A stretch of DNA of 64,000 bases from an uncultured Ruminococcus sp. (GTDB lineage: Bacteria; Bacillota; Clostridia; Oscillospirales; Acutalibacteraceae), in the NCBI GenBank assembly GCA_902802795.1, contig CADCNI010000015.1, positions 1 through 64,000 on the forward strand, in the 5' to 3' direction. A program made the position numbers and the translations under genes. Below are positions 1-64,000 of the stretch, in pieces (positions within the stretch are counted from its first letter, which is position 1; the number at the start of each line of letters is the position of its first letter). The notes beneath the pieces were generated by a model, which worked only from the letters and a program-made list of their open reading frames with translations, was not told the origin of the DNA and did not search any database.

Positions 1-372
1 ATCGCTTTTATGAAACGGCACAACGGCGGTATGCCAAAAAAGACCTGCTGTCCTGTTGAGAATTCTTTTCCCGTCATCATCGAGGGATTCTACGGCATCG
101 GACGAGACAAAGCCAACACCCTCTGCGGCGAAATGGGCACCGCCTTCTGGCTGGAGGAATGGGAATATCCCGCCATCGGCGTGGTCATCTGCGACACGAT
201 TTCCGGCGGTCACGACATGGTATTTCTCGACTACACCGAATGCGGCAAAGACGGCGAACCCTGCGTGGTGAATGTAGATCAGGAAGCGAATTACAGAAGA
301 GAACGGCTTGCCGGTAATTTCGAGGAATTCATTGAAAAACTCAGCACGGAGGAAGAACTGGGGCTTGACTAA
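1..372 (+). CDS. SMI1/KNR4 family protein, C-terminal part (5' end outside window)
   Basis: The frame is open to the left edge and the codons before the first ATG (position 10) are coding-like, so this is the 3' part of a longer gene. The visible 120 residues carry the characteristic end of the SMI1/KNR4 (SUKH) fold: an FMKRHNGG stretch, then YPAIGVVICDTISGGHDMVF, then a DYTECGKDGEP segment. Bacterial members of this superfamily often serve as immunity proteins to contact-dependent or polymorphic toxins, or as small accessory proteins. No toxin is visible because the upstream side is cut off. The following gene also belongs to a small immunity-like family, which fits an immunity cluster; that role is inference. 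Confidence 0.75.
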   Translation: MAFMKRHNGGMPKKTCCPVENSFPVIIEGFYGIGRDKANTLCGEMGTAFWLEEWEYPAIGVVICDTISGGHDMVFLDYTECGKDGEPCVVNVDQEANYRRERLAGNFEEFIEKLSTEEELGLD

Positions 373-402
373 TGCGTAATGCGTAATTCTTAATGCGTAA
401 TG
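370..402. repeat. short TAATGCG(TAAT) intergenic direct repeat
   Basis: Immediately after the stop codon the unit AATGCGTAAT occurs three times in about 30 bases. This is a low-complexity intergenic repeat of the kind scattered through clostridial genomes. No function is assigned. Confidence 0.4.
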
Positions 403-434
403 GATGCGTCCAATGGGAAGAAAGGAATGACCGT

Positions 435-773
435 ATGACTGACCGATATGAATACATCAAATGGTACTTAAAAGACAATGTATGCGATGATACGGTGGTT
501 CTCTTGTATGAGGTGGACTTGGAAAACGGCCGCTATGCGACCCGCGCCGCGGAAATTTTCTCCGATCGGAGCGTCTCTCCCATTGTGGATGAGGGGAATC
601 CGTGGATCACCGAAGCGCCTGTGCCGACGGTCGATGAAATCAACACCGACCCTTATTACAGCGCTCCCGAATTTTACGCGGAACCTATCACCCGGAATGA
701 ATTTGAAACCGTTTACCGGGCCGATTTCTACACAGGAGCCATTACGTTTCCCGGGAAAAAACGGGAGCGTTGA
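435..773 (+). CDS. DUF6881-like small protein
   Basis: A 112-residue protein. The start was placed at ATG 435 because an AAGAAAGGAA ribosome site lies just upstream. An in-frame ATG at 393 lies in the repeat and lacks a site. The layout (YIKWYL near the N-terminus, then LLYEVDLENGRYATRAAEIFSDR) resembles DUF6881, a family of about 100 residues often found beside SUKH/SMI1 immunity genes. No catalytic motif or membrane segment is visible. With the preceding SMI1/KNR4 gene it may be the trailing end of a polymorphic-toxin immunity array. Function unknown. Confidence 0.6.
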   Translation: MTDRYEYIKWYLKDNVCDDTVVLLYEVDLENGRYATRAAEIFSDRSVSPIVDEGNPWITEAPVPTVDEINTDPYYSAPEFYAEPITRNEFETVYRADFYTGAITFPGKKRER

Positions 774-853
774 AGGTCGCAAAAAATATCAAAAGAACGA
801 TTTGGCAGATCAGTCTTTATGACGCTTAAACTTTATTTTTGGAGGAAACTTTT

Positions 854-2044
854 TTGAACGAAATTATACTGATAAAAAACGGTGAGCTGGCGCTCAAGGG
901 ACTCAACCGCAAGACTTTTGAGGAAGTGCTTGCCAAAAACATCCGCAAAGCCGTTGCCCCTGTCGGTGACGTCAAAGTATGGCGCGCGCAGTCCACTATG
1001 TATGTCACGCCGCTGGACGATACCGACATTGAGGAAGCCGCCGAACGAATTGCCAAGGTATTCGGCATTGCCGCGCTCAGCCGCGCCGCTGAAGTACCCA
1101 AGGACATGGACACGATTCTCCCCGCCGTCTGCGAATACCTGTGCGACGAGCTGGAGGAAGCCAAAACCTTCAAGGTCAACGCCAAGCGCGCCGACAAGAA
1201 ATTCCCCCTCAAAAGCCCCGACATCTGCGCGGCGGCAGGCGAATATATTTTAGAGAAGTTCCCCCATCTGACAGTGGATGTGCATGAACCCGACGTCACC
1301 GTGACCATCGAGATCCGCGACACGGCGGCCTACATCCACAAGCAGCCCATCCGCGGCGCGGGCGGATTGCCGGTCGGCACCGGCGGACGCGCCTGCGTGA
1401 TGATTTCGGGCGGCATCGACTCCCCTGTCGCTTCGTGGATGATGGCTAAACGCGGGCTGGAGCTTTCGGCGGTCAACTTCGCCTCTCCCCCCTACACCAG
1501 CAAACGCGCTGAGGATAAAGTAAAAGACCTGCTCGGCAAGGTATCCGAATGGTCGGGCGAAATCAGGCTCCACATCGTCCCCTTTACCGAGATTCAGGAG
1601 GCCATCCGCGACTATTGCCCGGAGGATATGCTGACCGTTATCATGCGACGCTACATGATCAAGATTGCGCAGATCATTGCCCGTCGTGACAACGCGCTTG
1701 CCCTTATCAGCGGCGAGAGCGTGGGACAAGTGGCAAGCCAGACCCTTCGCGCGCTCGAATGCACCGACGCGGCGGCGGATATGCCGATTCTGCGTCCGGT
1801 CATCGGCATGGATAAGGAGGAAATCGTCAGCATTGCCCGCAGGATCGACACCTTTGACATCTCCATTCTGCCTTTTGAAGACTGCTGCACCGTCTTTACG
1901 CCCAAGCACCCCAAAACCAAGCCGATTCTCGACAAAATTGTACAGGCGGAAAAAGCGCTTGAATCCGAAGAAATCAACGTAGCGGCGATGATCGAAAAGG
2001 CGGTCGCCAATACGGAAGTATTTACTATAACGCCTGAAAAATAA
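854..2044 (+). CDS. thiI: tRNA 4-thiouridine synthase ThiI
   Basis: Transfers sulfur to U8 of tRNA (4-thiouridine) and in some bacteria to the thiazole precursor of thiamine. About 396 residues: an N-terminal ferredoxin-like/THUMP region (about 1-160), then a PP-loop ATP pyrophosphatase domain with SGGIDSPVA near residue 185 and the DCCTVFTPKHPKTKP segment near the C-terminus. There is no rhodanese domain, so sulfur must come from a separate persulfide donor, as in other Firmicutes ThiI. The start is taken as TTG 854, 8 bases after GGAGG (841-845); an in-frame TTG at 839 overlaps that site and is unlikely. pncC follows 22 bases downstream. Confidence 0.95.
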   Translation: MNEIILIKNGELALKGLNRKTFEEVLAKNIRKAVAPVGDVKVWRAQSTMYVTPLDDTDIEEAAERIAKVFGIAALSRAAEVPKDMDTILPAVCEYLCDELEEAKTFKVNAKRADKKFPLKSPDICAAAGEYILEKFPHLTVDVHEPDVTVTIEIRDTAAYIHKQPIRGAGGLPVGTGGRACVMISGGIDSPVASWMMAKRGLELSAVNFASPPYTSKRAEDKVKDLLGKVSEWSGEIRLHIVPFTEIQEAIRDYCPEDMLTVIMRRYMIKIAQIIARRDNALALISGESVGQVASQTLRALECTDAAADMPILRPVIGMDKEEIVSIARRIDTFDISILPFEDCCTVFTPKHPKTKPILDKIVQAEKALESEEINVAAMIEKAVANTEVFTITPEK

Positions 2045-2066
2045 ATGTCCAAAAGGAGGTACGGCA

Positions 2067-2561
2067 ATGAACGAATATGAACTTTCGGCAAAACTGGTAG
2101 AATCCCTGAAAAAACACGGACTGAAAATCGCGTCTGTCGAATCCTGCACCGCCGGACTGATTTCCAAAATCATCACTGACGCGGCAGGTTCCTCAGAGGT
2201 CTTTGATTTGGGCATTACCACCTACTCCAACGAAATGAAAACCAAAATGGTGGGCGTTCCCGCCGAAATTCTGGCGGCGCACGGGGCGGTTTCCCCCGAA
2301 ACGGCGCAGGCCATGGCGGAGGGAATCCGACGCGTATCCGGCGCGGACATCGGCGTCGCCACCACAGGCATTGCCGGACCCGGCGGCGGCACACCCGAAA
2401 AACCCGTGGGGCTGGTTTATACCGCCATTGCCACGATGAGCGGCACCGAAGTCACCCGTCTGATGCTGGACAAACCCGGCGCGGACAGAGCTTCCATCCG
2501 ACAGGCAGCGGCCGAAACGGTACTGACCAATGTACTGCTTTATCTGGAGCGAATGCAATAA
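2067..2561 (+). CDS. pncC: CinA-type nicotinamide-nucleotide amidohydrolase PncC
   Basis: A 164-residue stand-alone CinA C-terminal domain that deamidates nicotinamide mononucleotide to nicotinate mononucleotide in pyridine-nucleotide recycling. Family signatures are SVESCTAGLIS near residue 25, TYSNEMKTKMVGV near 53, the GAVSPETAQAMAEG segment and TTGIAGPGGGTPEKPVG near 110. The N-terminal MoCF-like half of full CinA is absent, although a MoaB-like protein lies two genes downstream. The start has a strong AAAAGGAGG site, and the gene lies in an apparent operon with thiI and the sortase. Confidence 0.93.
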   Translation: MNEYELSAKLVESLKKHGLKIASVESCTAGLISKIITDAAGSSEVFDLGITTYSNEMKTKMVGVPAEILAAHGAVSPETAQAMAEGIRRVSGADIGVATTGIAGPGGGTPEKPVGLVYTAIATMSGTEVTRLMLDKPGADRASIRQAAAETVLTNVLLYLERMQ

Positions 2562-2592
2562 AGCAAAACCGACATACCAAAAGGAAGGGAAA

Positions 2593-3567
2593 ATGATGGC
2601 AAGACGCAAACATGACGAATTGTTTGAAGAACTGGAGTACACATTTCAAACACAACCAACAGGCACCAACAATAAAACAGCAAAGAAACAAGTAAAAATG
2701 AAAAAAAACAAAATGGATCCCGTCAGCAGGGTCATTCTGACCGTATCGGTCATAGTGTTTATCGGTTCCGGCGGATTTTTGCTCTACAAATATTTCGGAG
2801 AACCGATGCTTGAACAGTGGAGTCTTGCCTCCTACAAGAACGACTATGATGGCAAAACCACCAACTCCGCTGAGAACGGCAAATGGAAGGGGGAAAAAGA
2901 GGAAGAAGAACAACGGCTGGAAAACGGCGTGCTGGCCTCCTTTGAAAATATTATTAAACAAAACAGCGACGTTGTAGGCTGGATCAATGTTCCCGGCACA
3001 CCGATTGATTATCCTGTTGTCCAGACTTCCAACAACAGCTTTTACCTCAATCACAATATCAACAAGGAGTCCAATTCATCGGGATGTCCGTTTCTGGATT
3101 ACCGGAATATTGTAGGGATGAACACCCTCTCCAGATGCTCTCTGATCTACGGCCATCACCGACGCAACGGCACTATGTTTGCCAAGCTCAAAAACTATAA
3201 CGACATAGATTTTTACAAACAAAATCCCGTCATTCGTTATGACACCATCTACAACCGCTATGAATGGGTCGTTTTCGCAAACTTCCGCACAACCGCCAAC
3301 ACCGCCACAGGCGTTCCCTTCAACTACATCCGGACCAGTTTTGAGTCGGATGAGGATTATACCAAATTCATTGCCGACATCAGAAAACGCTCCCTGATTG
3401 ACACCCCTGTGGATGTAACGGCGCAGGATCATATCCTGCTGCTTTCCACCTGTTCTTATGAAAAAGCCAACTGGCGCATGATTATTGCCGCGCGAAAGGT
3501 GCGCACAGGCGAAACCGACATCGACGTTTCTGCGGCAAAATTGGCGTCCAATCCATTGATGCCGTAA
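2593..3567 (+). CDS. srtB: class B sortase
   Basis: A membrane-anchored cysteine transpeptidase that attaches proteins to peptidoglycan or assembles pilins. About 325 residues from ATG 2593, chosen for its GGAAGGG site. A charged cytosolic N-terminus rich in Lys is followed by one transmembrane helix (VILTVSVIVFIGSGGFLLYK), a linker and the sortase barrel. DVVGWINVPGTPIDYPVVQ, the catalytic His in LIYGHHRRNGTMF and the catalytic Cys in LLLSTCSYE, followed by a late basic residue in NWRMIIAARK, match class B. No LPXTG or NPQTN substrate is encoded nearby, so its targets are elsewhere. Confidence 0.93.
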   Translation: MMARRKHDELFEELEYTFQTQPTGTNNKTAKKQVKMKKNKMDPVSRVILTVSVIVFIGSGGFLLYKYFGEPMLEQWSLASYKNDYDGKTTNSAENGKWKGEKEEEEQRLENGVLASFENIIKQNSDVVGWINVPGTPIDYPVVQTSNNSFYLNHNINKESNSSGCPFLDYRNIVGMNTLSRCSLIYGHHRRNGTMFAKLKNYNDIDFYKQNPVIRYDTIYNRYEWVVFANFRTTANTATGVPFNYIRTSFESDEDYTKFIADIRKRSLIDTPVDVTAQDHILLLSTCSYEKANWRMIIAARKVRTGETDIDVSAAKLASNPLMP

Positions 3568-3600
3568 AGCATCTGATACCGTAAGGGAGGGAATAAACCG

Positions 3601-4335
3601 TTGTCCGTCGGTATAATATGGTACAAGACACAGCCTGATTCCGCTATCGCGGCGGCAGCAAGCGATCTGCTCACTGACTACTGCGGCGCTGTCACCAGTC
3701 ACGATACCACGGTAAAGGCGGAAAAAATCGCGCCTTTGCTCCATGAGATTCTGTCACGCTCCGGGAATGTCATTATCATTGGCGGTCTGGATTGTCGGTC
3801 AGAAGAAGAAAATATGATTTTTATCCTCTCTCGTATTTTAAATATACCCCTAGAATCCGCCTACCGCAGCCGCTCGCGCTTTTGTTATGACCGTCTCCAC
3901 AACAAACGACTGCCCTCTCTGTCCGGTTCTGTTTTGTTTCCGTGCCGTTTCGGAGGACCCGAGGGAGTGCTGCTTCTTTCGGGGGAACAGAGTATCATCC
4001 TTCTTCCGACCGCCGTTCGCCCGGCCATTTCAGTTGCTGTATCCGTCAGGAAATTCCTTGCTCCAAAAGCAGCACAGCGCCAGAATAAGGTGGCCGTTAT
4101 TCCTTTTTCAGACGAAAACAGACAAAAAGACTACGAAAAATTTACTCGCAAACCGCAAAAAATGCTAGCCACAAGAGAATATGACGAAGATGAATTGCGC
4201 AGCGTTATGGAACGCACCATACGTCGTGCCCATCGCAAATACGGCGCTCATTACGCCGAGTCGATGTATGACAACAGCAACCGCGGAACGCCAAAAAGCA
4301 AAACAAAAAAAACCGGTTTCGGTTTTTTTCAGTAA
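3601..4335 (+). CDS. MoaB/CinA N-terminal-like protein, function unknown
   Basis: A 244-residue protein starting at TTG 3601 behind a GGGAGGG site. The segment GNVIIIGGLDCRSEEENMIF, followed later by GGPEGVLLLSGEQSIILLP, has the spacing of the molybdopterin-binding (MoaB/Mog/CinA-N) fold, where a glycine-rich loop and a late LLPG-type loop bind the pterin. The canonical GGTG and PGxP motifs are degenerate. The last 70 residues are basic and disordered-looking. Position after pncC (CinA C-domain) suggests a split CinA-type pair. The fold assignment is inference from pattern only. A terminator hairpin overlaps its last codons. Confidence 0.6.
   Translation: MSVGIIWYKTQPDSAIAAAASDLLTDYCGAVTSHDTTVKAEKIAPLLHEILSRSGNVIIIGGLDCRSEEENMIFILSRILNIPLESAYRSRSRFCYDRLHNKRLPSLSGSVLFPCRFGGPEGVLLLSGEQSIILLPTAVRPAISVAVSVRKFLAPKAAQRQNKVAVIPFSDENRQKDYEKFTRKPQKMLATREYDEDELRSVMERTIRRAHRKYGAHYAESMYDNSNRGTPKSKTKKTGFGFFQ
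4306..4329 (+). terminator. Rho-independent terminator inside the 3' end of the MoaB-like gene
   Basis: A ten-base arm (A-run then CCG) pairs perfectly with CGG plus seven T, around a four-base GTTT loop. It lies before the stop codon at 4335, so terminator and coding sequence overlap. It ends the thiI-pncC-srtB run. Confidence 0.85.
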
Positions 4336-4452
4336 CACCTAGCTTGTTCTTTTGGACTTTGCGTGGATGGTTATGAGAAATTTAAAAAAAATACAAACAT
4401 TTATACGAAATGTATGGTATAATAAATCATGCAATGAAAGAGGTGTGGTCAA

Positions 4453-4557
4453 ATGTATCAAAAGCATAACTTCTGGGTCAAAGCCGTTGCCCTGATTTTG
4501 GCGGGCATGATGGTAATTGGTATTATTTCCAGTGTTCTTTTTAGTATTTTCTCATAA
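4453..4557 (+). CDS. 34-residue single-span membrane peptide
   Basis: A short ORF with an AAAGAGGTG ribosome site at about 4437-4445 and its own extended -10 box (TGGTATAAT, TATAAT at 4418-4423). The peptide starts MYQKHNFWVKAVALILAGMM and continues as one hydrophobic helix to SIFS. A polar, basic N-terminus with a single membrane helix is typical of small clostridial membrane peptides, and it is similar in layout to the stressosome-associated Prli42 peptide; that comparison is by layout only. Function unknown. Confidence 0.6.
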   Translation: MYQKHNFWVKAVALILAGMMVIGIISSVLFSIFS

Positions 4558-4755
4558 AGATTGTGAGTTTATTACAATTATTTTTTTCGATTACCCGTTA
4601 AGTTTTATACATATTATCTAATTCGTAAAATTATCAGTGAGTTTTATTCACTACTACTGGAAAAATGATTTTATTTGGAGTATAATATAAAATAGGTACT
4701 TGGGTACTTGTTATAATCTTTGTGTTATACAATTTATTAATCAGGTGGTGCTATT

Positions 4756-5175
4756 ATGACGCTAAATCAAAGATTAAAAAAATTCAGAGTGGCTTCTGGC
4801 CTCACGCAGCAGCAGGTAGCGGATGTATTGAGCTTGGATCGCTCGACATATGCTTACTACGAATCGGGAAAGACAACGCCCGATATCAGATCTGTCAGCA
4901 AGCTGATCAAAATTTTCAATATCAGCTATTATGATCTGATTGATGAACCGGATCCCACTTTGACGGTCAACGACGCGGCAAATGACGAAGACGAAGGCGA
5001 AAAGATGCACATTTATGAGCTTTCCAAGATGGAAAAGCAGTTGGTCATCAATTTCCGCATGCTCTCCCCCGCTCAGCAGGAGGATTTGCTTTTCTCATTA
5101 AGTTCTTCCGCTTATGATAAAAGTAAAAAGTCCCGCAAGAATACAGCCGACAGTATCGATTCAGACGAGGACTAA
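4756..5175 (+). CDS. XRE-family HTH regulator
   Basis: A 139-residue protein with an N-terminal lambda-repressor-type helix-turn-helix (residues about 5-60: LKKFRVASGLTQQQVADVLS, then DRSTYAYYESGKTTPDIRS). An acidic linker follows (NDEDEGEK), then a short C-terminal region (LSKMEKQLVINFRMLSPAQQ) of the type seen in many Clostridia regulators that act on small stress or sporulation genes. An AGGTGGTG site precedes the ATG. It is monocistronic, with a shared terminator at 5307-5344. Confidence 0.88.
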   Translation: MTLNQRLKKFRVASGLTQQQVADVLSLDRSTYAYYESGKTTPDIRSVSKLIKIFNISYYDLIDEPDPTLTVNDAANDEDEGEKMHIYELSKMEKQLVINFRMLSPAQQEDLLFSLSSSAYDKSKKSRKNTADSIDSDED

Positions 5176-5306
5176 GCGTTTATGACGTGAGAGAAAATGC
5201 CCGTTTGCACACGCTGTAACGGATCTCAAGTCAGGCTGAATTTTGACGGATAATACAGTCTGTCAAACATAAGTGGTCTCTATTGAAAAACGAATGATTT
5301 GCACAT

Positions 5307-5344
5307 CAAAAACGGCGGAACTTCATTTTGTTTCCGCCGTTTTT
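5307..5344. terminator. bidirectional terminator
   Basis: The arm AAAACGGCGGAA pairs with TTCCGCCGTTTT around a ten-base loop, with T-tracts readable on both strands. It closes the XRE gene on the plus strand and the Gx transporter gene on the minus strand. Confidence 0.88.
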
Positions 5345-5883
5345 CATTCTCTGTTTTTTGCAAATAAACCGGTAAAATATTGGCCTGCTCTGCGTTCCAT
5401 CATGTTCACGATGACACCGTTGAGCAATCCGGTAAGCGTTCCCACTGTTGTCAGAATCGGCAGCAGCGACAACACTTCCCAAGCCGAAGTCAGCCATGCC
5501 GCCACCGCCGTCTGTGCCGCCATATGCACAGCGCCTCCTGCGGCGCTGAGTCCGGCCGCGGACAGTTTGCCTTTGCCGTGGCCGGATTGACGAGACAGCA
5601 CCGACATGGTCAAAAGACTTGTCACACCGCCTGCCAGCGAATACGGTAATCCACCCATTCCTGCAAACAGCGCCGCGCTGACGAGGATTTTGGTCAGCAT
5701 AACACCTGCCGCCGTATGTTCTGAACCGGACGAACGCAGCGCCAGTAGAACGGCAATATTCCCCAGCCCCAGCTTGATGCCCGCAATGGGCGGCACCACC
5801 GGAATCAGAAATTCCACATATCCCAGCAAAACGGCAAGCCCCGACAGCAGGGCCGCCACCGTGACTTTTCCTGACAGCGTCAC
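5344..5883 (-). CDS. Gx transporter family protein (heptaprenyl-PP synthase component I-like)
   Basis: A 179-residue integral membrane protein with five to six hydrophobic segments, carrying PIAGIKLGLGNIAVLLAL and the glycine-rich GGLPYSLAGGVTSLLTM region typical of Gx/ECF-S-like transporters (pfam Hpre_diP_synt_I). It starts at GTG 5883 behind AAAGGAGAG. In Clostridia this family usually sits beside ApbE and NusG-domain-II proteins, and here ApbE is divergently transcribed 96 bases away. The link suggests transport of a flavin-related or isoprenoid-related substrate, but the substrate is not established. Confidence 0.87.
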   Translation of the reverse strand: MTLSGKVTVAALLSGLAVLLGYVEFLIPVVPPIAGIKLGLGNIAVLLALRSSGSEHTAAGVMLTKILVSAALFAGMGGLPYSLAGGVTSLLTMSVLSRQSGHGKGKLSAAGLSAAGGAVHMAAQTAVAAWLTSAWEVLSLLPILTTVGTLTGLLNGVIVNMMERRAGQYFTGLFAKNRE

Positions 5884-5979
5884 CCGGATCTCTCCTTTCC
5901 CTGTTTTTCATATCGTTATAAACAGCTCTACCCTATTGTACATCTCAACCGCGCACTTTGCAATAACGGAGGTGATTTT

Positions 5980-6966
5980 TTGAAGAAATCTCAAAAAAAC
6001 AGCATTATTCTGACGGTGACAGCGCTGCTTTTATTGCTGATCGGGAGCATAACGGCGGTTCTCTCTCGGTCAGAGAAAAAGCCAGTTTCACAAACCGAAT
6101 TTGCCCTTGACACCATCTGTACCGTTACGCTCTACAATTGGGACGGCGAGGGGCAGCAGCTTTTGTCCGACGTCTTTACGCTTTGCCGTCAATACGAAAA
6201 TCTGCTGAGCACCACTGTCAGCGGCAGCGATATTTATAAAATCAACCACAGTCACGGAAAAACCGTTACCGTTTCCACTGAAACGGCGCAGCTCTTGTCC
6301 GACGCGCTGTCCTATTGCGAAATGAGCGGCGGCAAATTTGATATCACCATCTATCCTGTCAAACAGCTCTGGGATTTCAGCGGAAACAACGGCGCCATTC
6401 CCGATCAGGACACACTTGAGCGTTCACTCCGTCAGGTCAATTACCGCCAAATGGTTATCGAAAAAAACCGCGTTACCCTTCCCGAAGGAAGCGGCATTGA
6501 TCTTGGGGCTATTGCAAAAGGTTACATCACCGACAGAATCGCCGAATACCTGCAAAACCGACATGTGCGTTTCGCCGTCATCGACTTTGGCGGCAATATT
6601 CGTGTCATCGGAACAAAGCCGGACGGAAGCCATTGGAAAGTCGGCATTCAAAAACCGTTTGACAGCGCCAGCATAATAACCGTGCAGGCCGTTGACGAAT
6701 CCGTCGTCACTTCGGGAATCTATCAACGGTACTTTACGGAAAACGGCCGCCTTTACCACCACATCCTCGATCCATCCACAGGCATGCCCTGCGATACGGG
6801 GCTGGCTTCGGTTACGGTTATCGCACAGTCTGCTGAACAGGCTGACGCGCTGTCCACCGTTTGCATGCTTTTGGGATACGAAGCATCCTGTCAGCTTTTG
6901 CGGAATTATCCTGATACGCGAGCCTATTTTGTTACTTCCGACATGAATGTACTCACTGTCAGCTAG
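5980..6966 (+). CDS. apbE: FAD:protein FMN transferase (ApbE)
   Basis: Covalently attaches FMN to Thr/Ser of extracytoplasmic flavoproteins such as RnfG/RnfD-type subunits. 328 residues from TTG 5980, 7 bases after GGAGG. An N-terminal membrane anchor (about 9-30) is followed by FALDTICTVTLYNWDG, GGKFDITIYPVKQLWDF near residue 113, DLGAIAKGYITDRI near 174, DFGGNIRVIGTKPDG near 203 and ILDPSTGMPCDTG near 262, the last two being flavin- and Mg-binding motifs. No lipobox Cys is visible, so it is probably a signal-anchor protein. The window has no RnfG homologue. Confidence 0.95.
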   Translation: MKKSQKNSIILTVTALLLLLIGSITAVLSRSEKKPVSQTEFALDTICTVTLYNWDGEGQQLLSDVFTLCRQYENLLSTTVSGSDIYKINHSHGKTVTVSTETAQLLSDALSYCEMSGGKFDITIYPVKQLWDFSGNNGAIPDQDTLERSLRQVNYRQMVIEKNRVTLPEGSGIDLGAIAKGYITDRIAEYLQNRHVRFAVIDFGGNIRVIGTKPDGSHWKVGIQKPFDSASIITVQAVDESVVTSGIYQRYFTENGRLYHHILDPSTGMPCDTGLASVTVIAQSAEQADALSTVCMLLGYEASCQLLRNYPDTRAYFVTSDMNVLTVS

Positions 6967-7000
6967 CCACGCTTTCATTGTATGACCTTGCATTTTCCGA

Positions 7001-7039
7001 AAAAATCCGCAGTCTCCCACAAGGAAACTGCGGATTTTT
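7001..7039. terminator. bidirectional terminator
   Basis: The arm AAAAATCCGCAGT pairs perfectly with ACTGCGGATTTTT around a 13-base loop, lying between the convergent apbE and XRE genes. Confidence 0.9.
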
Positions 7040-7065
7040 CACTAAGCAAGAATGATTTTGCACTA

Positions 7066-7362
7066 TCAGGAAATAGACACATTTTCGCCCTCTGTATCCT
7101 CATCGGAAACATCCCGATACAATTCGTCAATCGGGACATGCAACACTTCCGCAAAAATCTGCACCTCGTAATCATAGACCGAGCGAAGCTGATTTTCAAC
7201 CTTGCTGATTGTTGCGACAGAACGCTTGAGATGTTTCTGCTGACACATTTCACTGAACATCGTCTGAGAAATATTTCTCGCATTCCTGAGCATTTTGAGT
7301 TTCGGGCCTATCACGTTCAATACGCCTTTGTCATCATTTTCCTTGTAATACATATCTTCCAT
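7066..7362 (-). CDS. small XRE-family HTH regulator
   Basis: A 98-residue protein with a helix-turn-helix over residues about 18-75 (GPKLKMLRNARNISQTMFSE, then SVATISKVENQLRSVYDYEV) and a short acidic tail. This matches the compact repressors found in many Clostridia. Two ATGs nine bases apart follow the AGGAAAGAAAGG stretch, and the upstream one is used here. No operator was identified. It is monocistronic, transcribed away from a 520-base AT-rich intergenic region. Confidence 0.8.
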   Translation of the reverse strand: MEDMYYKENDDKGVLNVIGPKLKMLRNARNISQTMFSEMCQQKHLKRSVATISKVENQLRSVYDYEVQIFAEVLHVPIDELYRDVSDEDTEGENVSIS

Positions 7363-7883
7363 CCTTTCTTTCCTTAAAAATTCATGAATCGCCCAAAAAT
7401 CAATCTATTGCAATACTGTTTTTTCTTTGAAAAAGCGCAGCATTTTTGTAAAACAATCATTAGATTTGTTATAATTCTAACATTTTTCACACTGCATGTC
7501 AAGTGCCAAACGCGATAAAAAGACTGAATTTTTCTTATTTTTACAAAATTCCCGATAGATTTTGACGATTATAATAATGCAATTTATATTGTTATATAAA
7601 TTTTAATGATTTTATAAGACGTTATTTTTGTAAAAATAGGCTTTGTTTTCCTCTTGATTTGAGAATTGTTCACTTTTTTCCTATTAATTTTTTCAAGTCC
7701 TATTTTACAGTTTATTTAAAAAATCCTGATTTCATGATTTGATTTGCGATCAGGAACCGATTTTTTTTACGATTAAGAAAATCATTAGTATCAGATTGAT
7801 ATTTCAGTAGTACCTTCGTATATCCAAAGAACGGAGCCAAAAAATAATTTTTCTCAATCAGAACGCCAAATCTCATCTTTCTA
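7363..7883. other. AT-rich intergenic stretch without recognised genes
   Basis: About 520 bases of very AT-rich sequence between the divergent XRE and pyrophosphatase genes. I see no ORF with a ribosome site, no hairpin followed by a T-tract, and no repeat matching other parts of the window. The pyrophosphatase promoter begins at its right end. Confidence 0.5.
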
Positions 7884-7912
7884 TTGAAAAAGAAAGCGGA
7901 ATATGTTATAAT
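7884..7912 (+). promoter_or_regulatory. sigma-A promoter of ppa
   Basis: TTGAAA (7884-7889), 17-base spacer, TATAAT (7907-7912) with an upstream TG extension. The -35 box overlaps an in-frame ATG, which argues that the gene starts further downstream at 7947. Confidence 0.85.
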
Positions 7913-7946
7913 TCTACAAAAAGAAGATGAAAGAAGGCTGTTTTCT

Positions 7947-8483
7947 ATGAACATCTGGCACCACATTGCAAAAGAACGCATCTCTCCCGAAGATTTTGTC
8001 GCCTGTATCGAAATCTCCAAAGGCGGTAAAAATAAGTATGAACTCGACAAGGCCACCGGCATGCTCAAACTGGACCGTGTGCTTTACACCTCCACCCACT
8101 ACCCCGCCAATTACGGTTTCATTCCCCGCACGCTTGCGGCAGACGACGATCCGCTCGATGTGCTGGTCATTTGTCAGGAGGCCATCCTCCCCCTCACACT
8201 GGTGCAGTGCTATCCTATCGGCGTGATCAAAATGACTGATAACGACTCCGCCGACGAAAAGATCATTGCGATTCCCGTCAAGGATCCCTCCTACAACGAG
8301 TATAACGACATCAGCCAGCTCCCCAAGCATATCTTTGAGGAAATTGCCCACTTCTTTGAGGTTTACAAAAACCTCGAGGGAACCAAAACCTGCGTCACCG
8401 AAGTGCAGGGGAAAGAGGAAGCCATGAAAATTATTTCTCACTGCATCGGCGTGTATGAAGATATTTTCGGCGGCAAGGTATAA
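7947..8483 (+). CDS. ppa: soluble inorganic pyrophosphatase, family I
   Basis: Hydrolyses pyrophosphate to two phosphates, pulling biosynthetic reactions such as the GlgC step encoded elsewhere in this window. 178 residues; the start at ATG 7947 was chosen because the promoter covers the earlier ATG and an AAGAAGG site lies at 7931-7937. Signatures are GGKNKYELDKATGMLKLDRV (substrate-binding Lys and Glu), HYPANYGFIPRTLA and the DDDPLDVLVIC metal-binding aspartates. The length agrees with bacterial family I enzymes. It is monocistronic. Confidence 0.96.
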   Translation: MNIWHHIAKERISPEDFVACIEISKGGKNKYELDKATGMLKLDRVLYTSTHYPANYGFIPRTLAADDDPLDVLVICQEAILPLTLVQCYPIGVIKMTDNDSADEKIIAIPVKDPSYNEYNDISQLPKHIFEEIAHFFEVYKNLEGTKTCVTEVQGKEEAMKIISHCIGVYEDIFGGKV

Positions 8484-8561
8484 TGCCCGCGTTTCCTTTT
8501 CCGTTTTTCTGTCGCTTACTCCGTCTTACCACAACATTTTGTTGAATTTACAAATTATCTA

Positions 8562-8589
8562 TTGACATAAACCCTAAATCTGGTATAAT
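8562..8589 (+). promoter_or_regulatory. strong sigma-A promoter of rubrerythrin gene
   Basis: Consensus TTGACA (8562-8567), 16-base spacer and extended TGGTATAAT (TATAAT 8584-8589), giving a leader of about 75 bases before the ATG. No PerR-type or other operator was recognised. Confidence 0.88.
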
Positions 8590-8670
8590 CAATTCAGAAA
8601 TGTCTGTGCCTGCTGATTGGCGGCACTGCATAGATATTATTTAAATTTTTCTTTTTTGGAGGTCATTTTT

Positions 8671-9213
8671 ATGGCAAAATTTGTATGTTCCGTCTGCGGC
8701 TATGTGTTTGAGGGAGAAGCCGCTCCCGAGCAGTGCCCCATCTGTAAGGCGCCCGCTTCCAAGTTCGTCAAGCAGGACGCGGAGATGTCCTGGGCGGCCG
8801 AGCATGTTGTTGGTGTAGCTTCTGACGCTCCCGAGGATATCAAGGCCGACCTCAGATCCAACTTCCAGGGCGAATGCTCCGAAGTCGGTATGTATCTGGC
8901 TATGTCCAGAGTCGCCTATCGCGAAGGTTATCCTGAAATCGGCGCGTACTGGGAGAAAGCCGCTTTTGAAGAGGCAGAGCATGCCGCGAAGTTCGCGGAG
9001 CTGCTCGGCGAAGTTCTCACCGACTCCACCAAGAAGAACCTCGAAATGAGAGTGGAAGCCGAAAACGGCGCTACCGCCGGCAAGACCGATCTCGCCAAGC
9101 GCGCAAAGGCGCTCAACCTTGACGCGATTCACGACACCGTTCATGAGATGGCTCGTGACGAAGCTCGCCACGGCAAGGCTTTCGCAGGACTTCTCAAGAG
9201 ATACTTCGGTTAA
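8671..9213 (+). CDS. rbr: reverse rubrerythrin (rubredoxin domain N-terminal)
   Basis: A non-haem diiron peroxide reductase of anaerobes. 180 residues from ATG 8671, behind GGAGGT. An N-terminal rubredoxin-type centre ([10 protein letters not shown] ... CPICKAP, residues about 5-25) precedes a four-helix ferritin-like domain with the diiron ligands in [28 protein letters not shown] and [11 protein letters not shown]. Having the FeS4 centre at the N-terminus is the reverse order to classical rubrerythrin and is known from clostridial H2O2/O2 defence. It has its own strong promoter, and the flavodiiron module lies 2.5 kb away. Confidence 0.96.
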
Positions 9214-9276
9214 TCTTTCCCTATTCGACTTCATTTTTTCCTCCTTTCGCTGCTTGAAAAAGCGGCCATATAAACC

Positions 9277-9323
9277 AAACCGCCCGACGGAAGCGAATCA
9301 TATCGTTTCCGCCGGGCGGTTTC
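9277..9323. terminator. bidirectional terminator
   Basis: The arm AAACCGCCCG(A)CGGAA pairs with TTCCGCCGGGCGGTTT between the convergent rubrerythrin and yebC genes. Confidence 0.88.
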
Positions 9324-9334
9324 ATTATTTTGTA

Positions 9335-10072
9335 TTATTCCGCGTTCTCCCAGTTGTGGAACACATTCTGCACATCGTCGTTTTCATCGAGAATGTCGAG
9401 AAGCTTCTGCATCTTGACGGCTGCTTCCTCGTCCTCGATGGCGGTGTAGGTATCCGGCACCTGCTCCACGTCCGCGGATACAAAGGTGTAGCCCTTGGCT
9501 TCCAACGCCGCTACGACCTCGCTGAAATCGGCAGGCTCGGTGTAAATCTCAAAAACGTCGCCTTCCGGCTGAAAATCGGAGCAACCCGCCTCGAGCGCGT
9601 CCTCCATCATCTGATCCTCGTCAATCTCGCCGTCTTCGTTGTCAATGACGATAACGCCTTTCTCGTTGAACATGAAAGAAACGCAGCCGGTGGTGCCGAG
9701 ATTGCCGCCGAATTTATCGAAATAATGGCGCAGATCGGCCGCGGTGCGGTTGCGGTTGTCGGTGAGGGTTTCCACGATCACGGCAATGCCGCAGGGACCG
9801 TAGCCTTCGTAGGTCAGCGCCTCGTAGGTCTTGCCGTCGTTCTCGCCGGAAGCCTTTTTGATGATGCGCTCAATATTTTCGTTCGGCACATTGTTCGCTT
9901 TGGCCTTGGCGATGCAGTCGCGCAGCTTGGCATTGGCGCCGGGGTCGGCGCTGCCGCCTTCACGCACGGCAATAGCAATTTCTTTGCCGATCTTTGTGAA
10001 CACCTTGGCGCGTGCCGAGTCGATCTTCTCTTTCTTTCTCTTGATGGTACTCCATTTAGAATGTCCTGACAT
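9335..10072 (-). CDS. yebC: YebC/PmpR family protein (TACO1-like)
   Basis: A 245-residue protein of the YebC/TACO1 family, reported as a DNA-binding regulator and, for YebC2-type members, as a translation factor helping ribosomes at proline stretches. The start [19 protein letters not shown] and the motif [20 protein letters not shown], then [20 protein letters not shown], are diagnostic. An AGGAGG site precedes the ATG. It has its own promoter. The adjacent divergent genes encode Pro/Gln-rich proteins, which may be coincidental. Confidence 0.95.
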
Positions 10073-10122
10073 AGGATATTTGCCTCCTCGGTTGATGTAT
10101 GAAGAAATAATAAATCTTATTT

Positions 10123-10151
10123 ATTATAATACGTTGCATTGGTTTTGACAA
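10123..10151 (-). promoter_or_regulatory. sigma-A promoter of yebC
   Basis: On the minus strand: TTGTCA (10151-10146), 17-base spacer, TATAAT (10128-10123). Confidence 0.8.
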
Positions 10152-10222
10152 GCTTTATTTGTAAATTTTTCATAGGGTTGTTTTAAAAACACAATAAAAA
10201 ATCGAAATATTTGTTTTTTATA

Positions 10223-10251
10223 TTTACAAATGACAAAATAAGTGTTATAAT
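10223..10251 (+). promoter_or_regulatory. sigma-A promoter of the DUF4190 gene
   Basis: TTTACA (10223-10228), 17-base spacer, TATAAT (10246-10251) with a TG extension. Confidence 0.75.
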
Positions 10252-10302
10252 AGAAACGAGCAAATATACTCTACTAATTTCATATGAAAGGATTTTCAAA
10301 AA

Positions 10303-10830
10303 ATGGACAATCAAAACAATCAGCAAAACGGCTACACCAATTTTAACAATTATCAGCCCACCACTCCCCCGCCGACTCCGGACGGCACACAGCCCACACA
10401 ACAGCCGGGTTACCCGCAGCAGACGCCCTACCAGCAGCCGATGCAGCAGGGCTATCAGCCGCAAAGCTATCAACAGGCAGGTTATCCCCAGTATCCTTAT
10501 CAGGTACCTGTCCAGAACACCGAAAACAAAGGCACAGTGCTGGGCATTATTTCCATTGTTCTGTGCTGCCTTAGCTGCTGTTGCGCTTATTTGGCTTCTG
10601 TACCCGCTGCCATCCTCGGTTTGATCGGCGTTATCCGCAACAAAAAGTCGGTCGTTTCCTGGATCGGATTGGTTCTCGGCGTACTTCTCTCGATCGCATG
10701 GATTGCAGCCGCTGTCTATATCATGAGCAATCCCGACCAGACGCGTGAGCTTCTCACAGAGGCTTACGGCGAGGATTTCGCTAACCAGATGCTGGAGTCA
10801 CTTTACGGATTCATCATCCGCCTGTTTTAA
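10303..10830 (+). CDS. Q/P-rich DUF4190 membrane protein A
   Basis: A 175-residue protein. Residues 1-75 are low-complexity, rich in Gln, Pro, Tyr and Asn (repeats of YPQQ and YQQP). Residues about 80-150 hold two hydrophobic helices, with a CCCLSCCCAY-type cysteine cluster in the first, in the DUF4190 arrangement. Cytosolic disordered tails of this composition are common on small clostridial membrane proteins of unknown role. A related gene follows 38 bases downstream, probably a tandem duplication. Function unknown. Confidence 0.8.
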   Translation: MDNQNNQQNGYTNFNNYQPTTPPPTPDGTQPTQQPGYPQQTPYQQPMQQGYQPQSYQQAGYPQYPYQVPVQNTENKGTVLGIISIVLCCLSCCCAYLASVPAAILGLIGVIRNKKSVVSWIGLVLGVLLSIAWIAAAVYIMSNPDQTRELLTEAYGEDFANQMLESLYGFIIRLF

Positions 10831-10868
10831 TTAACGCTATTTTTTGTTGATCGGAGGTAGTTTTTTTC

Positions 10869-11609
10869 ATGGACAACAATCTTAACAACACCACTTCCAC
10901 TACGCCGGAACCGATATCCCCTACTGACACTATGGCGGATGCAATATCCAAGGCGGCTTCCGAATTTAAATCTCCGTCGGACATTGCATCAGAGATTTCC
11001 TCCTCGTCTACATTGGAAGCGCCCACACCCGCGTTTGAGTACAAAGCACCCACCGTCGAGGCTCCTCAGTCTCCTACCGTTTCGGATATTACCTCTGCGC
11101 AGCAACAATCGGCTGCGCAGACATATCAACATCCGTCGCAGGTCTATGCGCAACCGAATCCTTATCAGCAGGCTGCACAGATGGGATACACCCAGTCGAC
11201 TTATCAGCAGCCCGCACAGGGTATTCCGCAGCAGCAACCCTATCAGCAACCCGCACAAGGCTACCCGCAACAGCCTTATCAACAGCCCACACAAATGGGA
11301 TATCCCCAGCAAAATCCCTATCAGCAGAGCGCGGCTGGTTATTATCAGTACACGCCCACCAATCCCGCTATGGTGAATCCGCAGGGGGACACTGACGGCT
11401 TCGCGATCGCTTCTTTAATTCTCAGCATTTGCGGATTTATCGCGTGCTGCACCTTTCTGCCTTCCATTTTAGGGATTATTTTTGGTGTAGTCTCCAAGAC
11501 AAAGAACGACGGCACCCGTCCCACGGGCGTTTCCACGGCAGGCATTATCTGCGGTGTCATCGGTCTTCTTTGGAATTGTTTGATGACCTACGCGATGTTC
11601 AGCAATTAA
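10869..11609 (+). CDS. Q/P-rich DUF4190 membrane protein B
   Basis: A 246-residue paralogue of the preceding protein, with a strong GGAGG site. The N-terminal 60 residues are Ser/Thr/Asp-rich. Residues about 75-165 are tandem YQQPAQG / YPQQPYQQ-type repeats. The C-terminal 75 residues carry two hydrophobic helices of the DUF4190 domain (FAIASLILSICGFIACCTFL, then STAGIICGVIGLLWNC). The two genes share a promoter and a terminator. Such Q/Y/P repeats could support multivalent self-association, which is inference only. Confidence 0.8.
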   Translation: MDNNLNNTTSTTPEPISPTDTMADAISKAASEFKSPSDIASEISSSSTLEAPTPAFEYKAPTVEAPQSPTVSDITSAQQQSAAQTYQHPSQVYAQPNPYQQAAQMGYTQSTYQQPAQGIPQQQPYQQPAQGYPQQPYQQPTQMGYPQQNPYQQSAAGYYQYTPTNPAMVNPQGDTDGFAIASLILSICGFIACCTFLPSILGIIFGVVSKTKNDGTRPTGVSTAGIICGVIGLLWNCLMTYAMFSN

Positions 11610-11637
11610 GAAAACTTAATCATTGACAGGCATTATG

Positions 11638-11680
11638 AAAAACGGCAGTCACTTCCGTGATCGGTTGTGACTGCCGTTTT
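11638..11680. terminator. bidirectional terminator
   Basis: The arm AAAACGGCAGTCAC pairs with GTGACTGCCGTTTT, lying between convergent DUF4190 and fprA genes. Confidence 0.9.
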
Positions 11681-11723
11681 GTCAGTATTTCAAAATAGCA
11701 AAGAAATCGGAAACCGGCTGCCT

Positions 11724-12884
11724 TTACTTGAGCAATTCGTCCGCGAGCTGCACCATCGTGTCAGGCGTCTCGCCTTTAAGCGAGGATTTGATAGAAACGA
11801 CGGGTTCAAGCACCGTGATATTCTTCATGGTTTCGAGCTGCGCTTTCATCAGCTTGGCGGCCATAGGCGCCCATGTACCGTTTTCCACCAAACCCACCGT
11901 GCGCTTCTGGTAATTCTTCGCTTTGAGATGGCCCAGGAAGCTCTCCATACAGGGGAACAGTCCTCCGTCATAGGTGGCACAAGCCAACACCAGTCTGTCA
12001 TAGCGGAACGCGTCCTCCACAGCCTCCGCCATATCGTCGCGGGACAGGTCGCTGATGGACACCTTGGGAGCACCCTTGCTCTCCAGCAGGGCTTTGAGCT
12101 GCTCGGCCGCTTCAGCGGTATTGCCATGAATGGAGGCGTAGGCGATGAAAATTCCCTGATCCTCCGGCTCGTAGCTGCTCCACGCCTTGTATTTGCCGAC
12201 ATAGTAGTCGAGGTTTTCGGTGAGAATGGGGCCGTGCAGCGGACAGATGATCTGAATGTCATGCGCGTCCACCTTTTTGAGCATGGCCTGCACCTGCGCG
12301 CCGTACTTGCCGACGATATTGAAGTAATAGCGCCGCGCCTCGCAGGCCCAGTCTTCCTCGGTGTCAAGCGTGCCGAATTTGCCGAACGCGTCGGCGGTGA
12401 AGAAGATTTTGTCGCCCGTGTCATAGGTCATCATGACCTCCGGCCAGTGTACCATGGAAGCCATGAAAAATTGCAGCGTATGCGCACCCAACTCAAGGGT
12501 ATCGCCTTCCTTGACAGTGATGGTCCTGCCCGAAAGATCATAGGCATAGAACTGACTGAAAAAGGCAAAGGTCTTGGCGTTGCCCACAATCTTCATGTCA
12601 GGGTACTGCTCGGCAATGCGCTGAATGTTCGCGGCGTGGTCAGGCTCCATGTGCTGCACAACCAGATAGTCGATGCTTCTGCCTCCAAGAGCCTCCTGCA
12701 CATTTTGCATCCATTGTTCGGAAACGCGCTTGTCTACGGTGTCCATCAGGCAGACTTTTTCATCCAGAATCACATACGAATTGTACGCCATACCATTGGG
12801 TACCTCGTACTGACTTTCAAATAGATCGAGATCAGCGTCATCACAGCCGACGTAGATCACGGAATCGGTGATATTTTTTATCAA
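11724..12884 (-). CDS. fprA: FprA-type flavodiiron protein (O2/NO reductase)
   Basis: A 386-residue A-type flavoprotein: an N-terminal metallo-beta-lactamase-like diiron domain (HMEPDHAAN ligand motif near residue 81, GKIFFTADAFG near 160, CPLHGPIL near 225) and a C-terminal flavodoxin domain (FIAYASIHGNTAEAAEQLKA near 250). It reduces O2 to water and/or NO to N2O, receiving electrons from rubredoxin. It starts at TTG 12884 behind AAGGAAGG. The rubredoxin-containing partner is encoded 1.3 kb away with a Crp/Fnr regulator between, matching the FprA/Hrb pairing known from Moorella. Confidence 0.95.
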   Translation of the reverse strand: MIKNITDSVIYVGCDDADLDLFESQYEVPNGMAYNSYVILDEKVCLMDTVDKRVSEQWMQNVQEALGGRSIDYLVVQHMEPDHAANIQRIAEQYPDMKIVGNAKTFAFFSQFYAYDLSGRTITVKEGDTLELGAHTLQFFMASMVHWPEVMMTYDTGDKIFFTADAFGKFGTLDTEEDWACEARRYYFNIVGKYGAQVQAMLKKVDAHDIQIICPLHGPILTENLDYYVGKYKAWSSYEPEDQGIFIAYASIHGNTAEAAEQLKALLESKGAPKVSISDLSRDDMAEAVEDAFRYDRLVLACATYDGGLFPCMESFLGHLKAKNYQKRTVGLVENGTWAPMAAKLMKAQLETMKNITVLEPVVSIKSSLKGETPDTMVQLADELLK

Positions 12885-12921
12885 AACAATCCTTCCTTAC
12901 TATAAAATAATTATCTTAAAT

Positions 12922-12950
12922 ATCATACCAGTTTCACGGGAAGATGTCAA
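12922..12950 (-). promoter_or_regulatory. sigma-A promoter of fprA
   Basis: On the minus strand: TTGACA (12950-12945), 17-base spacer, extended TGGTATGAT (TATGAT 12927-12922). It starts only about 20 bases after the regulator gene ends. Confidence 0.85.
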
Positions 12951-12969
12951 CCATCCGATTGTAAAAAAC

Positions 12970-13650
12970 TTACGCATCATGATAATCATTCCCCAGCAAT
13001 TCAAAATGATTGAGATTATAGCGGATGAGTCCGTCCTTCTGCATCTTGCTCAGTTCGCTGGACATGGCGCTGCGATCTACCGACAGATAATCCGCTAGCT
13101 GCTGACGGTTAAACGGGATGTCAAATTCATAAGAGTGGTGCTTGTTCATCTGCTCTGAGAAATAGGAGAGTAGTTTCTGGCGGGTGGAGCGTTTGGAAAT
13201 GTGGTCCATCTTCTGCATATAACTGATGTTTTTCCTCGCCAGAATGCGCAGCAGATTGTTGAGTAACTGCGTATGACAGGCCGCCATCTCCTTGCAGGGG
13301 TTGTGTATGCATCCCGCGTCAAGAAAAAGCACCGTCGTCGGACATTGCGCCACCACCCCGTAGGTGGGTATCTCATACAGCACGATGGCGTGGGACTCTC
13401 CGAAAATCTCGCCCTCCCCCACCTCGCTGATGATGGTGCGGTTGCCCCAGAAATCCTCGCTGACCACATGCGCCTTGCCGCTGACCACGATGGCGATTTT
13501 ATTGATCTCGGTATTGGGCTTGATGATATATTCTCCCTCCGCAAAAGTCTGCGGATTGGACTGGGCACAGTTGAGTATTTTGCCTATATTTTCGGCGCAG
13601 ATGCCCGAAAACAGCTCTATGCTTTGGATTACGTTCATATCTGTGTGCAT
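12970..13650 (-). CDS. Crp/Fnr-family transcriptional regulator
   Basis: A 226-residue regulator: an N-terminal cyclic-nucleotide-binding-like beta barrel (about 1-130, with FAEGEYIIKPNTEINKIAIV and GEGEIFGESHAI), a dimerisation helix, and a C-terminal winged helix (about 150-215, FNRQQLADYLSVDRSAMSSE). Four cysteines (C17, C27, C103, C114 and neighbours) might carry a redox or Fe-S sensor, but no canonical FNR CX2-3C cluster is seen. It lies between fprA and the thioredoxin/rubredoxin genes, and two perfect inverted repeats sit at its promoter. It is probably an autoregulated redox/O2/NO sensor (inference). Confidence 0.9.
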   Translation of the reverse strand: MHTDMNVIQSIELFSGICAENIGKILNCAQSNPQTFAEGEYIIKPNTEINKIAIVVSGKAHVVSEDFWGNRTIISEVGEGEIFGESHAIVLYEIPTYGVVAQCPTTVLFLDAGCIHNPCKEMAACHTQLLNNLLRILARKNISYMQKMDHISKRSTRQKLLSYFSEQMNKHHSYEFDIPFNRQQLADYLSVDRSAMSSELSKMQKDGLIRYNLNHFELLGNDYHDA

Positions 13651-13677
13651 AAAAATCCCTTAAAATTCACAAAATTT

Positions 13678-13691
13678 GTTGTAATTACAAC
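13678..13691. promoter_or_regulatory. 14-bp perfect palindrome, candidate Crp/Fnr operator
   Basis: GTTGTAATTACAAC is a perfect palindrome between the divergent regulator and thioredoxin genes. Its centre lies 41.5 bases upstream of the start predicted from the plus-strand -10 box, the usual class II activator position. It also lies just downstream of the predicted regulator start. Confidence 0.6.
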
Positions 13692-13701
13692 GTATATTTT
13701 C

Positions 13702-13730
13702 ATTATATTATTGTATAATGAAATAGTCAA
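13702..13730 (-). promoter_or_regulatory. sigma-A promoter of the Crp/Fnr regulator
   Basis: On the minus strand: TTGACT (13730-13725), 17-base spacer, TATAAT (13707-13702). The -35 overlaps the inverted repeat at 13726-13743. Confidence 0.75.
13714..13719 (+). promoter_or_regulatory. extended -10 box of the thioredoxin operon
   Basis: TTGTATAATG contains TATAAT with a TG extension, but no recognisable -35 lies 16-18 bases upstream. An activator-dependent promoter would look like this, and the palindrome at 13678-13691 occupies the activator position. Confidence 0.6.
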
Positions 13731-13743
13731 TTGATGAATTGAC
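13726..13743. promoter_or_regulatory. inverted repeat GTCAATT-GATG-AATTGAC
   Basis: Two perfect seven-base arms around a four-base spacer, overlapping the regulator's -35 box and the expected thioredoxin transcription start. The size and spacing suit a Crp/Fnr-type dimer. Confidence 0.55.
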
Positions 13744-13791
13744 CGAAAATCTGTTAAAAATTTTATAAAAAAGAAAGGTTGTCTGAACCAT

Positions 13792-14106
13792 ATGGAAATC
13801 GAATTGACTGCTGAAAACTTCTCCGAAAAGGTACTGCAAAGCGACATTCCCGTCCTGATTGACTTTTGGGCGGAGTGGTGTCCCCCCTGCCGTTTGCTCT
13901 CTCCTGTTGTCTCGGAAATCGCGGAGGAACGCGACGACCTGCTGGTCTGCAAGTGCAACGCCGATGAGCAGCAGGCGCTTTGCATCCAATTTGGCGTCAC
14001 CAACATTCCCGCCCTCTTTTTGATGAAAGATGGCAAGCTGGTGGATGCTTCCATCGGTTATAAGGACAAAGATATCCTTCTCGGCTGGATCGACACGGTT
14101 CTGTGA
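13792..14106 (+). CDS. thioredoxin with CPPC active site
   Basis: A 104-residue thioredoxin-fold protein: IPVLIDFWAEWCPPCRLLSP holds the redox pair at residues about 30-33, and TNIPALFLMKDGK holds the cis-proline. The active site is CPPC rather than the usual CGPC, a change that generally shifts redox potential. The gene lies 34 bases upstream of the flavin reductase-rubredoxin gene and shares its promoter, so it probably belongs to the same oxidative/nitrosative response as fprA. Confidence 0.92.
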   Translation: MEIELTAENFSEKVLQSDIPVLIDFWAEWCPPCRLLSPVVSEIAEERDDLLVCKCNADEQQALCIQFGVTNIPALFLMKDGKLVDASIGYKDKDILLGWIDTVL

Positions 14107-14140
14107 TGATTCTGATTGATTTCTTCAGGAGGTGTATTTG

Positions 14141-14743
14141 ATGAACACAAAGGCACTCTATCAAATTGAATACGGTCTTTTTGTCCTGACCGCCCAACTC
14201 GGTGACAAGGACAACGGCTGCATCGTCAACACAGTCGCGCAGGTCGCTTCTTCCCCCACGCGGATTTCCGTCGCAGTGAGCAAGCAGAACTTGACCCACG
14301 ACATGATTCTGGAAAGCGGCTGCTTCAATGTCAGCGTCATCGACCAGCGCGCGTCTTTTGACTTGTTTGAGCGCTTCGGATTCCAGAGCGGGCGATGTGC
14401 GGACAAGCTGGCAGGGCTAGACGGCGTACAGCGCAGCGTTAACGGTGTGGTCTATCTCACACAGAATGTCAACGCCTACCTGAGCGCCAAGGTAGTCTCC
14501 ACCATCGATCTCGGAAGCCATACTCTTTTTATTGCGGAAGTAACGGATGGCGACGTATTGAGCGAAACCGCCTCCATGACCTATTCCTATTATCACTCCA
14601 ATGTCAAGCCCCAACCGCAGGAATCATCCGACGGCGGCTGGCGCTGCAAAATCTGCGGCTATGTCTATGAGGGAGACACGCTTCCCGCCGACTTCGTTTG
14701 TCCCCTCTGCAAGCACGGCGCGGAGGATTTTGAAAAAATCTGA
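14141..14743 (+). CDS. hrb: flavin reductase-rubredoxin fusion (high-molecular-weight rubredoxin)
   Basis: A 200-residue protein with an N-terminal FMN-binding flavin-reductase domain (about 1-150; NGCIVNTVAQVASSPTRISV near residue 22, then GCFNVSVIDQRASF) fused to a C-terminal rubredoxin (CKICGYVYEGDTLPADFVCP plus LCKHG, lacking much of the usual middle loop). In Moorella the same architecture (Hrb) passes electrons from NAD(P)H to FprA. ATG 14141 is the start because AGGAGG ends 8 bases before it; a GTG at 14132 overlaps that site. The redox chain inferred is NAD(P)H, Hrb, then FprA. Confidence 0.92.
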   Translation: MNTKALYQIEYGLFVLTAQLGDKDNGCIVNTVAQVASSPTRISVAVSKQNLTHDMILESGCFNVSVIDQRASFDLFERFGFQSGRCADKLAGLDGVQRSVNGVVYLTQNVNAYLSAKVVSTIDLGSHTLFIAEVTDGDVLSETASMTYSYYHSNVKPQPQESSDGGWRCKICGYVYEGDTLPADFVCPLCKHGAEDFEKI

Positions 14744-14852
14744 GACTGCATCTGTATTGGCGTACACTTCGAATGCAAATTTCAAACATGCGTTGCCATT
14801 TTGATACGCTGACCCCAATGGTAGTGGCAACACAATCATTCATCAAAACAAC

Positions 14853-14895
14853 AAAAACGGTATCCATGGCAATCCCTCCATGATACCGTTTTTTT
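14853..14895. terminator. bidirectional terminator
   Basis: AAAAACGGTATC(A)TGG pairs with the complementary ATGATACCGTTTTT arm between the convergent hrb and phosphonate operons. Confidence 0.88.
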
Positions 14896-14953
14896 GTTGT
14901 CCTTCTTGTTCAAATAATACTATCGCAATACTAATACTACTTTTGATCGACAT

Positions 14954-16762
14954 TCAGTATAAAATACGCGTGTACATTTCCAGCAAATCGCCATTTTCCA
15001 TGGTCACAGGCGTATTGCCAAGCCGCTGCGGATTCACCGCTGCCGCCAGCATTTCAAGTGTTTCCCTGTCGTGACAATGGATGTGCTCCAGTCCCAACGC
15101 ATCAAACAGTTCCTCAAAATGGGTCGCCGCCTGCTCTGAAGTTTTCTCTCCCCACAGTTCCGCCAACTCATTTAAAACGCTGTCCAGATGGCCGCAGCCG
15201 CGTTTGTCAATGCATGCCGAAGCGCGATGTGCAATAAAGCGCCAGACTTCCGGCAGGCAAAGCGCTGCCGCATGTCCGTGCGCAATGCCAAAGGTGGATG
15301 TCAGTTTATAGCTCATGGCGTGCGCCGCCGTGGTCTGGGAAAGATTGATCGCCTTTCCTGCCCAATTAGCCCCATCCAAAATATCCCGCGCCGCGTTTTC
15401 ATTCCCGTCAAGGTAATCGAGGTAATGCGGAAGTATTTTTTGTAAGGCTTGCGTCGCGTAATACTGGGACTCCTTGTCCGCATTCACCGACCACATAGAT
15501 TCCACCGCGTGACACAGCGCGTCCAGCAGCGTAGCTTTTTTCTGGTAAAGGGGCAGTCCTTTAAGAAGCGACGCATCCAGCACCGCCACATCAGGCAAGA
15601 TACAGTCCTCCGTTACCGACTGCTTCACTCCATTGTAATAGATTACGGCAAAACGGGTGGATTCGCTGCCTGTGCCCGCCGTAGTGGGAATGGCAATATG
15701 CTTGACCGCCGAAAAAACGTGTTCCTGCTCCATGTAGGAAACGTCATCATCCATTGCCGCGTACAGCTTGATACATTTCGCAACGTCAATGGCGGAGCCG
15801 CCGCCAATGGAAATAATCGAATCACAGCCTCTTTTCCTGAAGGCCGCCACACCCGCGCACACTTCCTCATACGTCGGATTCGGCGTAAAATCGGTGAATA
15901 ATGTATAATCGAAGGTAAACGAACCGGCAAACAGTTCTTTCGGCACGCCGCACACCACAAAGGGCTTCTGCAAACCGTTCCGGGCGACCACATGATCGAC
16001 GCGGCCCAGATCATCCAGCCGCATCACTTCCTGCTCGCAAAAGTCAAACCGCCGTATTTCGGAAGAAACGCGTGCCAAATCCTCGGCGGTATCCACCTCG
16101 TCCACATAGAAATCACTGTAATCGAACGCTCTGACCTGCAACTGCGGAAAAATCTCATTCATGGCGTTCTCAGCGTAGCATCCGGTTTCACCCGCCTCGA
16201 TGAATGCTTCCACCTGACGCACCCACGCCGCTGTATCCTCCGCGCATAGCTTGTAAAAGGGCTGGAAGGCATAGCAGTCCTCATCAAAAATTTTGACCGA
16301 AACTTCCTGCACGCAGTCGTCCTTCACACGGGCCTTAAAATCCTTTTCCGGCAGCGGCTTTTTCTTGTTCACACATCCGAGCGAAGGGTATTGATTGTCA
16401 AGAATTGTTCCCACAAGCCTCGCGTCAAACACCAGATCGCCGTGCAGCATCAGCACGTCTCCTGTAATGTATTCTCGTGCCAAATACATAGAGTATATAT
16501 AATTGGTCTTGTCATAAATCGGATTTTCCACAAAGGTAAATTGACATTCCCGGAGATGCGCCGCTTGGCTCGCTTCCATGAGCTGTTCCTTAAATGGCCC
16601 CACCGTCACCACAAATTCCGTGATTCCGCTTTCATGCAGAATGCGGAGCTGCCGCTCGAAAATCGCCTCATGGTTTTGCAGCCGCACCATGGATTTGTGG
16701 CAATGGGCGGTCAGTTCGCCCATGCGTTTGCCAAGTCCCGAATTAAAAATGATTGCTTTCAT
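14954..16762 (-). CDS. fusion: CTP:phosphonate nucleotidyltransferase (PntC-like) + phosphonoacetaldehyde reductase-like Fe-ADH
   Basis: 602 residues. Residues about 1-245 are a LicC/PntC-type nucleotidyltransferase: modified N-terminal loop NSGLGKRMGE, KSMVRL, the metal Asp in HGDLVFD and DEVDTAEDL. Residues about 250-602 are an iron-containing alcohol dehydrogenase: IGGGSAIDVAKC nucleotide loop, IPTTAGTGSES, and metal ligands in LLDALCHAVES, AAHAMSYK and GIAHGHAAA. Last gene of an operon after PEP mutase and phosphonopyruvate decarboxylase (21-base gap). The expected chemistry is reduction of phosphonoacetaldehyde to 2-hydroxyethylphosphonate and its activation as a CMP conjugate. Characterised PntC fusions carry an aminotransferase instead; substrate is inference. 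Confidence 0.85.
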   Translation of the reverse strand: MKAIIFNSGLGKRMGELTAHCHKSMVRLQNHEAIFERQLRILHESGITEFVVTVGPFKEQLMEASQAAHLRECQFTFVENPIYDKTNYIYSMYLAREYITGDVLMLHGDLVFDARLVGTILDNQYPSLGCVNKKKPLPEKDFKARVKDDCVQEVSVKIFDEDCYAFQPFYKLCAEDTAAWVRQVEAFIEAGETGCYAENAMNEIFPQLQVRAFDYSDFYVDEVDTAEDLARVSSEIRRFDFCEQEVMRLDDLGRVDHVVARNGLQKPFVVCGVPKELFAGSFTFDYTLFTDFTPNPTYEEVCAGVAAFRKRGCDSIISIGGGSAIDVAKCIKLYAAMDDDVSYMEQEHVFSAVKHIAIPTTAGTGSESTRFAVIYYNGVKQSVTEDCILPDVAVLDASLLKGLPLYQKKATLLDALCHAVESMWSVNADKESQYYATQALQKILPHYLDYLDGNENAARDILDGANWAGKAINLSQTTAAHAMSYKLTSTFGIAHGHAAALCLPEVWRFIAHRASACIDKRGCGHLDSVLNELAELWGEKTSEQAATHFEELFDALGLEHIHCHDRETLEMLAAAVNPQRLGNTPVTMENGDLLEMYTRILY

Positions 16763-16783
16763 GCATGATTCCCTCGTTAATCT

Positions 16784-17896
16784 TTATTTTGAGCCGAATT
16801 TCTTCATCATGTTTTCTTTATTCTCTTTGGGAGAAACCGTCGGTCTGCCGAGATCCTCCCGCGACCCCTGATGGGTGTTGAGAATCAATGCCCCTAATTT
16901 CACACCCCTCAATTCCCGCATGGCTTCGCAGATCTGTTCCGGCGTTTCGGCTGTCCAGATATGTTGAAAGCCTACTGCTTTGAGAATGGCGGCAATGTCG
17001 ATCTTCAATCCAACGGTCGGCTGTCCCCCGACAGACTCATGCGCGCCGTTGTTGTTAAGAATGTATTTGAAATTGGCGCCGGCTTTATCGGCATTGACCG
17101 CAAACGCGCCCATATGCATAATGAAAGAGCCGTCGCCGTCAATGCAGTAGATGTTTTTGTCTGTACCCAGCGACATGCCCAGCGCGATGGAGGATGTGTG
17201 TCCCATGCCCCCCACTGTCAGGAAATCACCTGCGTGGCTCTGCCCCCGCGCCTCGCGCAGCTCAAAGATTTCGCGGGATGTTTTTCCTGTGGTGGAGACG
17301 ACAAAATCCTCTTCGCTGATATTGTCCAGCACACAGGCAAGGGCCTCTTCTCTGCTGAGCGGAAAGCCGTTGTTTTCCTTCGCCGTCTTGTACTCGCTGA
17401 AAGCGCCCTTGCGAACCACAAGGGCATACGGCTTGCTGTTTTCCTTCATGTATGCAACGGCACGGTCTATCTGCGGCACATAATCATCCTGCAATATTTC
17501 ATAGGAAATTCCCATCGCTTCAAGAAGTGCGAGCGTCACCTTGCCCTGCTTTTTATGCTGCGGCTCGTCCTTGGTGCCAGGTTCACCTCGCCAGCCGATC
17601 ACCAACAGCATGGGGATACCGTAAACCTCTTCATCCACGATGGAAAGAAGGGGATTAACCGTGTTACCTTGGCCGCTGTTTTGCATATACACTACACCGT
17701 AACGTCCTGTGGCGATGTGATAACCGCAGGCAATGCCCACCGCGTTGCCCTCGTTGGCGGCAATAATGTTTTTGTCGAACGGTGCGTTTTCCTTGATGCA
17801 GGCGCAGAAATTAGCGAGCAGCGAATCGGGAACACCCGTAAAAAAATCCATTTTGCGCCGGAGCAAAGCATCATAAAATTCCTTGGTATTGATCAT
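16784..17896 (-). CDS. ppd: phosphonopyruvate decarboxylase
   Basis: A thiamine-diphosphate enzyme that makes phosphonoacetaldehyde irreversibly from phosphonopyruvate, pulling the unfavourable PEP mutase reaction forward. About 370 residues from ATG 17896; an upstream in-frame TTG (17917) would overlap the previous gene. The N-terminal pyrimidine-binding half (FFTGVPDSLLANFCACIKEN, then AANEGNAVGIACGYHIATGR, with the activating Glu) and the C-terminal ThDP/Mg motif GDGSFIMHMG ... NNNGAHESVGGQPT are intact. It lies between PEP mutase and the nucleotidyltransferase/ADH fusion with gaps of about 20 bases. Confidence 0.95.
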   Translation of the reverse strand: MINTKEFYDALLRRKMDFFTGVPDSLLANFCACIKENAPFDKNIIAANEGNAVGIACGYHIATGRYGVVYMQNSGQGNTVNPLLSIVDEEVYGIPMLLVIGWRGEPGTKDEPQHKKQGKVTLALLEAMGISYEILQDDYVPQIDRAVAYMKENSKPYALVVRKGAFSEYKTAKENNGFPLSREEALACVLDNISEEDFVVSTTGKTSREIFELREARGQSHAGDFLTVGGMGHTSSIALGMSLGTDKNIYCIDGDGSFIMHMGAFAVNADKAGANFKYILNNNGAHESVGGQPTVGLKIDIAAILKAVGFQHIWTAETPEQICEAMRELRGVKLGALILNTHQGSREDLGRPTVSPKENKENMMKKFGSK

Positions 17897-17913
17897 ATGT
17901 AACAGCACTTCTT

Positions 17914-19230
17914 TCAATTCTTATTGGGAATCAGCGCCAGCACTTCTTTTATGGAAAGACAGACGTCATCCACTTCTTTGCTTCTAGAACATTCCAGAAT
18001 CTTTCGTGCCGTGCTCGCCATCGCGGGATACGCGCTGCGCAGCAGATGGTTGGCATAGATAATGATATTTGCGCCAGCCGCGTGAAGTTCTTCCTCAGTA
18101 AACTGGTTGTAAGAGGTCGGCACTAAAATCACGGGAATATCGGGCGAATACGCACGAAACCTCCGCAGAAACTCAAAGATTTCGGAGCCGTCCTTTTCGC
18201 GGCTGTGAATCATAATGCCGTCCGCCCCGCCTTCTTCGAGATAAATCTTAGCTCTCTCCATCGCATCGTCAATGCCCATGCCGGCAATCAGACTTTCGAG
18301 ACGGGCAAAAATCATAAAATCCCGCGTCTGCTGCGCCTGCTTGCCTGCGCGAATCTTGGTCGCAAATGCATAGGGATCATCGAGCACCTGTTTGGCATCG
18401 GTGCCAAACAGGGAATTTTGCTTAAGTCCCGTCTTGTCCTCTATGATGACCGCCGAAACGCCGAGACGCTCCAGCGTGCGGACATTAAAGGAAAAATGTT
18501 CCAACTTGCCGCCTGTGTCGCCGTCCAGGATAATCGGCTTGGATGTGACTTCCATAATTTCATTGATGGTGTTGATGCGGCTGGTCAGATCCACCAGTTC
18601 GATATCGGGCTTTCCTTTAAAAGTAGAATCGCAAAGACTGCTCACCCACATCGCGTCAAATTCCTTTATGGTGGCGGTCTTTTCATCCTCAATCTTGGTT
18701 TTTTCCACAATCAGCCCCGAGAGGCCGTTGGAAGCCTCCATTACGCGTACCCACGGTTTGAGTCGCAGCATGCGGCGGAGCTTGGCGCGGCGAATATCGG
18801 GGGTATTGTAAATCGAATTGAGACTTTCCTCCAGCTCCGACACGCTCAGCCCCTTGGTGTACGGCACCTCCACCAATTGCCCGCCGTACTCCGACAGCAG
18901 CGCTATCACTTCTCGGCGGATGTTGGACTGCACGCCGCTTGCCCAGTCATCGCCATGTACCACATAATCGGGACGCAGCTCCCGGATATTGTCGGCATAG
19001 GAAAGCGTTTCCTGCTTCACGGTTCTGACAACGCCCTTGATACTGCCGAGAATCCGTGTGCGCGTATTAAAATCGAGAAGCGGCAGGCGCTTATAGGAAG
19101 CGATCGCTTCATCGGTCAGCACTCCGATAGTAACGTCGCCCAGCTTGGCCCCTTCCTGTATGACATTGATATGTCCGCTGTGAATAATATCCGCCGAAAT
19201 AGCGATATAGACCTGTTTATTATTTTCCAA
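17914..19230 (-). CDS. pepM: phosphoenolpyruvate mutase with N-terminal cytidylyltransferase-like domain
   Basis: 438 residues. Residues about 1-135 form a nucleotidyltransferase-like domain with an HxGH motif (ISADIIHSGHINVIQEGAKL) and a VVHGDDW segment. Residues about 160-438 are PEP mutase: ILDGDTGG and the diagnostic EDKTGLKQNS, then AGMGIDDAMERAKIYLEEGG and GIMIHSREKDG. It isomerises PEP to phosphonopyruvate, the entry step of nearly all phosphonate biosynthesis. It starts at TTG 19230 behind GGAAGGA. A TGATATAAT extended -10 lies at about 19268-19273 on the minus strand. The N-terminal domain adds a second potential CTP-using activity to this operon. Confidence 0.93.
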   Translation of the reverse strand: MENNKQVYIAISADIIHSGHINVIQEGAKLGDVTIGVLTDEAIASYKRLPLLDFNTRTRILGSIKGVVRTVKQETLSYADNIRELRPDYVVHGDDWASGVQSNIRREVIALLSEYGGQLVEVPYTKGLSVSELEESLNSIYNTPDIRRAKLRRMLRLKPWVRVMEASNGLSGLIVEKTKIEDEKTATIKEFDAMWVSSLCDSTFKGKPDIELVDLTSRINTINEIMEVTSKPIILDGDTGGKLEHFSFNVRTLERLGVSAVIIEDKTGLKQNSLFGTDAKQVLDDPYAFATKIRAGKQAQQTRDFMIFARLESLIAGMGIDDAMERAKIYLEEGGADGIMIHSREKDGSEIFEFLRRFRAYSPDIPVILVPTSYNQFTEEELHAAGANIIIYANHLLRSAYPAMASTARKILECSRSKEVDDVCLSIKEVLALIPNKN

Positions 19231-19284
19231 TACCTATCAATCCTTCCGAACGTAAGGTTTTGTATTCATTATATCACAACTCCC

Positions 19285-19335
19285 CTAAAAAAGCTATAAC
19301 AACTGCGTATTTTCAAAAAAATACGCAGTTGTTAT
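19285..19335 (-). terminator. terminator of the single-span protein gene
   Basis: Perfect 15-base arms (ATAACAACTGCGTAT, 19296-19310 and 19321-19335) with extra T/A pairs, followed on the minus strand by AGCTTTTTTAG. It separates the upstream gene from the phosphonate operon promoter. Confidence 0.85.
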
Positions 19336-19385
19336 GTAGAAACAAAATCATTCAATTGCAAGAGAATTTATCCTACTCAGCACCA

Positions 19386-19757
19386 TCATTCCAATTCGGG
19401 AGCCATATCCAAAACTTCCACCTTTTTGATGTAAACCGTAGTATATCCATATTCATCGGTTTTCAATCCTGTGCTGGAAGTCATTTTCACTTTGGAACCC
19501 ACGGTGATGTCAGTGGCTTCGATCGCGTTTCCGTCTTCGTCAAAAAATTCACAGTTATCCGGTTCAAAACGGATATAAAGCATCTCACCGTCTGCCGTAT
19601 AGGAACCGTCATTTCTATCGAAATTATCCATTCGGGCTGTTGCGGAATTGATTTCGACGATGTCTCCGATAATGTACTGGCTGGAAGTGTAGCTTCTCAG
19701 AAAGATGATAAACACGATTAAAACTGCCGCGATTATCATAAACCAGATAGCCTGCAT
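19386..19757 (-). CDS. single-span membrane protein of unknown function
   Basis: A 123-residue product if started at ATG 19757. It has one N-terminal transmembrane helix (IWFMIIAAVLIVFIIFL) and a small acidic extracellular domain with an OB-like beta-strand pattern (GDIVEINSATARMDNF ... VGSKVKMTSSTG). I do not recognise the family with certainty. The ATG lacks a well-placed ribosome site. A strong GAAAGGAAG at 19793-19801 instead fits an in-frame ATT at 19784, which would add MFKNFLQGR. It has its own -10 region at about 19835-19845 and terminator. Confidence 0.65.
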   Translation of the reverse strand: MQAIWFMIIAAVLIVFIIFLRSYTSSQYIIGDIVEINSATARMDNFDRNDGSYTADGEMLYIRFEPDNCEFFDEDGNAIEATDITVGSKVKMTSSTGLKTDEYGYTTVYIKKVEVLDMAPELE

Positions 19758-19928
19758 TCTGCCTTGTAAGAAATTTTTAAAAATAACAACCGCTTCCTTT
19801 CACTATAGAGTGATCCCTCAAGATTTAACCTACAATTATATTATACTATTTCTTTTAAAAAAATCAACATAAAAATTAAATAAAATGATATATTTTTTTA
19901 AAGATAGTGAAAGCTGTTATCATTATGA

Positions 19929-20423
19929 CTATGACAAAGCAAACATTTTCCGGCAAAACAGCTTTCCTGTCTCTGTAGAAAACACTTTTTCATACGCCTT
20001 TTGGATCGTTTCCTTGGACGCGCCGTCTTCGTACAGATTCACCAGAAGATCGGCTTCGACCAAAATCTGATGATCCCAATTGTCTATATTGACATAGGAA
20101 TGGTGATGCCCTACAAGCCAGCATACGCGTTCCGTCACGTCCTCATCAAACCCCAGCGCCCGCAGCATGTCCCCTGCCAGCGGAGGACCTTCCACTTCCT
20201 GAAGCGAGCCGTCACACTTGCCGTATTTTAATTCGCAGATACGGATGCCGATATCATGCACCGCCGCTGCCGCTTCCAAAATCAGCAGTGTGCTCTGATC
20301 CAAACCCTCCAGCACTCCAATAGTGTGCGCCAGATCATGCACCTTGATGAAATGCTGTATTCGCTTGGGATCACCGTTATAGTACATAATCATGGCTCCC
20401 AGCAATTGGGCTATGTCAGCCAT
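19929..20423 (-). CDS. HD-domain phosphohydrolase family protein
   Basis: A 164-residue protein with an HD metal-dependent hydrolase pattern: KVHDLAHTIGVLEGL, the catalytic AAAVHDIGIRI, VGHHHSY and a late Asp in LVEADLLVNLYEDG. It is compact, like clostridial YfbR/HDIG-type phosphohydrolases of unknown substrate. An AAGGATGTGAAACC site precedes ATG 20423. It is monocistronic and adjacent to spoIIID; no functional link is shown. Confidence 0.88.
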   Translation of the reverse strand: MADIAQLLGAMIMYYNGDPKRIQHFIKVHDLAHTIGVLEGLDQSTLLILEAAAAVHDIGIRICELKYGKCDGSLQEVEGPPLAGDMLRALGFDEDVTERVCWLVGHHHSYVNIDNWDHQILVEADLLVNLYEDGASKETIQKAYEKVFSTETGKLFCRKMFALS

Positions 20424-20530
20424 ATTGGTTTCACATCCTTATCATACTCAATTTTTATGTATTATATCATAAATCTACATCCATTGCAACAAATTTATAT
20501 CCATTCACACAAAAAACGAGAAGAATCCTT

Positions 20531-20842
20531 TTATCTTGTTTCACTATCTAAATGTTTCGTCTCGGCCGCGTCTGCATTTTGCTCCGCTATTTTACGGTAT
20601 TTTTCACGGGTAGCAATTCCGCCGCGGATATGGCGCTCCGATTTATTGATATCCAAAATTTCTCTCACCTGCAAATACAGACCGTAATCGGTTTCCTTCA
20701 AACGCTGGTTGACTTCCTTATGCACCGTAGACTTTGACACCCCTGTGGCGGCGGCAGCCATCCGCACAGTGGCCTTGTGATCCACAATATATCGGCCAAG
20801 TTGCTCCGCACGCCGATCAGCAGCGTATATCGTTTCTTTCAT
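20531..20842 (-). CDS. spoIIID: sporulation transcriptional regulator SpoIIID
   Basis: A 103-residue DNA-binding regulator of the mother-cell sporulation programme, acting between sigma-E and sigma-K. Residues about 10-60 (RRAEQLGRYIVDHKATVRMA, ATGVSKSTVHKEVNQRL) form the helix-turn-helix, and the following basic stretch (INKSERHIRGGIATREKYRK) is the C-terminal DNA-contacting extension typical of SpoIIID. GGGGGAATGAGCA precedes the ATG. The presence of this gene is the clearest evidence that the organism belongs to a sporulating lineage. Confidence 0.96.
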   Translation of the reverse strand: MKETIYAADRRAEQLGRYIVDHKATVRMAAAATGVSKSTVHKEVNQRLKETDYGLYLQVREILDINKSERHIRGGIATREKYRKIAEQNADAAETKHLDSETR

Positions 20843-20934
20843 TGCTCATTCCCCCGAATGGTAAATACATACCTTATAATTAGTGATACATTTATATTCG
20901 GAAAAATGACAATTTATGATTTGGCGTCATTTTC

Positions 20935-20972
20935 AAAAAAACGACCTCCTAAAAACAAGAGGTCGTTTTTTT
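20935..20972. terminator. bidirectional terminator
   Basis: The arm AAAAAACGACCTC pairs with GAGGTCGTTTTTT around TAAAAACAA-type loop sequence. It ends the O-antigen-ligase-like gene on the minus strand. Confidence 0.88.
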
Positions 20973-21057
20973 AGTGGAAGGTGTCAAAAGTGGAGTCCTG
21001 GAACTTGGAATAAAGAATGCGGATAATGACTGCCATTCTCCCCACGCATCACTCGAC

Positions 21058-22257
21058 CTACCGCTCATATATTTCACGGAAATTAATGAGGCGCTTAAAC
21101 ACGCGTTCGTTGCGTTCCACGCTGCATCCCGACACGATAAAAATCAGCGCAAGCGCCGTTTGAACGCCCAGAATCGGCACATCGGTCACGCCGTGAATCA
21201 ATGTGGCCAGCCCCGCGATCATAATCAGATTGCGTATCGTTATGTAAGAAACGCAAAACTGAGGTTTGTTGAGTACACTCACAAACTTGCCGATCATACA
21301 ACTGAAATACGCCAGTCCCGCAACACCATAATCCAGCATGATATTGAGAATAATGTTATGGGAATGCCAGCGGATTTTCTTGGCATGCGTACGAATACAG
21401 ATTTCACGGAACGCATTCATACCGTAGCCAAATACGGGACGCTTCAAAATCCAGTCAATAGCGTCACCCCATATTCTGGAGCGTTTATATACATCATGAT
21501 CGAGCACCTCACTCGCCAACCGATCGGAAAACATCGGCACCCATAAGATCGTGATGATAACCAGAACCGTAATCAGCATTATGATAATGACCCATTTGAC
21601 ATTATGCTTGTAATGCACCGCGTAAAACACCAGCACTACTGCCAGCGCCGCCCATGCCGTGCGGCAATCACACAGCAATATGCTGCCGAGATTGGCAAAC
21701 AAAATAATCAGATATCCAGCAGAATGCCGCTTTTCAAATCGGTACAACGCCATAATCACAAACAGTTCCAGCATGTAACCGTAGTAATTGGCGTTAAAAA
21801 AGACGGAGGAAGTTCTGCCCTCAAAGATAAACATCCGGAAAAAGAATTTATCCAGCACTCCGAACAGCATAGCAAACAAACTAAGAATCAGCATGAGATC
21901 CACTAGATTGTTGTAAAATCTTACTTTCATGATGGTAAAGAGGTACAGCATAAAGACCAGCATCAGCCAAAGAACCATACCGCCCATCAGACCAAACCAA
22001 TTCCGGTACAAAACGGCGGGAAATGTAAAAATCGGAAACGAAGCAAAAATATAGCCCGATGATGAAACATTCCACATTCTGTGCCGGACATCTTTTTTCA
22101 GCAATGCCCGGAAAACGGCAAATAACCCGGGGACGGCCACCAATTGATAAGGCAGAAACAACGAAATTACGCAGATTGTCACAATCTTTTCGTCTGTTGT
22201 CAACTCCGGCCAACGTGACAACATTCTGCCAAATTTATATTTTATTTTTGTTGTCAA
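21058..22257 (-). CDS. O-antigen ligase / Wzy-like polymerase family membrane protein
   Basis: A 399-residue protein with about ten to twelve hydrophobic segments and the large extracytoplasmic loop typical of the Wzy_C/WaaL superfamily. YKRSRIWGDAIDWILKRPVF, followed by GYGMNAFREICIR and WHSHNIILNIMLDYGVAGL, contains the conserved R, G and H that define the family. It would polymerise or transfer lipid-linked glycans to a cell-wall acceptor. It starts at TTG 22257 behind GGGGAAGA. It lies next to LCP and PBP1A, so a wall-glycan role is plausible. Confidence 0.88.
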   Translation of the reverse strand: MTTKIKYKFGRMLSRWPELTTDEKIVTICVISLFLPYQLVAVPGLFAVFRALLKKDVRHRMWNVSSSGYIFASFPIFTFPAVLYRNWFGLMGGMVLWLMLVFMLYLFTIMKVRFYNNLVDLMLILSLFAMLFGVLDKFFFRMFIFEGRTSSVFFNANYYGYMLELFVIMALYRFEKRHSAGYLIILFANLGSILLCDCRTAWAALAVVLVFYAVHYKHNVKWVIIIMLITVLVIITILWVPMFSDRLASEVLDHDVYKRSRIWGDAIDWILKRPVFGYGMNAFREICIRTHAKKIRWHSHNIILNIMLDYGVAGLAYFSCMIGKFVSVLNKPQFCVSYITIRNLIMIAGLATLIHGVTDVPILGVQTALALIFIVSGCSVERNERVFKRLINFREIYER

Positions 22258-22365
22258 TTTGCAATCTTCCCCTTTAATGTAAATTTTATAGCAAAAACAT
22301 CTTCATCTGTTCTCATTTTTTTGGACAAAATATGATACAGCGTTACCATGCCATCCCCTGTGTGG

Positions 22366-23514
22366 TCAATCGGGTATGCTTCCAAATATAAAACGGTGCA
22401 TTTCTTTGCAGTTTTCAGGCAGATCAGGCACTAAAACTGCCATTTTGGAAATCGTTTTTGATTGATACGCTCCTTTTACCGGTACGCTCATCTCCTGCAT
22501 ATCCGATTCCAGCATTCCGACGGCCTTGCATGCAAGTGCCAGCAGTTCCGTGTTGGATAGATTGGTGGTAAAATACGGCGCTGCTTTGCTAACCAGGGAA
22601 TACTGCTCCAAAGGCCCGATGTCTTTTAATTGGGAGAGCATGGCCTTAATCAGTTTGCGCTGTCTTCCCGTTCTTCCAAAATCACTGTCGATTTTACGGA
22701 TACGGGCATAATAGGTTGCCTGCGCTCCATTGAGATGCTGCACCCCGGCGGTAAGACTGCTGTTTTTGACATGTTGATTGATCACGCTTGCTTCTTTCGC
22801 GGTCAATGGTATATCCACGCCACCTAATTGATCCACTACAACGGTCAGACCGTCCATATCAATGCCAACATAATGGTCAAGATCAATGCGGAAATTGCTC
22901 TCTACCGTGCGCATCGTCAGGGCAGCACCGCCGTATGCATACGCGTGATTGATACGGGTCTTTTCTTCTCTGCCCGGAATGAAAACATAGGTATCACGCA
23001 AAATAGATGTCATTTTAATCACGTCAGCATTCCCATCGAGTGTGAGTATCATGATCGTGTCGCTTCGCTGGTTTTCTCCTCCGTCACCGTCAATTCCCAG
23101 GAGAAGAATATTGGAAATATTTTGATCCGATCTGAGCGGCCAATCGGGGGCGGCGGCGGCTTTGACGTCGCTCCACCGCGTATTGACTTCCACATATTTT
23201 ATCCCGCTCAAAGCCTTATATGCCGATGTTATAATTATTATACCACAAACAACAGCCGCTATCAACAATAATTTTATGATTTTATTAAAGTTTACCTCAT
23301 TTCCCCCATCGGTTCCGCGTTCCATCCTCACAACATTTCCGGACGAGCGCCGTGTCGGCATTTCATCGACAACAGGGACATCCTCTTGATGAACGATACG
23401 GACAGCTTCATCTACACTGCGGCGAATACTTTCCGCCTGTTGTCTTCGGCGTGACAGTTCAAACAAATCCACCTCATCTCCGGCGGAATATCCGTCTCTG
23501 TTTCTTTTCGCCAT
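22366..23514 (-). CDS. LCP (LytR-CpsA-Psr) family wall-polymer ligase
   Basis: A 382-residue protein: a cytosolic basic N-terminus (about 70 residues), one membrane helix (KLLLIAAVVCGIIIITSAY), then the LCP domain with NILLLGIDGD, RSDTIMILTLD (metal-binding Asp), SILRDTYVFIPG (Arg contacting pyrophosphate), TRINHAYAYGG and GGVDIPL. The family transfers teichoic acids or capsular polymers from lipid carriers to peptidoglycan. The gene lies 150 bases after the PBP1A gene, with an inverted repeat between them. No accompanying teichoic-acid synthesis genes are in the window. Confidence 0.94.
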   Translation of the reverse strand: MAKRNRDGYSAGDEVDLFELSRRRQQAESIRRSVDEAVRIVHQEDVPVVDEMPTRRSSGNVVRMERGTDGGNEVNFNKIIKLLLIAAVVCGIIIITSAYKALSGIKYVEVNTRWSDVKAAAAPDWPLRSDQNISNILLLGIDGDGGENQRSDTIMILTLDGNADVIKMTSILRDTYVFIPGREEKTRINHAYAYGGAALTMRTVESNFRIDLDHYVGIDMDGLTVVVDQLGGVDIPLTAKEASVINQHVKNSSLTAGVQHLNGAQATYYARIRKIDSDFGRTGRQRKLIKAMLSQLKDIGPLEQYSLVSKAAPYFTTNLSNTELLALACKAVGMLESDMQEMSVPVKGAYQSKTISKMAVLVPDLPENCKEMHRFIFGSIPD

Positions 23515-23582
23515 TTTCCATCTCCCCTTTCCATAAAAACAATTCCGAGGCCTGCTGAGCCATTGTCATCCGGGAAAGCAAA

Positions 23583-23626
23583 GCAGCCAAATGTCTGCCT
23601 ATAAGATACAGGTTCCATTTGGCTGC
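23583..23626 (-). terminator. possible terminator/attenuator between PBP1A and LCP genes
   Basis: GCAGCCAAATG (23583-23593) is a perfect inverted copy of CATTTGGCTGC (23616-23626). Only a broken T-tract (GCTTTGCTTT) follows on the minus strand, so termination may be partial. Confidence 0.5.
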
Positions 23627-23664
23627 CGTGGCTTTTCACAATCATTACTATTAAGGCATGAATG

Positions 23665-26208
23665 TTATCCTACCGCTACGGGTACTGTTGTCGTTGTTGT
23701 TTCCACTGAAGTAGTAGTTTTTGAAGTTTTGGACGTCGTTTTAGAAGTTTTAGACGTTGTTTGGGATGTTTTGCCTGTCGTTTTGGACGTTTTTTCTGAA
23801 GAAGAAGAGGAAGAGGAAGTCGTCGAAGCAGTTGTAGACGCAGTAGTCGTCGTCTCAAACGCCCTTGCATTCTCCAATAGCGCCGTATAGGACTTTGTCA
23901 TCGTTCCACCGCCATGCAAAGGACAAATCGGCATGGCGGTATTTCTTGAATAATAACCGGTTGCCGTCGAGGGACAGTTGGAACTGGCCAGACCGCCTGA
24001 AATGAGACAATACTGCCGTCTTACCACATTATCACTCAAGTCAAAGCTCTTGGAACTAAGACCCTTATGCGCCGCTTTCATAACGTACGTCCATGCCTGT
24101 GTCGCGTAGTTGACGCTGGTATATTCCAGTTTCTTGTTGTCGGCGTAACCAAACCAGCAAGCGCCCACATAATAAGGAGTGCCGCCGCAGAAATAACGGT
24201 CCTTGTTGTCACTGGTGGTACCCGTCTTGCCAAAAGTATCAAAGCCGGAAATCTTCGCTCTGCGTGCAGTACCGTTGGAACCGTTGACAGGAGCCAGCAG
24301 CATTCTGTTCATTATGGAGGCGGACTCCGATTTCATCACGCGCACGCCTCTTGCAGAAGTATTCTCCAGCACAGTATTGCCCTGCTGGTCAGTGACAAGC
24401 GAATAAGAAGCGGGGGAATAATAGATGCCGCCGCTGCCAAACATGACATAGGCCGACGCCATTTCCAAAACCGTCACGCCGTCAGTCAAAGCACCCACGG
24501 ACATCGGCGCAAGGTTGTTGTCTTTCTCATTGAGTTTGATGGAGAGTCGTTCTGTGAGGAATTTATAACTCTGCTGAGGCGACATGTAGCGCACGATTCT
24601 GGCAGCCACGCAGTTGGCGGAAACTTCCAAACCCTTGACCACCGGAATGTTGCCGCGATATCTGCGGCTGTCGTTTCTCGGCCACTGGATGGTTTTGCCG
24701 TTGTCGCGAATAGTCATCTGCGCGTCGGTGACAGGAGTGGAGAATTCGATGACGCCCAGTTCCACTGCCAGTCCATAAGCACTCAGCGGCTTGATAGCGG
24801 AACCCGGCTGTCTCCGCGATTGAGAAGCATGATTCTGAAGTCGATTCGCGGTTTTTTCGCCGCGTCCGCCGACGATGGCTTTCAGCTCGCCTTCATAATT
24901 CAAAATGGCAATCGCACACTGCGGCTGCACCGAACGCGGGAATTTCTTCCAGTATTCGGTATTGTTGCCGGTCTTATTCTTAAATATCGCTTCCGCTTTA
25001 TTCTGGAGATCAACATTTACATTGGCAAAGATATTGAAACCGCCGTTGTACATCTGGAATCTGGCTTCACTTTCGGTCAGACCGTTGCGCTTTTGCAGAT
25101 CGTTGACAATGTCGGTAAAGATCTGCTCGGTGTACCAGCTCCAATAGGTTGTCGCGGCATTCTGGTTTTTTGCTTCCGTATTCAGACGGGAGATATAATC
25201 ATCTGCCTTGGCTTCTTCATACTCTTCCTGCGTAATAAATCCGTTTTCATACATTTTCTTCAGCACATAGCGCTGACGTTTCTGGTTCTCATCGGGATGA
25301 TAAAACGGATTGTACAGCGAGGGGTACTTGGTGATGCCGACAATGGCCGCCGATTCGGACAGACTCAGATCCTTGGCATCCTTGCCGAAATAAGTCTGCG
25401 CCGCAGTCTGAATGCCGTTGCAGCCGTTGCCCAGCGCGATAACATTCAGGTACGATTCAAGAATCTGGGGCTTGGTGTATTTCTTTTCCAGTTCAAGCGC
25501 CTTGAAGATTTCCTTGAGCTTTCGGTTGACGCTGTGGGCATCCTCTTTAGTGACGTTTTTGATGAGCTGCTGCGTGATGGTCGAGCCGCCGCGGTCGGAT
25601 TTGGTCAGATTGAGGAACATATTGGCAAACGCGAAGGTGGTACTCTTCCAGTCCACGCCGTGATGTTTCCAGAAACGCTCATCCTCTACCGCGACGATAG
25701 CGTCCTTGGTGTACTGCGTCATCTCGTCGTAGTCAATCCATTCGCGGTTCTCGGTGCCGTGCATTGTCTCGTATTTGATCAGATCACCGCCGCTGTCATA
25801 TGCGTAAATGGTAGTGGTGTAATTCAGCTTAAGCTGCGTCAGGTCGATATCCTTGACGCTCTTGTCGAGGAACGCGAGAACATACACCATAGCTGTAGCG
25901 CCCACAATGCAGCCGGTAATAACGCAAATAAGCAAAATCGTGGCCAGCGTCTTGGCCAGATAGCTGCCGGTTTTCATCATCACTTTCAGCCACAAAGGTC
26001 TTGAGGATTTCCTGCTCTCCACGCTGTCCGCTTCCGATCGCCTGACAGCCAGTCCGTTTCTTCTGGCGGAAACAGAAGAACGTCCCGATAATACGGTTTC
26101 CGATCCGCTCTTTAGGGAATCTACGCCTTTTCTGACGCCATCGGCCGCCTTTTCCACGCCGTCTTTGATTTTCTTGGAAAAGCTGTCAAATGAGTTTTGA
26201 ACTCCCAT
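23665..26208 (-). CDS. class A penicillin-binding protein (PBP1A type)
   Basis: A bifunctional peptidoglycan synthase of about 847 residues. The start at ATG 26208 was chosen for AGGAGGCG upstream. A basic cytosolic tail (about 90 residues) and one membrane helix are followed by the GT51 glycosyltransferase (VEDERFWKHHGVDWKSTT, RGGSTITQQLIKN) and the transpeptidase (SRRQPGSAIKPL with the SxxK serine, SANCVAAR, and KTGTTSDNKDRYF as the KTG box). The last 75 residues are a Ser/Thr/Lys-rich low-complexity tail built from repeated TSKTT units. That tail is extracellular, probably disordered and perhaps wall-associated. Confidence 0.96.
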   Translation of the reverse strand: MGVQNSFDSFSKKIKDGVEKAADGVRKGVDSLKSGSETVLSGRSSVSARRNGLAVRRSEADSVESRKSSRPLWLKVMMKTGSYLAKTLATILLICVITGCIVGATAMVYVLAFLDKSVKDIDLTQLKLNYTTTIYAYDSGGDLIKYETMHGTENREWIDYDEMTQYTKDAIVAVEDERFWKHHGVDWKSTTFAFANMFLNLTKSDRGGSTITQQLIKNVTKEDAHSVNRKLKEIFKALELEKKYTKPQILESYLNVIALGNGCNGIQTAAQTYFGKDAKDLSLSESAAIVGITKYPSLYNPFYHPDENQKRQRYVLKKMYENGFITQEEYEEAKADDYISRLNTEAKNQNAATTYWSWYTEQIFTDIVNDLQKRNGLTESEARFQMYNGGFNIFANVNVDLQNKAEAIFKNKTGNNTEYWKKFPRSVQPQCAIAILNYEGELKAIVGGRGEKTANRLQNHASQSRRQPGSAIKPLSAYGLAVELGVIEFSTPVTDAQMTIRDNGKTIQWPRNDSRRYRGNIPVVKGLEVSANCVAARIVRYMSPQQSYKFLTERLSIKLNEKDNNLAPMSVGALTDGVTVLEMASAYVMFGSGGIYYSPASYSLVTDQQGNTVLENTSARGVRVMKSESASIMNRMLLAPVNGSNGTARRAKISGFDTFGKTGTTSDNKDRYFCGGTPYYVGACWFGYADNKKLEYTSVNYATQAWTYVMKAAHKGLSSKSFDLSDNVVRRQYCLISGGLASSNCPSTATGYYSRNTAMPICPLHGGGTMTKSYTALLENARAFETTTTASTTASTTSSSSSSSEKTSKTTGKTSQTTSKTSKTTSKTSKTTTSVETTTTTVPVAVG

Positions 26209-26526
26209 TAAAATATCGCCTCCTGCAATTTTGGATATGCCTGTCGCACCGGGTTCCAACCCGTCTGCCTATGTATCTGCCAAGAACAGATCCCGCAGCA
26301 TAGTTCAGACAGCAACAGAACCAATATGGAGCTCTTATGTAAAACTTTCATCTAAACTATTATAACATAAAAAAACAATACTTGTATAGTATTCTCAAAT
26401 ATTTAATATTTTTGTAACCATCGTAAAAATTTTTCAAAAATAAGTATCAAAAAACATTAAAACGACCATAATTCTCTATGGAAGCCTCGTTTCATTGCTG
26501 ATGTCATTTCTAAAGGAGAAAAGAAT
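26209..26526. other. intergenic region between PBP1A and BofC-like genes
   Basis: 318 bases, AT-rich in its right half. It must contain the divergent promoters of both genes. No confident -35/-10 pair, repeat or RNA was recognised. Confidence 0.4.
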
Positions 26527-26898
26527 ATGAACAAAAAAGCTCTTTTTCCGCTCTTTCTGTCTTTTGCTGCGTTTTCCGCCTCGGTATATTCGCTCGCTTC
26601 AGCGGCTGCTTACCGTCCGCCCGTCAATCATGCGGATGCTCCGTTGTCCGCACAGCACCCGGCGATACTATCCCCTTCCGACGAAGCGTTCGGGGTCAAG
26701 GTAATCAGGCTCTACCACGGAAGCATTGGCGTTTTCACAGGAGACGCCGCCGTTCCCGATGAGCTATGGCCCGCCGATCTTTCCGCCCTGCCAGACGACG
26801 CGGTCGCGCGCTTGAAGAAAGGAATCTGCGTGCGCAGCCGCGAGGAATATCTGAATTATATAGAGGATTTTTCCGGCAGCCAATGGGATGAGGAATAA
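26527..26898 (+). CDS. secreted BofC C-terminal-domain-like protein
   Basis: A 123-residue protein with a signal peptide or N-terminal anchor (KALFPLFLSFAAFSASVYSL) and a C-terminal domain (about 55-118) resembling BofC: FGVKVIRLYHGSIGVFTGD, LPDDAVARLKKGICVRSREE, YLNYIEDFSGS. In Bacillus BofC is an intermembrane-space inhibitor of the SpoIVB protease during sporulation. Many Clostridia have short BofC_C-only proteins like this one whose partner is unknown. A TAAAGGAGAAAAGA site precedes the ATG. SpoIIID and the SASP in the same window fit a sporulation role (inference). Confidence 0.75.
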   Translation: MNKKALFPLFLSFAAFSASVYSLASAAAYRPPVNHADAPLSAQHPAILSPSDEAFGVKVIRLYHGSIGVFTGDAAVPDELWPADLSALPDDAVARLKKGICVRSREEYLNYIEDFSGSQWDEE

Positions 26899-27016
26899 AA
26901 TTCCGCCCACCTCCGTCTTCTTATGCTATAATGCCATCATTATACAACTTTTTCCCGTCCGATGCAACGGTATTTTTTTGAATATTTTTTATTTTTTCTC
27001 TTTCTCGACAGGAAAC

Positions 27017-27176
27017 TATAGCAATCCAAATAATCAGGGAGACAAAAGGAGGCGATGATGGTGAGTACAGGGCAAGGCGGAGGACGACGGTGGGCTAGCG
27101 CCCACCTAGGACGACAACGCAGCCATGCGCTCACCAGCGCGCCGAACTTGTCTTTTTGTTTGTTTGGATTGCTATA
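27017..27176 (+). mobile_element. MITE-like element, copy A (160 bp, full length)
   Basis: Starts TATAGCAATCCAAA and ends with its exact inverse TTTGGATTGCTATA; weaker inverted similarity continues inward. The central palindrome GGTGGGC-TAGC-GCCCACC can fold. It differs at only two positions from copy C (32989-33148). No transposase is encoded. TA at each end fits TA-target duplication as for IS630/mariner-type elements, supported by copy B. It carries AAAAGGAGG then ATGATG at 27055 and an ORF of 40 codons ending at its right terminus (27177). It sits just downstream of the terminator of the SH3/Ig-like gene. Confidence 0.9.
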
Positions 27177-27188
27177 AACAAAAGAATA

Positions 27189-27227
27189 AATGAGCACAAT
27201 TAGTGCATGTTACTAATCGTGCTCATT
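27189..27227 (-). terminator. terminator of the SH3/Ig-like protein gene
   Basis: Sixteen-base arms with one mismatch (AATGAGCACAATTAGT against ACTAATCGTGCTCATT), followed on the minus strand by a T-rich stretch (TTATTCTTTTGTTT) that runs into MITE copy A. Confidence 0.75.
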
Positions 27228-27265
27228 ATAGTAATAAAATACAGAGTATGCCCCGGTTTTGAGAA

Positions 27266-28738
27266 TCATATTATATAAGTATTTGATACACACTCAATTT
27301 CCCATTTGTTAAATTCGTTGATAAAGCTACCCACAGCACCTGTAGGACTGTCCGAATACTCTGGAAGCATAATATAAACTTGATATTCCGAATGATCATT
27401 CCCAAGTTTTAGGTTTCTTTCCGAATGGGTATCAAAGTTGCAAATTTCCTTTCCGTTCTTGTCTCGTAAAATAACATGAACCTTTGAAATTTGCAATGGC
27501 GTTCCCAATCCCCAAGTATGGATTTTGATATATCCGTTGCCTCTATTAGCATTAAGCTTAACTGTGGTGTATCCGCCCTCATCAATACTGCCTTTTCTTT
27601 TCGTTGTAATGCCAAGGACTTTAATCGTTTTTTTAGTCGAATAACCATCGCCTGTCGTGACTGTAATTGTTGCTGTACCAGCCCTTTTTGCGGTTATCTG
27701 GCCTTTGGAATTTACGCTTAAGACACTTAAAGCTGAACTTTTCCATTTTAACTGATTGGAAACGCCTCTCGTTGTTACACTAAGATTATATATATCTCCA
27801 ACATGCACTTCCTTGTTAAAATTATTCATTGAAATGCCGTTGATCACCACTTTGCAGGTTGCAATTTTACCGTTTGACGTTTTAGCTGTAATTGTTGCTA
27901 CACCGCAACTTTTAGGATAAACCGTCCCATCGTAAACCGTGGCAACATTACTGTTGTTGGTACTCCAAGTCACCTTTTTATTGGATGCATTTGACGGATA
28001 AACTGTTGCGGTTAATTTCTTTGTTTCTACTGTGTTTAATAAAAGACTTATATTTGTGCTGTTCAGAGTAATTTTCGTCGGTTGCACAGCAGGAGGATCT
28101 TTAATCGTAATTTGAGATTGACATTTGCCTTTAAATCCATCGGACATTTCAACTTTAATAGTCCAATTTCCCGTCACATTGCAACGATATCCTATCCAGT
28201 TATTATTGGTCTTTTGGTATGTGGCACTATGTACACGCTTACCACTCGGATTGTAAATGGATAACTTCATTGTACAGGATCTACCGCTATAAGGAATGTT
28301 GTTTTTATCAACAATGCCACTCCATACATAAACCATAGTTCCTTTTGTAAATGTTTCCGATTCACATTTGCTGGCTTCTTGATAAGAATATCCCCTGCCT
28401 TTGGTGGAAGCAAAAAGAGAACCATAAGCTTTATTATTGCCTTGATATTTACAGTAAGTCAAACAAACCCAGCCGGACTTATTGCCGTTACACTTGATAC
28501 TTGAGGTATAGCCCCAATCGCCGGATATCCTGGTTACTTGAAACTTCGTTCCATTAGCAGCCGCACCGACAACGGAATAATTGGTTCCGGCTCCGCTTCT
28601 GACATTTATTCCGTTGCGTTCGTTCACTGTATATATACCATTTGAATAAGATGCCGCTTGGGTCGGCATTGTGAACATTCCAAAGATAAAAAGAAATGCA
28701 AGAAATAACGACGCTGTTTTACCTGATTTAGTTTTCAT
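27266..28738 (-). CDS. secreted protein with bacterial SH3 and Ig-like (BIG2) domains
   Basis: 490 residues from ATG 28738 (AAGGAG nine bases upstream; an in-frame GTG at 28744 is too close). A signal peptide (TASLFLAFLFIFGMFTMPTQ, then AA) is followed by an SH3b domain (about 35-95, GINVRSGAGTNYSVVGAAAN), a beta-rich middle region, then two BIG2 Ig-like domains (about 220-300 and 300-375; TKKLTATVYPSNASNKKVTW and AGTATITVTTGDGYSTK) and a C-terminal beta domain. SH3b suggests binding to peptidoglycan. No catalytic domain or sortase signal is seen. Probably a surface adhesin or wall-associated protein. Confidence 0.85.
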   Translation of the reverse strand: MKTKSGKTASLFLAFLFIFGMFTMPTQAASYSNGIYTVNERNGINVRSGAGTNYSVVGAAANGTKFQVTRISGDWGYTSSIKCNGNKSGWVCLTYCKYQGNNKAYGSLFASTKGRGYSYQEASKCESETFTKGTMVYVWSGIVDKNNIPYSGRSCTMKLSIYNPSGKRVHSATYQKTNNNWIGYRCNVTGNWTIKVEMSDGFKGKCQSQITIKDPPAVQPTKITLNSTNISLLLNTVETKKLTATVYPSNASNKKVTWSTNNSNVATVYDGTVYPKSCGVATITAKTSNGKIATCKVVINGISMNNFNKEVHVGDIYNLSVTTRGVSNQLKWKSSALSVLSVNSKGQITAKRAGTATITVTTGDGYSTKKTIKVLGITTKRKGSIDEGGYTTVKLNANRGNGYIKIHTWGLGTPLQISKVHVILRDKNGKEICNFDTHSERNLKLGNDHSEYQVYIMLPEYSDSPTGAVGSFINEFNKWEIECVSNTYII

Positions 28739-28793
28739 TTTCACAATCTCCTTTGTAGATAGTCAGTAAACCTCATTGAATATAAACCGATAT

Positions 28794-29396
28794 TTACCAC
28801 ACCTTTCCACAACGCGTACATTGATGCGTCTGTCTTACCCTACCATAAGTACCATAATTTTCATAAGGATAAGGAATTCCCAAAGGATCAAAGTAAATAG
28901 AAGTACAACCGCAACTCGGACAATATTCAATTCCAGCTGCTCTGGCTTGCTCCTTGCGTTTATCTTCCTCATCGCTTTCTGCTTTTTTTCTGCGGATAAC
29001 CGAAAGAATTATAAAATAAATGATTCCAATTGCAATCAAATATCCCAATAAAAGCCCGACGGAAGCCAAAAAGCCCGCCGTCTCCATTCTTCCGTCTTCT
29101 GCTAAGGAACCGGTGAAATACATGACAAGCGCTCCGCATACACCATCTGCCCACAGAGGATAACCGAAGTAAACCACAGCGATCAGCACAACCCACATAA
29201 TAAGCGCGGCAAAGAAATTAACGCCATGTCCGTTATTGCACGCATCGGAATGAAGATAGAACACCACAACTGTTACTATCGCATAACTGAACCATCTTAA
29301 AAGCTTACTTATAGCAATCCAAACAAACAAAAAGACAAGTTCGGCGCGCTGGTGAGCACATGGCTGCGTTGTCGTCCTAGGTGGGCGCCAGCCCAC
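28794..29396 (-). CDS. membrane protein with C-terminal zinc ribbon, 5' end interrupted by MITE copy B
   Basis: The surviving frame has two to three membrane helices (IMWVVLIAVVYFGYPLWADG; LASVGLLLGYLIAIGIIYFI), a charged stretch, then a zinc ribbon (CPSCGCTS ... CTRCGKVW). Its first 29 codons come from the MITE. The original start is at ATG 29468 behind AAGGAGGTG; it reads MDDFFDTV and then meets a TAG at the element border. Removing the element plus one TA gives MDDFFDTVLSKLLRWFSYAI in frame, a 180-residue protein. The element supplies AAAAGGAGG and an in-frame GTG (29396) 11 bases later, so translation may restart. Function unknown. Confidence 0.75.
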   Translation of the reverse strand: MGWRPPRTTTQPCAHQRAELVFLFVWIAISKLLRWFSYAIVTVVVFYLHSDACNNGHGVNFFAALIMWVVLIAVVYFGYPLWADGVCGALVMYFTGSLAEDGRMETAGFLASVGLLLGYLIAIGIIYFIILSVIRRKKAESDEEDKRKEQARAAGIEYCPSCGCTSIYFDPLGIPYPYENYGTYGRVRQTHQCTRCGKVW

Positions 29397-29443
29397 CGTC
29401 GTCCTCGCCTCCTTTTGTCTCCCTGATTATTTGGATTGCTATA
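29310..29443 (-). mobile_element. MITE-like element, copy B (134 bp, internal deletion)
   Basis: Same termini as copy A but in opposite orientation. It lacks 26 internal bases between two short GGAGGCGA/GGCGGAGGA-type repeats, so the ATG pair is lost and the AAAAGGAGG is retained. It is inserted in codon 9 of the membrane protein gene, flanked by TA on both sides. Confidence 0.9.
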
Positions 29444-29650
29444 ATACGGTGTCGAAAAAATCATCCATTGCCACTTTCACCTCCTTTTTCACAGAAATTC
29501 AGATATCGCAAAGCATAATAAATGCTTTCAAGGAAACACCAAATATTCTGTGTAACTGTACTTATAGTATATATTATCCATTCGATAATGTCAATAGTCT
29601 GTTTATTATTTTTAATAATATTTTTAGACTGTATTCGGGAGATGATATAC

Positions 29651-29986
29651 ATGAATGATATTTCTAAAATCGTGGGAGCAAGAATTCGTTCCTATCGCCT
29701 ACAACAAGGCTTGACACAAGAGGAATTGGCGGAACTCGCTTCTTTGCATAACACCTATATTGGTCAGGTGGAACGAGGCGAAAAAAACTTAACCATCATA
29801 AGTCTTGAAAAAATATTGTCCGCTCTTGGCATTACTTTTTCTGACTTTTTCGCATATATGCAATCTTCGGATAATAATATCAACACAGCCTCAGAATGTT
29901 ATGAATTAATCAATAAAAAAAGTGAAGAAGAACAAAATATTATAAAAGCAATTCTGCTCAATATAGACCACCTCATGAAAAAATAG
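29651..29986 (+). CDS. XRE-family HTH regulator
   Basis: A 111-residue regulator starting at ATG 29651 behind CGGGAG. The helix-turn-helix covers residues about 8-65 (GARIRSYRLQQGLTQEELAE, LHNTYIGQVERGEKNLTIIS). The motif HNTYIGQVERGEKN is typical of the SinR/restriction-modification controller type. A short helical tail (about 75-111) may dimerise. It is divergent from the MITE-disrupted membrane protein gene, with about 180 bases between the starts, so it may regulate that gene (inference). Confidence 0.88.
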   Translation: MNDISKIVGARIRSYRLQQGLTQEELAELASLHNTYIGQVERGEKNLTIISLEKILSALGITFSDFFAYMQSSDNNINTASECYELINKKSEEEQNIIKAILLNIDHLMKK

Positions 29987-30079
29987 ACCTGTTCCAACCA
30001 TATTCCGCGCCAACTGACATCCCTGCCTTCCGCTGACAAAACTCACTGCATAGCCATTGTCCATGCGGGCGAACAAAAA

Positions 30080-30124
30080 ACAAACGGCAGAGGGGAAATA
30101 ACCTTTTCCCTCTCTGCCGTTTGT
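30080..30124 (-). terminator. terminator of the SASP gene
   Basis: CAAACGGCAGAG(G)GGGAAA pairs with TTTCCCTCTCTGCCGTTTG. On the minus strand it is followed by a run of T (TTTTTTG). Confidence 0.8.
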
Positions 30125-30163
30125 CCGATCACACATTCCGTTCTGACCTCGTGGCCTTATAAT

Positions 30164-30190
30164 GAACGGTTCGTTGAAACGACCGTTTTT
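30164..30190 (+). terminator. small plus-strand terminator
   Basis: AACGGT pairs with ACCGTT around TCGTTGAAACG, followed by six T. It probably ends readthrough from the HTH gene. Confidence 0.6.
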
Positions 30191-30223
30191 TCAACCGATC
30201 AGATGAAATCACAGCGAGAATAA

Positions 30224-30424
30224 TTACTTTACGCTGTTTTCATAGGACTCGATCATCTTTTTGACCATCTGGCCGCCGATGCTGCCCGCTTCTCTGGACG
30301 TGAGGTGGCCGTTATAGCCTTCCTTGAGGTTCACGCCTACTTCGTTGGCAGCTTCCATCTTAAAACGGTCAAGGGCCTCTCTTGCTTCGGGTACGACGAT
30401 TCTGTTACTGGACTTGTTAGACAT
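30224..30424 (-). CDS. alpha/beta-type small acid-soluble spore protein
   Basis: A 66-residue DNA-coating spore protein that protects dormant-spore DNA. The hallmark sequences are present: VPEAREALDRFKMEAANEVG, containing the GPR protease cleavage region (EAANEVGV), and NGHLTSREAGSIGGQMVKKM near the C-terminus. The length is normal for the family. AGAAGGAGTGC precedes the ATG. Expression is expected from the forespore sigma-G; no sigma-G promoter was confidently read. Confidence 0.96.
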   Translation of the reverse strand: MSNKSSNRIVVPEAREALDRFKMEAANEVGVNLKEGYNGHLTSREAGSIGGQMVKKMIESYENSVK

Positions 30425-30529
30425 GATATAAGCACTCCTTCTGTTAATTTCTTTGTTGCATACTCTCCGTGCGCCGGCATTACTATTGTGCGCGGCATAT
30501 GCTGCAATATAACTGGAAGTTTTTGCACG

Positions 30530-30734
30530 AGTGTGAAATGTGAAATTTCATTAGAATGACTTCACTGTGTTACGAGCAAAATAATGATGTAAGTGATAAT
30601 ACATAAGCATAGATGTCAGTTTGTACAAAGGTAGAGGACGGCGCATTTTAACAGTCGTCCTCATTTATAAAAAAAGTGGAAAGGATTTTGATAGAGAAAT
30701 GCAGTAATCACTGCATAATTTCACATTTCACACT
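30530..30734. repeat. inverted-repeat element with GTGTGAAATGTGAAATT arms
   Basis: AGTGTGAAATGTGAAATT (30530-30547) is repeated exactly in inverse at 30717-30734. Between them are a GAGGACG/CGTCCTC hairpin and a small GCAGT-AATC-ACTGC palindrome. A related arrangement of the same GTGAAATGTGAA words occurs at 59357-59473. This is a non-coding repeat family; no ORF is inside. Confidence 0.65.
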
Positions 30735-30827
30735 TCACATTTCACATTAATCGCCATATGTATCACAGTCACATCCGGAGAGAAACAGCGGTTTGATGGG
30801 AAACATCGCTGTGATTTTTTCGGATGG

Positions 30828-31067
30828 TCCTTTTGGGATCCCCTTTTGTCGTGCGGCAAAGGCGAAGCCGAGTAACCGATTCTGACGAATCACCGAATCA
30901 ACGCACCACCTGTACTTTCGCACTCACACCGATCTGATTTGTTCCCTGACGGCCGTTTCCCTGCCGGATGTGAGCAGACACCGCCCAACGCACGGCTGAC
31001 GAAATTCAAACGAAATACCGATTTCCCGAAATCTTTGATTTCTGCGAAATCGGAGATCCCAAAAGGA
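30828..31067. other. structured intergenic segment of unknown nature
   Basis: TCCTTTTGGGATC (30828-30840) is a perfect inverse of GATCCCAAAAGGA (31055-31067), enclosing about 215 bases with internal hairpins (GATTC-TGAC-GAATC, CCGATTTC/GAAATCGG, CGGC/GCCG). Just upstream, ACAGCG/CGCTGTGATTTTTT at 30785-30818 could terminate, and ATCACAG at 30762-30768 could compete for its 3' arm. I found no ORF with a ribosome site and no match to a known RNA class. Promoter-proximal RNA or mobile repeat are both possible. Confidence 0.4.
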
Positions 31068-31191
31068 ACCTCTTTGTGTCTGCAATTCTATTATTTGTCA
31101 ACCATCGGGAAATATACGCAGAAGAATCGGAAAAAAACAATGTATCTTTACTATTTTTTACCATTTTTTGTGCGATTTCCTAATTTTCTCC

Positions 31192-31220
31192 TTGAATTAT
31201 TGCGAACGGCATGATAAAAT
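31192..31220 (+). promoter_or_regulatory. sigma-A promoter of glgA
   Basis: TTGAAT (31192-31197), 17-base spacer, TAAAAT (31215-31220). Confidence 0.7.
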
Positions 31221-31299
31221 GAATACGTAAGCCGATTGTCCGTATTCGATGGGCAATCAGAAATCAGCGAAAGAACATTCGAGTTTAGGAGGACGAAAT

Positions 31300-32757
31300 A
31301 TGAGCAATATTTTGTTTGTAGGTTCGGAATGCGATCCTTTTGTAAAGACCGGCGGTCTGGCCGACGTCATGTCCGCACTCCCCAAGGCGCTTGCCAATCA
31401 GGGAAACCTTGACGTCCGTGTCGTGCTGCCGTGCTACACATGCATTCCCGAGCATTTCCGCAACAGTATGACCTATGTGACCCACTTTTACATGGACTTC
31501 ACCCGTGACTGCCACATGTATTATGTGGGTCTGAAGGAATACTGGTGGAACGGCGTGAGATTCTACTTCATCGACAACGACTATTTCTTCGGCAGAGGCA
31601 ATCCCTACACGGATATGGCGGGCGACATTGTCCCCTTTATCTTCTTCTCCAAGGCGGTGCTGGCCTCCATGTGCGCCATCGGGTTCCATCCTGACGTCAT
31701 TCACTGCCACGACTGGCAGGCGGCGCTGGTGCCGGTCTATCTGCACACCGTCTATGAGGGCAACCCCTTCTACAACGGCACCAAGACCGTGCTGACGATT
31801 CACAACCTGCACTTCCAGGGCATCGCCAATATCGACACCGTCAAGTATCACTCCAATATTCCCGAGTATGCCTTCTCACCCGATCGCCTTGAGTTCAACG
31901 GCGACGCGAACATCATGAAGGGCGGCATTGTTTACTCCAACTTTGTCACCACCGTCAGCAACACCTACGCCAACGAAATCAGAACCCCCGAATACGGCGA
32001 GGCTCTCGACGGCGTGCTGAACGATTACGCCTACAAGCTGGGCGGCATCGTCAACGGCGTGGACTATGACACCTACAACCCCAGCACCGACTGGTACATC
32101 TATGACAGATACGGTGTGGACAACTTCCCCGACGCCAAGCGCTGGAATAAGGAAAAACTCCAGGGCGAACTGGGTCTGGAAAGAGACGTCAATAAGTTCA
32201 TGATCGGCATTATCTCCCGTCTCACCGACCAGAAGGGTCTTGACCTCGTCAATCAGGTCATGAACCGCATTGTGGACGATCACACGCAGGTGGTCATCAT
32301 CGGTACGGGCGATCAGAAATACGAAGACGCGTTCCGTTATTATGAATATTATCACAAGGGCCGCGTCTGCTCCAACATCATGTACTCCAACGAGAGAGCC
32401 CACAAACTCTACGCCGCCGCCGACGCGATTCTCGTTCCCTCCCGCTTTGAGCCCTGCGGTCTGACCCAGCTCATCGCCATGCGGTACGGCACCGTGCCGA
32501 TCGTGCGTGAGACGGGCGGTCTGAGAGACACCGTGCAGCCCTACAACGGCTTTGACCACACCGGCACCGGCTTCTCCTTCTACGAGTACAACGCGGAAGT
32601 CATGCTCAACGTCATCAACTTCGCCAAGCAGATCTTCTATGAAGATCGTTTTGGCTGGGAGAGCATCGCCAGACGCGGCATGGAGTCCGACTTCTCATGG
32701 TACCGCTCCGCCGGCGACTACAGAAATATCTACAATTGGCTCATGAGCCAGTGGTAA
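31300..32757 (+). CDS. glgA: glycogen synthase GlgA (paralogue 1)
   Basis: A GT5 starch/glycogen synthase that extends alpha-1,4-glucan from ADP-glucose. 485 residues from ATG 31300, with TAGGAGGACG upstream. The N-terminal ADP-glucose motif KTGGLADVMSALPKAL is intact near residue 15, HDWQAALVP lies near 145, and the C-terminal FEPCGLTQLIAMRYGTVPIV carries the catalytic Glu region. It is monocistronic and stands apart from the glgB-C-D-A2 operon at 43.6-50.1 kb. Because its sister GlgA2 lacks the KTGG lysine, this is the copy with full consensus chemistry. Confidence 0.97.
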   Translation: MSNILFVGSECDPFVKTGGLADVMSALPKALANQGNLDVRVVLPCYTCIPEHFRNSMTYVTHFYMDFTRDCHMYYVGLKEYWWNGVRFYFIDNDYFFGRGNPYTDMAGDIVPFIFFSKAVLASMCAIGFHPDVIHCHDWQAALVPVYLHTVYEGNPFYNGTKTVLTIHNLHFQGIANIDTVKYHSNIPEYAFSPDRLEFNGDANIMKGGIVYSNFVTTVSNTYANEIRTPEYGEALDGVLNDYAYKLGGIVNGVDYDTYNPSTDWYIYDRYGVDNFPDAKRWNKEKLQGELGLERDVNKFMIGIISRLTDQKGLDLVNQVMNRIVDDHTQVVIIGTGDQKYEDAFRYYEYYHKGRVCSNIMYSNERAHKLYAAADAILVPSRFEPCGLTQLIAMRYGTVPIVRETGGLRDTVQPYNGFDHTGTGFSFYEYNAEVMLNVINFAKQIFYEDRFGWESIARRGMESDFSWYRSAGDYRNIYNWLMSQW

Positions 32758-32795
32758 TTTTCCACAAGCCGCTCCAGCGAATCTGACTCACAATT

Positions 32796-32840
32796 AAAAC
32801 CCTCGTTCGGGATGGGTTCCTGTCCCGGACGGGGGTTTTG
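32796..32840 (+). terminator. glgA terminator
   Basis: AAAACCC(T)CG...TCGGGA pairs with TCCCGGACGG(G)GGTTTT, ending in a T-rich tract. Confidence 0.8.
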
Positions 32841-32870
32841 TGTTATCGTTTTGAAGGCAAGTGCATCTTG

Positions 32871-32980
32871 CACTCCCCCAGTCGCTACGCGACAGCCCCC
32901 TCAGAGAGGGAGCCGATAATGCCTCGCCGATAATGCCTCCCTCTCTGAGGGAGGTGCCGCCTTTGGCGGCGGAGGGAGTG
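32871..32980. repeat. CACTCCC-bounded palindromic repeat
   Basis: It begins CACTCCC and ends GGGAGTG. CCTCAGAGAGGGAG (32899-32912) is a perfect inverse of CTCCCTCTCTGAGG (32937-32950), and a 14-base unit GCCGATAATGCCTC is tandemly doubled at the centre. It is followed by a GCCGCC/GGCGGC hairpin. Repeats of this sort are widespread in gut Clostridia genomes. It now also forms part of the extended terD reading frame. Confidence 0.75.
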
Positions 32981-33676
32981 AATGTCACTATAGCAATCCA
33001 AATAATCAGGGAGACAAAAGGAGGCGATGATGGTGAGTGCAGGGCAAGGCGGAGGACGACGGTGGGCTAGCGCCCACCTAGGACGACAACGCAGCCATGT
33101 GCTCACCAGCGCGCCGAACTTGTCTTTTTGTTTGTTTGGATTGCTATACCGGCAGAGCTCCTCCAGACCGCCGTCCGCCGCTTCGCAGATTTTTTCGTAT
33201 TCCCAGCCGCCGTCCGTGCGGGACAACTTAGCAACCGCCATGCCGGAACGGGCGGGATAATCTTCACTCAGATTCACGCGGCTGAACCAGTCGCTGCCCT
33301 TGTCGTACTGATCGGCCACACGCGCGGCGGCAAATTCGGCATTTAATACTTCTCCGAATTGACAATGCGCCTGCGAACGGGTAAAGGACACGCCAAAGAC
33401 AAGACTCTGCACGTTGGCGGGGATTTTGGCAAAATCGACAAAAATGCTCTCATCCATGCCGTCGCCCTCGCCTGTGGTATTGTCTCCCGCGAATACCAGC
33501 GCGTTGTCGCCGTAAACCGCCTGATTGTAGAAGATCACACCGTCGTCTCCCATGATCTTTTCCTCGCCGTCCAGCAGAAAGGCGGCAAGATCCAGATCGT
33601 GACCGCCATTGTCTCCGCAGTCCCAGCCAAGCCCGACGCGAAGATATTGTACGTCGTTTCCCAATGCTAGTTTCAT
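32885..33676 (-). CDS. terD: TerD-family protein with C-terminus replaced by MITE/repeat sequence
   Basis: 263 residues. Residues 1-177 are a normal TerD/TerE domain: ALGNDVQYLRVGLGWDCGDN, GHDLDLAAFLLDGEEKI, the Ca-binding acidic loop TGEGDGMDESIFVDF, and LSEDYPARSGMAVAKLSR. TerD proteins usually end a few residues after GGLxxLCR. Here the frame enters MITE copy C right after ...EELCRY and continues through the element and the CACTCCC repeat, adding about 85 non-native residues. With the element and one TA removed the frame meets TAG after LCR. It is the last gene of the operon terD2-unknown-terD. TerD proteins are linked to tellurite/stress responses and Ca binding. Confidence 0.88.
   Translation of the reverse strand: MKLALGNDVQYLRVGLGWDCGDNGGHDLDLAAFLLDGEEKIMGDDGVIFYNQAVYGDNALVFAGDNTTGEGDGMDESIFVDFAKIPANVQSLVFGVSFTRSQAHCQFGEVLNAEFAAARVADQYDKGSDWFSRVNLSEDYPARSGMAVAKLSRTDGGWEYEKICEAADGGLEELCRYSNPNKQKDKFGALVSTWLRCRPRWALAHRRPPPCPALTIIASFCLPDYLDCYSDIHSLRRQRRHLPQRGRHYRRGIIGSLSEGAVA
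32989..33148 (+). mobile_element. MITE-like element, copy C (160 bp, full length)
   Basis: It differs from copy A at two of 160 positions. It has the same TATAGCAATCCAAA termini and central GGTGGGC/GCCCACC hairpin. It is inserted at the 3' end of terD, opposite to that gene, and immediately beside the CACTCCC repeat. Confidence 0.92.
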
Positions 33677-33691
33677 GTTGCTATTCCTCCG

Positions 33692-34672
33692 TTATGCCAG
33701 ATTCATTTTTTGCCGTAATTTGTCCGCCATCTGCGCGATTTCGTCGTTTTCGCCCTCGTATTTTGTGAAAATATCATCGAGAATCGGCGCGTCCGCCTGG
33801 GTCAGCGGCATGGCATCCGCCTTTTGCAGGAAGGTGCGCACGATGTCCTCCCCGTTTTCAAAAAGCGAGATGCCGGGGCAGGGACCTTCGTCGAGAAGCC
33901 CTTCCAGTATATCACGGATGCACACAAAATCCTCATAGGACAAATCCTCGCTGTCAAGCAGCGCCTCCGCCCCCGAATTTCCCCAGCACAGGTCGGCGCT
34001 GTAAGCGGGCAGCACTTTGTTGTGTACGCCCTCGCGCAGCAGCCAGTCCCGTATTTCGGGCGTAGCGGGCGAAAGCCGCTCAATGGCGTGAATTCTGCCC
34101 CAGCCGCGCACCTTTTGCGCGATACGGAAAATTTCTTCGTTGGCGTTCTCCCAGCTTGCCCGGATGACGAAAAGGGCGAAAATCGTGAATTCGTCAGACA
34201 GCGCCAGCGTGCGGATGGCGTCGCGCAGCACCTCGTCATCCGAGGTGACGAGTTCCAGCACACAAAGACCGAATTTCACGCACTCCCGGTCGGTTGATTC
34301 CAGAACGGCATGCACCGCGTAGCGGTAAAGGACATCCGGGTCGATTTCGTCCTTGCGCTCCAGAATCGCTTGCTGAAAATCATCAATGATGGCGATGGCT
34401 CTTGCTTTTTGCCCCAGTTTGGTGAATAACTGATCCGTCAGTCGCGTCTCTCCCGCGCACATCGCGCGGATCGCCTCGTCCATCAGAGGACGCGCCTCCT
34501 CCGAAATCCCCTCGTGCGCCATGTGAAAGATAAACATACCGTCTATCGCGCCGTCGGCAAATCGCAATCCCTCCCCTTCATTGCTGTCGGGCAAAGAGAA
34601 ATCCTCCGGCAACGCGCCGTCCGTCACATGCTCCGCGATGTATGCATAGAGGGATTTTTCCCGTTTTTTCAT
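33692..34672 (-). CDS. uncharacterised protein of the TerD operon
   Basis: 326 residues from ATG 34672, with AGGAGGGC upstream; a GTG at 34702 would overlap the previous gene. No catalytic motif, signal or membrane segment is visible. The sequence is acidic and mostly helical, with repeated units of about 40 residues (for example LYRYAVHAVLESTDRECVKF, ELVTSDDEVLRDAIRTLALS, IFALFVIRASWENANEEIFR) reminiscent of HEAT/TPR-like solenoids. It lies between two terD genes with gaps of 15 and 26 bases, so it is probably a partner in the same stress function. Family not recognised. Confidence 0.7.
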   Translation of the reverse strand: MKKREKSLYAYIAEHVTDGALPEDFSLPDSNEGEGLRFADGAIDGMFIFHMAHEGISEEARPLMDEAIRAMCAGETRLTDQLFTKLGQKARAIAIIDDFQQAILERKDEIDPDVLYRYAVHAVLESTDRECVKFGLCVLELVTSDDEVLRDAIRTLALSDEFTIFALFVIRASWENANEEIFRIAQKVRGWGRIHAIERLSPATPEIRDWLLREGVHNKVLPAYSADLCWGNSGAEALLDSEDLSYEDFVCIRDILEGLLDEGPCPGISLFENGEDIVRTFLQKADAMPLTQADAPILDDIFTKYEGENDEIAQMADKLRQKMNLA

Positions 34673-34698
34673 ATCTGTTCTGCCCTCCTGAAAAAACG

Positions 34699-35262
34699 TC
34701 ACTCAAACAGCTTCACGATCGAGTGCAGACGGCTCGCCTCCTGCACGGCTCTGCCGTCGGGCGCAAAATCCCAGCCGCTCGCGCTGCGGAAGATTTCGGC
34801 GGCGATGATGCCCGTCATGCCGCTGTAATTGTCGGTCAGGTTGAAGCGGCAGATTTCCTGCGAGGTTTTCCAGTTGACTACGCGTACAAAGGCGTTGTTG
34901 ATCATGCCGAAATGCTGGCGCTTCGCCTTCGCGTCGTAAATATTGGCGGCAATCACGATTTTGCCGATATTAGCGGGCAGCTTGGTGAAATTGACATAAA
35001 TCCGCTCGTTGTCGCCGTTGCCCTCACCGGTCTGACTGTCGCCGGTATAGACCACCGCTTCATTTTCACTGCGCATTTTCCCAAAATAAATCACATCTTT
35101 CGCCTTGCCGTCCATGCCACAGAGAATCGCGGACGCGTCGCAATCCACGCTGGCACTGCCCGCTTGCGCACTATCCCAGCCGAGGCCGATAATGACGCCG
35201 CTGACCCTGTTGCTCATGGACGACAAATTCACCTTTTGTCCTTTTTGCAGATTAACAGCCAT
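34699..35262 (-). CDS. terD: TerD-family stress protein (paralogue 2)
   Basis: 187 residues from ATG 35262 (AGAAAGGA upstream). Features include VNLQKGQKVNLSSM at the N-terminus, VIIGLGWDSAQAGSASVDCD, and an acidic loop with TGEGNGDNERIYVNFTKLP, then FNLTDNYSGMTGIIAAEIFR. The acidic loop resembles the Ca2+-binding site of TerD, though the first site (DCDASAIL) is shortened. It is the first gene of a three-gene operon. Unlike the paralogue at 32885-33676, its C-terminus is normal. No tellurite-resistance accessory genes (terB, terC) are visible nearby. Confidence 0.9.
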   Translation of the reverse strand: MAVNLQKGQKVNLSSMSNRVSGVIIGLGWDSAQAGSASVDCDASAILCGMDGKAKDVIYFGKMRSENEAVVYTGDSQTGEGNGDNERIYVNFTKLPANIGKIVIAANIYDAKAKRQHFGMINNAFVRVVNWKTSQEICRFNLTDNYSGMTGIIAAEIFRSASGWDFAPDGRAVQEASRLHSIVKLFE

Positions 35263-35354
35263 CCAAATCAATCCTTTCTTACCTATTTTAATTATTCTAT
35301 CACATAAAAATTAACAAACAATCACCAATTAATTCCGGCTTTGTGAATATTGTT

Positions 35355-35396
35355 AAAAAACGGAAGGCAGACCCAGCGCGCCGCCTCCCGTTTTTG
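35355..35396 (-). terminator. terminator of the citrate synthase gene
   Basis: AAAAACGG-AGGC pairs with GCCTCCCGTTTTT. On the minus strand the hairpin is followed by a T-run (TTTTTTAAC). Confidence 0.75.
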
Positions 35397-35421
35397 CATT
35401 TCTGATTTGTAAATCATTCCA

Positions 35422-37233
35422 TTATTCCAACTCGTCCATCACGCTCATGTAGGCGGGACGGATAATTTTGTTCATACCGATTATTTCCTCAATGCGGTGG
35501 GCGCTCCATCCGACAATGCGGGCGATGGCGAACAGTGGCGTGTACAGTTCCACAGGGATGCCCAGCATTTCATAGACAAAGCCGCTGTAGAAGTCCACAT
35601 TCGGACTCACGCCCTTATAGATGTGGCGCTTTTCGGCAATCAGCTTGGGCGCTTCCTCCTCGATGATATTGTAAAGCGTGATGTTGGCTTCCTCATGCTT
35701 GGCGCTCGCGAGCTGCTCCACATAGGATTTGAGAATGCGCTCTCTCGGGTCGGACACCGAGTAGACCGCGTGACCCATGCCGTAAATCAGCCCCTTGCCG
35801 TCAAACGCCTCGCCGTCCAATATTTTGGCGAGATAGGCGCGCACCTCTTCCCTGTCGGTCTTGTCAGAAACATGGGCGCGGATATCCTCCATCATTTCCA
35901 TCACCTTGATGTTCGCGCCGCCGTGCTTGGGTCCTTTGAGCGAGGACATCGCCGCCGCAATGGAAGAATAGGTATCCGACCCCGACGATGTGACCACACG
36001 GGTGGTAAAGGTAGAATTATTGCCGCCGCCGTGCTCCATGTGCAGCATCAGCACAATATCCAGCACACGCGCTTCGAGGGGGGTGTACATCTGATTGGGA
36101 CGCAGCATGCGCAGAATATTTTCCGCCGTGGAAAGCTCCGGCTTGGGGCGGTGGATGTACATGCTCGCATCGTTCACGTAGTGGTTATAGGCGTGATAGC
36201 CGTAGACCGCCAGCATCGGAAAAACCGCGATCAGCTCCATGCACTGACGGATGCAGCTTTCGAGCGTCCCGGCGTTGACCTCTTTGTCATAGGAAGCGAG
36301 CGTGAGAATGCTCTTTGTCATGGAGTTCATGATATCCTTGGTTGGCGCCTCCATGATGACATTGCGGGTAAAATTGACCGGTAGCTTCTTACATTTGCCT
36401 AAAATACGACAAAATTCCTCTTCTTCCGCCTTGTTCGGCTGCTCGCCGAAGAGAAGCAGATAGGCGGTCCTTTCAAAGCCGAATTCGTCCTCCCCCAAGG
36501 CGTTGATCAGCGTGTTGACCGTATAGCCGCGGTACCACAACTCGCCGTCGCAGGGTACATTATTCTTAAACGACACAATCTCGGAAATACGCGTCAGACC
36601 CGCCAGCACACCTTTGCCGTTCTGGTCGCGCAGCCCTCGGTTGACGCCGTATTCCTTAAACAACACATCCGAAATGGTATCGTTGGCGATACACATTTCC
36701 TTTTTGCTTTCTGTATAGGCGCTGAGTTCTTTATTATTCAATTCATTCATCGCTCTCCTCTCAGTCTGTCCGTTCATTGTCTTTTCCAATTCGTCGAGTT
36801 CCTCCAGCAGGTGCATAAAGCGTTCTTTGCCAAAGCGCTCGATCACATCGGCATAAAATCTAGCCAGCGCTTCCTGCTGTTCTTTCAGCAATGCCAGCCC
36901 GCTATCAGTAACCTGAATGTAGGTGCCGTCGCTGCCTGACCCGTCGTGCGTCCATAGCACCAGTCCCCGCTCTTTGAGCAGACGCACCGTACGCGACACG
37001 CGCCCGATCGGAAGGCCTAATTCCGTTGCAATCTGTGACAGGTAAAGTTTGTCGCATTTTCTCTCTTTCATGGCATGCACCAGACGGGACAAGGTAACAT
37101 AATCCTTCGCTGCCATCTTCTGAAACAAATTCTGCATTCCCAGTCGATGGATCGAGTAAGAATGAAGCGTCAGGGCGGAGGCTATATCCAAGATATCCTT
37201 TTCCGCCAGTTTCTCCAAAGCCTTCTTTTCCAT
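35422..37233 (-). CDS. fusion: MarR-type winged-helix domain + citrate synthase
   Basis: 603 residues in one frame. Residues about 1-150 are MarR-like (LYLSQIATELGLPIGRVSRT, LKERGLVLWTHDGSGSDGTY as the wing). Residues about 162-603 are a complete citrate/2-methylcitrate synthase with catalytic His in MEHGGGNNSTFTTR, His in YGMGHAVYSVSDPR and Asp in SPNVDFYSGFVYE. An internal ATG at 36750 (residue 162) has a GAGAGGAG site just upstream and is exactly where stand-alone clostridial citrate synthases start. The gene may therefore give both the fusion and a separate 442-residue enzyme. A 32-base palindrome precedes the promoter. The enzyme would feed the oxidative branch to glutamate. Confidence 0.9.
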   Translation of the reverse strand: MEKKALEKLAEKDILDIASALTLHSYSIHRLGMQNLFQKMAAKDYVTLSRLVHAMKERKCDKLYLSQIATELGLPIGRVSRTVRLLKERGLVLWTHDGSGSDGTYIQVTDSGLALLKEQQEALARFYADVIERFGKERFMHLLEELDELEKTMNGQTERRAMNELNNKELSAYTESKKEMCIANDTISDVLFKEYGVNRGLRDQNGKGVLAGLTRISEIVSFKNNVPCDGELWYRGYTVNTLINALGEDEFGFERTAYLLLFGEQPNKAEEEEFCRILGKCKKLPVNFTRNVIMEAPTKDIMNSMTKSILTLASYDKEVNAGTLESCIRQCMELIAVFPMLAVYGYHAYNHYVNDASMYIHRPKPELSTAENILRMLRPNQMYTPLEARVLDIVLMLHMEHGGGNNSTFTTRVVTSSGSDTYSSIAAAMSSLKGPKHGGANIKVMEMMEDIRAHVSDKTDREEVRAYLAKILDGEAFDGKGLIYGMGHAVYSVSDPRERILKSYVEQLASAKHEEANITLYNIIEEEAPKLIAEKRHIYKGVSPNVDFYSGFVYEMLGIPVELYTPLFAIARIVGWSAHRIEEIIGMNKIIRPAYMSVMDELE

Positions 37234-37303
37234 TACGCATCATCCTTTCTCATAATAAGCACATTATACAAATCATTCCTGACCATATATTTGTATTTTT
37301 ATA

Positions 37304-37333
37304 ATTATACCATAATTCTCATGATGGTGTCAA
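37304..37333 (-). promoter_or_regulatory. sigma-A promoter of the MarR-citrate synthase gene
   Basis: On the minus strand: TTGACA (37333-37328), 18-base spacer, extended TGGTATAAT (TATAAT 37309-37304). Confidence 0.85.
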
Positions 37334-37349
37334 GTCATTTTCCCTACCA

Positions 37350-37381
37350 CATATGCAAAATTTGCATAAATTTTGCATATG
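37350..37381. promoter_or_regulatory. 32-bp palindrome, candidate MarR operator
   Basis: The arm CATATGCAAAATTT (37350-37363) is perfectly inverted at 37368-37381 around GCAT. It also contains the shorter palindrome ATGCAAAATTTGCAT. It starts 16 bases upstream of the -35 box and lies between that promoter and the P-ATPase terminator. Nested AT-rich dyads are typical of MarR-family sites. Confidence 0.65.
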
Positions 37382-37387
37382 ATACAC

Positions 37388-37433
37388 AAAAACAACACAC
37401 GCAATTGGTCATTTTTGCGTGTGTTGTTTTTTC
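37388..37433 (-). terminator. terminator of the P-type ATPase gene
   Basis: AAAAACAACACACGCAA pairs with TTGCGTGTGTTGTTTTT, with A/T tracts on both strands. Confidence 0.88.
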
Positions 37434-37521
37434 TACTAAATGTCTACTTTTGATTGTCATTTAGTATTACATTTATCATCCGGAAACGGTTCGTGTTTCA
37501 GACATCAGACACACGAAATAA

Positions 37522-40200
37522 TTATGCTTTTTTGCTGCCTGCCAGCATCTTGACAAGGCACTTTCTAATGATATCCACCGGAATAATGGCGAACGCCAGC
37601 AGAAGCACCACACACCACTGCTCAAAAGACAGCCCATAGCACTGGAATACTTCCCCGCCAAAATAGGTGAGCAACACCTGAATAGTGGAGATCAGCAGCA
37701 TGATTTTCAGGAAGTTCTTGTTGCGGGTAATACTGTCAAATAGGTTGATTTCATCCGTGCGGGCATTAAAGGCGTTGAACACCGCCGTGAAAATGAAGAA
37801 AGAAAAATAGCCCGTCAGATGATATTTCGACAATCCCGTCGGCATGGCATGCCATTCAAAGAACCAATTGCTGCCGATCAGAAGGAACACAAGGCTCACG
37901 ATGACGGTGTAAGCCGCGCCCACCAGAATGGACGACCACATGGAATCGCTGATGATGCTTTCGTCACGCTTTTTGGGCTTTTCACGCATAAAGCGTTTCA
38001 GAGCGGGTTCGCCTCCAAACGCCAGCGCCGCCAGCGTATCCATGACGAGGTTGACCCACAAAATCTGGGTGACCGAAAGCGGATTATCCATTTGCAGCAG
38101 CGGGCAGATAAAGGAAATCAGCACCGCGGAGATATTGATGGTGAGCTGGAAGACAATGAATTTGCGGATGCTGTTGAAAATCGTGCGTCCGTAGAGAATC
38201 GCCTTGTCGATGGAGAGGAAGTTGTCGTCGAGGATAACGATATCACCCGCTTCCTTGGCGACTTCCGTACCGCCGCCCATAGCGAATCCGACGTCCGCCT
38301 TTTTGAGCGCGGGGGAGTCGTTCACGCCGTCACCCGTCATGCCGACCACGAGGTTTCTTTCCTGCGCAATGCGCACGAGACGGCTCTTGTCGGAGGGAAG
38401 CGCGCGCGCAATCACGCGAATCTTGCGCAGCACCTTGCGGATTTCCTTGTCAGACATACCCGCGAGTTCATCCGACGTAAACACCAGATCGGTGTCCTTT
38501 TTGAGAATGCCCGCGTCCTTGGCAATAGCCACGGCTGTTTCCTTGCGGTCGCCCGTGATCATAACCACCTGGACGCCCGCGCGCTTGACTTCGCGAATGG
38601 CTTGGATGGACTCGGGACGCACTTCGTCACGGATGCCGACGAAACCGACCAGCGTCCATGCATCTTCCGGCAGGTTGCCGTCGCTGATGACGCTCTCGGA
38701 GGTGGCAAAGGCCAGCACACGAATGGCACGCACCGCCAGCTCATCCATCTTCGCGTCGATCTCAGCGGCGTTGGTCAGGGGTTTTCTATTGCCGTCCTGA
38801 TCGTAATAATATTTGCACTTTTTCAGCATCTTCTCAGGAGCACCTTTGATAAGGGTGATATTGTAATCGCCCTTGACGGTAGACGCGGAATATTTGTTGG
38901 TGCTGTTAAAAGGAATGGAACTGACCTTGGGCGCGTTGAAAGTCTTGTCGGTGTCCACCGCAAAGCCCAGCACGGCACGTTCGGTGGCGTTGCCGCCCAC
39001 GATTTTCAGATGTTCGCCCTCGCCGGAAATCACGGAATCGGTGTTGTTCTTGATGCTCAGGGTAATGAGATTGCCCAATTCGCCGGGAATCTCGGTGATG
39101 CCTTTGTACTCCTTCAGATTGCCGTCGATAAAGGTGACGACCTCCAGCTTGCCCTTGGTGATGGTACCGGTCTTGTCGCTGAACAGGATGTTCAGGCTGC
39201 CCGCTGTCTCGATACCTACGATCTTGCGCACCAGAACATTGTCCTTGAGCATTTTACCCATGTTCATGGCAGACACCAGCGCCACCATCAGAGGAAGTCC
39301 CTCAGGAACCGCCATAACGATAATGATAACAGCAAACATCAGCGCGTTGACAGCGTCATGAATGACATTACCGTAATTGGAAAAGTACGCTGTGATCTCC
39401 GCCCCGTTGAAATGATTCTGCACAAAGAAGCGCTGAAACAGGTACGCCACCGCAATGAGTCCGCCGCCGATGTAACCGAATTTGCTGATGCCGTCGGCTA
39501 ACTTGGAGAGCTTGACCTGCAAGGGGGACTGTCTGTCGTCGTCCGCCTGCAATTCGCTGGCAATCTTGCCGTAGACGGAATTGTCACCCACGACGGTGAC
39601 TTCCATGACGCCGTTGCCAGAACATACCACCGCGCCGCGGAATACCTTGTACTCGTTGAGAAAGTCCATCGGCTCGTCGGGTTCCACATAGTCATCGGGA
39701 ACCGCAACCTTGCGCGCCTCTTTGCTCTCGCCGTTGAGCACCGACTGATCGACTTTCAGATCGCCGTCGATCATCAGACCGTCAGCGGGGATTTTATCAC
39801 CCGACTGAAGCAGCACGCAGTCGCCCACCACCAAGTCGTTGATCGCCACCTCGACGATCTCGCCGTTGCGGTAGACCTTGCACATAATGCGGGAAGCCTC
39901 TTCCTGCAATTTCTGGAACGCGTTCTCGTTGTTGTACTCGGAATAGGTGGAAACGAGCGTCGCGATCAATATGGCGGCGGCAATACCGATCGGCTCATAA
40001 AACTTCACCTCTTCGGGATTGAGAATCGCCAGCACCACATTGACGATCAGGGCAAAGCAGAGAATCCGGATCATGGGGTCGCCAAAATTGCCCCACAGCT
40101 TTTGCCAGAATGTTTCGCCCTTTTGTTCGGTCATGCTGTTGTCGCCGTATTTTTCTTTGGATGCGGCAACTTCAGCATCTGTCAAACCGAGTTTTTTCAT
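37522..40200 (-). CDS. P-type Ca2+-transporting ATPase (PMCA-like)
   Basis: 892 residues from ATG 40200 (AGGAGG nine bases upstream; the longer frame starts inside the leader). A cation P-ATPase of type II: N-terminal LGLTDAEVAASKEKYGDNSM, actuator motif LNGESKEARK (the usual TGES reads NGES), helix M4 AVPEGLPLMVALVSAMNMGK, phosphorylation site SDKTGTITKGK, KGAPEKMLKKC nucleotide-binding region, and hinge MTGDGVNDSPALKKADVGFA. Ten membrane spans are expected. The PEGL motif and C-terminal cation-transporter domain indicate Ca2+ export. It is monocistronic with a long leader of about 125 bases. Confidence 0.94.
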   Translation of the reverse strand: MKKLGLTDAEVAASKEKYGDNSMTEQKGETFWQKLWGNFGDPMIRILCFALIVNVVLAILNPEEVKFYEPIGIAAAILIATLVSTYSEYNNENAFQKLQEEASRIMCKVYRNGEIVEVAINDLVVGDCVLLQSGDKIPADGLMIDGDLKVDQSVLNGESKEARKVAVPDDYVEPDEPMDFLNEYKVFRGAVVCSGNGVMEVTVVGDNSVYGKIASELQADDDRQSPLQVKLSKLADGISKFGYIGGGLIAVAYLFQRFFVQNHFNGAEITAYFSNYGNVIHDAVNALMFAVIIIVMAVPEGLPLMVALVSAMNMGKMLKDNVLVRKIVGIETAGSLNILFSDKTGTITKGKLEVVTFIDGNLKEYKGITEIPGELGNLITLSIKNNTDSVISGEGEHLKIVGGNATERAVLGFAVDTDKTFNAPKVSSIPFNSTNKYSASTVKGDYNITLIKGAPEKMLKKCKYYYDQDGNRKPLTNAAEIDAKMDELAVRAIRVLAFATSESVISDGNLPEDAWTLVGFVGIRDEVRPESIQAIREVKRAGVQVVMITGDRKETAVAIAKDAGILKKDTDLVFTSDELAGMSDKEIRKVLRKIRVIARALPSDKSRLVRIAQERNLVVGMTGDGVNDSPALKKADVGFAMGGGTEVAKEAGDIVILDDNFLSIDKAILYGRTIFNSIRKFIVFQLTINISAVLISFICPLLQMDNPLSVTQILWVNLVMDTLAALAFGGEPALKRFMREKPKKRDESIISDSMWSSILVGAAYTVIVSLVFLLIGSNWFFEWHAMPTGLSKYHLTGYFSFFIFTAVFNAFNARTDEINLFDSITRNKNFLKIMLLISTIQVLLTYFGGEVFQCYGLSFEQWCVVLLLAFAIIPVDIIRKCLVKMLAGSKKA

Positions 40201-40332
40201 CTGATAATACCTCCTGATGATACTTATATCTGAAATGCGTTTTGCCTTTTTTTCATCCATCGTTCCGACAACCAATTTATTATCGGTTCATATGAACTCG
40301 AAATACAGACATTTGACATTCAGCTTGTTACC

Positions 40333-40361
40333 ATTATAATACTGCTATCGCGTTTTGTCAA
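40333..40361 (-). promoter_or_regulatory. sigma-A promoter of the P-type ATPase
   Basis: On the minus strand: consensus TTGACA (40361-40356), 17-base spacer, consensus TATAAT (40338-40333). Confidence 0.88.
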
Positions 40362-40416
40362 TAGGCATTTACAAATATTTGTCGTTTTTTACCTTCACTC
40401 TCCACTAACCGCTCCC

Positions 40417-40905
40417 TCAATAACCTAAAATACCCGCGGCGGATTCGTCATTGTCAATCCAGCTCTGCACCTCCACCACGCGGAACGCGTCCTTGCTGTC
40501 GCGGATGTACACCCGCTCTATGCCCGCATTGATGATCATGCGCTTGCACATGGAGCAGCAATTGGCGTTCTCCACATACGCACCCGTCACCGCGTCCACT
40601 CCCACCAGAAAGAGCGAGCTGCCGATCATCTCATTGCGGGACGCGCTGATGATGGCATTCTGCTCCGCGTGAACGCTGCGGCACAGCTCGTACCGCTCGC
40701 CGCGGGGAATCTGCAATTCCTCGCGGATGCACCGCCCCATATCGGTACAGTTTTTCCGTCCGCGCGGCGCACCGACATACCCCGTGGAAATCACCTCGTC
40801 GTTTTTGACGATCACCGCGCCGAACCGCCGCCGCAGGCAGGTGCCGCGCTGCGACACCATTTCCGCCAAGTCAAGGTAATAATTGATTTTGTCCCGTCTT
40901 TCCAT
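40417..40905 (-). CDS. dCMP deaminase-family protein
   Basis: A 162-residue zinc-dependent deaminase. The catalytic HAEQN (His, Glu) lies near residue 79, and the zinc cysteines are in ENANCCSMCKRM near 117. The N-terminal TCLRRRFGAVIVKNDEVIST and the GAPRGRKNCTDMGRCIREEL loop are those of bacterial dCMP/ComEB deaminases, which make dUMP for thymidylate synthesis or act in competence loci. The C-terminus extends about 20 residues. An AGGAGG site precedes the ATG. The next gene upstream is 17 bases away, suggesting co-transcription. Confidence 0.92.
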   Translation of the reverse strand: MERRDKINYYLDLAEMVSQRGTCLRRRFGAVIVKNDEVISTGYVGAPRGRKNCTDMGRCIREELQIPRGERYELCRSVHAEQNAIISASRNEMIGSSLFLVGVDAVTGAYVENANCCSMCKRMIINAGIERVYIRDSKDAFRVVEVQSWIDNDESAAGILGY

Positions 40906-40922
40906 TCCGCATTCCTCCTGTT

Positions 40923-41258
40923 TTACAGTATTATGTCCACGTTCCGCGTATGGAACGTAATTGCTTTCACATCATCGCCGCCGTCTATGAACAATTCCAC
41001 GAATTCCCCCGCCCCGTCTTCTCTGTCACGGCTTTTAAAGGAAATAATCTGTCCGTCCTTCACGACCTCGGATTTCAAATCGTCGCAATCCTGTAACAGA
41101 AGCGTTATATCTTTTGATTCGTCATCACCTTCACGATAATCCGTCTGTCGCCACGCGCACAGATCAATGCACAGCGTAACGTCTCCGTCTTGTTCACGCA
41201 CACTTTTTACCAAGCTGTCGTGAAAATCATATTGCCTCAATAATTCTTTTACACGCAA
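40923..41258 (-). CDS. uncharacterised 111-residue protein
   Basis: It starts at TTG 41258, seven bases after AGGAGG. The sequence is acidic and mostly beta (FHDSLVKSVREQDGDVTLCI, FVELFIDGGDDVKAITFHTR). The LLRQYDFHDSLV opening resembles DUF-type immunity or small binding proteins that begin with a short helix and HDS motif. No catalytic residues can be assigned. It is probably co-transcribed with the deaminase gene 17 bases downstream. Function unknown. Confidence 0.7.
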   Translation of the reverse strand: MRVKELLRQYDFHDSLVKSVREQDGDVTLCIDLCAWRQTDYREGDDESKDITLLLQDCDDLKSEVVKDGQIISFKSRDREDGAGEFVELFIDGGDDVKAITFHTRNVDIIL

Positions 41259-41388
41259 GTATATACCTCCTACGTATTTTTATAGCAGCCGTTAGCTTCT
41301 AACGGATAACAGCTAACGTCGAATCGTGTCGAAATCGCTCGTTTTCCCCTATTTTCCATAGAATCCCAAAAAATGTTGACAGTATGTT

Positions 41389-41400
41389 TGCAAATTTGCA
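41389..41400. promoter_or_regulatory. palindrome TGCAAATTTGCA upstream of the HPr-like gene promoter
   Basis: A perfect 12-base palindrome ending two bases before the -35 box. It closely resembles the core ATGCAAAATTTGCAT at the MarR-citrate synthase operator. Confidence 0.45.
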
Positions 41401-41402
41401 CA

Positions 41403-41431
41403 TTGACAAAAGATTAACAAGGTTCTATAAT
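41403..41431 (+). promoter_or_regulatory. sigma-A promoter of the HPr-like gene
   Basis: TTGACA (41403-41408), 17-base spacer, TATAAT (41426-41431). The leader to the start codon is about 130 bases. Confidence 0.88.
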
Positions 41432-41570
41432 GGTCACAGTTCAAGGGGAATCGCGCAAAAGCGGGATTTCACCACTCAGTCCCTGCGATCTCCCCTTGGC
41501 TTTGACATAGAATATGTCGGTGACATAGATTATGTTTTGCTTTTTTGTTTTTTGGAAGGGGAAATACAGT

Positions 41571-41804
41571 ATGATTAAAAAAAGCATTAAATTCACATCT
41601 GTCAATGAAATCAAGGATTTTGTCAACCTCACGATGACCCAGCCTTTTGATATCGACCTCATCGCAGGCCGCTATGTCGCGGACGCGAAGTCGATTCTGT
41701 CTGTTTTTGGTCTGGATCTCGGCAGTGAAGTAACTCTCGGCATCCACGCCACCGAAGAACAGGCGGCTGCCTATCTCGGCAAAATTGCGAAGTACCTCGC
41801 GTAA
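41571..41804 (+). CDS. HPr-like protein lacking the phosphorylatable histidine
   Basis: A 77-residue HPr fold. ATG 41571 follows GGAAGGGG; the longer frame starts inside the leader. HPr normally has His15 in a GIHARPA motif near the N-terminus. Here the equivalent region reads KFTSVNEIKDFVNLTMTQ, with no His, so it cannot carry a PTS phosphate. The Ser46-like helix is recognisable (ADAKSILSVFGLDLGSEVTL). Such proteins are common in Clostridia and are thought to be regulatory or structural, comparable to Crh. It is monocistronic with a consensus promoter. Confidence 0.85.
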   Translation: MIKKSIKFTSVNEIKDFVNLTMTQPFDIDLIAGRYVADAKSILSVFGLDLGSEVTLGIHATEEQAAAYLGKIAKYLA

Positions 41805-41828
41805 TACTATCCGTTCTTTTGTTGGACG

Positions 41829-41876
41829 GCACTGACTCGGTGCAGGGATTATCCCATTGCACCGGGTCTTTTTATT
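41829..41876 (+). terminator. terminator of the HPr-like gene
   Basis: GAC(T)CGGTGCA pairs with TGCACCG(G)GTC, followed by TTTTTATT. Its end overlaps the stop of the convergent phosphatase gene. Confidence 0.8.
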
Positions 41877-42591
41877 ACATATCCTTCAAAGGCTCGTCGG
41901 AATCTTCGCTGCTCTCCGCATCCAGCACCATATATTCTGCCTCGCGGAAATCATCGCCTGCCTCGTCGTCCTCTTCCTTGGGCAGCGGAAGCGTCTGATA
42001 CACCTCCACCTTGCGTGCGGATGTCCAGAGCTGGGGATGAACCCGAACCGAATAGCCGCAGCCGGGGTCCATTCCCCATTCCGACATACCGGCTTCAGGC
42101 AGTCCGTACTGCGCCAGTATCGTCATGATGGTACCGCCGTGCGCTACAACGACCGCCGAGGGGATGCCGGTTTTCATCAGCGCTTCTACGATACGCTCAA
42201 AAGCCTGACAAACGCGCCTCCCGAAATCCACACCGGATTCACCGCTGGGAGGCGCTGCCGTGCCATTGGAAGCAAGCCAACCCGCAAATTCCTTGCTGTC
42301 CTTTAAATCATCCGCCGTCAGCCCTTCAAATTCCCCGAAATCACATTCGCGGAAGGCGTCGATCTCGATGGGCTTTGCATTGGGGTAGATCAATGACAGC
42401 GTTTGGGTACAGCGCCGCATAGGGCTGGTAAAATACGCGGCCGCACCCGGATATACATAGTTTGCATCCAAAAACCGAATACGCTCTATGCCGTAGTCAT
42501 TGAGCGGAATGTCTTTGCTACCGATATATTGTCCATGCAAATTTCCGTCAGTAATACCATGTCTGATTAAGTGAATTTGGTAAGTTTTCAT
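41875..42591 (-). CDS. histidine phosphatase family protein
   Basis: About 238 residues from ATG 42591, with TGGAGGC upstream. Phosphoglycerate-mutase-like fold: IHLIRHGITDGNLHGQYIGS holds the catalytic His in the RHG motif, then SPMRRCTQTLSLI, FREC-DFGEFEGLTADDL and VVAHGGTIMTIL with the second catalytic His. This matches alpha-ribazole phosphatase/YhfR-type phosphatases. The 45-residue C-terminal extension is acidic (EEDDEAGDDFREAEY). The substrate cannot be told from sequence; no cobalamin genes are nearby. Confidence 0.9.
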   Translation of the reverse strand: MKTYQIHLIRHGITDGNLHGQYIGSKDIPLNDYGIERIRFLDANYVYPGAAAYFTSPMRRCTQTLSLIYPNAKPIEIDAFRECDFGEFEGLTADDLKDSKEFAGWLASNGTAAPPSGESGVDFGRRVCQAFERIVEALMKTGIPSAVVVAHGGTIMTILAQYGLPEAGMSEWGMDPGCGYSVRVHPQLWTSARKVEVYQTLPLPKEEDDEAGDDFREAEYMVLDAESSEDSDEPLKDM

Positions 42592-42776
42592 AAAACTGCC
42601 TCCAAATGACAAATTGTTATCAATAACACTTGAAATGACAACGAGTTTATGCTATTATAAATGTTATTCGGGTGAAAATACTCCCAACTCTTTCCGTTGT
42701 TTCTATTATAACTTTTCCATTGAATATTATCAAGTGTTTCTTATAGATATTCAACCATATCGAGGTGAATTTTACA

Positions 42777-43475
42777 GTGAATGACAGCTTTCCGCGCATT
42801 ATTACGTTACTCCGCACGGAACGCGGACTGACACAAAAAAACGCGGCAGACGCTTTGGATATTTCGCAGGCGCTGCTCTCGCATTATGAGCGGGGAGCCA
42901 GAGAATGCGGATTGGACTTTTTGATTAAAATCGCAGATTTTTACGGTGTTTCCTGCGATTATCTTCTCGGCAGGACTTCCGACAGAAACGGTGCGCGACT
43001 CACAGTCAACGATATCCCTGAACCGGACGATGCCACCGACAATCTGATGAAAGGTTCCACCCTCCCTATTCTCAACAAAAAGCTGATTGCCAATTCACTC
43101 AACATCATTTTTGATCTGCTGCAAAAGGTCGATTGTCAGGATTTGACCCATCAGGTTTCCCTTTATCAGATGATTTCGGTTTACAAAATGTTCCGTCTGC
43201 TTTATGCGGCCAATGCGGAAAATACTGCGAGTTTCTTCTCCGTCTCGGAAAACTGCTGCCAGGGCTTTTCCGACGCGTCCCTCAATATCATCGAAGCCAA
43301 CATTCGATCCATTACTAGCGGAAAACCTGTTGAAGGTATGACGCCGCTCGAAAATAAAGAGGCCCTGCGTATCTCCTTTGAGGCACTGAACAGCACTTAT
43401 CCCCTTTTTGCTTCCTCCCTCATGAATCTGATTCGCAGCGCCGAAAAGGCAATGGATTTTTCCTCTGCCAAATAA
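42777..43475 (+). CDS. XRE-family HTH regulator with helical C-terminal domain
   Basis: About 232 residues from GTG 42777; GAGGTG (42762-42767) acts as the ribosome site and an in-frame GTG at 42765 lies inside it. The helix-turn-helix covers residues about 8-65 (ITLLRTERGLTQKNAADALD, YERGARECGLDFLIKIADFY, GVSCDYLLGRTSD). The remaining 160 residues are helical with no recognised ligand domain. A divergent histidine phosphatase gene starts about 190 bases away. Confidence 0.86.
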   Translation: MNDSFPRIITLLRTERGLTQKNAADALDISQALLSHYERGARECGLDFLIKIADFYGVSCDYLLGRTSDRNGARLTVNDIPEPDDATDNLMKGSTLPILNKKLIANSLNIIFDLLQKVDCQDLTHQVSLYQMISVYKMFRLLYAANAENTASFFSVSENCCQGFSDASLNIIEANIRSITSGKPVEGMTPLENKEALRISFEALNSTYPLFASSLMNLIRSAEKAMDFSSAK

Positions 43476-43479
43476 TCTA

Positions 43480-43515
43480 CAGCAGGCTGGCCGTTTTCGG
43501 CTGTCTGCTGTTTTC
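43480..43515 (+). terminator. terminator of the XRE gene
   Basis: ACAGCAG-GC pairs with GC(TGT)CTGCTGT around GGCCGTTTTC-type sequence, followed by TTTTC. Confidence 0.6.
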
Positions 43516-43526
43516 ATTCCCCATTC

Positions 43527-43570
43527 AAAAAACAGCCATGCGGTTATCATTCACCACATGGCTGTTTTCA
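43527..43570 (-). terminator. terminator of the glycogen operon
   Basis: AAAACAGCCATG pairs with CATGGCTGTTTT. On the minus strand it is followed by TTTTTTGAATGG. Confidence 0.85.
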
Positions 43571-43577
43571 ATTTATC

Positions 43578-45008
43578 TTATTGCTCCGCCAGCAGTTCCT
43601 TATACACATTGAGGTATTGCTTGGCGCTCTTGTTCCACGAGTTGTCGCAATTCATATCGCGCTTGACGAGAATACGCCAGCCGTCGCGGTTGGCATATCC
43701 GCCCAGTGCGCGGTAAATAGCGTTAAGCAGATCGCCACCGTTGTAGGCCTGGAAAACAAAGCCGTTGCCGTAGCCGTCCGCGCTGTCAAATACTGTGTCA
43801 CGCAGCGCGCCGGTTTCACGCACAATCGGCACCGCGCCGTAACGCAGCGCAACAAGCTGTGCATTTCCGCCCGGTTCGCTTCGGGAGGGAACCAAGAAGA
43901 TATCGCTGGCGGCGTAGATTTTACGGGACAGTTCGGGAATAAACCCGAAGCAGGCAACGCATTTGTCTCTGTAACGCTCCTGCATCTCCTTGAAATATTC
44001 CTCATATTCCCAATCGCCTGAACCAAGAATGACAAACTGCACATCGCAGTTCTGAAGAAGCTGCTCCAGAATATCGCGCAGAATATCCACACCTTTGGCA
44101 GGTACCATGCTTGTAACCATGCCAATCATAGGTACGTCGCTCCGTTCCGGCAGATACAACCGTCTTTGCAACTCGCGCTTATTGATCGCCTTGCCGTTGA
44201 TAAACGAATCGTCGCCGTACTGCGCATAAAGCATGGAGTCGGTCTCGGGATTATAGCTTGCGACATCCAAGCCGTTGAGAATCCCCTGCACCTTCCAGAA
44301 ACGGTCGCGGATAATGGAATCCAGACCGCAGGCAAACCACGGATCACGCAATTCCTGTGCGTAGGTCGGACTGGTAGTGATGACCTTATGCGCGGTTTCG
44401 ATCGCGCCCTTCACCAGATTGATGCATCCGTCAAACTCCACCAAACCACGGCTCTCGGCGGGAATACCCAGCACTTCCTCAACCAGCTCCATACCGTATT
44501 TGCCCTGGTAATGCATATTGTGAATCGTGAAAACCGTCTTGATTCCGTAATACCACTCCATCTTGGAATAAAAGAGATCATGATAGACAGGCACCAGCGC
44601 CGTCTGCCAGTCATTGGCATGAACGATGTCGGGTTTATAATCAATATACGGAAGCATTTCAAGGACGGCACGCGAGAAGAACGCAAATCTCTCGGCATCA
44701 TCGTAGTGACCGTAAAAGCCCTTGCGCTTGAAATAATACTGGTTGTCGATGAAGTAATAGGTAATGCCTCTGTAACGGCATTCAAAAACGCCGCAGTATT
44801 GCCGTCTCCACGCCACCGGCACGGAAAGACTGATGATAAACCTCATATTGTCCCGCAATTCCTGGGGAATCGCCTCATAGAGAGGCATGACTACGCGGCA
44901 AGTAACCAGTCGCTGACGCAGCGCGTAAGGGAGACTCGCGGAAACTTCGGCTAGCTGCCCTGACGACGCAAAGGGAACTGCCTCGCTTGTAACATACAAA
45001 ACTTTCAT
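43578..45008 (-). CDS. glgA: GlgA paralogue 2 with altered ADP-glucose motif
   Basis: About 476 residues of GT5 glycogen-synthase type, last gene of the glgB-glgC-glgD-glgA2 operon. The N-terminal loop that reads KTGGLADV in GlgA1 and most glycogen synthases is SSGQLAEV here, losing the lysine that contacts ADP-glucose. HANDWQTALVP and the C-terminal RSEPGGNAQLVALRYGAVPI (retaining the Glu) are recognisable, though the latter also departs from FEPCGLTQL. It could be an inactive or regulatory subunit, or use another donor or primer. The start ATG 45008 has only a distant AGAAGG site. Confidence 0.88.
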   Translation of the reverse strand: MKVLYVTSEAVPFASSGQLAEVSASLPYALRQRLVTCRVVMPLYEAIPQELRDNMRFIISLSVPVAWRRQYCGVFECRYRGITYYFIDNQYYFKRKGFYGHYDDAERFAFFSRAVLEMLPYIDYKPDIVHANDWQTALVPVYHDLFYSKMEWYYGIKTVFTIHNMHYQGKYGMELVEEVLGIPAESRGLVEFDGCINLVKGAIETAHKVITTSPTYAQELRDPWFACGLDSIIRDRFWKVQGILNGLDVASYNPETDSMLYAQYGDDSFINGKAINKRELQRRLYLPERSDVPMIGMVTSMVPAKGVDILRDILEQLLQNCDVQFVILGSGDWEYEEYFKEMQERYRDKCVACFGFIPELSRKIYAASDIFLVPSRSEPGGNAQLVALRYGAVPIVRETGALRDTVFDSADGYGNGFVFQAYNGGDLLNAIYRALGGYANRDGWRILVKRDMNCDNSWNKSAKQYLNVYKELLAEQ

Positions 45009-45044
45009 ATTATCAATACCGTCCTTCTGAGTTGTTGGCAAAGA

Positions 45045-46160
45045 TTATACCTCACTGCCCTTCGCCACATACACGGGATAGGATTCTGTTCCAATCATGA
45101 CCTTGCCGTCATTGAACACAACATCCTTGTCGCTCACCAGATAGTTGAGCACCGTGTTGTCACCGATAACGGTATCCTGCATGATAATGCAGTTGGAGAG
45201 CTTTGCGCCCTTGCCGACATGAACGCCGCGAAACAGCACGCAGTTTTCCACTTCGCCTTCGATCACACAGCCGTCGGCAATGATGGAATTCTTAACCACT
45301 GATCCCAGACCGTACTTGGCGGGCATTTCGTCTCTGACCTTGGTGTAGATGGGACGCATGGGATTGAAGAGGTCTTTGAGAACATCAAGATTCATCAGAT
45401 CCATATTGACCTTAAAATAAGACTGCATAGAATCAAGCGCGCCCACATATCCTTCAAACTTATAGCCGTAGATCTTGTTTTCCAGTACGCCGCGCTGCAA
45501 AATATCCCGCACAAAATTGTTGCGGTTTCTGCTGACCGCCTCACTGATGACCTTTTGCAGGAAGCTCTTCTTCATGACATAAATGCCCATGCTCCAACTG
45601 CACTTTTCGCTCGGCTTGACGCCCGCCACGATATCCGTCACCTTGTCCTGTCCGTTCAGCTCAAGCACCACCGATTCCGTCAGGTCGGCAGGAATCATGC
45701 TGTGCTTGTAAACGATGGTGATGTCCGCGTTGGTATCAAGATGCGCGTCCAGCACCTTTTTATAATCGAGATTGCAGATCATGTCGCAGTCCGACAGAAT
45801 GACGTATTCCTCCTGGCAGTTTTCCAGGAAATTGGAAATACCGTCGAGGGCTTCGATACGGTTGTTATACATCTGGTTGCCGTTGCCGAAAGGAGGCAGG
45901 ATAAACAAGCCCTCTCTCTTTCTCGACAAATCCCACGCCTTACCGGAACCGAGGTGATCCATCAGCGACTGGTAGTTGCTCTTGGTAATCACGCCGACCT
46001 TGTTGACGCCCGAATTAACCATGTTGGACAGCGGGAAGTCGATCGTGCGGTATCTGCCGCCGAACGGCACCGAACCAAAAGTTCTGATATTGGTCACGCG
46101 GCTCAGTGAATCATCATGCATATTGGAAAAGATAATACCGACAACATTGTTTCCTCTCAT
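45045..46160 (-). CDS. glgD: GlgD, regulatory-type ADP-glucose pyrophosphorylase subunit
   Basis: A 371-residue partner of GlgC found in Firmicutes glycogen operons. The N-terminal catalytic loop is degenerate (IIFSNMHDDSLSRV in place of LAGGQGSRL), while the fold motifs FGGRYRTIDFPLSNMVNSGV and the C-terminal left-handed beta-helix repeats (ADGCVIEGEVENCVLFRGVH) remain. It raises GlgC activity in the GlgCD hetero-oligomer in Bacillus. Its start codon overlaps the glgC stop codon by one base (TAATG), which indicates translational coupling. Confidence 0.95.
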   Translation of the reverse strand: MRGNNVVGIIFSNMHDDSLSRVTNIRTFGSVPFGGRYRTIDFPLSNMVNSGVNKVGVITKSNYQSLMDHLGSGKAWDLSRKREGLFILPPFGNGNQMYNNRIEALDGISNFLENCQEEYVILSDCDMICNLDYKKVLDAHLDTNADITIVYKHSMIPADLTESVVLELNGQDKVTDIVAGVKPSEKCSWSMGIYVMKKSFLQKVISEAVSRNRNNFVRDILQRGVLENKIYGYKFEGYVGALDSMQSYFKVNMDLMNLDVLKDLFNPMRPIYTKVRDEMPAKYGLGSVVKNSIIADGCVIEGEVENCVLFRGVHVGKGAKLSNCIIMQDTVIGDNTVLNYLVSDKDVVFNDGKVMIGTESYPVYVAKGSEV

Positions 46161-47377
46161 TACTTTGTCACCTCCGGAACATCTTCTTCAACCATGGCTT
46201 TGGCCTTAACCACAGCACCCGCGCCGACCTTGACGCCGCCGCCGATGACCGCAATGCCCCAATCGTCTTTGTTTTCCACATTTTCAGGACGCTCGCCGAC
46301 CACAGCGCCGGGGCCGATGATCGCGTCTTCTGCTACAATAGCGTACTGCACCACAGCGCCTTCCATGATCTTTGCGCCGGGCATAATGATGGATTCCGTG
46401 ACCTGTGCGCCGGTCTCCACCTGAACGCCCTCAAACAGAATGGAAAATTCCAGCTTGCCGTTGACGACGCAGCCCTCGGTAATGAGGGAATTCTGACAAT
46501 CCGCGTTTCTGCCGATGAAGTGAGGCGGCATAACCGGGTTGCGGGTATAGATTCTCCAGGAAGGATCGGACATATTCAGCGGATCCTTGGGGTCGAGCAA
46601 ATCCATGTTGGCTTCCCAGAGAGAGTCGATGGTTCCCACGTCCTTCCAGTAGCCTTCAAACTTCCACGCGACCATCTTCTCACCGGCATTGAGCATAGCG
46701 GGAAGCACGTCCTTGCCGAAATCGTTGCTGCTGTCGGGGTTGGCTTCGTCCATCTCGAGGTACTTGCGCAGCTTATCCCAACTGAAGACATAGATACCCA
46801 TGGACGCGTTGTTGCTCTTAGGCACCTTCGGCTTTTCGTCGAATTCGTAGATGGTACCGTCCTCATTACAGTTGAGGATGCCGAAACGGGAGGCTTCCTC
46901 CATCGGCACCTGATAGGCGGCAATGGTGCAGGCAGCCTTGTGTGCCTTATGATAGGCCAGCATTTCGGAGTAGTCCATTTTGTAGATATGGTCGCCCGAA
47001 AGAATCACCACATAATCGGGGTTGTATCTCTCGATGAACGGAATATTCTGATAAATGGCGTTGGCGGTACCCTTGTACCAGTCCGCGCCGTGGGTTCCCT
47101 GATAGGGGGGCAGCGCGTGAACGCCGCCGTACATGGTATCGAGATCCCAGGGCTGTCCGTTGCCGAGGTAGTCGTTGAGCACCAGCGGCTGGTACTGCGT
47201 CAGAACGCCGACGGTGTCAATGCCGGAATTCACGCAGTTGGACAGCGGATAGTCAATAATTCTGTATTTGCCGCCAAACGGCACCGCAGGCTTGGCGATT
47301 TTCTTGGTCAGCGCGTAGAGTCTGCTTCCCTGTCCGCCCGCAAGCAGCATGGCAATACATTCTTGCTTTGGATACAT
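46160..47377 (-). CDS. glgC: glucose-1-phosphate adenylyltransferase GlgC
   Basis: Makes ADP-glucose from glucose-1-phosphate and ATP, the committed step of glycogen synthesis. 405 residues with an intact catalytic loop [73 protein letters not shown] and [20 protein letters not shown], then a beta-helix with hexapeptide repeats. AAGGAGG precedes the ATG. A 19-base-pair hairpin lies in the 230-base gap between this gene and the upstream glgB, and glgD is translationally coupled downstream. Confidence 0.97.
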
Positions 47378-47425
47378 CTTGTTTATTCCTCCTTGCGTTT
47401 GCTTGTCCGATGAATGATTTCAGCG

Positions 47426-47498
47426 CACCACAGGGGCATCAGAGAACCCCTCCGATAAGGGATACAGATTTCCCTGCTCCTCTGATGCTCCTGTGGTG
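47426..47498 (-). promoter_or_regulatory. long intercistronic hairpin between glgB and glgC
   Basis: CACCACAGGGGCATCAGAG (47426-47444) pairs with CTCTGATGCTCCTGTGGTG (47480-47498) along all 19 positions, one being a G-T (G-U in RNA) pair, with a 35-base loop that itself contains AGGGA/TCCCT. No T-tract follows on the minus strand. It could be a processing or stability element, or an attenuator. Confidence 0.65.
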
Positions 47499-47609
47499 AC
47501 ATCGCTTTCGATGGAAAGCAGTCTCATCTGCCATCCGTTTCGCAGTGGACAATGATTTGCTGTTTCGGTCAAAGGCTTGTCATCTCAGCATATGCCCGCA
47601 GCTTTGCCA

Positions 47610-50099
47610 TTATTCCTCGGCGGGCGTCGTTTCTTCGATCGGTTCCGCGGGTGTCTCGGTTATTTCCACGGGCGCTTCGGGCGCTGCCTCTGTCACCGCC
47701 GCCTTCTTTGCCTTGGTCGCACGCTTTCTCGTGGTCTTGGCGGGTTTCTTCGCCTCATCCGTCTCCTCCACGGGGGGCTCGGCGGCTTCCGCTGCGGGTT
47801 CGGCGGTCTTCTTGGCTCTGCCGCCCCGCTTCCTGGTCGTTTCGGCGGGTTCAGCCGCTTCCGCTGCGGGTTCGGCGGTCTTCTTGGTTCTGCCGCCCCG
47901 CTTCCTGGTCGTTTCGGCGGGTTCAGCGGGTTCAGCCGCTTCCGCTGCGGGCGTTTCGGTCACTTCTTCTGTCTCCGCCGCCTTCTTGGTCGTGCGCTTT
48001 CTTGTGGTCTTGGCGGGTTTCTTCGTTTCATCCGTTTCAGCCGTCTCAGCCGCAGGCGCTTCGGCGGTTTCCTCTGTCTCCGCCGCCTTCTTTGCCTTGG
48101 TCGTGCGCTTCTTGGCGGGCTTGACCTCGGTTTCCTCGGTCACGTCGTCCTCTATCGGAACAGCGGAACCTTCGGAACCCTCCTTGACGGTCTTCTTGGT
48201 CTTGGGCAGCTTGGCGGTGAGCTGATAATACTGCACCGACAGTGCGGGCAGATTGATGGCGATGGACTGATCGAGATCATGCAGCGGAATTTCCTCCGTG
48301 CTGGTCACGGTGCCGTTGTCCTCGCCGGTGCCGCCGAATTCCATCGCGTCGGAGGAGAAGATCTGGGTGTAGCGACCGTGGGTCGGCACACCGATGCGGT
48401 AGCCTTCGCGTCTCACCGGGCAGAAGTTGCAGATCACGATGATCTCGTTGCCAAGCTTGTCGATTCTGCGGAAGCTGATGACGCTCTGCTGATAGTCATC
48501 CAGCACAATCCACTGGAAGCCGTGCCAGGAATCGTCCACTTCCCAGAATTCGGGGTGATCGAGGTAGAACTTGTTGAGCTGTCTGTTGAAGTCCTTGAGC
48601 TTGTGGTGCATCGGATATTCGAGCAGATTCCAGTCGAGCTGCTTCTGGTAATTCCACTCGTCAAACTGACCGAACTCCGCGCCCATGAAGCTGAGCTTCT
48701 TGCCGGGATGCGCCATGACATAGGACATGAACGCACGCAGTCCGGCAAATTTCATATCGTAGTCGCCGGGCATCTTCTGGAGCATGGACGCCTTGCCGTA
48801 CACCACTTCGTCGTGGGACAGCGCGAGGACGAAATGCTCGGAGAAAGCATACATCAGCGAGAAAGTAAGCAGGTTATGATCGTAGGAACGGTAAACCGGA
48901 TCCATCGAGAAATAACGCAGCGAATCGTTCATCCAGCCCATATTCCACTTGAAGGTGAAGCCGAGGCCGCCATCTGCGGGATCGCCGGTTACCTGCGGCC
49001 ATGCGGTGGATTCCTCCGCGATCATCATGGCGTTGGGATAATACTCCTTGACCACCGTGTTGAGCATCTTGAGGAATTCGACGGCTTCGAGGTTTTCGTG
49101 TCCGCCGTAGATGTTGGGCATCCATTCGCCGTTGCTGCGGTTGTAGTCGAGATAGAGCATCGAGGCGACCGCGTCCACGCGCAGACCGTCGATGTGATAT
49201 TTGTCGAGCCAGAACAGCGCGTTGGAGATCAGGAAGGAACGCACCTCATTGCGTCCGAAATCGAACACGCAGGTACCCCATTCCTTATGTTCGCCCTTGC
49301 GCCAGTCGGAATATTCATAGGTCGGCGTGCCGTCGAAGAGATACAGACCGTGCGCATCCTTCGGGAAGTGGGCGGGTACCCAGTCCATAATCACGCCGAT
49401 GCCGTTTTCATGCAGGATATCCACAAAGCGCATGAAATCTTTCGGCTCACCGTAACGGGAGGTAGGCGCATAGTAACCCGCAACCTGATAGCCCCACGAG
49501 CCGTCAAAGGGATATTCGGTCATCGGCATCAGTTCGACATGGGTATAGTTCATTTCCTTTAAGTAAGGAACCAATTCTTCGGCCAACTTGACATAACCGA
49601 AGGGATTGCCGTCAGGATAGGTTCTCCAGGAGCCGGCGTGCATCTCATAGATATTCATGGGCTTGTCGAGCTTGTTGGGAGACTGCTTGGCCTGCCACTC
49701 CTGATCGTGCCACTCGAAGCCCTCTATGTCGTAAAATCTCGTCGCGTTGGAAGGACGGGTTTCAAAGTGATAGCCATATGGGTCACTCTTTTGCGTCATG
49801 GTATTCCAGTTGGACTCCACACAGTATTTGTAAACGCAGAAATCACCCACACCGTCAATGGCGCATTCCCAGACGCCGCCGCTGTTGCACTTGTACATAT
49901 AATTGGCCTGCGGATTCCAGTCGTTAAAGTCACCCACAACGGAAATCGCCTTGGCATTGGGGGCCCAAGTACGGAAGACGACTTTGCCGTCGCTCTGACG
50001 GTGAGCACCTAAATACTCGTAAGCACGGACATTCTTACCTTCATAAAAAAGGTGCTGTGCCAGACTTCCGCCGGACGAAATGTTTTTTTCATTGCTCAT
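47610..50099 (-). CDS. glgB: 1,4-alpha-glucan branching enzyme GlgB with basic repetitive C-terminal tail
   Basis: 829 residues. Residues about 25-630 are a complete GH13 branching enzyme: CBM48 (RTWAPNAKAISVVGDFNDWN), HVELMPMTEYPFDGSWGYQV, nucleophile Asp in DGLRVDAVASMLYLDYNRSN, acid Glu in IAEESTAWPQVTG, and LALSHDEVVYGK. After the amylase C-domain an extra 180-190 residues form a Lys/Arg- and Ala/Glu/Pro/Thr-rich tail with repeated KKPAKTTRKR and TTRKRGGRTKKTAEP units. Family members are normally about 630-650 residues. First gene of the glgBCDA2 operon. An AGGAGCTG site precedes the ATG. Confidence 0.95.
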   Translation of the reverse strand: MSNEKNISSGGSLAQHLFYEGKNVRAYEYLGAHRQSDGKVVFRTWAPNAKAISVVGDFNDWNPQANYMYKCNSGGVWECAIDGVGDFCVYKYCVESNWNTMTQKSDPYGYHFETRPSNATRFYDIEGFEWHDQEWQAKQSPNKLDKPMNIYEMHAGSWRTYPDGNPFGYVKLAEELVPYLKEMNYTHVELMPMTEYPFDGSWGYQVAGYYAPTSRYGEPKDFMRFVDILHENGIGVIMDWVPAHFPKDAHGLYLFDGTPTYEYSDWRKGEHKEWGTCVFDFGRNEVRSFLISNALFWLDKYHIDGLRVDAVASMLYLDYNRSNGEWMPNIYGGHENLEAVEFLKMLNTVVKEYYPNAMMIAEESTAWPQVTGDPADGGLGFTFKWNMGWMNDSLRYFSMDPVYRSYDHNLLTFSLMYAFSEHFVLALSHDEVVYGKASMLQKMPGDYDMKFAGLRAFMSYVMAHPGKKLSFMGAEFGQFDEWNYQKQLDWNLLEYPMHHKLKDFNRQLNKFYLDHPEFWEVDDSWHGFQWIVLDDYQQSVISFRRIDKLGNEIIVICNFCPVRREGYRIGVPTHGRYTQIFSSDAMEFGGTGEDNGTVTSTEEIPLHDLDQSIAINLPALSVQYYQLTAKLPKTKKTVKEGSEGSAVPIEDDVTEETEVKPAKKRTTKAKKAAETEETAEAPAAETAETDETKKPAKTTRKRTTKKAAETEEVTETPAAEAAEPAEPAETTRKRGGRTKKTAEPAAEAAEPAETTRKRGGRAKKTAEPAAEAAEPPVEETDEAKKPAKTTRKRATKAKKAAVTEAAPEAPVEITETPAEPIEETTPAEE
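47785..47928. repeat. 72-bp tandem repeat in the glgB tail
   Basis: Two near-identical 72-base units (24 codons each, ETTRKRGGR-KKTAEP-type) lie in tandem, flanked by degenerate copies from about 47650 to 48120. The in-frame period suggests expansion by slippage or unequal recombination. Confidence 0.75.
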
Positions 50100-50164
50100 A
50101 AGACTCAGCTCCTAAAAGAAATAATAACCCATAATTCAACAAATAACTTTGTGATTACGTGTAT

Positions 50165-50193
50165 ATCATACCAAATAATATCCTAAAATGCAA
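50165..50193 (-). promoter_or_regulatory. sigma-A promoter of the glycogen operon
   Basis: On the minus strand: TTGCAT (50193-50188), 17-base spacer, extended TGGTATGAT (TATGAT 50170-50165). Confidence 0.7.
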
Positions 50194-50292
50194 GCATTTT
50201 TAGCAATTTTCTTAAAAATAAATGTTTTTATGCATTTTATTTTTGTTTGGAATGCTAAGATAACGATTTTTTTGTGATTTTCGCGTGAAAAA

Positions 50293-51369
50293 TCAGTCGC
50301 CGAAGCACGCGCCTGTCATTTTGGCGGTTCTGATCATCTCACTGTTGACGGAGACAAACTTGGTTTTGCCCGCCACATCAATGAGAGCGTTGTGTCCCAC
50401 ACTGCCACCAAGCATCGCCACGGTGTTGCCGTAATTTTCATCCTTGATGAGCTGCGCGGCATACGCGCCGAACTGGGTAGCCAGCACTCGGTCATATGCT
50501 GACGGTGAGCCGCCTCTCTGGTAATGCCCCGGCACAACGACGCGCGCTTCCATGCCGGTTGCCTTCTGGATCTGGTCTGCCACGCGGTAGCTGACGGAGG
50601 TGTAATTCTCGGCGGCGCGCTTTTCCATGCGCTTCTTTTTCTTCATCACCGATTCTTCCAGATCCATCGCGCCCTCAGCCACACAGATAATACTGAACTT
50701 TCTCTTTTTTTCGGTGCGCTTTTCCACCGTCTCGATAACCTTGTCGATATCATAAGGAATCTCCGGCAGCAGAATCACATCCGCGCCTCCGCCGATACCT
50801 GCGTAAAGCGTCAGCCATCCCGCCTTATTGCCCATGATTTCGATAACCATGACTCTGCCGTGGCTGTTGGCTGTCGTGTGGATTCTGTCCACCACATCAG
50901 TGGCGATGTCCACCGCGCTGTGAAAGCCAAAGGTCACATCGGTGCCGAAGATGTCGTTATCAATCGTCTTGGGCAGACCGATAACATTCAGCCCCTCTTC
51001 ACTGAGCAGATTGGCGGTCTTATGGGTGCCGTTGCCGCCCAGCGTCACGAGACAGTCGAGCTTCATGTTCTTGTAGTTCTTCTTCATGGCTGCGACCTTG
51101 TCGATGTTGTCCTGCTCGATGACGCGCATATTGCGGTAGGGCTGACGGCTGGTACCAAGAATCGTCCCGCCCAGTGTGAGCAGCCCCGTGAAATCGTCAG
51201 GCTTCATCACCTGATAGGTGCCGTCAATCAGGCCCTTGTAACCGTCATTGATACCGACAAACTCCACGTCCATCAAATTGAAAGACGCGTAAGCCACGCC
51301 GCGGATGGCCGCGTTGAGTCCGGGGCAGTCGCCGCCGCTTGTCAGAATTCCCACTCTGCGTTTTGCCAT
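50293..51369 (-). CDS. pfkA: 6-phosphofructokinase
   Basis: About 358 residues from ATG 51369 (GGGAGGT upstream). Phosphorylates fructose-6-phosphate in glycolysis. Motifs are GILTSGGDCPGLNAAIRG, LGGTILGTSRQPY, LVTLGGNGTHKTANLLSEEG, LPKTIDNDIFGTD, MGNKAGWLTLYAG and VPGHYQRGGSPSAYDR. The residue normally distinguishing phosphoryl donors is Gly in GGNGTH (ATP-type) whereas PKTIDND has Lys (as in PPi-type). This mixed signature occurs in the long ATP-PFK group of Actinobacteria. The Asp of GGDG is Asn here. ATP use is most likely, but the donor is not certain. Confidence 0.94.
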   Translation of the reverse strand: MAKRRVGILTSGGDCPGLNAAIRGVAYASFNLMDVEFVGINDGYKGLIDGTYQVMKPDDFTGLLTLGGTILGTSRQPYRNMRVIEQDNIDKVAAMKKNYKNMKLDCLVTLGGNGTHKTANLLSEEGLNVIGLPKTIDNDIFGTDVTFGFHSAVDIATDVVDRIHTTANSHGRVMVIEIMGNKAGWLTLYAGIGGGADVILLPEIPYDIDKVIETVEKRTEKKRKFSIICVAEGAMDLEESVMKKKKRMEKRAAENYTSVSYRVADQIQKATGMEARVVVPGHYQRGGSPSAYDRVLATQFGAYAAQLIKDENYGNTVAMLGGSVGHNALIDVAGKTKFVSVNSEMIRTAKMTGACFGD

Positions 51370-51438
51370 AGTAAAGTACCTCCCGGGTAAACCAAAAATG
51401 AAATGAAAATCTATCAATAATGCAAAAGCAATATGAAG

Positions 51439-52197
51439 CTAATCTGTCAGCCGCATGGTATATTCGTAAATATACCCCTCCGGCACATCCGGCGGTTCGC
51501 TCTGCCGCTCAAAGGTACAGGCGCCGCCGCACATCACCGTCATATTGGCGAGCGCCGCCCCCACGTCGATCTGCTGCATTTCGTCCATCGCACGATATTT
51601 AACAGGCGGCCGCCTGCGCAGGATATAGATATCGTCATCCCGTGTCATATACCGCACCGGCTGCAAATTGACCGCCGAAGGAGCCAGACGGCCCGCATCC
51701 AGAACCGGCAGAAACGCCGGACGGCTGATCTCGTTGAGAATCACCTCGTGCAGCTTTTTGCGGGGCGATTCCTCCGGCAACCGGCGGAAGGGGGCGTTAT
51801 CCGCACGACCGAATTCGATGGCGATAATGTAGGGCAGCTCGCCTCTCGCGGGGCGCTCCCGCTGCTTTGCCATACCCGCCCAGCAGCTTCCGATTCCCTT
51901 GTGGGTCAGCCAAAGGATCATCTGCTCTCCGATAAAACCGACATTGGGCAAAAATCCCTCTATGTTGCGCGCTGAACGCAGCACCACAAAATCCGTTCCG
52001 CGGTAGATCACGGAGCGACCAAATTTTTTGTGGAATTCATCACTGTCACAAAGCTCGATATCCACAGGAATGTTGTCATGCAGCAGCCGGATGTCCGCGA
52101 TATATGCCGCCAGTTCGTCAAACACCGACTCCCGCAGCGGTTCGCCCGTGTAGGTGCGCACCGAACGCCGCGCCACAATCGCATCCTTCATTTCCAA
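51439..52197 (-). CDS. nitroreductase family protein
   Basis: A 252-residue FMN-dependent nitroreductase-fold protein (TM-nitroreductase subgroup): KDAIVARRSVRTYTGEPLRE at the N-terminus (FMN phosphate-binding Arg), NVGFIGEQMILWLTHKGIGS and CWAGMAK in the middle, and LDAGRLAPSAVNLQPVRYMT in the second half. In this subgroup two half-domains form one FMN site. TTG 52197, seven bases after GGAGGTG, was chosen; ATG 52191 is the alternative. Physiological substrate unknown. It is monocistronic; MITE copy D lies upstream. Confidence 0.87.
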   Translation of the reverse strand: MEMKDAIVARRSVRTYTGEPLRESVFDELAAYIADIRLLHDNIPVDIELCDSDEFHKKFGRSVIYRGTDFVVLRSARNIEGFLPNVGFIGEQMILWLTHKGIGSCWAGMAKQRERPARGELPYIIAIEFGRADNAPFRRLPEESPRKKLHEVILNEISRPAFLPVLDAGRLAPSAVNLQPVRYMTRDDDIYILRRRPPVKYRAMDEMQQIDVGAALANMTVMCGGACTFERQSEPPDVPEGYIYEYTMRLTD

Positions 52198-52304
52198 ACA
52201 GCCTCACCTCCGCACGTTATCAGCCCAGACGATTCAAGGTAAATTCATTAAATATATAAATTAATAATACACCATTCACAACGTAATTGCAACAAAAAAA
52301 TTAT

Positions 52305-52442
52305 TATAGCAATCCAAATAATCAGGGAGACAAAAGGAGGCGATGATGGTGAGTGCAGGGCAAGGCGGAGGACGACGGTGGGCTGGCGCCCACCTAGGAC
52401 CAGCGCGCCGAACTTGTCTTTTTGTTTGTTTGGATTGCTATA
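52305..52442 (+). mobile_element. MITE-like element, copy D (138 bp, internal deletion)
   Basis: Same 14-base perfect termini as the other copies. It lacks 22 bases (the GACAACGCAGCC...CTCAC part), so its small ORF is frameshifted; AAAAGGAGG-ATGATG is retained. It is inserted at TA between the hairpin (52441-52496) and the T-tract (52293-52302) of the HAD gene terminator. Confidence 0.9.
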
Positions 52443-52496
52443 AGATTCAACAAAAGCAGTCTTAACGGATGTTAAAACTGCTTTTGTTGAATCTTA
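52441..52496 (-). terminator. terminator hairpin of the HAD gene, separated from its T-tract
   Basis: TAAGATTCAACAAAAGCAG (52441-52459) is perfectly inverted at 52478-52496, with an inner TTAAC/GTTAA stem. The 3' arm contains the stop codon. The T-tract that should follow (read as ATAATTTTTTT on the minus strand) is now on the far side of MITE copy D. Confidence 0.8.
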
Positions 52497-53303
52497 TGCA
52501 ATTAAAAACTTCTCGATAACAGGAACCAGACCGTCTTCGTCACACGAATCGGTCACATAATCCGCAGATTCCCTCACGATTTGCTGTGCGTTCGCCATGG
52601 CCACGCCGAGTCCCGCGTGCCGGATCATCGTAAGATCGTTGAATCCGTCGCCGCAGGCGATAAAATCATCCTTGGTCATGTGCAGGTGACTTGCCAGTAC
52701 GTCAATGGCGCTTGCCTTGTTGATGCCCAGCGGCAGTATCTCCAGAAAATAAGGCTCGGAACGGTAGACGCTGAGCTGCCCCTCAAATTCTTTCGCGGCA
52801 ATCTGCTCCAACTCCGCCAGTTTTTCCGCGCTACCCGTTATGATGCACTTGTACAGGCTGTGCGCGTGATAGTCCGCCAGCGACGGTATCTTCGCCACAG
52901 GCATATGATTCAGACGCGCCTCATACTGAATGATTTCGTCCTCCGGTGACTCCGTCACCAGTATATCCGGATCATGCCCCACCACGGGAACGCCGTATGC
53001 CGCGGCCAGCGCCGCAATGCGCGGCACAATGTCCTGCGGCAGAGTAATCTCGCTGATGGTTTCTCCCGTCTGCGCATTGACGATTCTTCCACCGTTGTAG
53101 CCCATCACATAGCCGCCCTTCTCTGTAAAGCACAGCGTTTCGCACACGTCACGAATACCCGGCAAGGGTCTTCCCGAAGCAATGACAATGATCTTTCCCG
53201 CCTCTCTCGCCTTAAAAATCGCCTGGCGGGTAGCAGCGGTAATTTTTTTCTTGGAATTGTACAGCGTGCCGTCAATATCCATCACCAACGCCTTATAATC
53301 CAC
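52494..53303 (-). CDS. Cof-type HAD-IIB hydrolase
   Basis: A 269-residue HAD phosphatase: motif I LVMDIDGTLYNSKKKI, motif II VIASGRP, motif III Lys in LGINKASAIDVLA, and motif IV FIACGDGFNDLTMIRHAGLG. The C2B cap lies between. Members dephosphorylate sugar phosphates, FMN or pyridoxal-P. Start GTG 53303 was chosen, nine bases after GAGGAG; the earlier GTG (53312) overlaps that site. Its terminator is split by a MITE. Confidence 0.93.
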   Translation of the reverse strand: MDYKALVMDIDGTLYNSKKKITAATRQAIFKAREAGKIIVIASGRPLPGIRDVCETLCFTEKGGYVMGYNGGRIVNAQTGETISEITLPQDIVPRIAALAAAYGVPVVGHDPDILVTESPEDEIIQYEARLNHMPVAKIPSLADYHAHSLYKCIITGSAEKLAELEQIAAKEFEGQLSVYRSEPYFLEILPLGINKASAIDVLASHLHMTKDDFIACGDGFNDLTMIRHAGLGVAMANAQQIVRESADYVTDSCDEDGLVPVIEKFLIA

Positions 53304-53404
53304 GGTTGTCACTCCTCAATCATCAACAATCCGTGCGGCCTGTCACGCAGTGCCGAGATGCGCCGTCAGGTCAGACCGCAGATAAAGTATTTCTCCGATA
53401 GCAA

Positions 53405-54412
53405 TCAATCCAACCACGTATCATCGTCTTCGTGGCGGGTGGGGCGGGTCATCAGGGTGCCCACTTCTTCAAGAGGGTTGCCGCCCTCATAGCAAACCTT
53501 ATAGCACGCGTCCATAATCGGCATTTCTACATCGTAACGGCTTTTCAGCTCGTGGGCCAGCTTGGCGGCGTGATAGCCTTCCACCGTGCCGACCCGCCGT
53601 ATGGCTTCCTCCACGGGAACACCTTCTCCGATCAGAATACCCGCACGACGGTTGCGACTGTGCATACTGGTGCATGTAACGATCAGATCACCAATGCCAG
53701 TCAGACCCGCGAAGGTCTTTTCATTACCGCCCATTGCCTTGCCGAGCCGTCCGATTTCATTCAGACCGCGCGTCATGAGCGCCGCCTTGGTGTTGTCTCC
53801 CAGCTTCAGACCGTCAGTGATACCCGCTGCCAGCGCGATGACGTTCTTGATCGCGCCGCCCAGTTCCACACCGATCACATCCTTGTTGGTGTAGACACGC
53901 AAACATGGGGTCGAAAAACAATCCTGCAACATAAAAGCCGTTTCTTTATCGGATGCGGCCACCACCAGCGCCGTAGGAATTCCGCGCGCCACTTCCTCGG
54001 CGTGCGAGGGACCTGACAACACCGCCACCCTGTTGTCGGGCAGCGCGTCCTGAATGGAGAGCGACAGGCGATTACAGGTCGCCGGATCAAAGCCCTTGCT
54101 GATGTTCACCATCACTGTGGAAGCGGGAATGCCCACTTCCGCAATCTGCCGCGCCACACTGCCGACCGCAAAGGACGGCACAGCGGTAATGATGATCTCC
54201 GCCTCTTTCACCACACTGATATCCGAAGTGAATTTCAGCGCAGGGGGCATTTTGATGCCGACGGGCAGCAGAGGATTTTCTCCCGTATCCACAATGCGCT
54301 GGATTTCCTCGGGAAACGCCGACCAGACAGTCACGTCATTGCCGGTGGACACAGCGGACATCGCCATAGCGGTGCCCCATCCGCCGGAGCCCATTACTAC
54401 AATTTTCTTCAT
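53405..54412 (-). CDS. gpsA: NAD(P)H-dependent glycerol-3-phosphate dehydrogenase
   Basis: Makes sn-glycerol-3-phosphate from dihydroxyacetone phosphate for phospholipid synthesis. 335 residues from ATG 54412 (AAGGAGC upstream). Rossmann loop VVMGSGGWGTAMAMS, ISKGFDP, LSGPSHAEEVARGIPTALVV, catalytic-Lys region ELGGAIKNVIALAAGITDGL, and GLTGIGDLIVTCTSMHSRNR. It follows plsY by 13 bases in the DUF512-der-plsY-gpsA operon, coupling synthesis of G3P to its acylation. The C-terminal RPTRHEDDDTWLD is slightly long. Confidence 0.96.
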   Translation of the reverse strand: MKKIVVMGSGGWGTAMAMSAVSTGNDVTVWSAFPEEIQRIVDTGENPLLPVGIKMPPALKFTSDISVVKEAEIIITAVPSFAVGSVARQIAEVGIPASTVMVNISKGFDPATCNRLSLSIQDALPDNRVAVLSGPSHAEEVARGIPTALVVAASDKETAFMLQDCFSTPCLRVYTNKDVIGVELGGAIKNVIALAAGITDGLKLGDNTKAALMTRGLNEIGRLGKAMGGNEKTFAGLTGIGDLIVTCTSMHSRNRRAGILIGEGVPVEEAIRRVGTVEGYHAAKLAHELKSRYDVEMPIMDACYKVCYEGGNPLEEVGTLMTRPTRHEDDDTWLD

Positions 54413-54425
54413 GGAACTCAGCTCC

Positions 54426-55217
54426 TTATTCCTGTGTATTGTCATCCGACGATTCGGCAGACAGTTTTTCCGGAATATTTTCTTCGAAAACTTTTTCCCC
54501 GGAAGCATCTTCCTCAGCAGCCGTCGCCGTATCCTCGGACTGACTTTTTTTGACGGTGGTTTTCGGCTCCGTGCCGCCTAAAATGCGTTTGATATTGGAA
54601 CGGTGCATATAAATGACCACCACCGCAAAACACACTGCAATGAGCGTCATGGCAAGCCATGCGTCGGATTTGTACACCAAAAGGTTGAGAAGCAGCGTGA
54701 CAATGGGATAGCACACCGCCACGGTCAGCGAGCACTTAGAAACCGTCTGGGTAAACGCAAACATAATCAGGAAAATGATAAGCAACGCCAGAAAGCTGCG
54801 CCAATCGAGCGCGCAGATGATACCCGCGCTGATGAGCACGCCCTTGCCGCCCTTAAAGCCGAAATACAACGGGAACAGATGCCCCAGCAGCGCAAAAAGT
54901 CCCGCTACGGCGGCGCCCACCTTGGCCGTTTCACCGATATTGGCCACCTCGGCACACATCAGTTGAAACACCAGCTCGCCGATAAAGACCGAACCGATCC
55001 CCTTGGCAAAATCTCCGATAAAGGTGATGATCGCCGCCGGCTTGCCTACACAGCGCAGCACATTGGTAAAGCCTGCGTTGCCACTGCCCATGCTGCGGAT
55101 ATCCTCACCGATGAACATTTTGGTGACGGGTATGGCGAAGCTGATGCTGCCGAGCAGATAGGCGATAACTGCTGAAATCAATGTCGGCAGTCCGTAGGTG
55201 GTAATCAGGTTAATCAT
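54426..55217 (-). CDS. plsY: glycerol-3-phosphate acyltransferase PlsY
   Basis: A membrane enzyme transferring acyl from acyl-phosphate to G3P, giving lysophosphatidate. About 263 residues from ATG 55217 (GGGGGGAA upstream). Conserved motifs are YLLGSISFAIPV, IRSMGSGNAGFTNVLRCVGK, GHLFPLYFGFKGGKGVLIS and a late basic patch. The first 200 residues form the usual five-span protein. The last 55 residues are an acidic low-complexity tail (DTATAAEEDASGEKVFEENI) not usual in PlsY. It lies between der and gpsA with small gaps. Confidence 0.95.
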   Translation of the reverse strand: MINLITTYGLPTLISAVIAYLLGSISFAIPVTKMFIGEDIRSMGSGNAGFTNVLRCVGKPAAIITFIGDFAKGIGSVFIGELVFQLMCAEVANIGETAKVGAAVAGLFALLGHLFPLYFGFKGGKGVLISAGIICALDWRSFLALLIIFLIMFAFTQTVSKCSLTVAVCYPIVTLLLNLLVYKSDAWLAMTLIAVCFAVVVIYMHRSNIKRILGGTEPKTTVKKSQSEDTATAAEEDASGEKVFEENIPEKLSAESSDDNTQE

Positions 55218-55236
55218 TTCAAATTCCCCCCGCATT

Positions 55237-56568
55237 TTATTTTTTTCTTTTTTCGCCGCGTTCCCGTATCACAAATCGTACGGGCGTCCCCTCCAGACCG
55301 AATGTCTCACGAATCTTGTTTTCGAGATAACGCTGGTAGGAAAAATGGAACAGGTCGGCGTTGTTGACAAAGCAAACGAAAGTCGGCGGCTTGGTAGAGG
55401 GCTGGGTCATGTAGTAGATTTTCAGCCGCTTGCCCTTATCCGAGGGCGGCTGCACTCTCGCCGTCGCGTCTGCTAAAACGTCATTGAGCATACCTGTCGA
55501 AATACGGGTGGCATTCTGATTAGAGACATAAACAATCAGTTCAAACAGTCGGTCAACACGCTGCCCTGTCTTAGCGGAGATAAAGATGATAGGCGCGTAG
55601 GACATAAACGAAAAATCGTTTTCGAGCTTCTTGCGGAAGGTATTCATGGTGCCGCCGTCTTTCTCGATCGCATCCCACTTATTGACCGCAATGATGCACG
55701 CCTTCCCCTTTTCGTGGGCGATGCCCGCCACCTTGGAATCCTGCTCGGTAAAGCCCTCCGTCGCGTCGATCATGATGAGGCACACATCGGCGCGATCCAC
55801 CGCCGCCTCCGCGCGGATAATACTGTACTTTTCCACATTATCCTTGATGCGACTCTTGCGGCGGATGCCTGCCGTGTCGATAAAGAGAAAGCGCCCCTTA
55901 TCATTTTCCACTGCCGTATCAATCGCGTCACGGGTAGTTCCCGCGATATCCGATACAATTACGCGGGTTTCCCCGGCCACTCGGTTAACCAGCGAGGATT
56001 TACCCGCATTGGGTTTGCCGATGATGGCGACTTTGATATATTCGTCATCATCCTCTTCGGCGCTTTCCTCAGGGAAATACTCAAACACCGCGTCGAGCAG
56101 ATCGCCCGTGCCGTGTCCGTGAACGGCCGATACAGGGTAAGGCTCACCCAATCCAAGATTGTAAAATTCATAAAATTCCGGCGGCATCACGCCCACCGTG
56201 TCGCACTTGTTGACGCACAGCACAATGGGGCTGCCGCTCTTTTGCAGCATCGCCGCCACTTCCCTGTCGGTCGCGACCACACCCGCGCGCATATCCACCA
56301 CCATAATGATGACGTCCGCCGCGTCAATGGCGAGCTGTGCCTGATTGCGCATCTGTGACAATATAATGTCATCCGACGCGGGCTCGATACCGCCCGTGTC
56401 AATGAGCAGAAACTGACGGCTGCGCCATTCACAGTCGCTGAAGATTCTGTCTCGGGTCACGCCCGGCGTATCCTCTACAATTGACACCCTGCGCCCCACC
56501 AGCTTGTTAAACAGGGTGGATTTGCCCACATTCGGACGCCCCACCACTGCTACGATAGGTTTTGTCAT
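55237..56568 (-). CDS. der: ribosome-assembly GTPase Der (EngA)
   Basis: A 443-residue double-GTPase needed for 50S maturation. The first G domain has VVGRPNVGKSTLFNKLVG and DTPGVTRDR. The second has IIGKPNAGKSSLVNRVAG and DIAGTTRDAIDTAV, then NKWDAIEKDG. The KH-like C-terminal domain ends with LKIYYMTQPSTKPPTFVCFV and the RFVIRERGEKRKK tail. ATG 56568 was chosen after AAAGG. It follows the DUF512 gene by 25 bases and precedes plsY; this gene order is conserved in Clostridia. Confidence 0.97.
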   Translation of the reverse strand: MTKPIVAVVGRPNVGKSTLFNKLVGRRVSIVEDTPGVTRDRIFSDCEWRSRQFLLIDTGGIEPASDDIILSQMRNQAQLAIDAADVIIMVVDMRAGVVATDREVAAMLQKSGSPIVLCVNKCDTVGVMPPEFYEFYNLGLGEPYPVSAVHGHGTGDLLDAVFEYFPEESAEEDDDEYIKVAIIGKPNAGKSSLVNRVAGETRVIVSDIAGTTRDAIDTAVENDKGRFLFIDTAGIRRKSRIKDNVEKYSIIRAEAAVDRADVCLIMIDATEGFTEQDSKVAGIAHEKGKACIIAVNKWDAIEKDGGTMNTFRKKLENDFSFMSYAPIIFISAKTGQRVDRLFELIVYVSNQNATRISTGMLNDVLADATARVQPPSDKGKRLKIYYMTQPSTKPPTFVCFVNNADLFHFSYQRYLENKIRETFGLEGTPVRFVIRERGEKRKK

Positions 56569-56593
56569 ATTTCCTTTATCATCCTTCCTCCGC

Positions 56594-57910
56594 TCAGCAT
56601 TCCTCGCATCTTCCGAGCAGCGCGTCCAGCACTTCATAGCCGTCGCTGCTCACCACAGCCACCGGCACACCCAATGCATTCTGTATATCATCCACCGTCA
56701 TATCATCGAGAAACACTTTCCCCTCGCTGTCCAGCATCGACGCGGAAATGATCAGACTATCCCCCAGGTCTTTCCCCTGAAGCTGGGCAATGAGATCCTG
56801 CCCCGTGATCAGCCCCGAAACGGTGATTTTCTCTCCAAAAAAATGATTGACAATCGGATAAACCTTCCAATTAGCATTATGCCATTTTTTTCGCCCGAGG
56901 TCAAGCAAATCTTTTATCACGGGCGCAATACTCACGCCACAGGCAACCGACGCGCTGTAGATTCCGTCGTCGCCCTCCTCGTCCTCCACTGCCGCTGTGA
57001 ATTCGCTCCGCAGCAGAGCCACCATACCTACCCCGTTTTCGAGCTGGGCATATTCCCCGTAATAGTCGTCGCCGTGCATCTCGCGTCCGGCATTGAGATA
57101 GAATTCATCCGACGGATAGACAATCCGGCTGCCGAATTTCTCCACACACTGCGCTCCGAACGCCTCGATCTGGTCAATCACCTGTCCGCATTCTTCGGGC
57201 GTAAACATGCGCAGCTTCTCCAATCCCTCACGGTGACGGGTCAGGCCGACGGGCACCACCGCTATGCTCTGCACCGCGGGGCAAAGCGCGGTCAGGTCGG
57301 TCAGTGTGCGGTCAAGCTCCGCGCCGTCATTCCATTCGGGACACAGCACAATCTGGCAATTGAGGGCAATGTCTCCCTCCGCCAGCCGCCTGATAAACCG
57401 CAGCGCCTCACCCGCGTGGGGGTTCTTCATCATTTTCACCCGCAGCTCGGGATTGGTGGTATGCACCGAGATATTGACGGGAGAAATGCGCATTTTGATG
57501 ATTCTGTCGATCTCGCGCTCGTCGATATTGGTGAGCGTGATGTAATTACCGAAAAGGAAGGAAAGACGGTCATCGTCGTCCTTGAAATACAGCGATTTCC
57601 GCATTCCCTTGGGGAGCTGGTCGATAAAGCAGAAAACGCACTTGTTGCGGCAGGAACGCTGCTTGTCCATCAGATAGGTGCCGCACTCCACGCCGAGAGA
57701 GTCATACTGCCCCTTGCGCACCGGAATATCGAGGCGGGTACCGTCCGGCTTTTCAACGCAGACGGTAAGTCTCCTGTCTGTCTCATAAAAACGATAATCA
57801 AGGATATCGTTGATTTCATTGCCGTTGATGGTCACAATCTTGTCACCCTGCGTAATGCCGTGCTTGTCGGCCAATCCGCCAGGCTGCGTGCTGCTGACGG
57901 TAACAGGCAT
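56594..57910 (-). CDS. DUF512 radical-SAM-like protein with PDZ domain
   Basis: 438 residues. An N-terminal PDZ-like domain (GGLADKHGITQGDKIVTING) is followed by a cysteine cluster CRNKCVFCFIDQLPKGMRKS (CX3CX2C, as in radical SAM enzymes) and the DUF512 domain with VPVGLTRHREGLEKLRMFTP and YPSDEFYLNAGREMHGDDYY. The family is conserved in anaerobic Firmicutes next to der, but its reaction is unknown. An AAAGGAGGG site precedes ATG 57910. It is the first gene of the operon with der, plsY and gpsA. Confidence 0.92.
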   Translation of the reverse strand: MPVTVSSTQPGGLADKHGITQGDKIVTINGNEINDILDYRFYETDRRLTVCVEKPDGTRLDIPVRKGQYDSLGVECGTYLMDKQRSCRNKCVFCFIDQLPKGMRKSLYFKDDDDRLSFLFGNYITLTNIDEREIDRIIKMRISPVNISVHTTNPELRVKMMKNPHAGEALRFIRRLAEGDIALNCQIVLCPEWNDGAELDRTLTDLTALCPAVQSIAVVPVGLTRHREGLEKLRMFTPEECGQVIDQIEAFGAQCVEKFGSRIVYPSDEFYLNAGREMHGDDYYGEYAQLENGVGMVALLRSEFTAAVEDEEGDDGIYSASVACGVSIAPVIKDLLDLGRKKWHNANWKVYPIVNHFFGEKITVSGLITGQDLIAQLQGKDLGDSLIISASMLDSEGKVFLDDMTVDDIQNALGVPVAVVSSDGYEVLDALLGRCEEC

Positions 57911-57945
57911 ATCCGTCCCTCCTTTCGGTGAATCAAAGCAAAATA

Positions 57946-57996
57946 AAAAGCGGCTGTATCCTCCCCAATAGCCGAGGAAAGGTTCGCAGCCGCCTT
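57946..57996 (-). terminator. terminator of the yceD-rpmF operon
   Basis: AAAAGCGGCTG pairs with CAGCCGCCTTTT. On the minus strand it is followed by TTTTTATTTTGC. Confidence 0.75.
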
Positions 57997-58057
57997 TTCA
58001 CGCCGACGGGAAACATCACGCTGCTCGTCAGCCCAGAGAATGCAAAGTCAGAAGAAA

Positions 58058-58246
58058 TTACTGAACGTCGCCCATTTTTACAACTTCACGACCCTTGTAG
58101 TAGCCGCAGTTAGCACATACGCGGTGAGGTCTTTTGTATTCGCCGCACTGAGGGCACTTGACGAGCGCGGGAGCGTCGAGCTTCCAAACGCTGGAACGTC
58201 TGCTGTTTCTTCTTGCTTTAGAAGTCTTTCTCTTTGGTACCGCCAT
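58058..58246 (-). CDS. rpmF: 50S ribosomal protein L32
   Basis: 62 residues from ATG 58246 (AAGGAGGTGC upstream). [20 protein letters not shown] at the N-terminus and two zinc-binding pairs [20 protein letters not shown] identify the zinc-binding (C+) form of L32. It is co-transcribed with the DUF177/YceD gene 30 bases upstream, an arrangement conserved across bacteria. No zinc-independent paralogue is in the window. Confidence 0.97.
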
Positions 58247-58276
58247 TTTCAGCACCTCCTTGATAAAAATAAACAA

Positions 58277-58774
58277 TCAGTCTTGCAGCAGTTCGTCAAG
58301 AACTGCCATTCTGGGATCAGCCGCTTCTTTTTGGCAGCCGCACTTGCCTTCGTTGAGATTCTGTCCGCATTTCGGGCAAAGCCCCAGGCAAGTCTCAGAA
58401 CAAAGGTGCTTGATAGGCAACTCAAGAAGAATATCATCTCTCACCAGACTGAAAAGGTCGAGAGTGTATCCCGTGACGATGATAATGTCATCTGAATCCT
58501 CGTTTTCAACGGAAAGCGCCAGCGTGTGAAGAAACTCCCGCTTCATCGTTTTTTCCGCGATCGTCAGGCATCTGTCGCACGGTTTGGCATACTTGAATTC
58601 CGCCGTATAGGTCAGCTCCACCAGACCGCCGGTATTGGTGACCCTGCCGCTCACCTTGACGGGAGAGACAACAAGCTGCTCGCCCTCGGCGGAAAGATCG
58701 TCATAGACAAAGCATTCGTCAACCTCAAGGCTGCTGTCGGGAGTGACAAACACATCATTTAACTCAAGTGGCAT
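58277..58774 (-). CDS. yceD: DUF177 / YceD family protein
   Basis: About 165 residues from ATG 58774 (GCGAGGTG upstream). The family is almost always encoded immediately before rpmF and is linked to 23S rRNA/50S maturation. The conserved beta-rich core (SGRVTNTGGLVELTYTAEFK, CDRCLTIAEKTMK) is followed by the C-terminal metal-binding region with four cysteines (CSETCLGLCPKCGQNLNEGK, then CGC). It has its own consensus promoter at 58803-58831. Confidence 0.94.
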   Translation of the reverse strand: MPLELNDVFVTPDSSLEVDECFVYDDLSAEGEQLVVSPVKVSGRVTNTGGLVELTYTAEFKYAKPCDRCLTIAEKTMKREFLHTLALSVENEDSDDIIIVTGYTLDLFSLVRDDILLELPIKHLCSETCLGLCPKCGQNLNEGKCGCQKEAADPRMAVLDELLQD

Positions 58775-58802
58775 AACACACCTCGCATACACTCGATAAT
58801 AT

Positions 58803-58831
58803 ATTATAAAGAATCAAGTCGGCTTTGTCAA
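58803..58831 (-). promoter_or_regulatory. sigma-A promoter of yceD-rpmF
   Basis: On the minus strand: consensus TTGACA (58831-58826), 17-base spacer, consensus TATAAT (58808-58803). Confidence 0.9.
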
Positions 58832-58916
58832 TAGATTTTTTTAAAAAATAAAGAAGTTTGTTGCTTTGCGCGCCCGATTACTTTACGTCCGCCCGCGGAC
58901 GATTATTTGCGGAAGA

Positions 58917-59333
58917 TTACTTTACGTCCGCCAGAGAGAAGATGCCTTCGGGAAAATCCGCGGAATCCGCCGAGATGGAGAAGGTGATCTTGACATTGGC
59001 TTCGTCGGTCAGCGTCTTGACCTTACCGAGGAAGTCAGACAGTTCATTGAGATCCTTGCCGCCGATCTTGAGGGTGGAATCAACAAGAATATCGGTGATA
59101 TCGTAGTTGCCCGCGCAAAGACCGCTGAGGAAACCGTAAAGACCGTCAAAACCTACGATACCGTAGCCTTCAATGTTGACCAGACGCGCGCTGTGATCGA
59201 CGTCATACGTCAGGGTATCGCCCTTTTCGATGCAAACGACGTTACCCTTGGAATTAGCCACTGCTTCGTGAACCAATTCGATAAGCTTCTTGGTCTTGCC
59301 GGAACCCTTTTTGCCAGTAAGAAGTGTAATCAT
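58917..59333 (-). CDS. small P-loop NTPase-like protein of unknown function
   Basis: A 138-residue protein beginning with a Walker A loop (ITLLTGKKGSGKTKKLIELV) and a Walker B-like strand (DITDILVDSTLKIGG). It is much shorter than PilT-type ATPases to which such proteins are often compared in annotation, and no Walker-associated catalytic Glu is obvious. AGGAGGC precedes the ATG. Just downstream its last codons (about 17 bases containing GCGGACGTAAAGTAATC) are duplicated as a direct repeat. Conserved in Clostridia; function unknown. Confidence 0.75.
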   Translation of the reverse strand: MITLLTGKKGSGKTKKLIELVHEAVANSKGNVVCIEKGDTLTYDVDHSARLVNIEGYGIVGFDGLYGFLSGLCAGNYDITDILVDSTLKIGGKDLNELSDFLGKVKTLTDEANVKITFSISADSADFPEGIFSLADVK

Positions 59334-59356
59334 AATAATTGCCTCCTGATAATTTA

Positions 59357-59473
59357 TTAAATGTGAAATTTGAAATGTGAAATGTGAAATTTCATTTGAA
59401 ATATCTTAATTTGAAAGGAAGAAATCCAATCGCTATCTCTTCCTTTCAAAATTCACATTTCACACTTCACGTT
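59357..59473. repeat. GTGAAATGTGAA-type palindromic repeat
   Basis: AAATGTGAAATGTGAAAT-type words on the left are inverted as TTCACATTTCACACTTCAC on the right, with a perfect TTTGAAAGGAAGA/TCTTCCTTTCAAA stem in the centre. It is the same word family as 30530-30734. It lies directly after the pgi stop and may also act as its terminator. Confidence 0.65.
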
Positions 59474-59474
59474 A

Positions 59475-60815
59475 TTACTCACCCAGTCTTGCTTCGAGGG
59501 CCGCCTTCTGCTCTTCATAGCCGGGCTTGCCGAGCAGCGCGAACATATTTTTCTTGTACGCCTCCACGCCGGGCTGGTTAAAGGGATTGACACCCAGTGT
59601 ATAACCCGAAACGGCGCAGGCTTTCTCGAAGAAGTAAATAAGGTAGCCGAGTTCAAACTCGCTGGCGTCGGGGACGTTGATCACTACATTCGGCACGCCG
59701 CCGTCGTTATGCGCAAGGACGGTTCCCTGAAACGCCTTTTTATTGACATAATCCATGGTCTTGCCCGCGAGGAAGTTCAGGCCGTCGGCATTGCCGTCAA
59801 CCGCTTCAATCACAAGTTCGCTTTTTGCCTTGTCGATCTGCACAACCGTTTCAAAGAGGTTGCGCACACCGTCCTGAATGTACTGACCGAGAGAGTGCAG
59901 ATCGGTGGAGAAGATAACGGAATCGGGAAGCAGCCCCTTGTTGTCCTTGCCCTCGCTTTCGCCGTAAAGCTGTTTCCACCACTCGCTCATCAACTGGAAG
60001 TATGGCTCATAGCTGACCAGCAGCTCGGTGGCATAGCCCTTGCGATAGAGGACATTGCGAACCGCGGCATATTTATACGCGTCGTTCTGCTCAAGATCGG
60101 TCGAAACCAGCTCGTCCTGCGCCGCCTTCGCGCCGGCCATGAGCGCGTCGATATCCGCGCCTGCCACCGCGATGGGCAGCAGACCCACAGCCGTCAGCAC
60201 CGAGAAACGTCCGCCCACATCGTCCGGCACAACAAAGGTTTCATAGCCCTCTTTGTCAGCGAGTTCCTTGAGCGTACCCTTTTCCTTGTCGGTAGTGCAA
60301 TAGATCCTCTCTCTGGCGCCTTCCTTGCCGTAGCGTTCCTCCAAGATGCCGCGCAGCACACGGAACGCGATAGCAGGCTCGGTGGTGGTACCGGATTTGG
60401 AAATCATATTGACGGAAAACCGCTTGCCCTCACAAAGCGCCACAATTTCATTGAGCGCAGCGGAGCTGATGGAATTGCCCGCATAGAAAATCTGCGGCGT
60501 GTCCTTGCAGAGCAGGTTATAGTTGGGCGAGGTCAGGAACTCGATGGCGGCTCTCGCTCCGAGGTAGGAGCCGCCGATGCCGATCACGATGAACACATCG
60601 CTGTCCGCCTTGATCTTGGCGGCGGCGGCTTTGATGCGGGCAAATTCCTCTTTATCGTAATTGGTGGGGAGATCGAGCCAACCCAGCTTGTCGTTGCCCA
60701 GACCGGACTTATCGTGCAGCGTTTTATGTGCGGCAGCGATTTCAGGCGCAATCGCCTTTAATTCCTCTGCCGACACAAAGCCGGAGAGATGTTTGCAATT
60801 TAATGTTACAGCCAT
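59475..60815 (-). CDS. pgi: glucose-6-phosphate isomerase
   Basis: Interconverts glucose-6-phosphate and fructose-6-phosphate, linking the glycogen genes here to glycolysis. About 446 residues from ATG 60815 (AGGAGGC upstream). Phosphate-binding and active-site motifs are [57 protein letters not shown], and the C-terminal [20 protein letters not shown] with the catalytic Lys. The length is typical of the short Firmicutes form. It is monocistronic, followed by a palindromic repeat. Confidence 0.97.
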
Positions 60816-60972
60816 ATAAAATAGCCTCCTAAAAATAGATACACCAATACTATACATGAAATCTTCTGACTTTGCAAGACACAGCTTGAAAATTTTGCGT
60901 ATTTTTCATCTTTTTCATAAAAAGTTTAAATTTGGTGGGAGATTTTTTGATAGGAACACCTGTTTTCCCCCA

Positions 60973-61764
60973 TCAAACCAGATACATTTCCTTCAAAGCC
61001 TCGCGTTCCTCTGCGCTGATGTGCAGTCCGTCGGAAATAAACCCGTCAAAACCTCCGTACAGTTCCTCTGTTTTGGCATAAACCGCGTCCCAGAAATCCT
61101 CCCGCGCGCCGAACAGGAAACGCAGCGCAAGTTCTGCTTCGGGGTTTTCTTCCCCCTCCATCGCGTAAAACATCTCGATCAATCCCCGGATATCGTTCTC
61201 CAGATATTCGTTGGTTTTCAGATAATCTTTCCGTATGGCCGCTCTGTCAACGCCTAACAGCTCCTCCACGATGACCGAGGCAAAGCCCGCGCGGTCTTTG
61301 CCGGCAGTGCAATGCCACAGCACAGCTTTTTCGTGCGGCTCCAACAGCAGACGGACGAATTTTTCATACTGTGAAACCTCAAACGGCACCGAAACAAAGT
61401 CCGTATAGATGCCGCACATATAGGCTTTCGCCTTGTGATGATCCCGCATCATCATCTGTATCACCTGTGCATCGGATTCCTCTTCCCGCGTTATGCCTGC
61501 TTTCAGGCTGTCAAAAACGGGAATATGCCAGAATTTCACACCAGGAATCGGAGGATCCGGTTTTTCCTCCACCTCCTGCGGCGTGCGAAAATCCACCACC
61601 GTATCAATCATTTCCCCCAGCGCGTTTCTATCGGCATCTGAACCACCAAACAAATGCCCGCTGCGAACGAGTTTTCCGTTACGGATGCATCTCCCGTCCG
61701 CGGTTTTCATACCGCCCAGATCTCTGGTGTTGCGCAGGTTTTCCAGAGGCAGCAATTGGCTCAT
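60973..61764 (-). CDS. tyrosine-protein phosphatase (Y_phosphatase3 type)
   Basis: A 263-residue cysteine-based phosphatase. The N-terminal NLRNTRDLGGMKTADGRCIR and the active-site loop WHCTAGKDRAGFASVIVEEL (CX5R) define the family that includes Listeria LipA and clostridial protein/phosphoinositide phosphatases. There is no signal peptide, so it is probably cytosolic. GGGAGGAATG precedes the ATG. It is monocistronic; its substrate is unknown. Confidence 0.92.
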   Translation of the reverse strand: MSQLLPLENLRNTRDLGGMKTADGRCIRNGKLVRSGHLFGGSDADRNALGEMIDTVVDFRTPQEVEEKPDPPIPGVKFWHIPVFDSLKAGITREEESDAQVIQMMMRDHHKAKAYMCGIYTDFVSVPFEVSQYEKFVRLLLEPHEKAVLWHCTAGKDRAGFASVIVEELLGVDRAAIRKDYLKTNEYLENDIRGLIEMFYAMEGEENPEAELALRFLFGAREDFWDAVYAKTEELYGGFDGFISDGLHISAEEREALKEMYLV

Positions 61765-61852
61765 ACATCATTCCTCCCACTTATTTCTATTCGTCTGTCA
61801 TGTCCTGTCATCCATTGTCCATCAACAATCCCGTTGACAGTACATGGATTTC

Positions 61853-61898
61853 CAAAAAGCGACTGCCCCATCCGTTTCGATGAAACAGTCGCTTTTTG
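61853..61898 (-). terminator. terminator of the oxidoreductase-amylase fusion gene
   Basis: CAAAAAGCGACTG pairs perfectly with CAGTCGCTTTTTG, with a T-tract on both strands. Confidence 0.9.
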
Positions 61899-61924
61899 AA
61901 ATGATGCAAAACGGATGCCTCGTC

Positions 61925-64000
61925 TTACCCCAGTCTCACGATATACGCCGTTTTGGCGGGAATCGTCAGACCGCCGCCAAAGCTCACGGACTGCCCCGTA
62001 ATCAGATCGGTACCGCTGCCTGCTCCCGCGTCAAAATGAGCGGTGTAAGGCGCATCGTCCATATTCAGCGCAAAAATCACACGTTCACCGTCATATTCCC
62101 GGCGGAATACGAGCTGTTTGGAATTGATGTGAAGCTGCTTGTAGCCGCCGCGGCAAAGTGCACGGGAGGCGGTTCTGACAGCATAGAGACGGCTGATGTA
62201 AGCCGTTAGGCCGTTGAAGCTGTTCTCCGCCAGCGCCGCCGAAAATTCCGGACGCAGCGCATCGTCGCCCTGGCTCTTTTCCGCTGTCATGCCAAATTCG
62301 CTGCCATAGTAAACAGAAGGAATGCCCGGCATAGCGAACAGCAAAGCGTAAATCAGCGGCAGATTGCCTTTGTCTGTGAGAATGGAGGCCACACGGGTGA
62401 CATCGTGATTATCCACAAAGCAATAGAGATTCTTTCCCTTATAAATCGTCCACTGCTCATCCGCAAACTGGCGGTTGAGTGAATAACCGATCTCGTGCAT
62501 ATTCGCACAGTTAAAAGAAGAATAGAGCCCCTTATAGCATTCGTAATTGGTTACGGAATCCAGCATTGCGTCGTTGCACCAGATGTTGTAATCTCCGTGA
62601 AGACACTCGCCCAGCAGGAAGAAATCCGGCCAGCGGCTCTTGCAGAAGGTACGAAGCTCACGCAGGAAATCGCGGTCCAGACAGTAGGCCACATCAAGGC
62701 GCAGTCCGTCGATTCCGAATTCATTGACCCATCCCTCGATACAACTGAAAAGGTGTTCTTTGACCTGCGGATTTTTGATATTGAGCTTGACAAGATCATA
62801 GTGACCTTCCCAGCCCTCGTACCAGAACCCGTCGTTGTAATTGGAATTGCCGTCAAAATGGATGTTGAACCAATCCTTAAAAGGAGAATCCCAGCGGTGC
62901 TGCTTGACGTCGTTGAAGGCCCAGAAATCGCGGCCCACATGATTAAACACGCCGTCCAGAATCACCTTGATTCCCTTTTTATGCAGCGTGACGCACACAT
63001 CGGCAAAATCCTTGTTGGTGCCAAGCCGGCGATCAATCACACGATAATCCGCTGTATCATAGCCGTGTTTGGTAGACTCAAAAACCGGGCCGAAATACAC
63101 GGCATTGGCTCCCATTTTCACAAGATGATCGGCATAATCCATTACCCGTCTGATTTTGCCGGTCGGCTGGGAAGTAAAATCGTTGTACCGGTTTTCACCG
63201 CAGAAGCCCAGCGGATAGATATGGTAAAATGCCGCGTCGCGGAACCAGTCGGGCGCGTTGGGCACTCGGTTGACCTTGGGTGAATCGACAACGACAGAAG
63301 GCACGGCAACCGATGCGGCTTTCTTTTCCACTGCCTTCTCGGCAGCCTTCTTTGCCTTCTTCTTCTGAGGCAGCGCGGGAATATGATTCTCACCGGGATA
63401 AACCTGCCGCCAGTCAGCGCGCAGTCTGTCGCAGGTGTGGAGGATATCGTACGACTGCCATGTCGGATAAAGCGAAGATTCGGTAAGTCCTTTGTCAAGA
63501 CAGTCCATCACATGAATCGCTTGGTACCCATATTGCCTGTCACGGCCGTCAGAATCGCTGTATTGGCGGATGACCGCGCCATCCTTGATCACATACGCGT
63601 TATGTGCGCCATAGAAATCGGGCAGAGCAATAAAGCCATCGGAACCTGTAATCTCGGCATGATTGGCATAGTATTCAAAGCCGCAGGAAATCGACGCTCT
63701 GCCGCCATTGTAAAACTTCATGAGGACGGACGACTGCCAGTCAATCCCGTTTTCACAGTGAATGGCCTGCGAGCGAATATCAATCGGTCTGCCGCCAAGC
63801 AGCCATTGCGCCAGGAAAATCGGGTACACGCCCAAGTCAAGCAGCGAGCCGCCGCCAAGCTGCGGAGAAATGGTGCGGTCCTCCGTGTTATACGGCGTCT
63901 TGCGGAACAGTGTCGCGCTGACCTCCTTCACATCACCGATGATGCCCTCGGCAATCCACTCCTGTATCTTGACAACCGCCGGAAGGAAACGTGTCCACAT
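61925..64000 (-). CDS. fusion: Gfo/Idh/MocA oxidoreductase + GH13 alpha-amylase (N-terminus outside window)
   Basis: 691 residues visible; the frame is open to the right edge and the first ATG there is fortuitous. Residues about 1-215 are the C-terminal half of a Gfo/Idh/MocA oxidoreductase (SPQLGGGSLLDLGVYPIFLA, AEITGSDGFIALPDFYGAHN), whose NAD-binding Rossmann half must lie beyond 64000. A Lys/Ala-rich linker (KKKAKKAAEKAVEKKAASVA) joins it to a full GH13 domain (about 255-620) with YPLGFCGE, DGVFNHVG, nucleophile in DGLRLDVAYC, acid in LLGECLHGDYN and FVDNHDVTR. The amylase resembles neopullulanase/maltogenic types. It has no signal peptide in the visible part, so it is probably cytosolic maltodextrin metabolism. 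Confidence 0.88.
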   Translation of the reverse strand: MWTRFLPAVVKIQEWIAEGIIGDVKEVSATLFRKTPYNTEDRTISPQLGGGSLLDLGVYPIFLAQWLLGGRPIDIRSQAIHCENGIDWQSSVLMKFYNGGRASISCGFEYYANHAEITGSDGFIALPDFYGAHNAYVIKDGAVIRQYSDSDGRDRQYGYQAIHVMDCLDKGLTESSLYPTWQSYDILHTCDRLRADWRQVYPGENHIPALPQKKKAKKAAEKAVEKKAASVAVPSVVVDSPKVNRVPNAPDWFRDAAFYHIYPLGFCGENRYNDFTSQPTGKIRRVMDYADHLVKMGANAVYFGPVFESTKHGYDTADYRVIDRRLGTNKDFADVCVTLHKKGIKVILDGVFNHVGRDFWAFNDVKQHRWDSPFKDWFNIHFDGNSNYNDGFWYEGWEGHYDLVKLNIKNPQVKEHLFSCIEGWVNEFGIDGLRLDVAYCLDRDFLRELRTFCKSRWPDFFLLGECLHGDYNIWCNDAMLDSVTNYECYKGLYSSFNCANMHEIGYSLNRQFADEQWTIYKGKNLYCFVDNHDVTRVASILTDKGNLPLIYALLFAMPGIPSVYYGSEFGMTAEKSQGDDALRPEFSAALAENSFNGLTAYISRLYAVRTASRALCRGGYKQLHINSKQLVFRREYDGERVIFALNMDDAPYTAHFDAGAGSGTDLITGQSVSFGGGLTIPAKTAYIVRLG

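Follow-up and report, generated by a model that had tools for sequence, protein, structure and literature searches.

Introduction

Among the repeats described so far, the RUP of pneumococcus is the closest in kind to the element treated here. Two papers describe RUP as a repeat of 107 bp, present in about 110 copies and inserted at TA, with ends like those of IS630-Spn1, its presumed mobiliser, and with occasional disruption of genes (PMC2229807; PMC3049150). In this study, we explored a MITE in a genome of the Ruminococcus group which appears to work like RUP. It is likewise short, folded and present in many copies, with a TA target, ends of IS630 type and gene disruption, but it differs in its length of 160 instead of 107 bp, its G+C-rich core and its host, and its cognate IS was seen only in congeners. 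The likeness is one of description.

The Correia/NEMIS elements of Neisseria carry TATAG-type ends and use a TA target. They measure about 107 and 155 bp and give stem-loop transcripts (PMC2229807), a size class shared by the present MITE, although the host differs and the likeness is again one of description. ISY100 and the IS630-Tc1/mariner group show TA duplication on insertion and short terminal repeats (PMC2170065), both of which recur here; copy B, the copy of main interest in this study, differs from ISY100 in being without a transposase, and the related IS is seen here only in pieces that lie at contig ends. In-frame reading inside host proteins is possible for the Rickettsia palindromic elements (RPE) (PMC2229807). 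Copy C of the present MITE is similarly read through in a TerD-like frame, but the family is of TA/IS630 type, and for copy B a fusion is no more than one possible reading. A report on Thiomargarita describes a MITE that interrupts hupL and likens another MITE to Correia elements (PMC4853749). Gene interruption by a MITE is an ordinary kind of event, and the family described here belongs to the known broad IS630-MITE kind; in the open-licence PMC literature, no paper on this particular MITE was found.

A folded element in about ninety copies

The window, i.e. the whole stretch of 64,000 nt that was analysed, holds four copies of the element, as follows.

27017–27176, plus strand: MITE copy A, 160 bp (from ends and alignment)
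29310–29443, minus strand: MITE copy B as assembled, 134 bp (consensus 160), with TA at both borders
29380–29397: central hairpin core of copy B (from the fold of an intact copy)
29405–29406: probable faulty assembly join in copy B, 26 bp of the left arm missing (from core read-outs and the 160 bp found in congeners)
32989–33148, plus strand: MITE copy C, 160 bp (from ends and alignment)
52305–52442, plus strand: MITE copy D, 138 bp in the assembly, with a break contig-right of the hairpin (from ends and alignment)

Copy B is bounded at both ends by TATAGCAATCCAAA. Eight such ends occur in the window, all of them exact, whereas shuffled sequence gives 0.56 on average even when up to 2 mismatches are tolerated. 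In each of the four window copies, the terminal inverted repeats agree in 14/14 bases at either end. In the 2.82-Mb draft, the exact 14-base end is found 177 times (101 forward, 76 reverse) and the reversed-pattern control 0 times, from which we estimate about ninety copies in the genome. Allowing up to 2 mismatches, the genome has 79 right ends. Copies with both ends number 62 in 81 fetched stretches, which rest on the first 100 of the 177 end places, leaving out left-end-only copies on later contigs. The family consensus is short (160 bp), repeated and without a transposase gene, and an intact copy of this length folds over its whole extent into one hairpin (−87.5 kcal/mol, z −10.5); Rfam gave 0 matches at gathering scores over positions 26000–34000.

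Beyond this genome, 4 of 17 congeners (G003, G012, G015, G017) have matches to the MITE with E below 1e-20. In a family sample, which held three congeners, none of the 299 other genomes contains the right-end pattern, even when up to 2 mismatches are allowed, and searches of phages and plasmids by blastn and of viral contigs with an exact 37-base pattern found no copy. Some MITE copies in the own genome sit within a second, G+C-rich interspersed repeat (...GCGAGCGAATGCGAGCGCGGGGTCC...; L097, L128, L130, L143, L110, L120, L125, L140), some of them at an equivalent TA.

One-sided breaks at the hairpin

Repeats limit short-read assemblies (PMC7283042). The 62 aligned copies range from 107 to 183 bp, and wherever a change amounts to at least 5 bp, an edge of it falls on or within the central hairpin, a pattern that hairpin processing could produce; smaller changes also occur away from it, e.g. 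4 bp in a T-rich stretch (L165 and L168), and in L138 the hairpin itself is lost. Taken at face value, these lengths would be real and due to biological deletion or duplication outward from the hairpin, a reading which we consider extremely improbable in light of how the breaks are placed. We took 88 hairpin cores with up to 2 substitutions and read them outward on both sides. In 62 of them, including copy B, the contig-left side is intact and the contig-right side is broken within 20 nt, in both orientations (27 plus, 35 minus); of the rest, 9 show no break on either side, another 9 are whole on the left and retain part of the right side, 5 have the break on the left only (4 at contig starts, 1 the second core of a duplicated-core copy) and 3 are degenerate or stray. 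Among the aligned copies, 47 differ by more than 2 bp, and the contig-right arm is affected by loss in 41 of these, with 22 left-arm losses, all in minus copies, and 19 right-arm losses, all in plus copies; the others are 5 copies with an insertion or loss in the core, and L138.

Replication-linked deletion was also considered and rejected, since contig-right breaks occur on contigs of both GC-skew signs (fetched stretches positive in 21 and negative in 15 of the 36 contigs with such breaks), which equally speaks against real lengths. Three further observations stand against real lengths. Of 31 contig starts examined, 6 lie 6–11 nt ahead of the core (a contig end just after the core was seen in 1 of 28). 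Full-length matches in congeners, all in G003 and G017, measure 160 bp in 7 of 9 cases, the others being 156 and 182 bp. Finally, all 15 near-full-length copies differ from the consensus, 13 by substitution and 2 by a small indel only, which could itself be a join; counting substitutions alone, 13/15 near-full-length copies carry one versus 13/47 broken copies (p 1e-4). Our reading is that copies which differ were resolved by the assembly, and that identical copies were collapsed and then badly rejoined. At the copy on contig C7, the loss does not stop at the border of the element but takes in 44 bp of flanking DNA, which is present in G017.

The 134 bp of copy B are very probably an assembly artefact, probably 26 bp too short, and we infer a true length of 160 bp. 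The junction between copy B and its flanks stands nevertheless, because both ends are present and the loss is internal.

The interrupted gene

Around copy B, the following features were read.

28794–29309, minus strand: interrupted gene, 3' part (SKLLRW...CTRCGKVW, stop); membrane protein with a zinc-ribbon-like tail, no Pfam match
29444–29468, minus strand: interrupted gene, 5' end (MDDFFDTV and the first base of a Leu codon), matching the N-terminus of a paralogue
29472–29474, minus strand: alternative GTG start, 5 nt after GGAGG (read in sequence)
29480–29486, minus strand: ribosome-binding site AAGGAGG (read in sequence)
29566–29594, minus strand: promoter-like TTGACA-17-TATACT upstream of the gene, 11/12 consensus positions (consensus scan)
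28794–29396, minus strand: open frame of 200 codons that begins at a GTG of the element and runs on into the gene (chimeric product possible)

An earlier note on this DNA had claimed that copy B interrupts a gene and that excision down to one TA restores its frame, reading MDDFFDTV and then TAG from ATG 29468 on the minus strand. The TAG indeed straddles the element border, and the reading before it is one residue longer, MDDFFDTVL. Keeping one TA at the join gives MDDFFDTVLSKLLRWFSYAI... and a frame of 180 residues with its stop ending at 28794, as claimed. The joined product is a membrane protein with a zinc-ribbon-like tail (CPSCGC...CTRCGK) at its C-terminal end. The predicted empty site, with one TA kept, reads ...GTATTAAGT..., and its junction on the DNA is ...GACACCGTA-TTA-AGTAAGC.... 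This joined frame is to be understood as the gene before insertion, not as an expected excision product. The protein matched 0 Pfam families at E 0.01, its NCBIfam matches all lie below cut-off and its PHROGs match is weak; a sequence search for a related solved structure found none.

The same note had assigned ATG 29468 a consensus ribosome-binding site. A GGAGG is present, but at 11 nt from this ATG, and the in-frame GTG 29474, two codons earlier, is nearer. The gene may start at this GTG, because AAGGAGG ends only 5 nt before it. The promoter-like pair further upstream (29594–29566) is only suggestive, because the consensus promoter scan of the kilobase found 5 sites compared to 3.0 in shuffles.

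Restoration of a frame by joining at one TA is weak evidence by itself. When an ORF of at least 300 nt spanning the join was sought at the 62 paired copies in the fetched stretches, it was found in 21/62 with the TA join and in 19/62 each with a join one base shorter or one base longer. What makes the interruption at the copy B site convincing is a paralogue in the own genome (contig C7, L066:1444-1818), which has the frame without insertion. The paralogue shares 44% identity with the interrupted gene in the part after the junction and has a longer N-terminus than the joined protein. Their local alignment begins at residue 3 and runs gap-free over the junction until well past it, pairing DFFDTVLSKLLRWFSYAIVT of the joined protein with DFTQTIGQKLLKWCSYVIVT of the paralogue. 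The nine residues before the junction reach a BLOSUM62 score of 12 against the paralogue at fixed offset, a score which 99 of 32,056 stop-free nonamers of the window also reach, i.e. they beat 99.7%. This match of the N-terminus across the junction bears out the interruption claimed before.

It should be noted that the two flanks could in principle have been brought together by a false scaffold join at the repeat, with no gene interrupted, since the assembly breaks at the MITE in many places and copy B is among the broken copies. We regard this as very unlikely: the similarity to the paralogue is gap-free over the join and includes the residues on the short side, and the short piece is preceded by a ribosome site in the proper order, which a random join would hardly yield. 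The paralogue match thus also argues that the flanks of copy B were correctly adjoined by the assembler. At the paralogue locus itself, a MITE copy lies just downstream of the paralogue, and the corresponding locus in congener G017 (L062) holds partly duplicated sequence.

A DNA search for an orthologue, run without a positive control, was negative in 17 of 17 congeners. In a protein search of 60 genomes, 5 matched (the own genome and four congeners), mostly via element-encoded residues, and besides the own genome only contig C224 of G017 matched the gene itself; among 398 family genomes including the own, four others gave weak matches. No empty allele of the copy B site was found among the 17 congeners by DNA or among viral contigs with the exact 39-base junction.

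The earlier note had also called the insertion recent, and here the undecayed frame and the 0 differences between copy B and the consensus over 134 aligned bases are in favour. The mean divergence of the 62 copies, 0.46%, suggests a young MITE family, and a recent insertion of copy B is plausible. However, the identity of copy B may partly be a product of assembly, because consensus-like copies are the ones most often broken, and since assembly collapse can also homogenise copies, we leave recency as likely rather than proven.

Six candidate interrupted genes, represented by 10 pieces (both sides at four sites, one side at two), were searched against Pfam. At the copy at 2961-3115 of L147 (contig C70), one side resembles DUF4428 with 27.3 bits, just under the cut-off of 27.8, the other side matches SHOCT with 38.7 bits, and the two pieces are in phase with one TA kept. 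DUF4428 and SHOCT occur together elsewhere, and this copy may split another gene. The other candidate sites gave no Pfam match above cut-off, with a sub-threshold TAXi_C match for one piece of L107.

Duplication of TA and the putative mobiliser

The restored frame had previously been taken as direct evidence of TA duplication, for which, as set out above, it is too unspecific. The duplication is instead visible from pairs of filled and empty sites. Searches with the flanks gave 50 paired rows, of which 13 have one-TA spacing and the other 37 other spacings within the second, G+C-rich repeat family. We inspected 11 of these 13 rows (4 filled sites), and in 11/11 the filled site reads TA-element-TA and the empty site a single TA; the cleanest comparison is that of L097 with L130 and L143. 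These sequence pairs show that the MITE family duplicates its TA target on insertion. At the paralogue locus on C7, the own genome reads CTTA and then the element, and G017 has CTTAATCG there, the left junction of another empty site.

With regard to the mobiliser, contig C173 of congener G003 carries a fragment of an IS630-family transposase (DDE_3; NF033545, E 2.1e-36), whose stop codon lies 17 bp inside an end reading TATAGCAATCCAAATAATCAG. Over 21 bp, this end is identical to the left end of the MITE. Six congeners (G001, G002, G003, G009, G013, G014) together yielded twelve such ends, with 0 mismatches in the 21 bp in 4, 1 in 1, 2 in 5 and 3 in 2 of them. Eleven of the twelve read into the C-terminus of the transposase, most over only 24–38 residues before the contig end, and the twelfth, in G001, has too little sequence for the transposase to be read. 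The IS is present as fragments at contig ends, and the congeners display only this one type of IS end, the opposite end not being seen. We therefore propose, from the identity of these ends, that the MITE is transposed in trans by a transposase of the IS630 family.

The cognate IS630 was not found in the own genome (G000), where the only DDE_3 match lies on contig C3. The IS630 transposase encoded there shows 29% identity where it aligns and was rejected as the mobiliser, being without MITE-type ends. The cognate copy may have been lost from the own genome or may be missing from the draft, as may be the case for a multi-copy IS.

A possible start of translation inside the element

The gene might still be made from GTG 29396, which lies within the element, in which case the hydrophobic LVFLFVWIAI, with which the element-encoded part ends, would stand in for the lost N-terminus. 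No stop interrupts the frame between this GTG and the gene, and the full-length element has a GGAGG 6 nt before it; the chimeric frame reads TGG in copy B where copy C has TAG. Across the family, the outward frame A of the right end continues for at least 200 codons in 9/62 copies versus 8/186 for the three other frames that are mostly open at a border (uncorrected p 0.016, in a comparison that left out two usually closed frames, 0 and 1 of 62), but at 50 and 100 codons the uncorrected p rises to 0.085 and 0.17. At least 4 of the 9 long continuations (L106, L111, L132, L151) have, by eye, an apparent start of their own 5–10 codons past the border. These four are most simply insertions just upstream of genes, because an own start follows so soon after the border. 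In addition, GTG 29396 lies within the hairpin stem, and the native start is preceded by a ribosome site as well as the promoter-like pair. On balance, we consider expression from this GTG unlikely.

A broader form of this idea would make the element a donor of N-termini, the GGAGG-6-GTG and LVFLFVWIAI of its right arm rebuilding the first membrane helix of the truncated protein, and copy C likewise adding a tail. If true, the insertion would swap the N-terminus of a membrane protein and the gene would not be killed; we judge this decidedly unlikely. With regard to copy C, a frame with a TerD domain (window 32885-33676, minus strand) is read through it and gains an element-encoded stretch of 53 residues and a further tail; the TerD match ends at residue 176, at the border. 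At L106, L111, L132 and L151, the right end of the MITE faces the gene, about 5–10 codons upstream of its apparent start, and an effect of the MITE on expression of the adjoining gene is possible.

Conclusions

We propose a model, which we hold to be very probable, in which copy B is a non-autonomous hairpin MITE that was inserted in trans by an IS630 transposase at a TA within codon nine of a gene for a small membrane protein, leaving the gene most likely inactive or strongly reduced. A transposase of the IS630 family, of Tc1/mariner type, would move the MITE by cut-and-paste, acting in trans. Duplication of the TA on insertion would bring a TAG right up to the border of the element, and the 160-bp element, adding a net 158 bp, would also shift the frame. 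The normal product of the gene would thereby be lost, and the gene would most likely be inactive or strongly reduced. This silencing is what we infer from the interrupted reading frame. Several observations weigh on the other side, namely that neither a cognate IS630 in the own genome nor an empty allele of the copy B site was found, that the second case of an interrupted gene depends on a single domain match that falls slightly short of its cut-off, that the paralogue is only 44% identical after the junction with a longer N-terminus, and that the GGAGG ahead of the GTG in the full-length element makes expression of a chimera possible.

Beyond this locus, about sixty copies of the hairpin repeat in the draft carry one-sided joins that look false, and any lengths, frames or flanks taken from these repeats would mislead. 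One-sidedness along the contig provides a simple test for such an assembly error. For the biology of the group, the results provide one well-supported interruption of a gene by an IS630-type MITE, and they add a high-copy MITE of this type in a Ruminococcus-group genome, one end of which is tied to a named transposase family.
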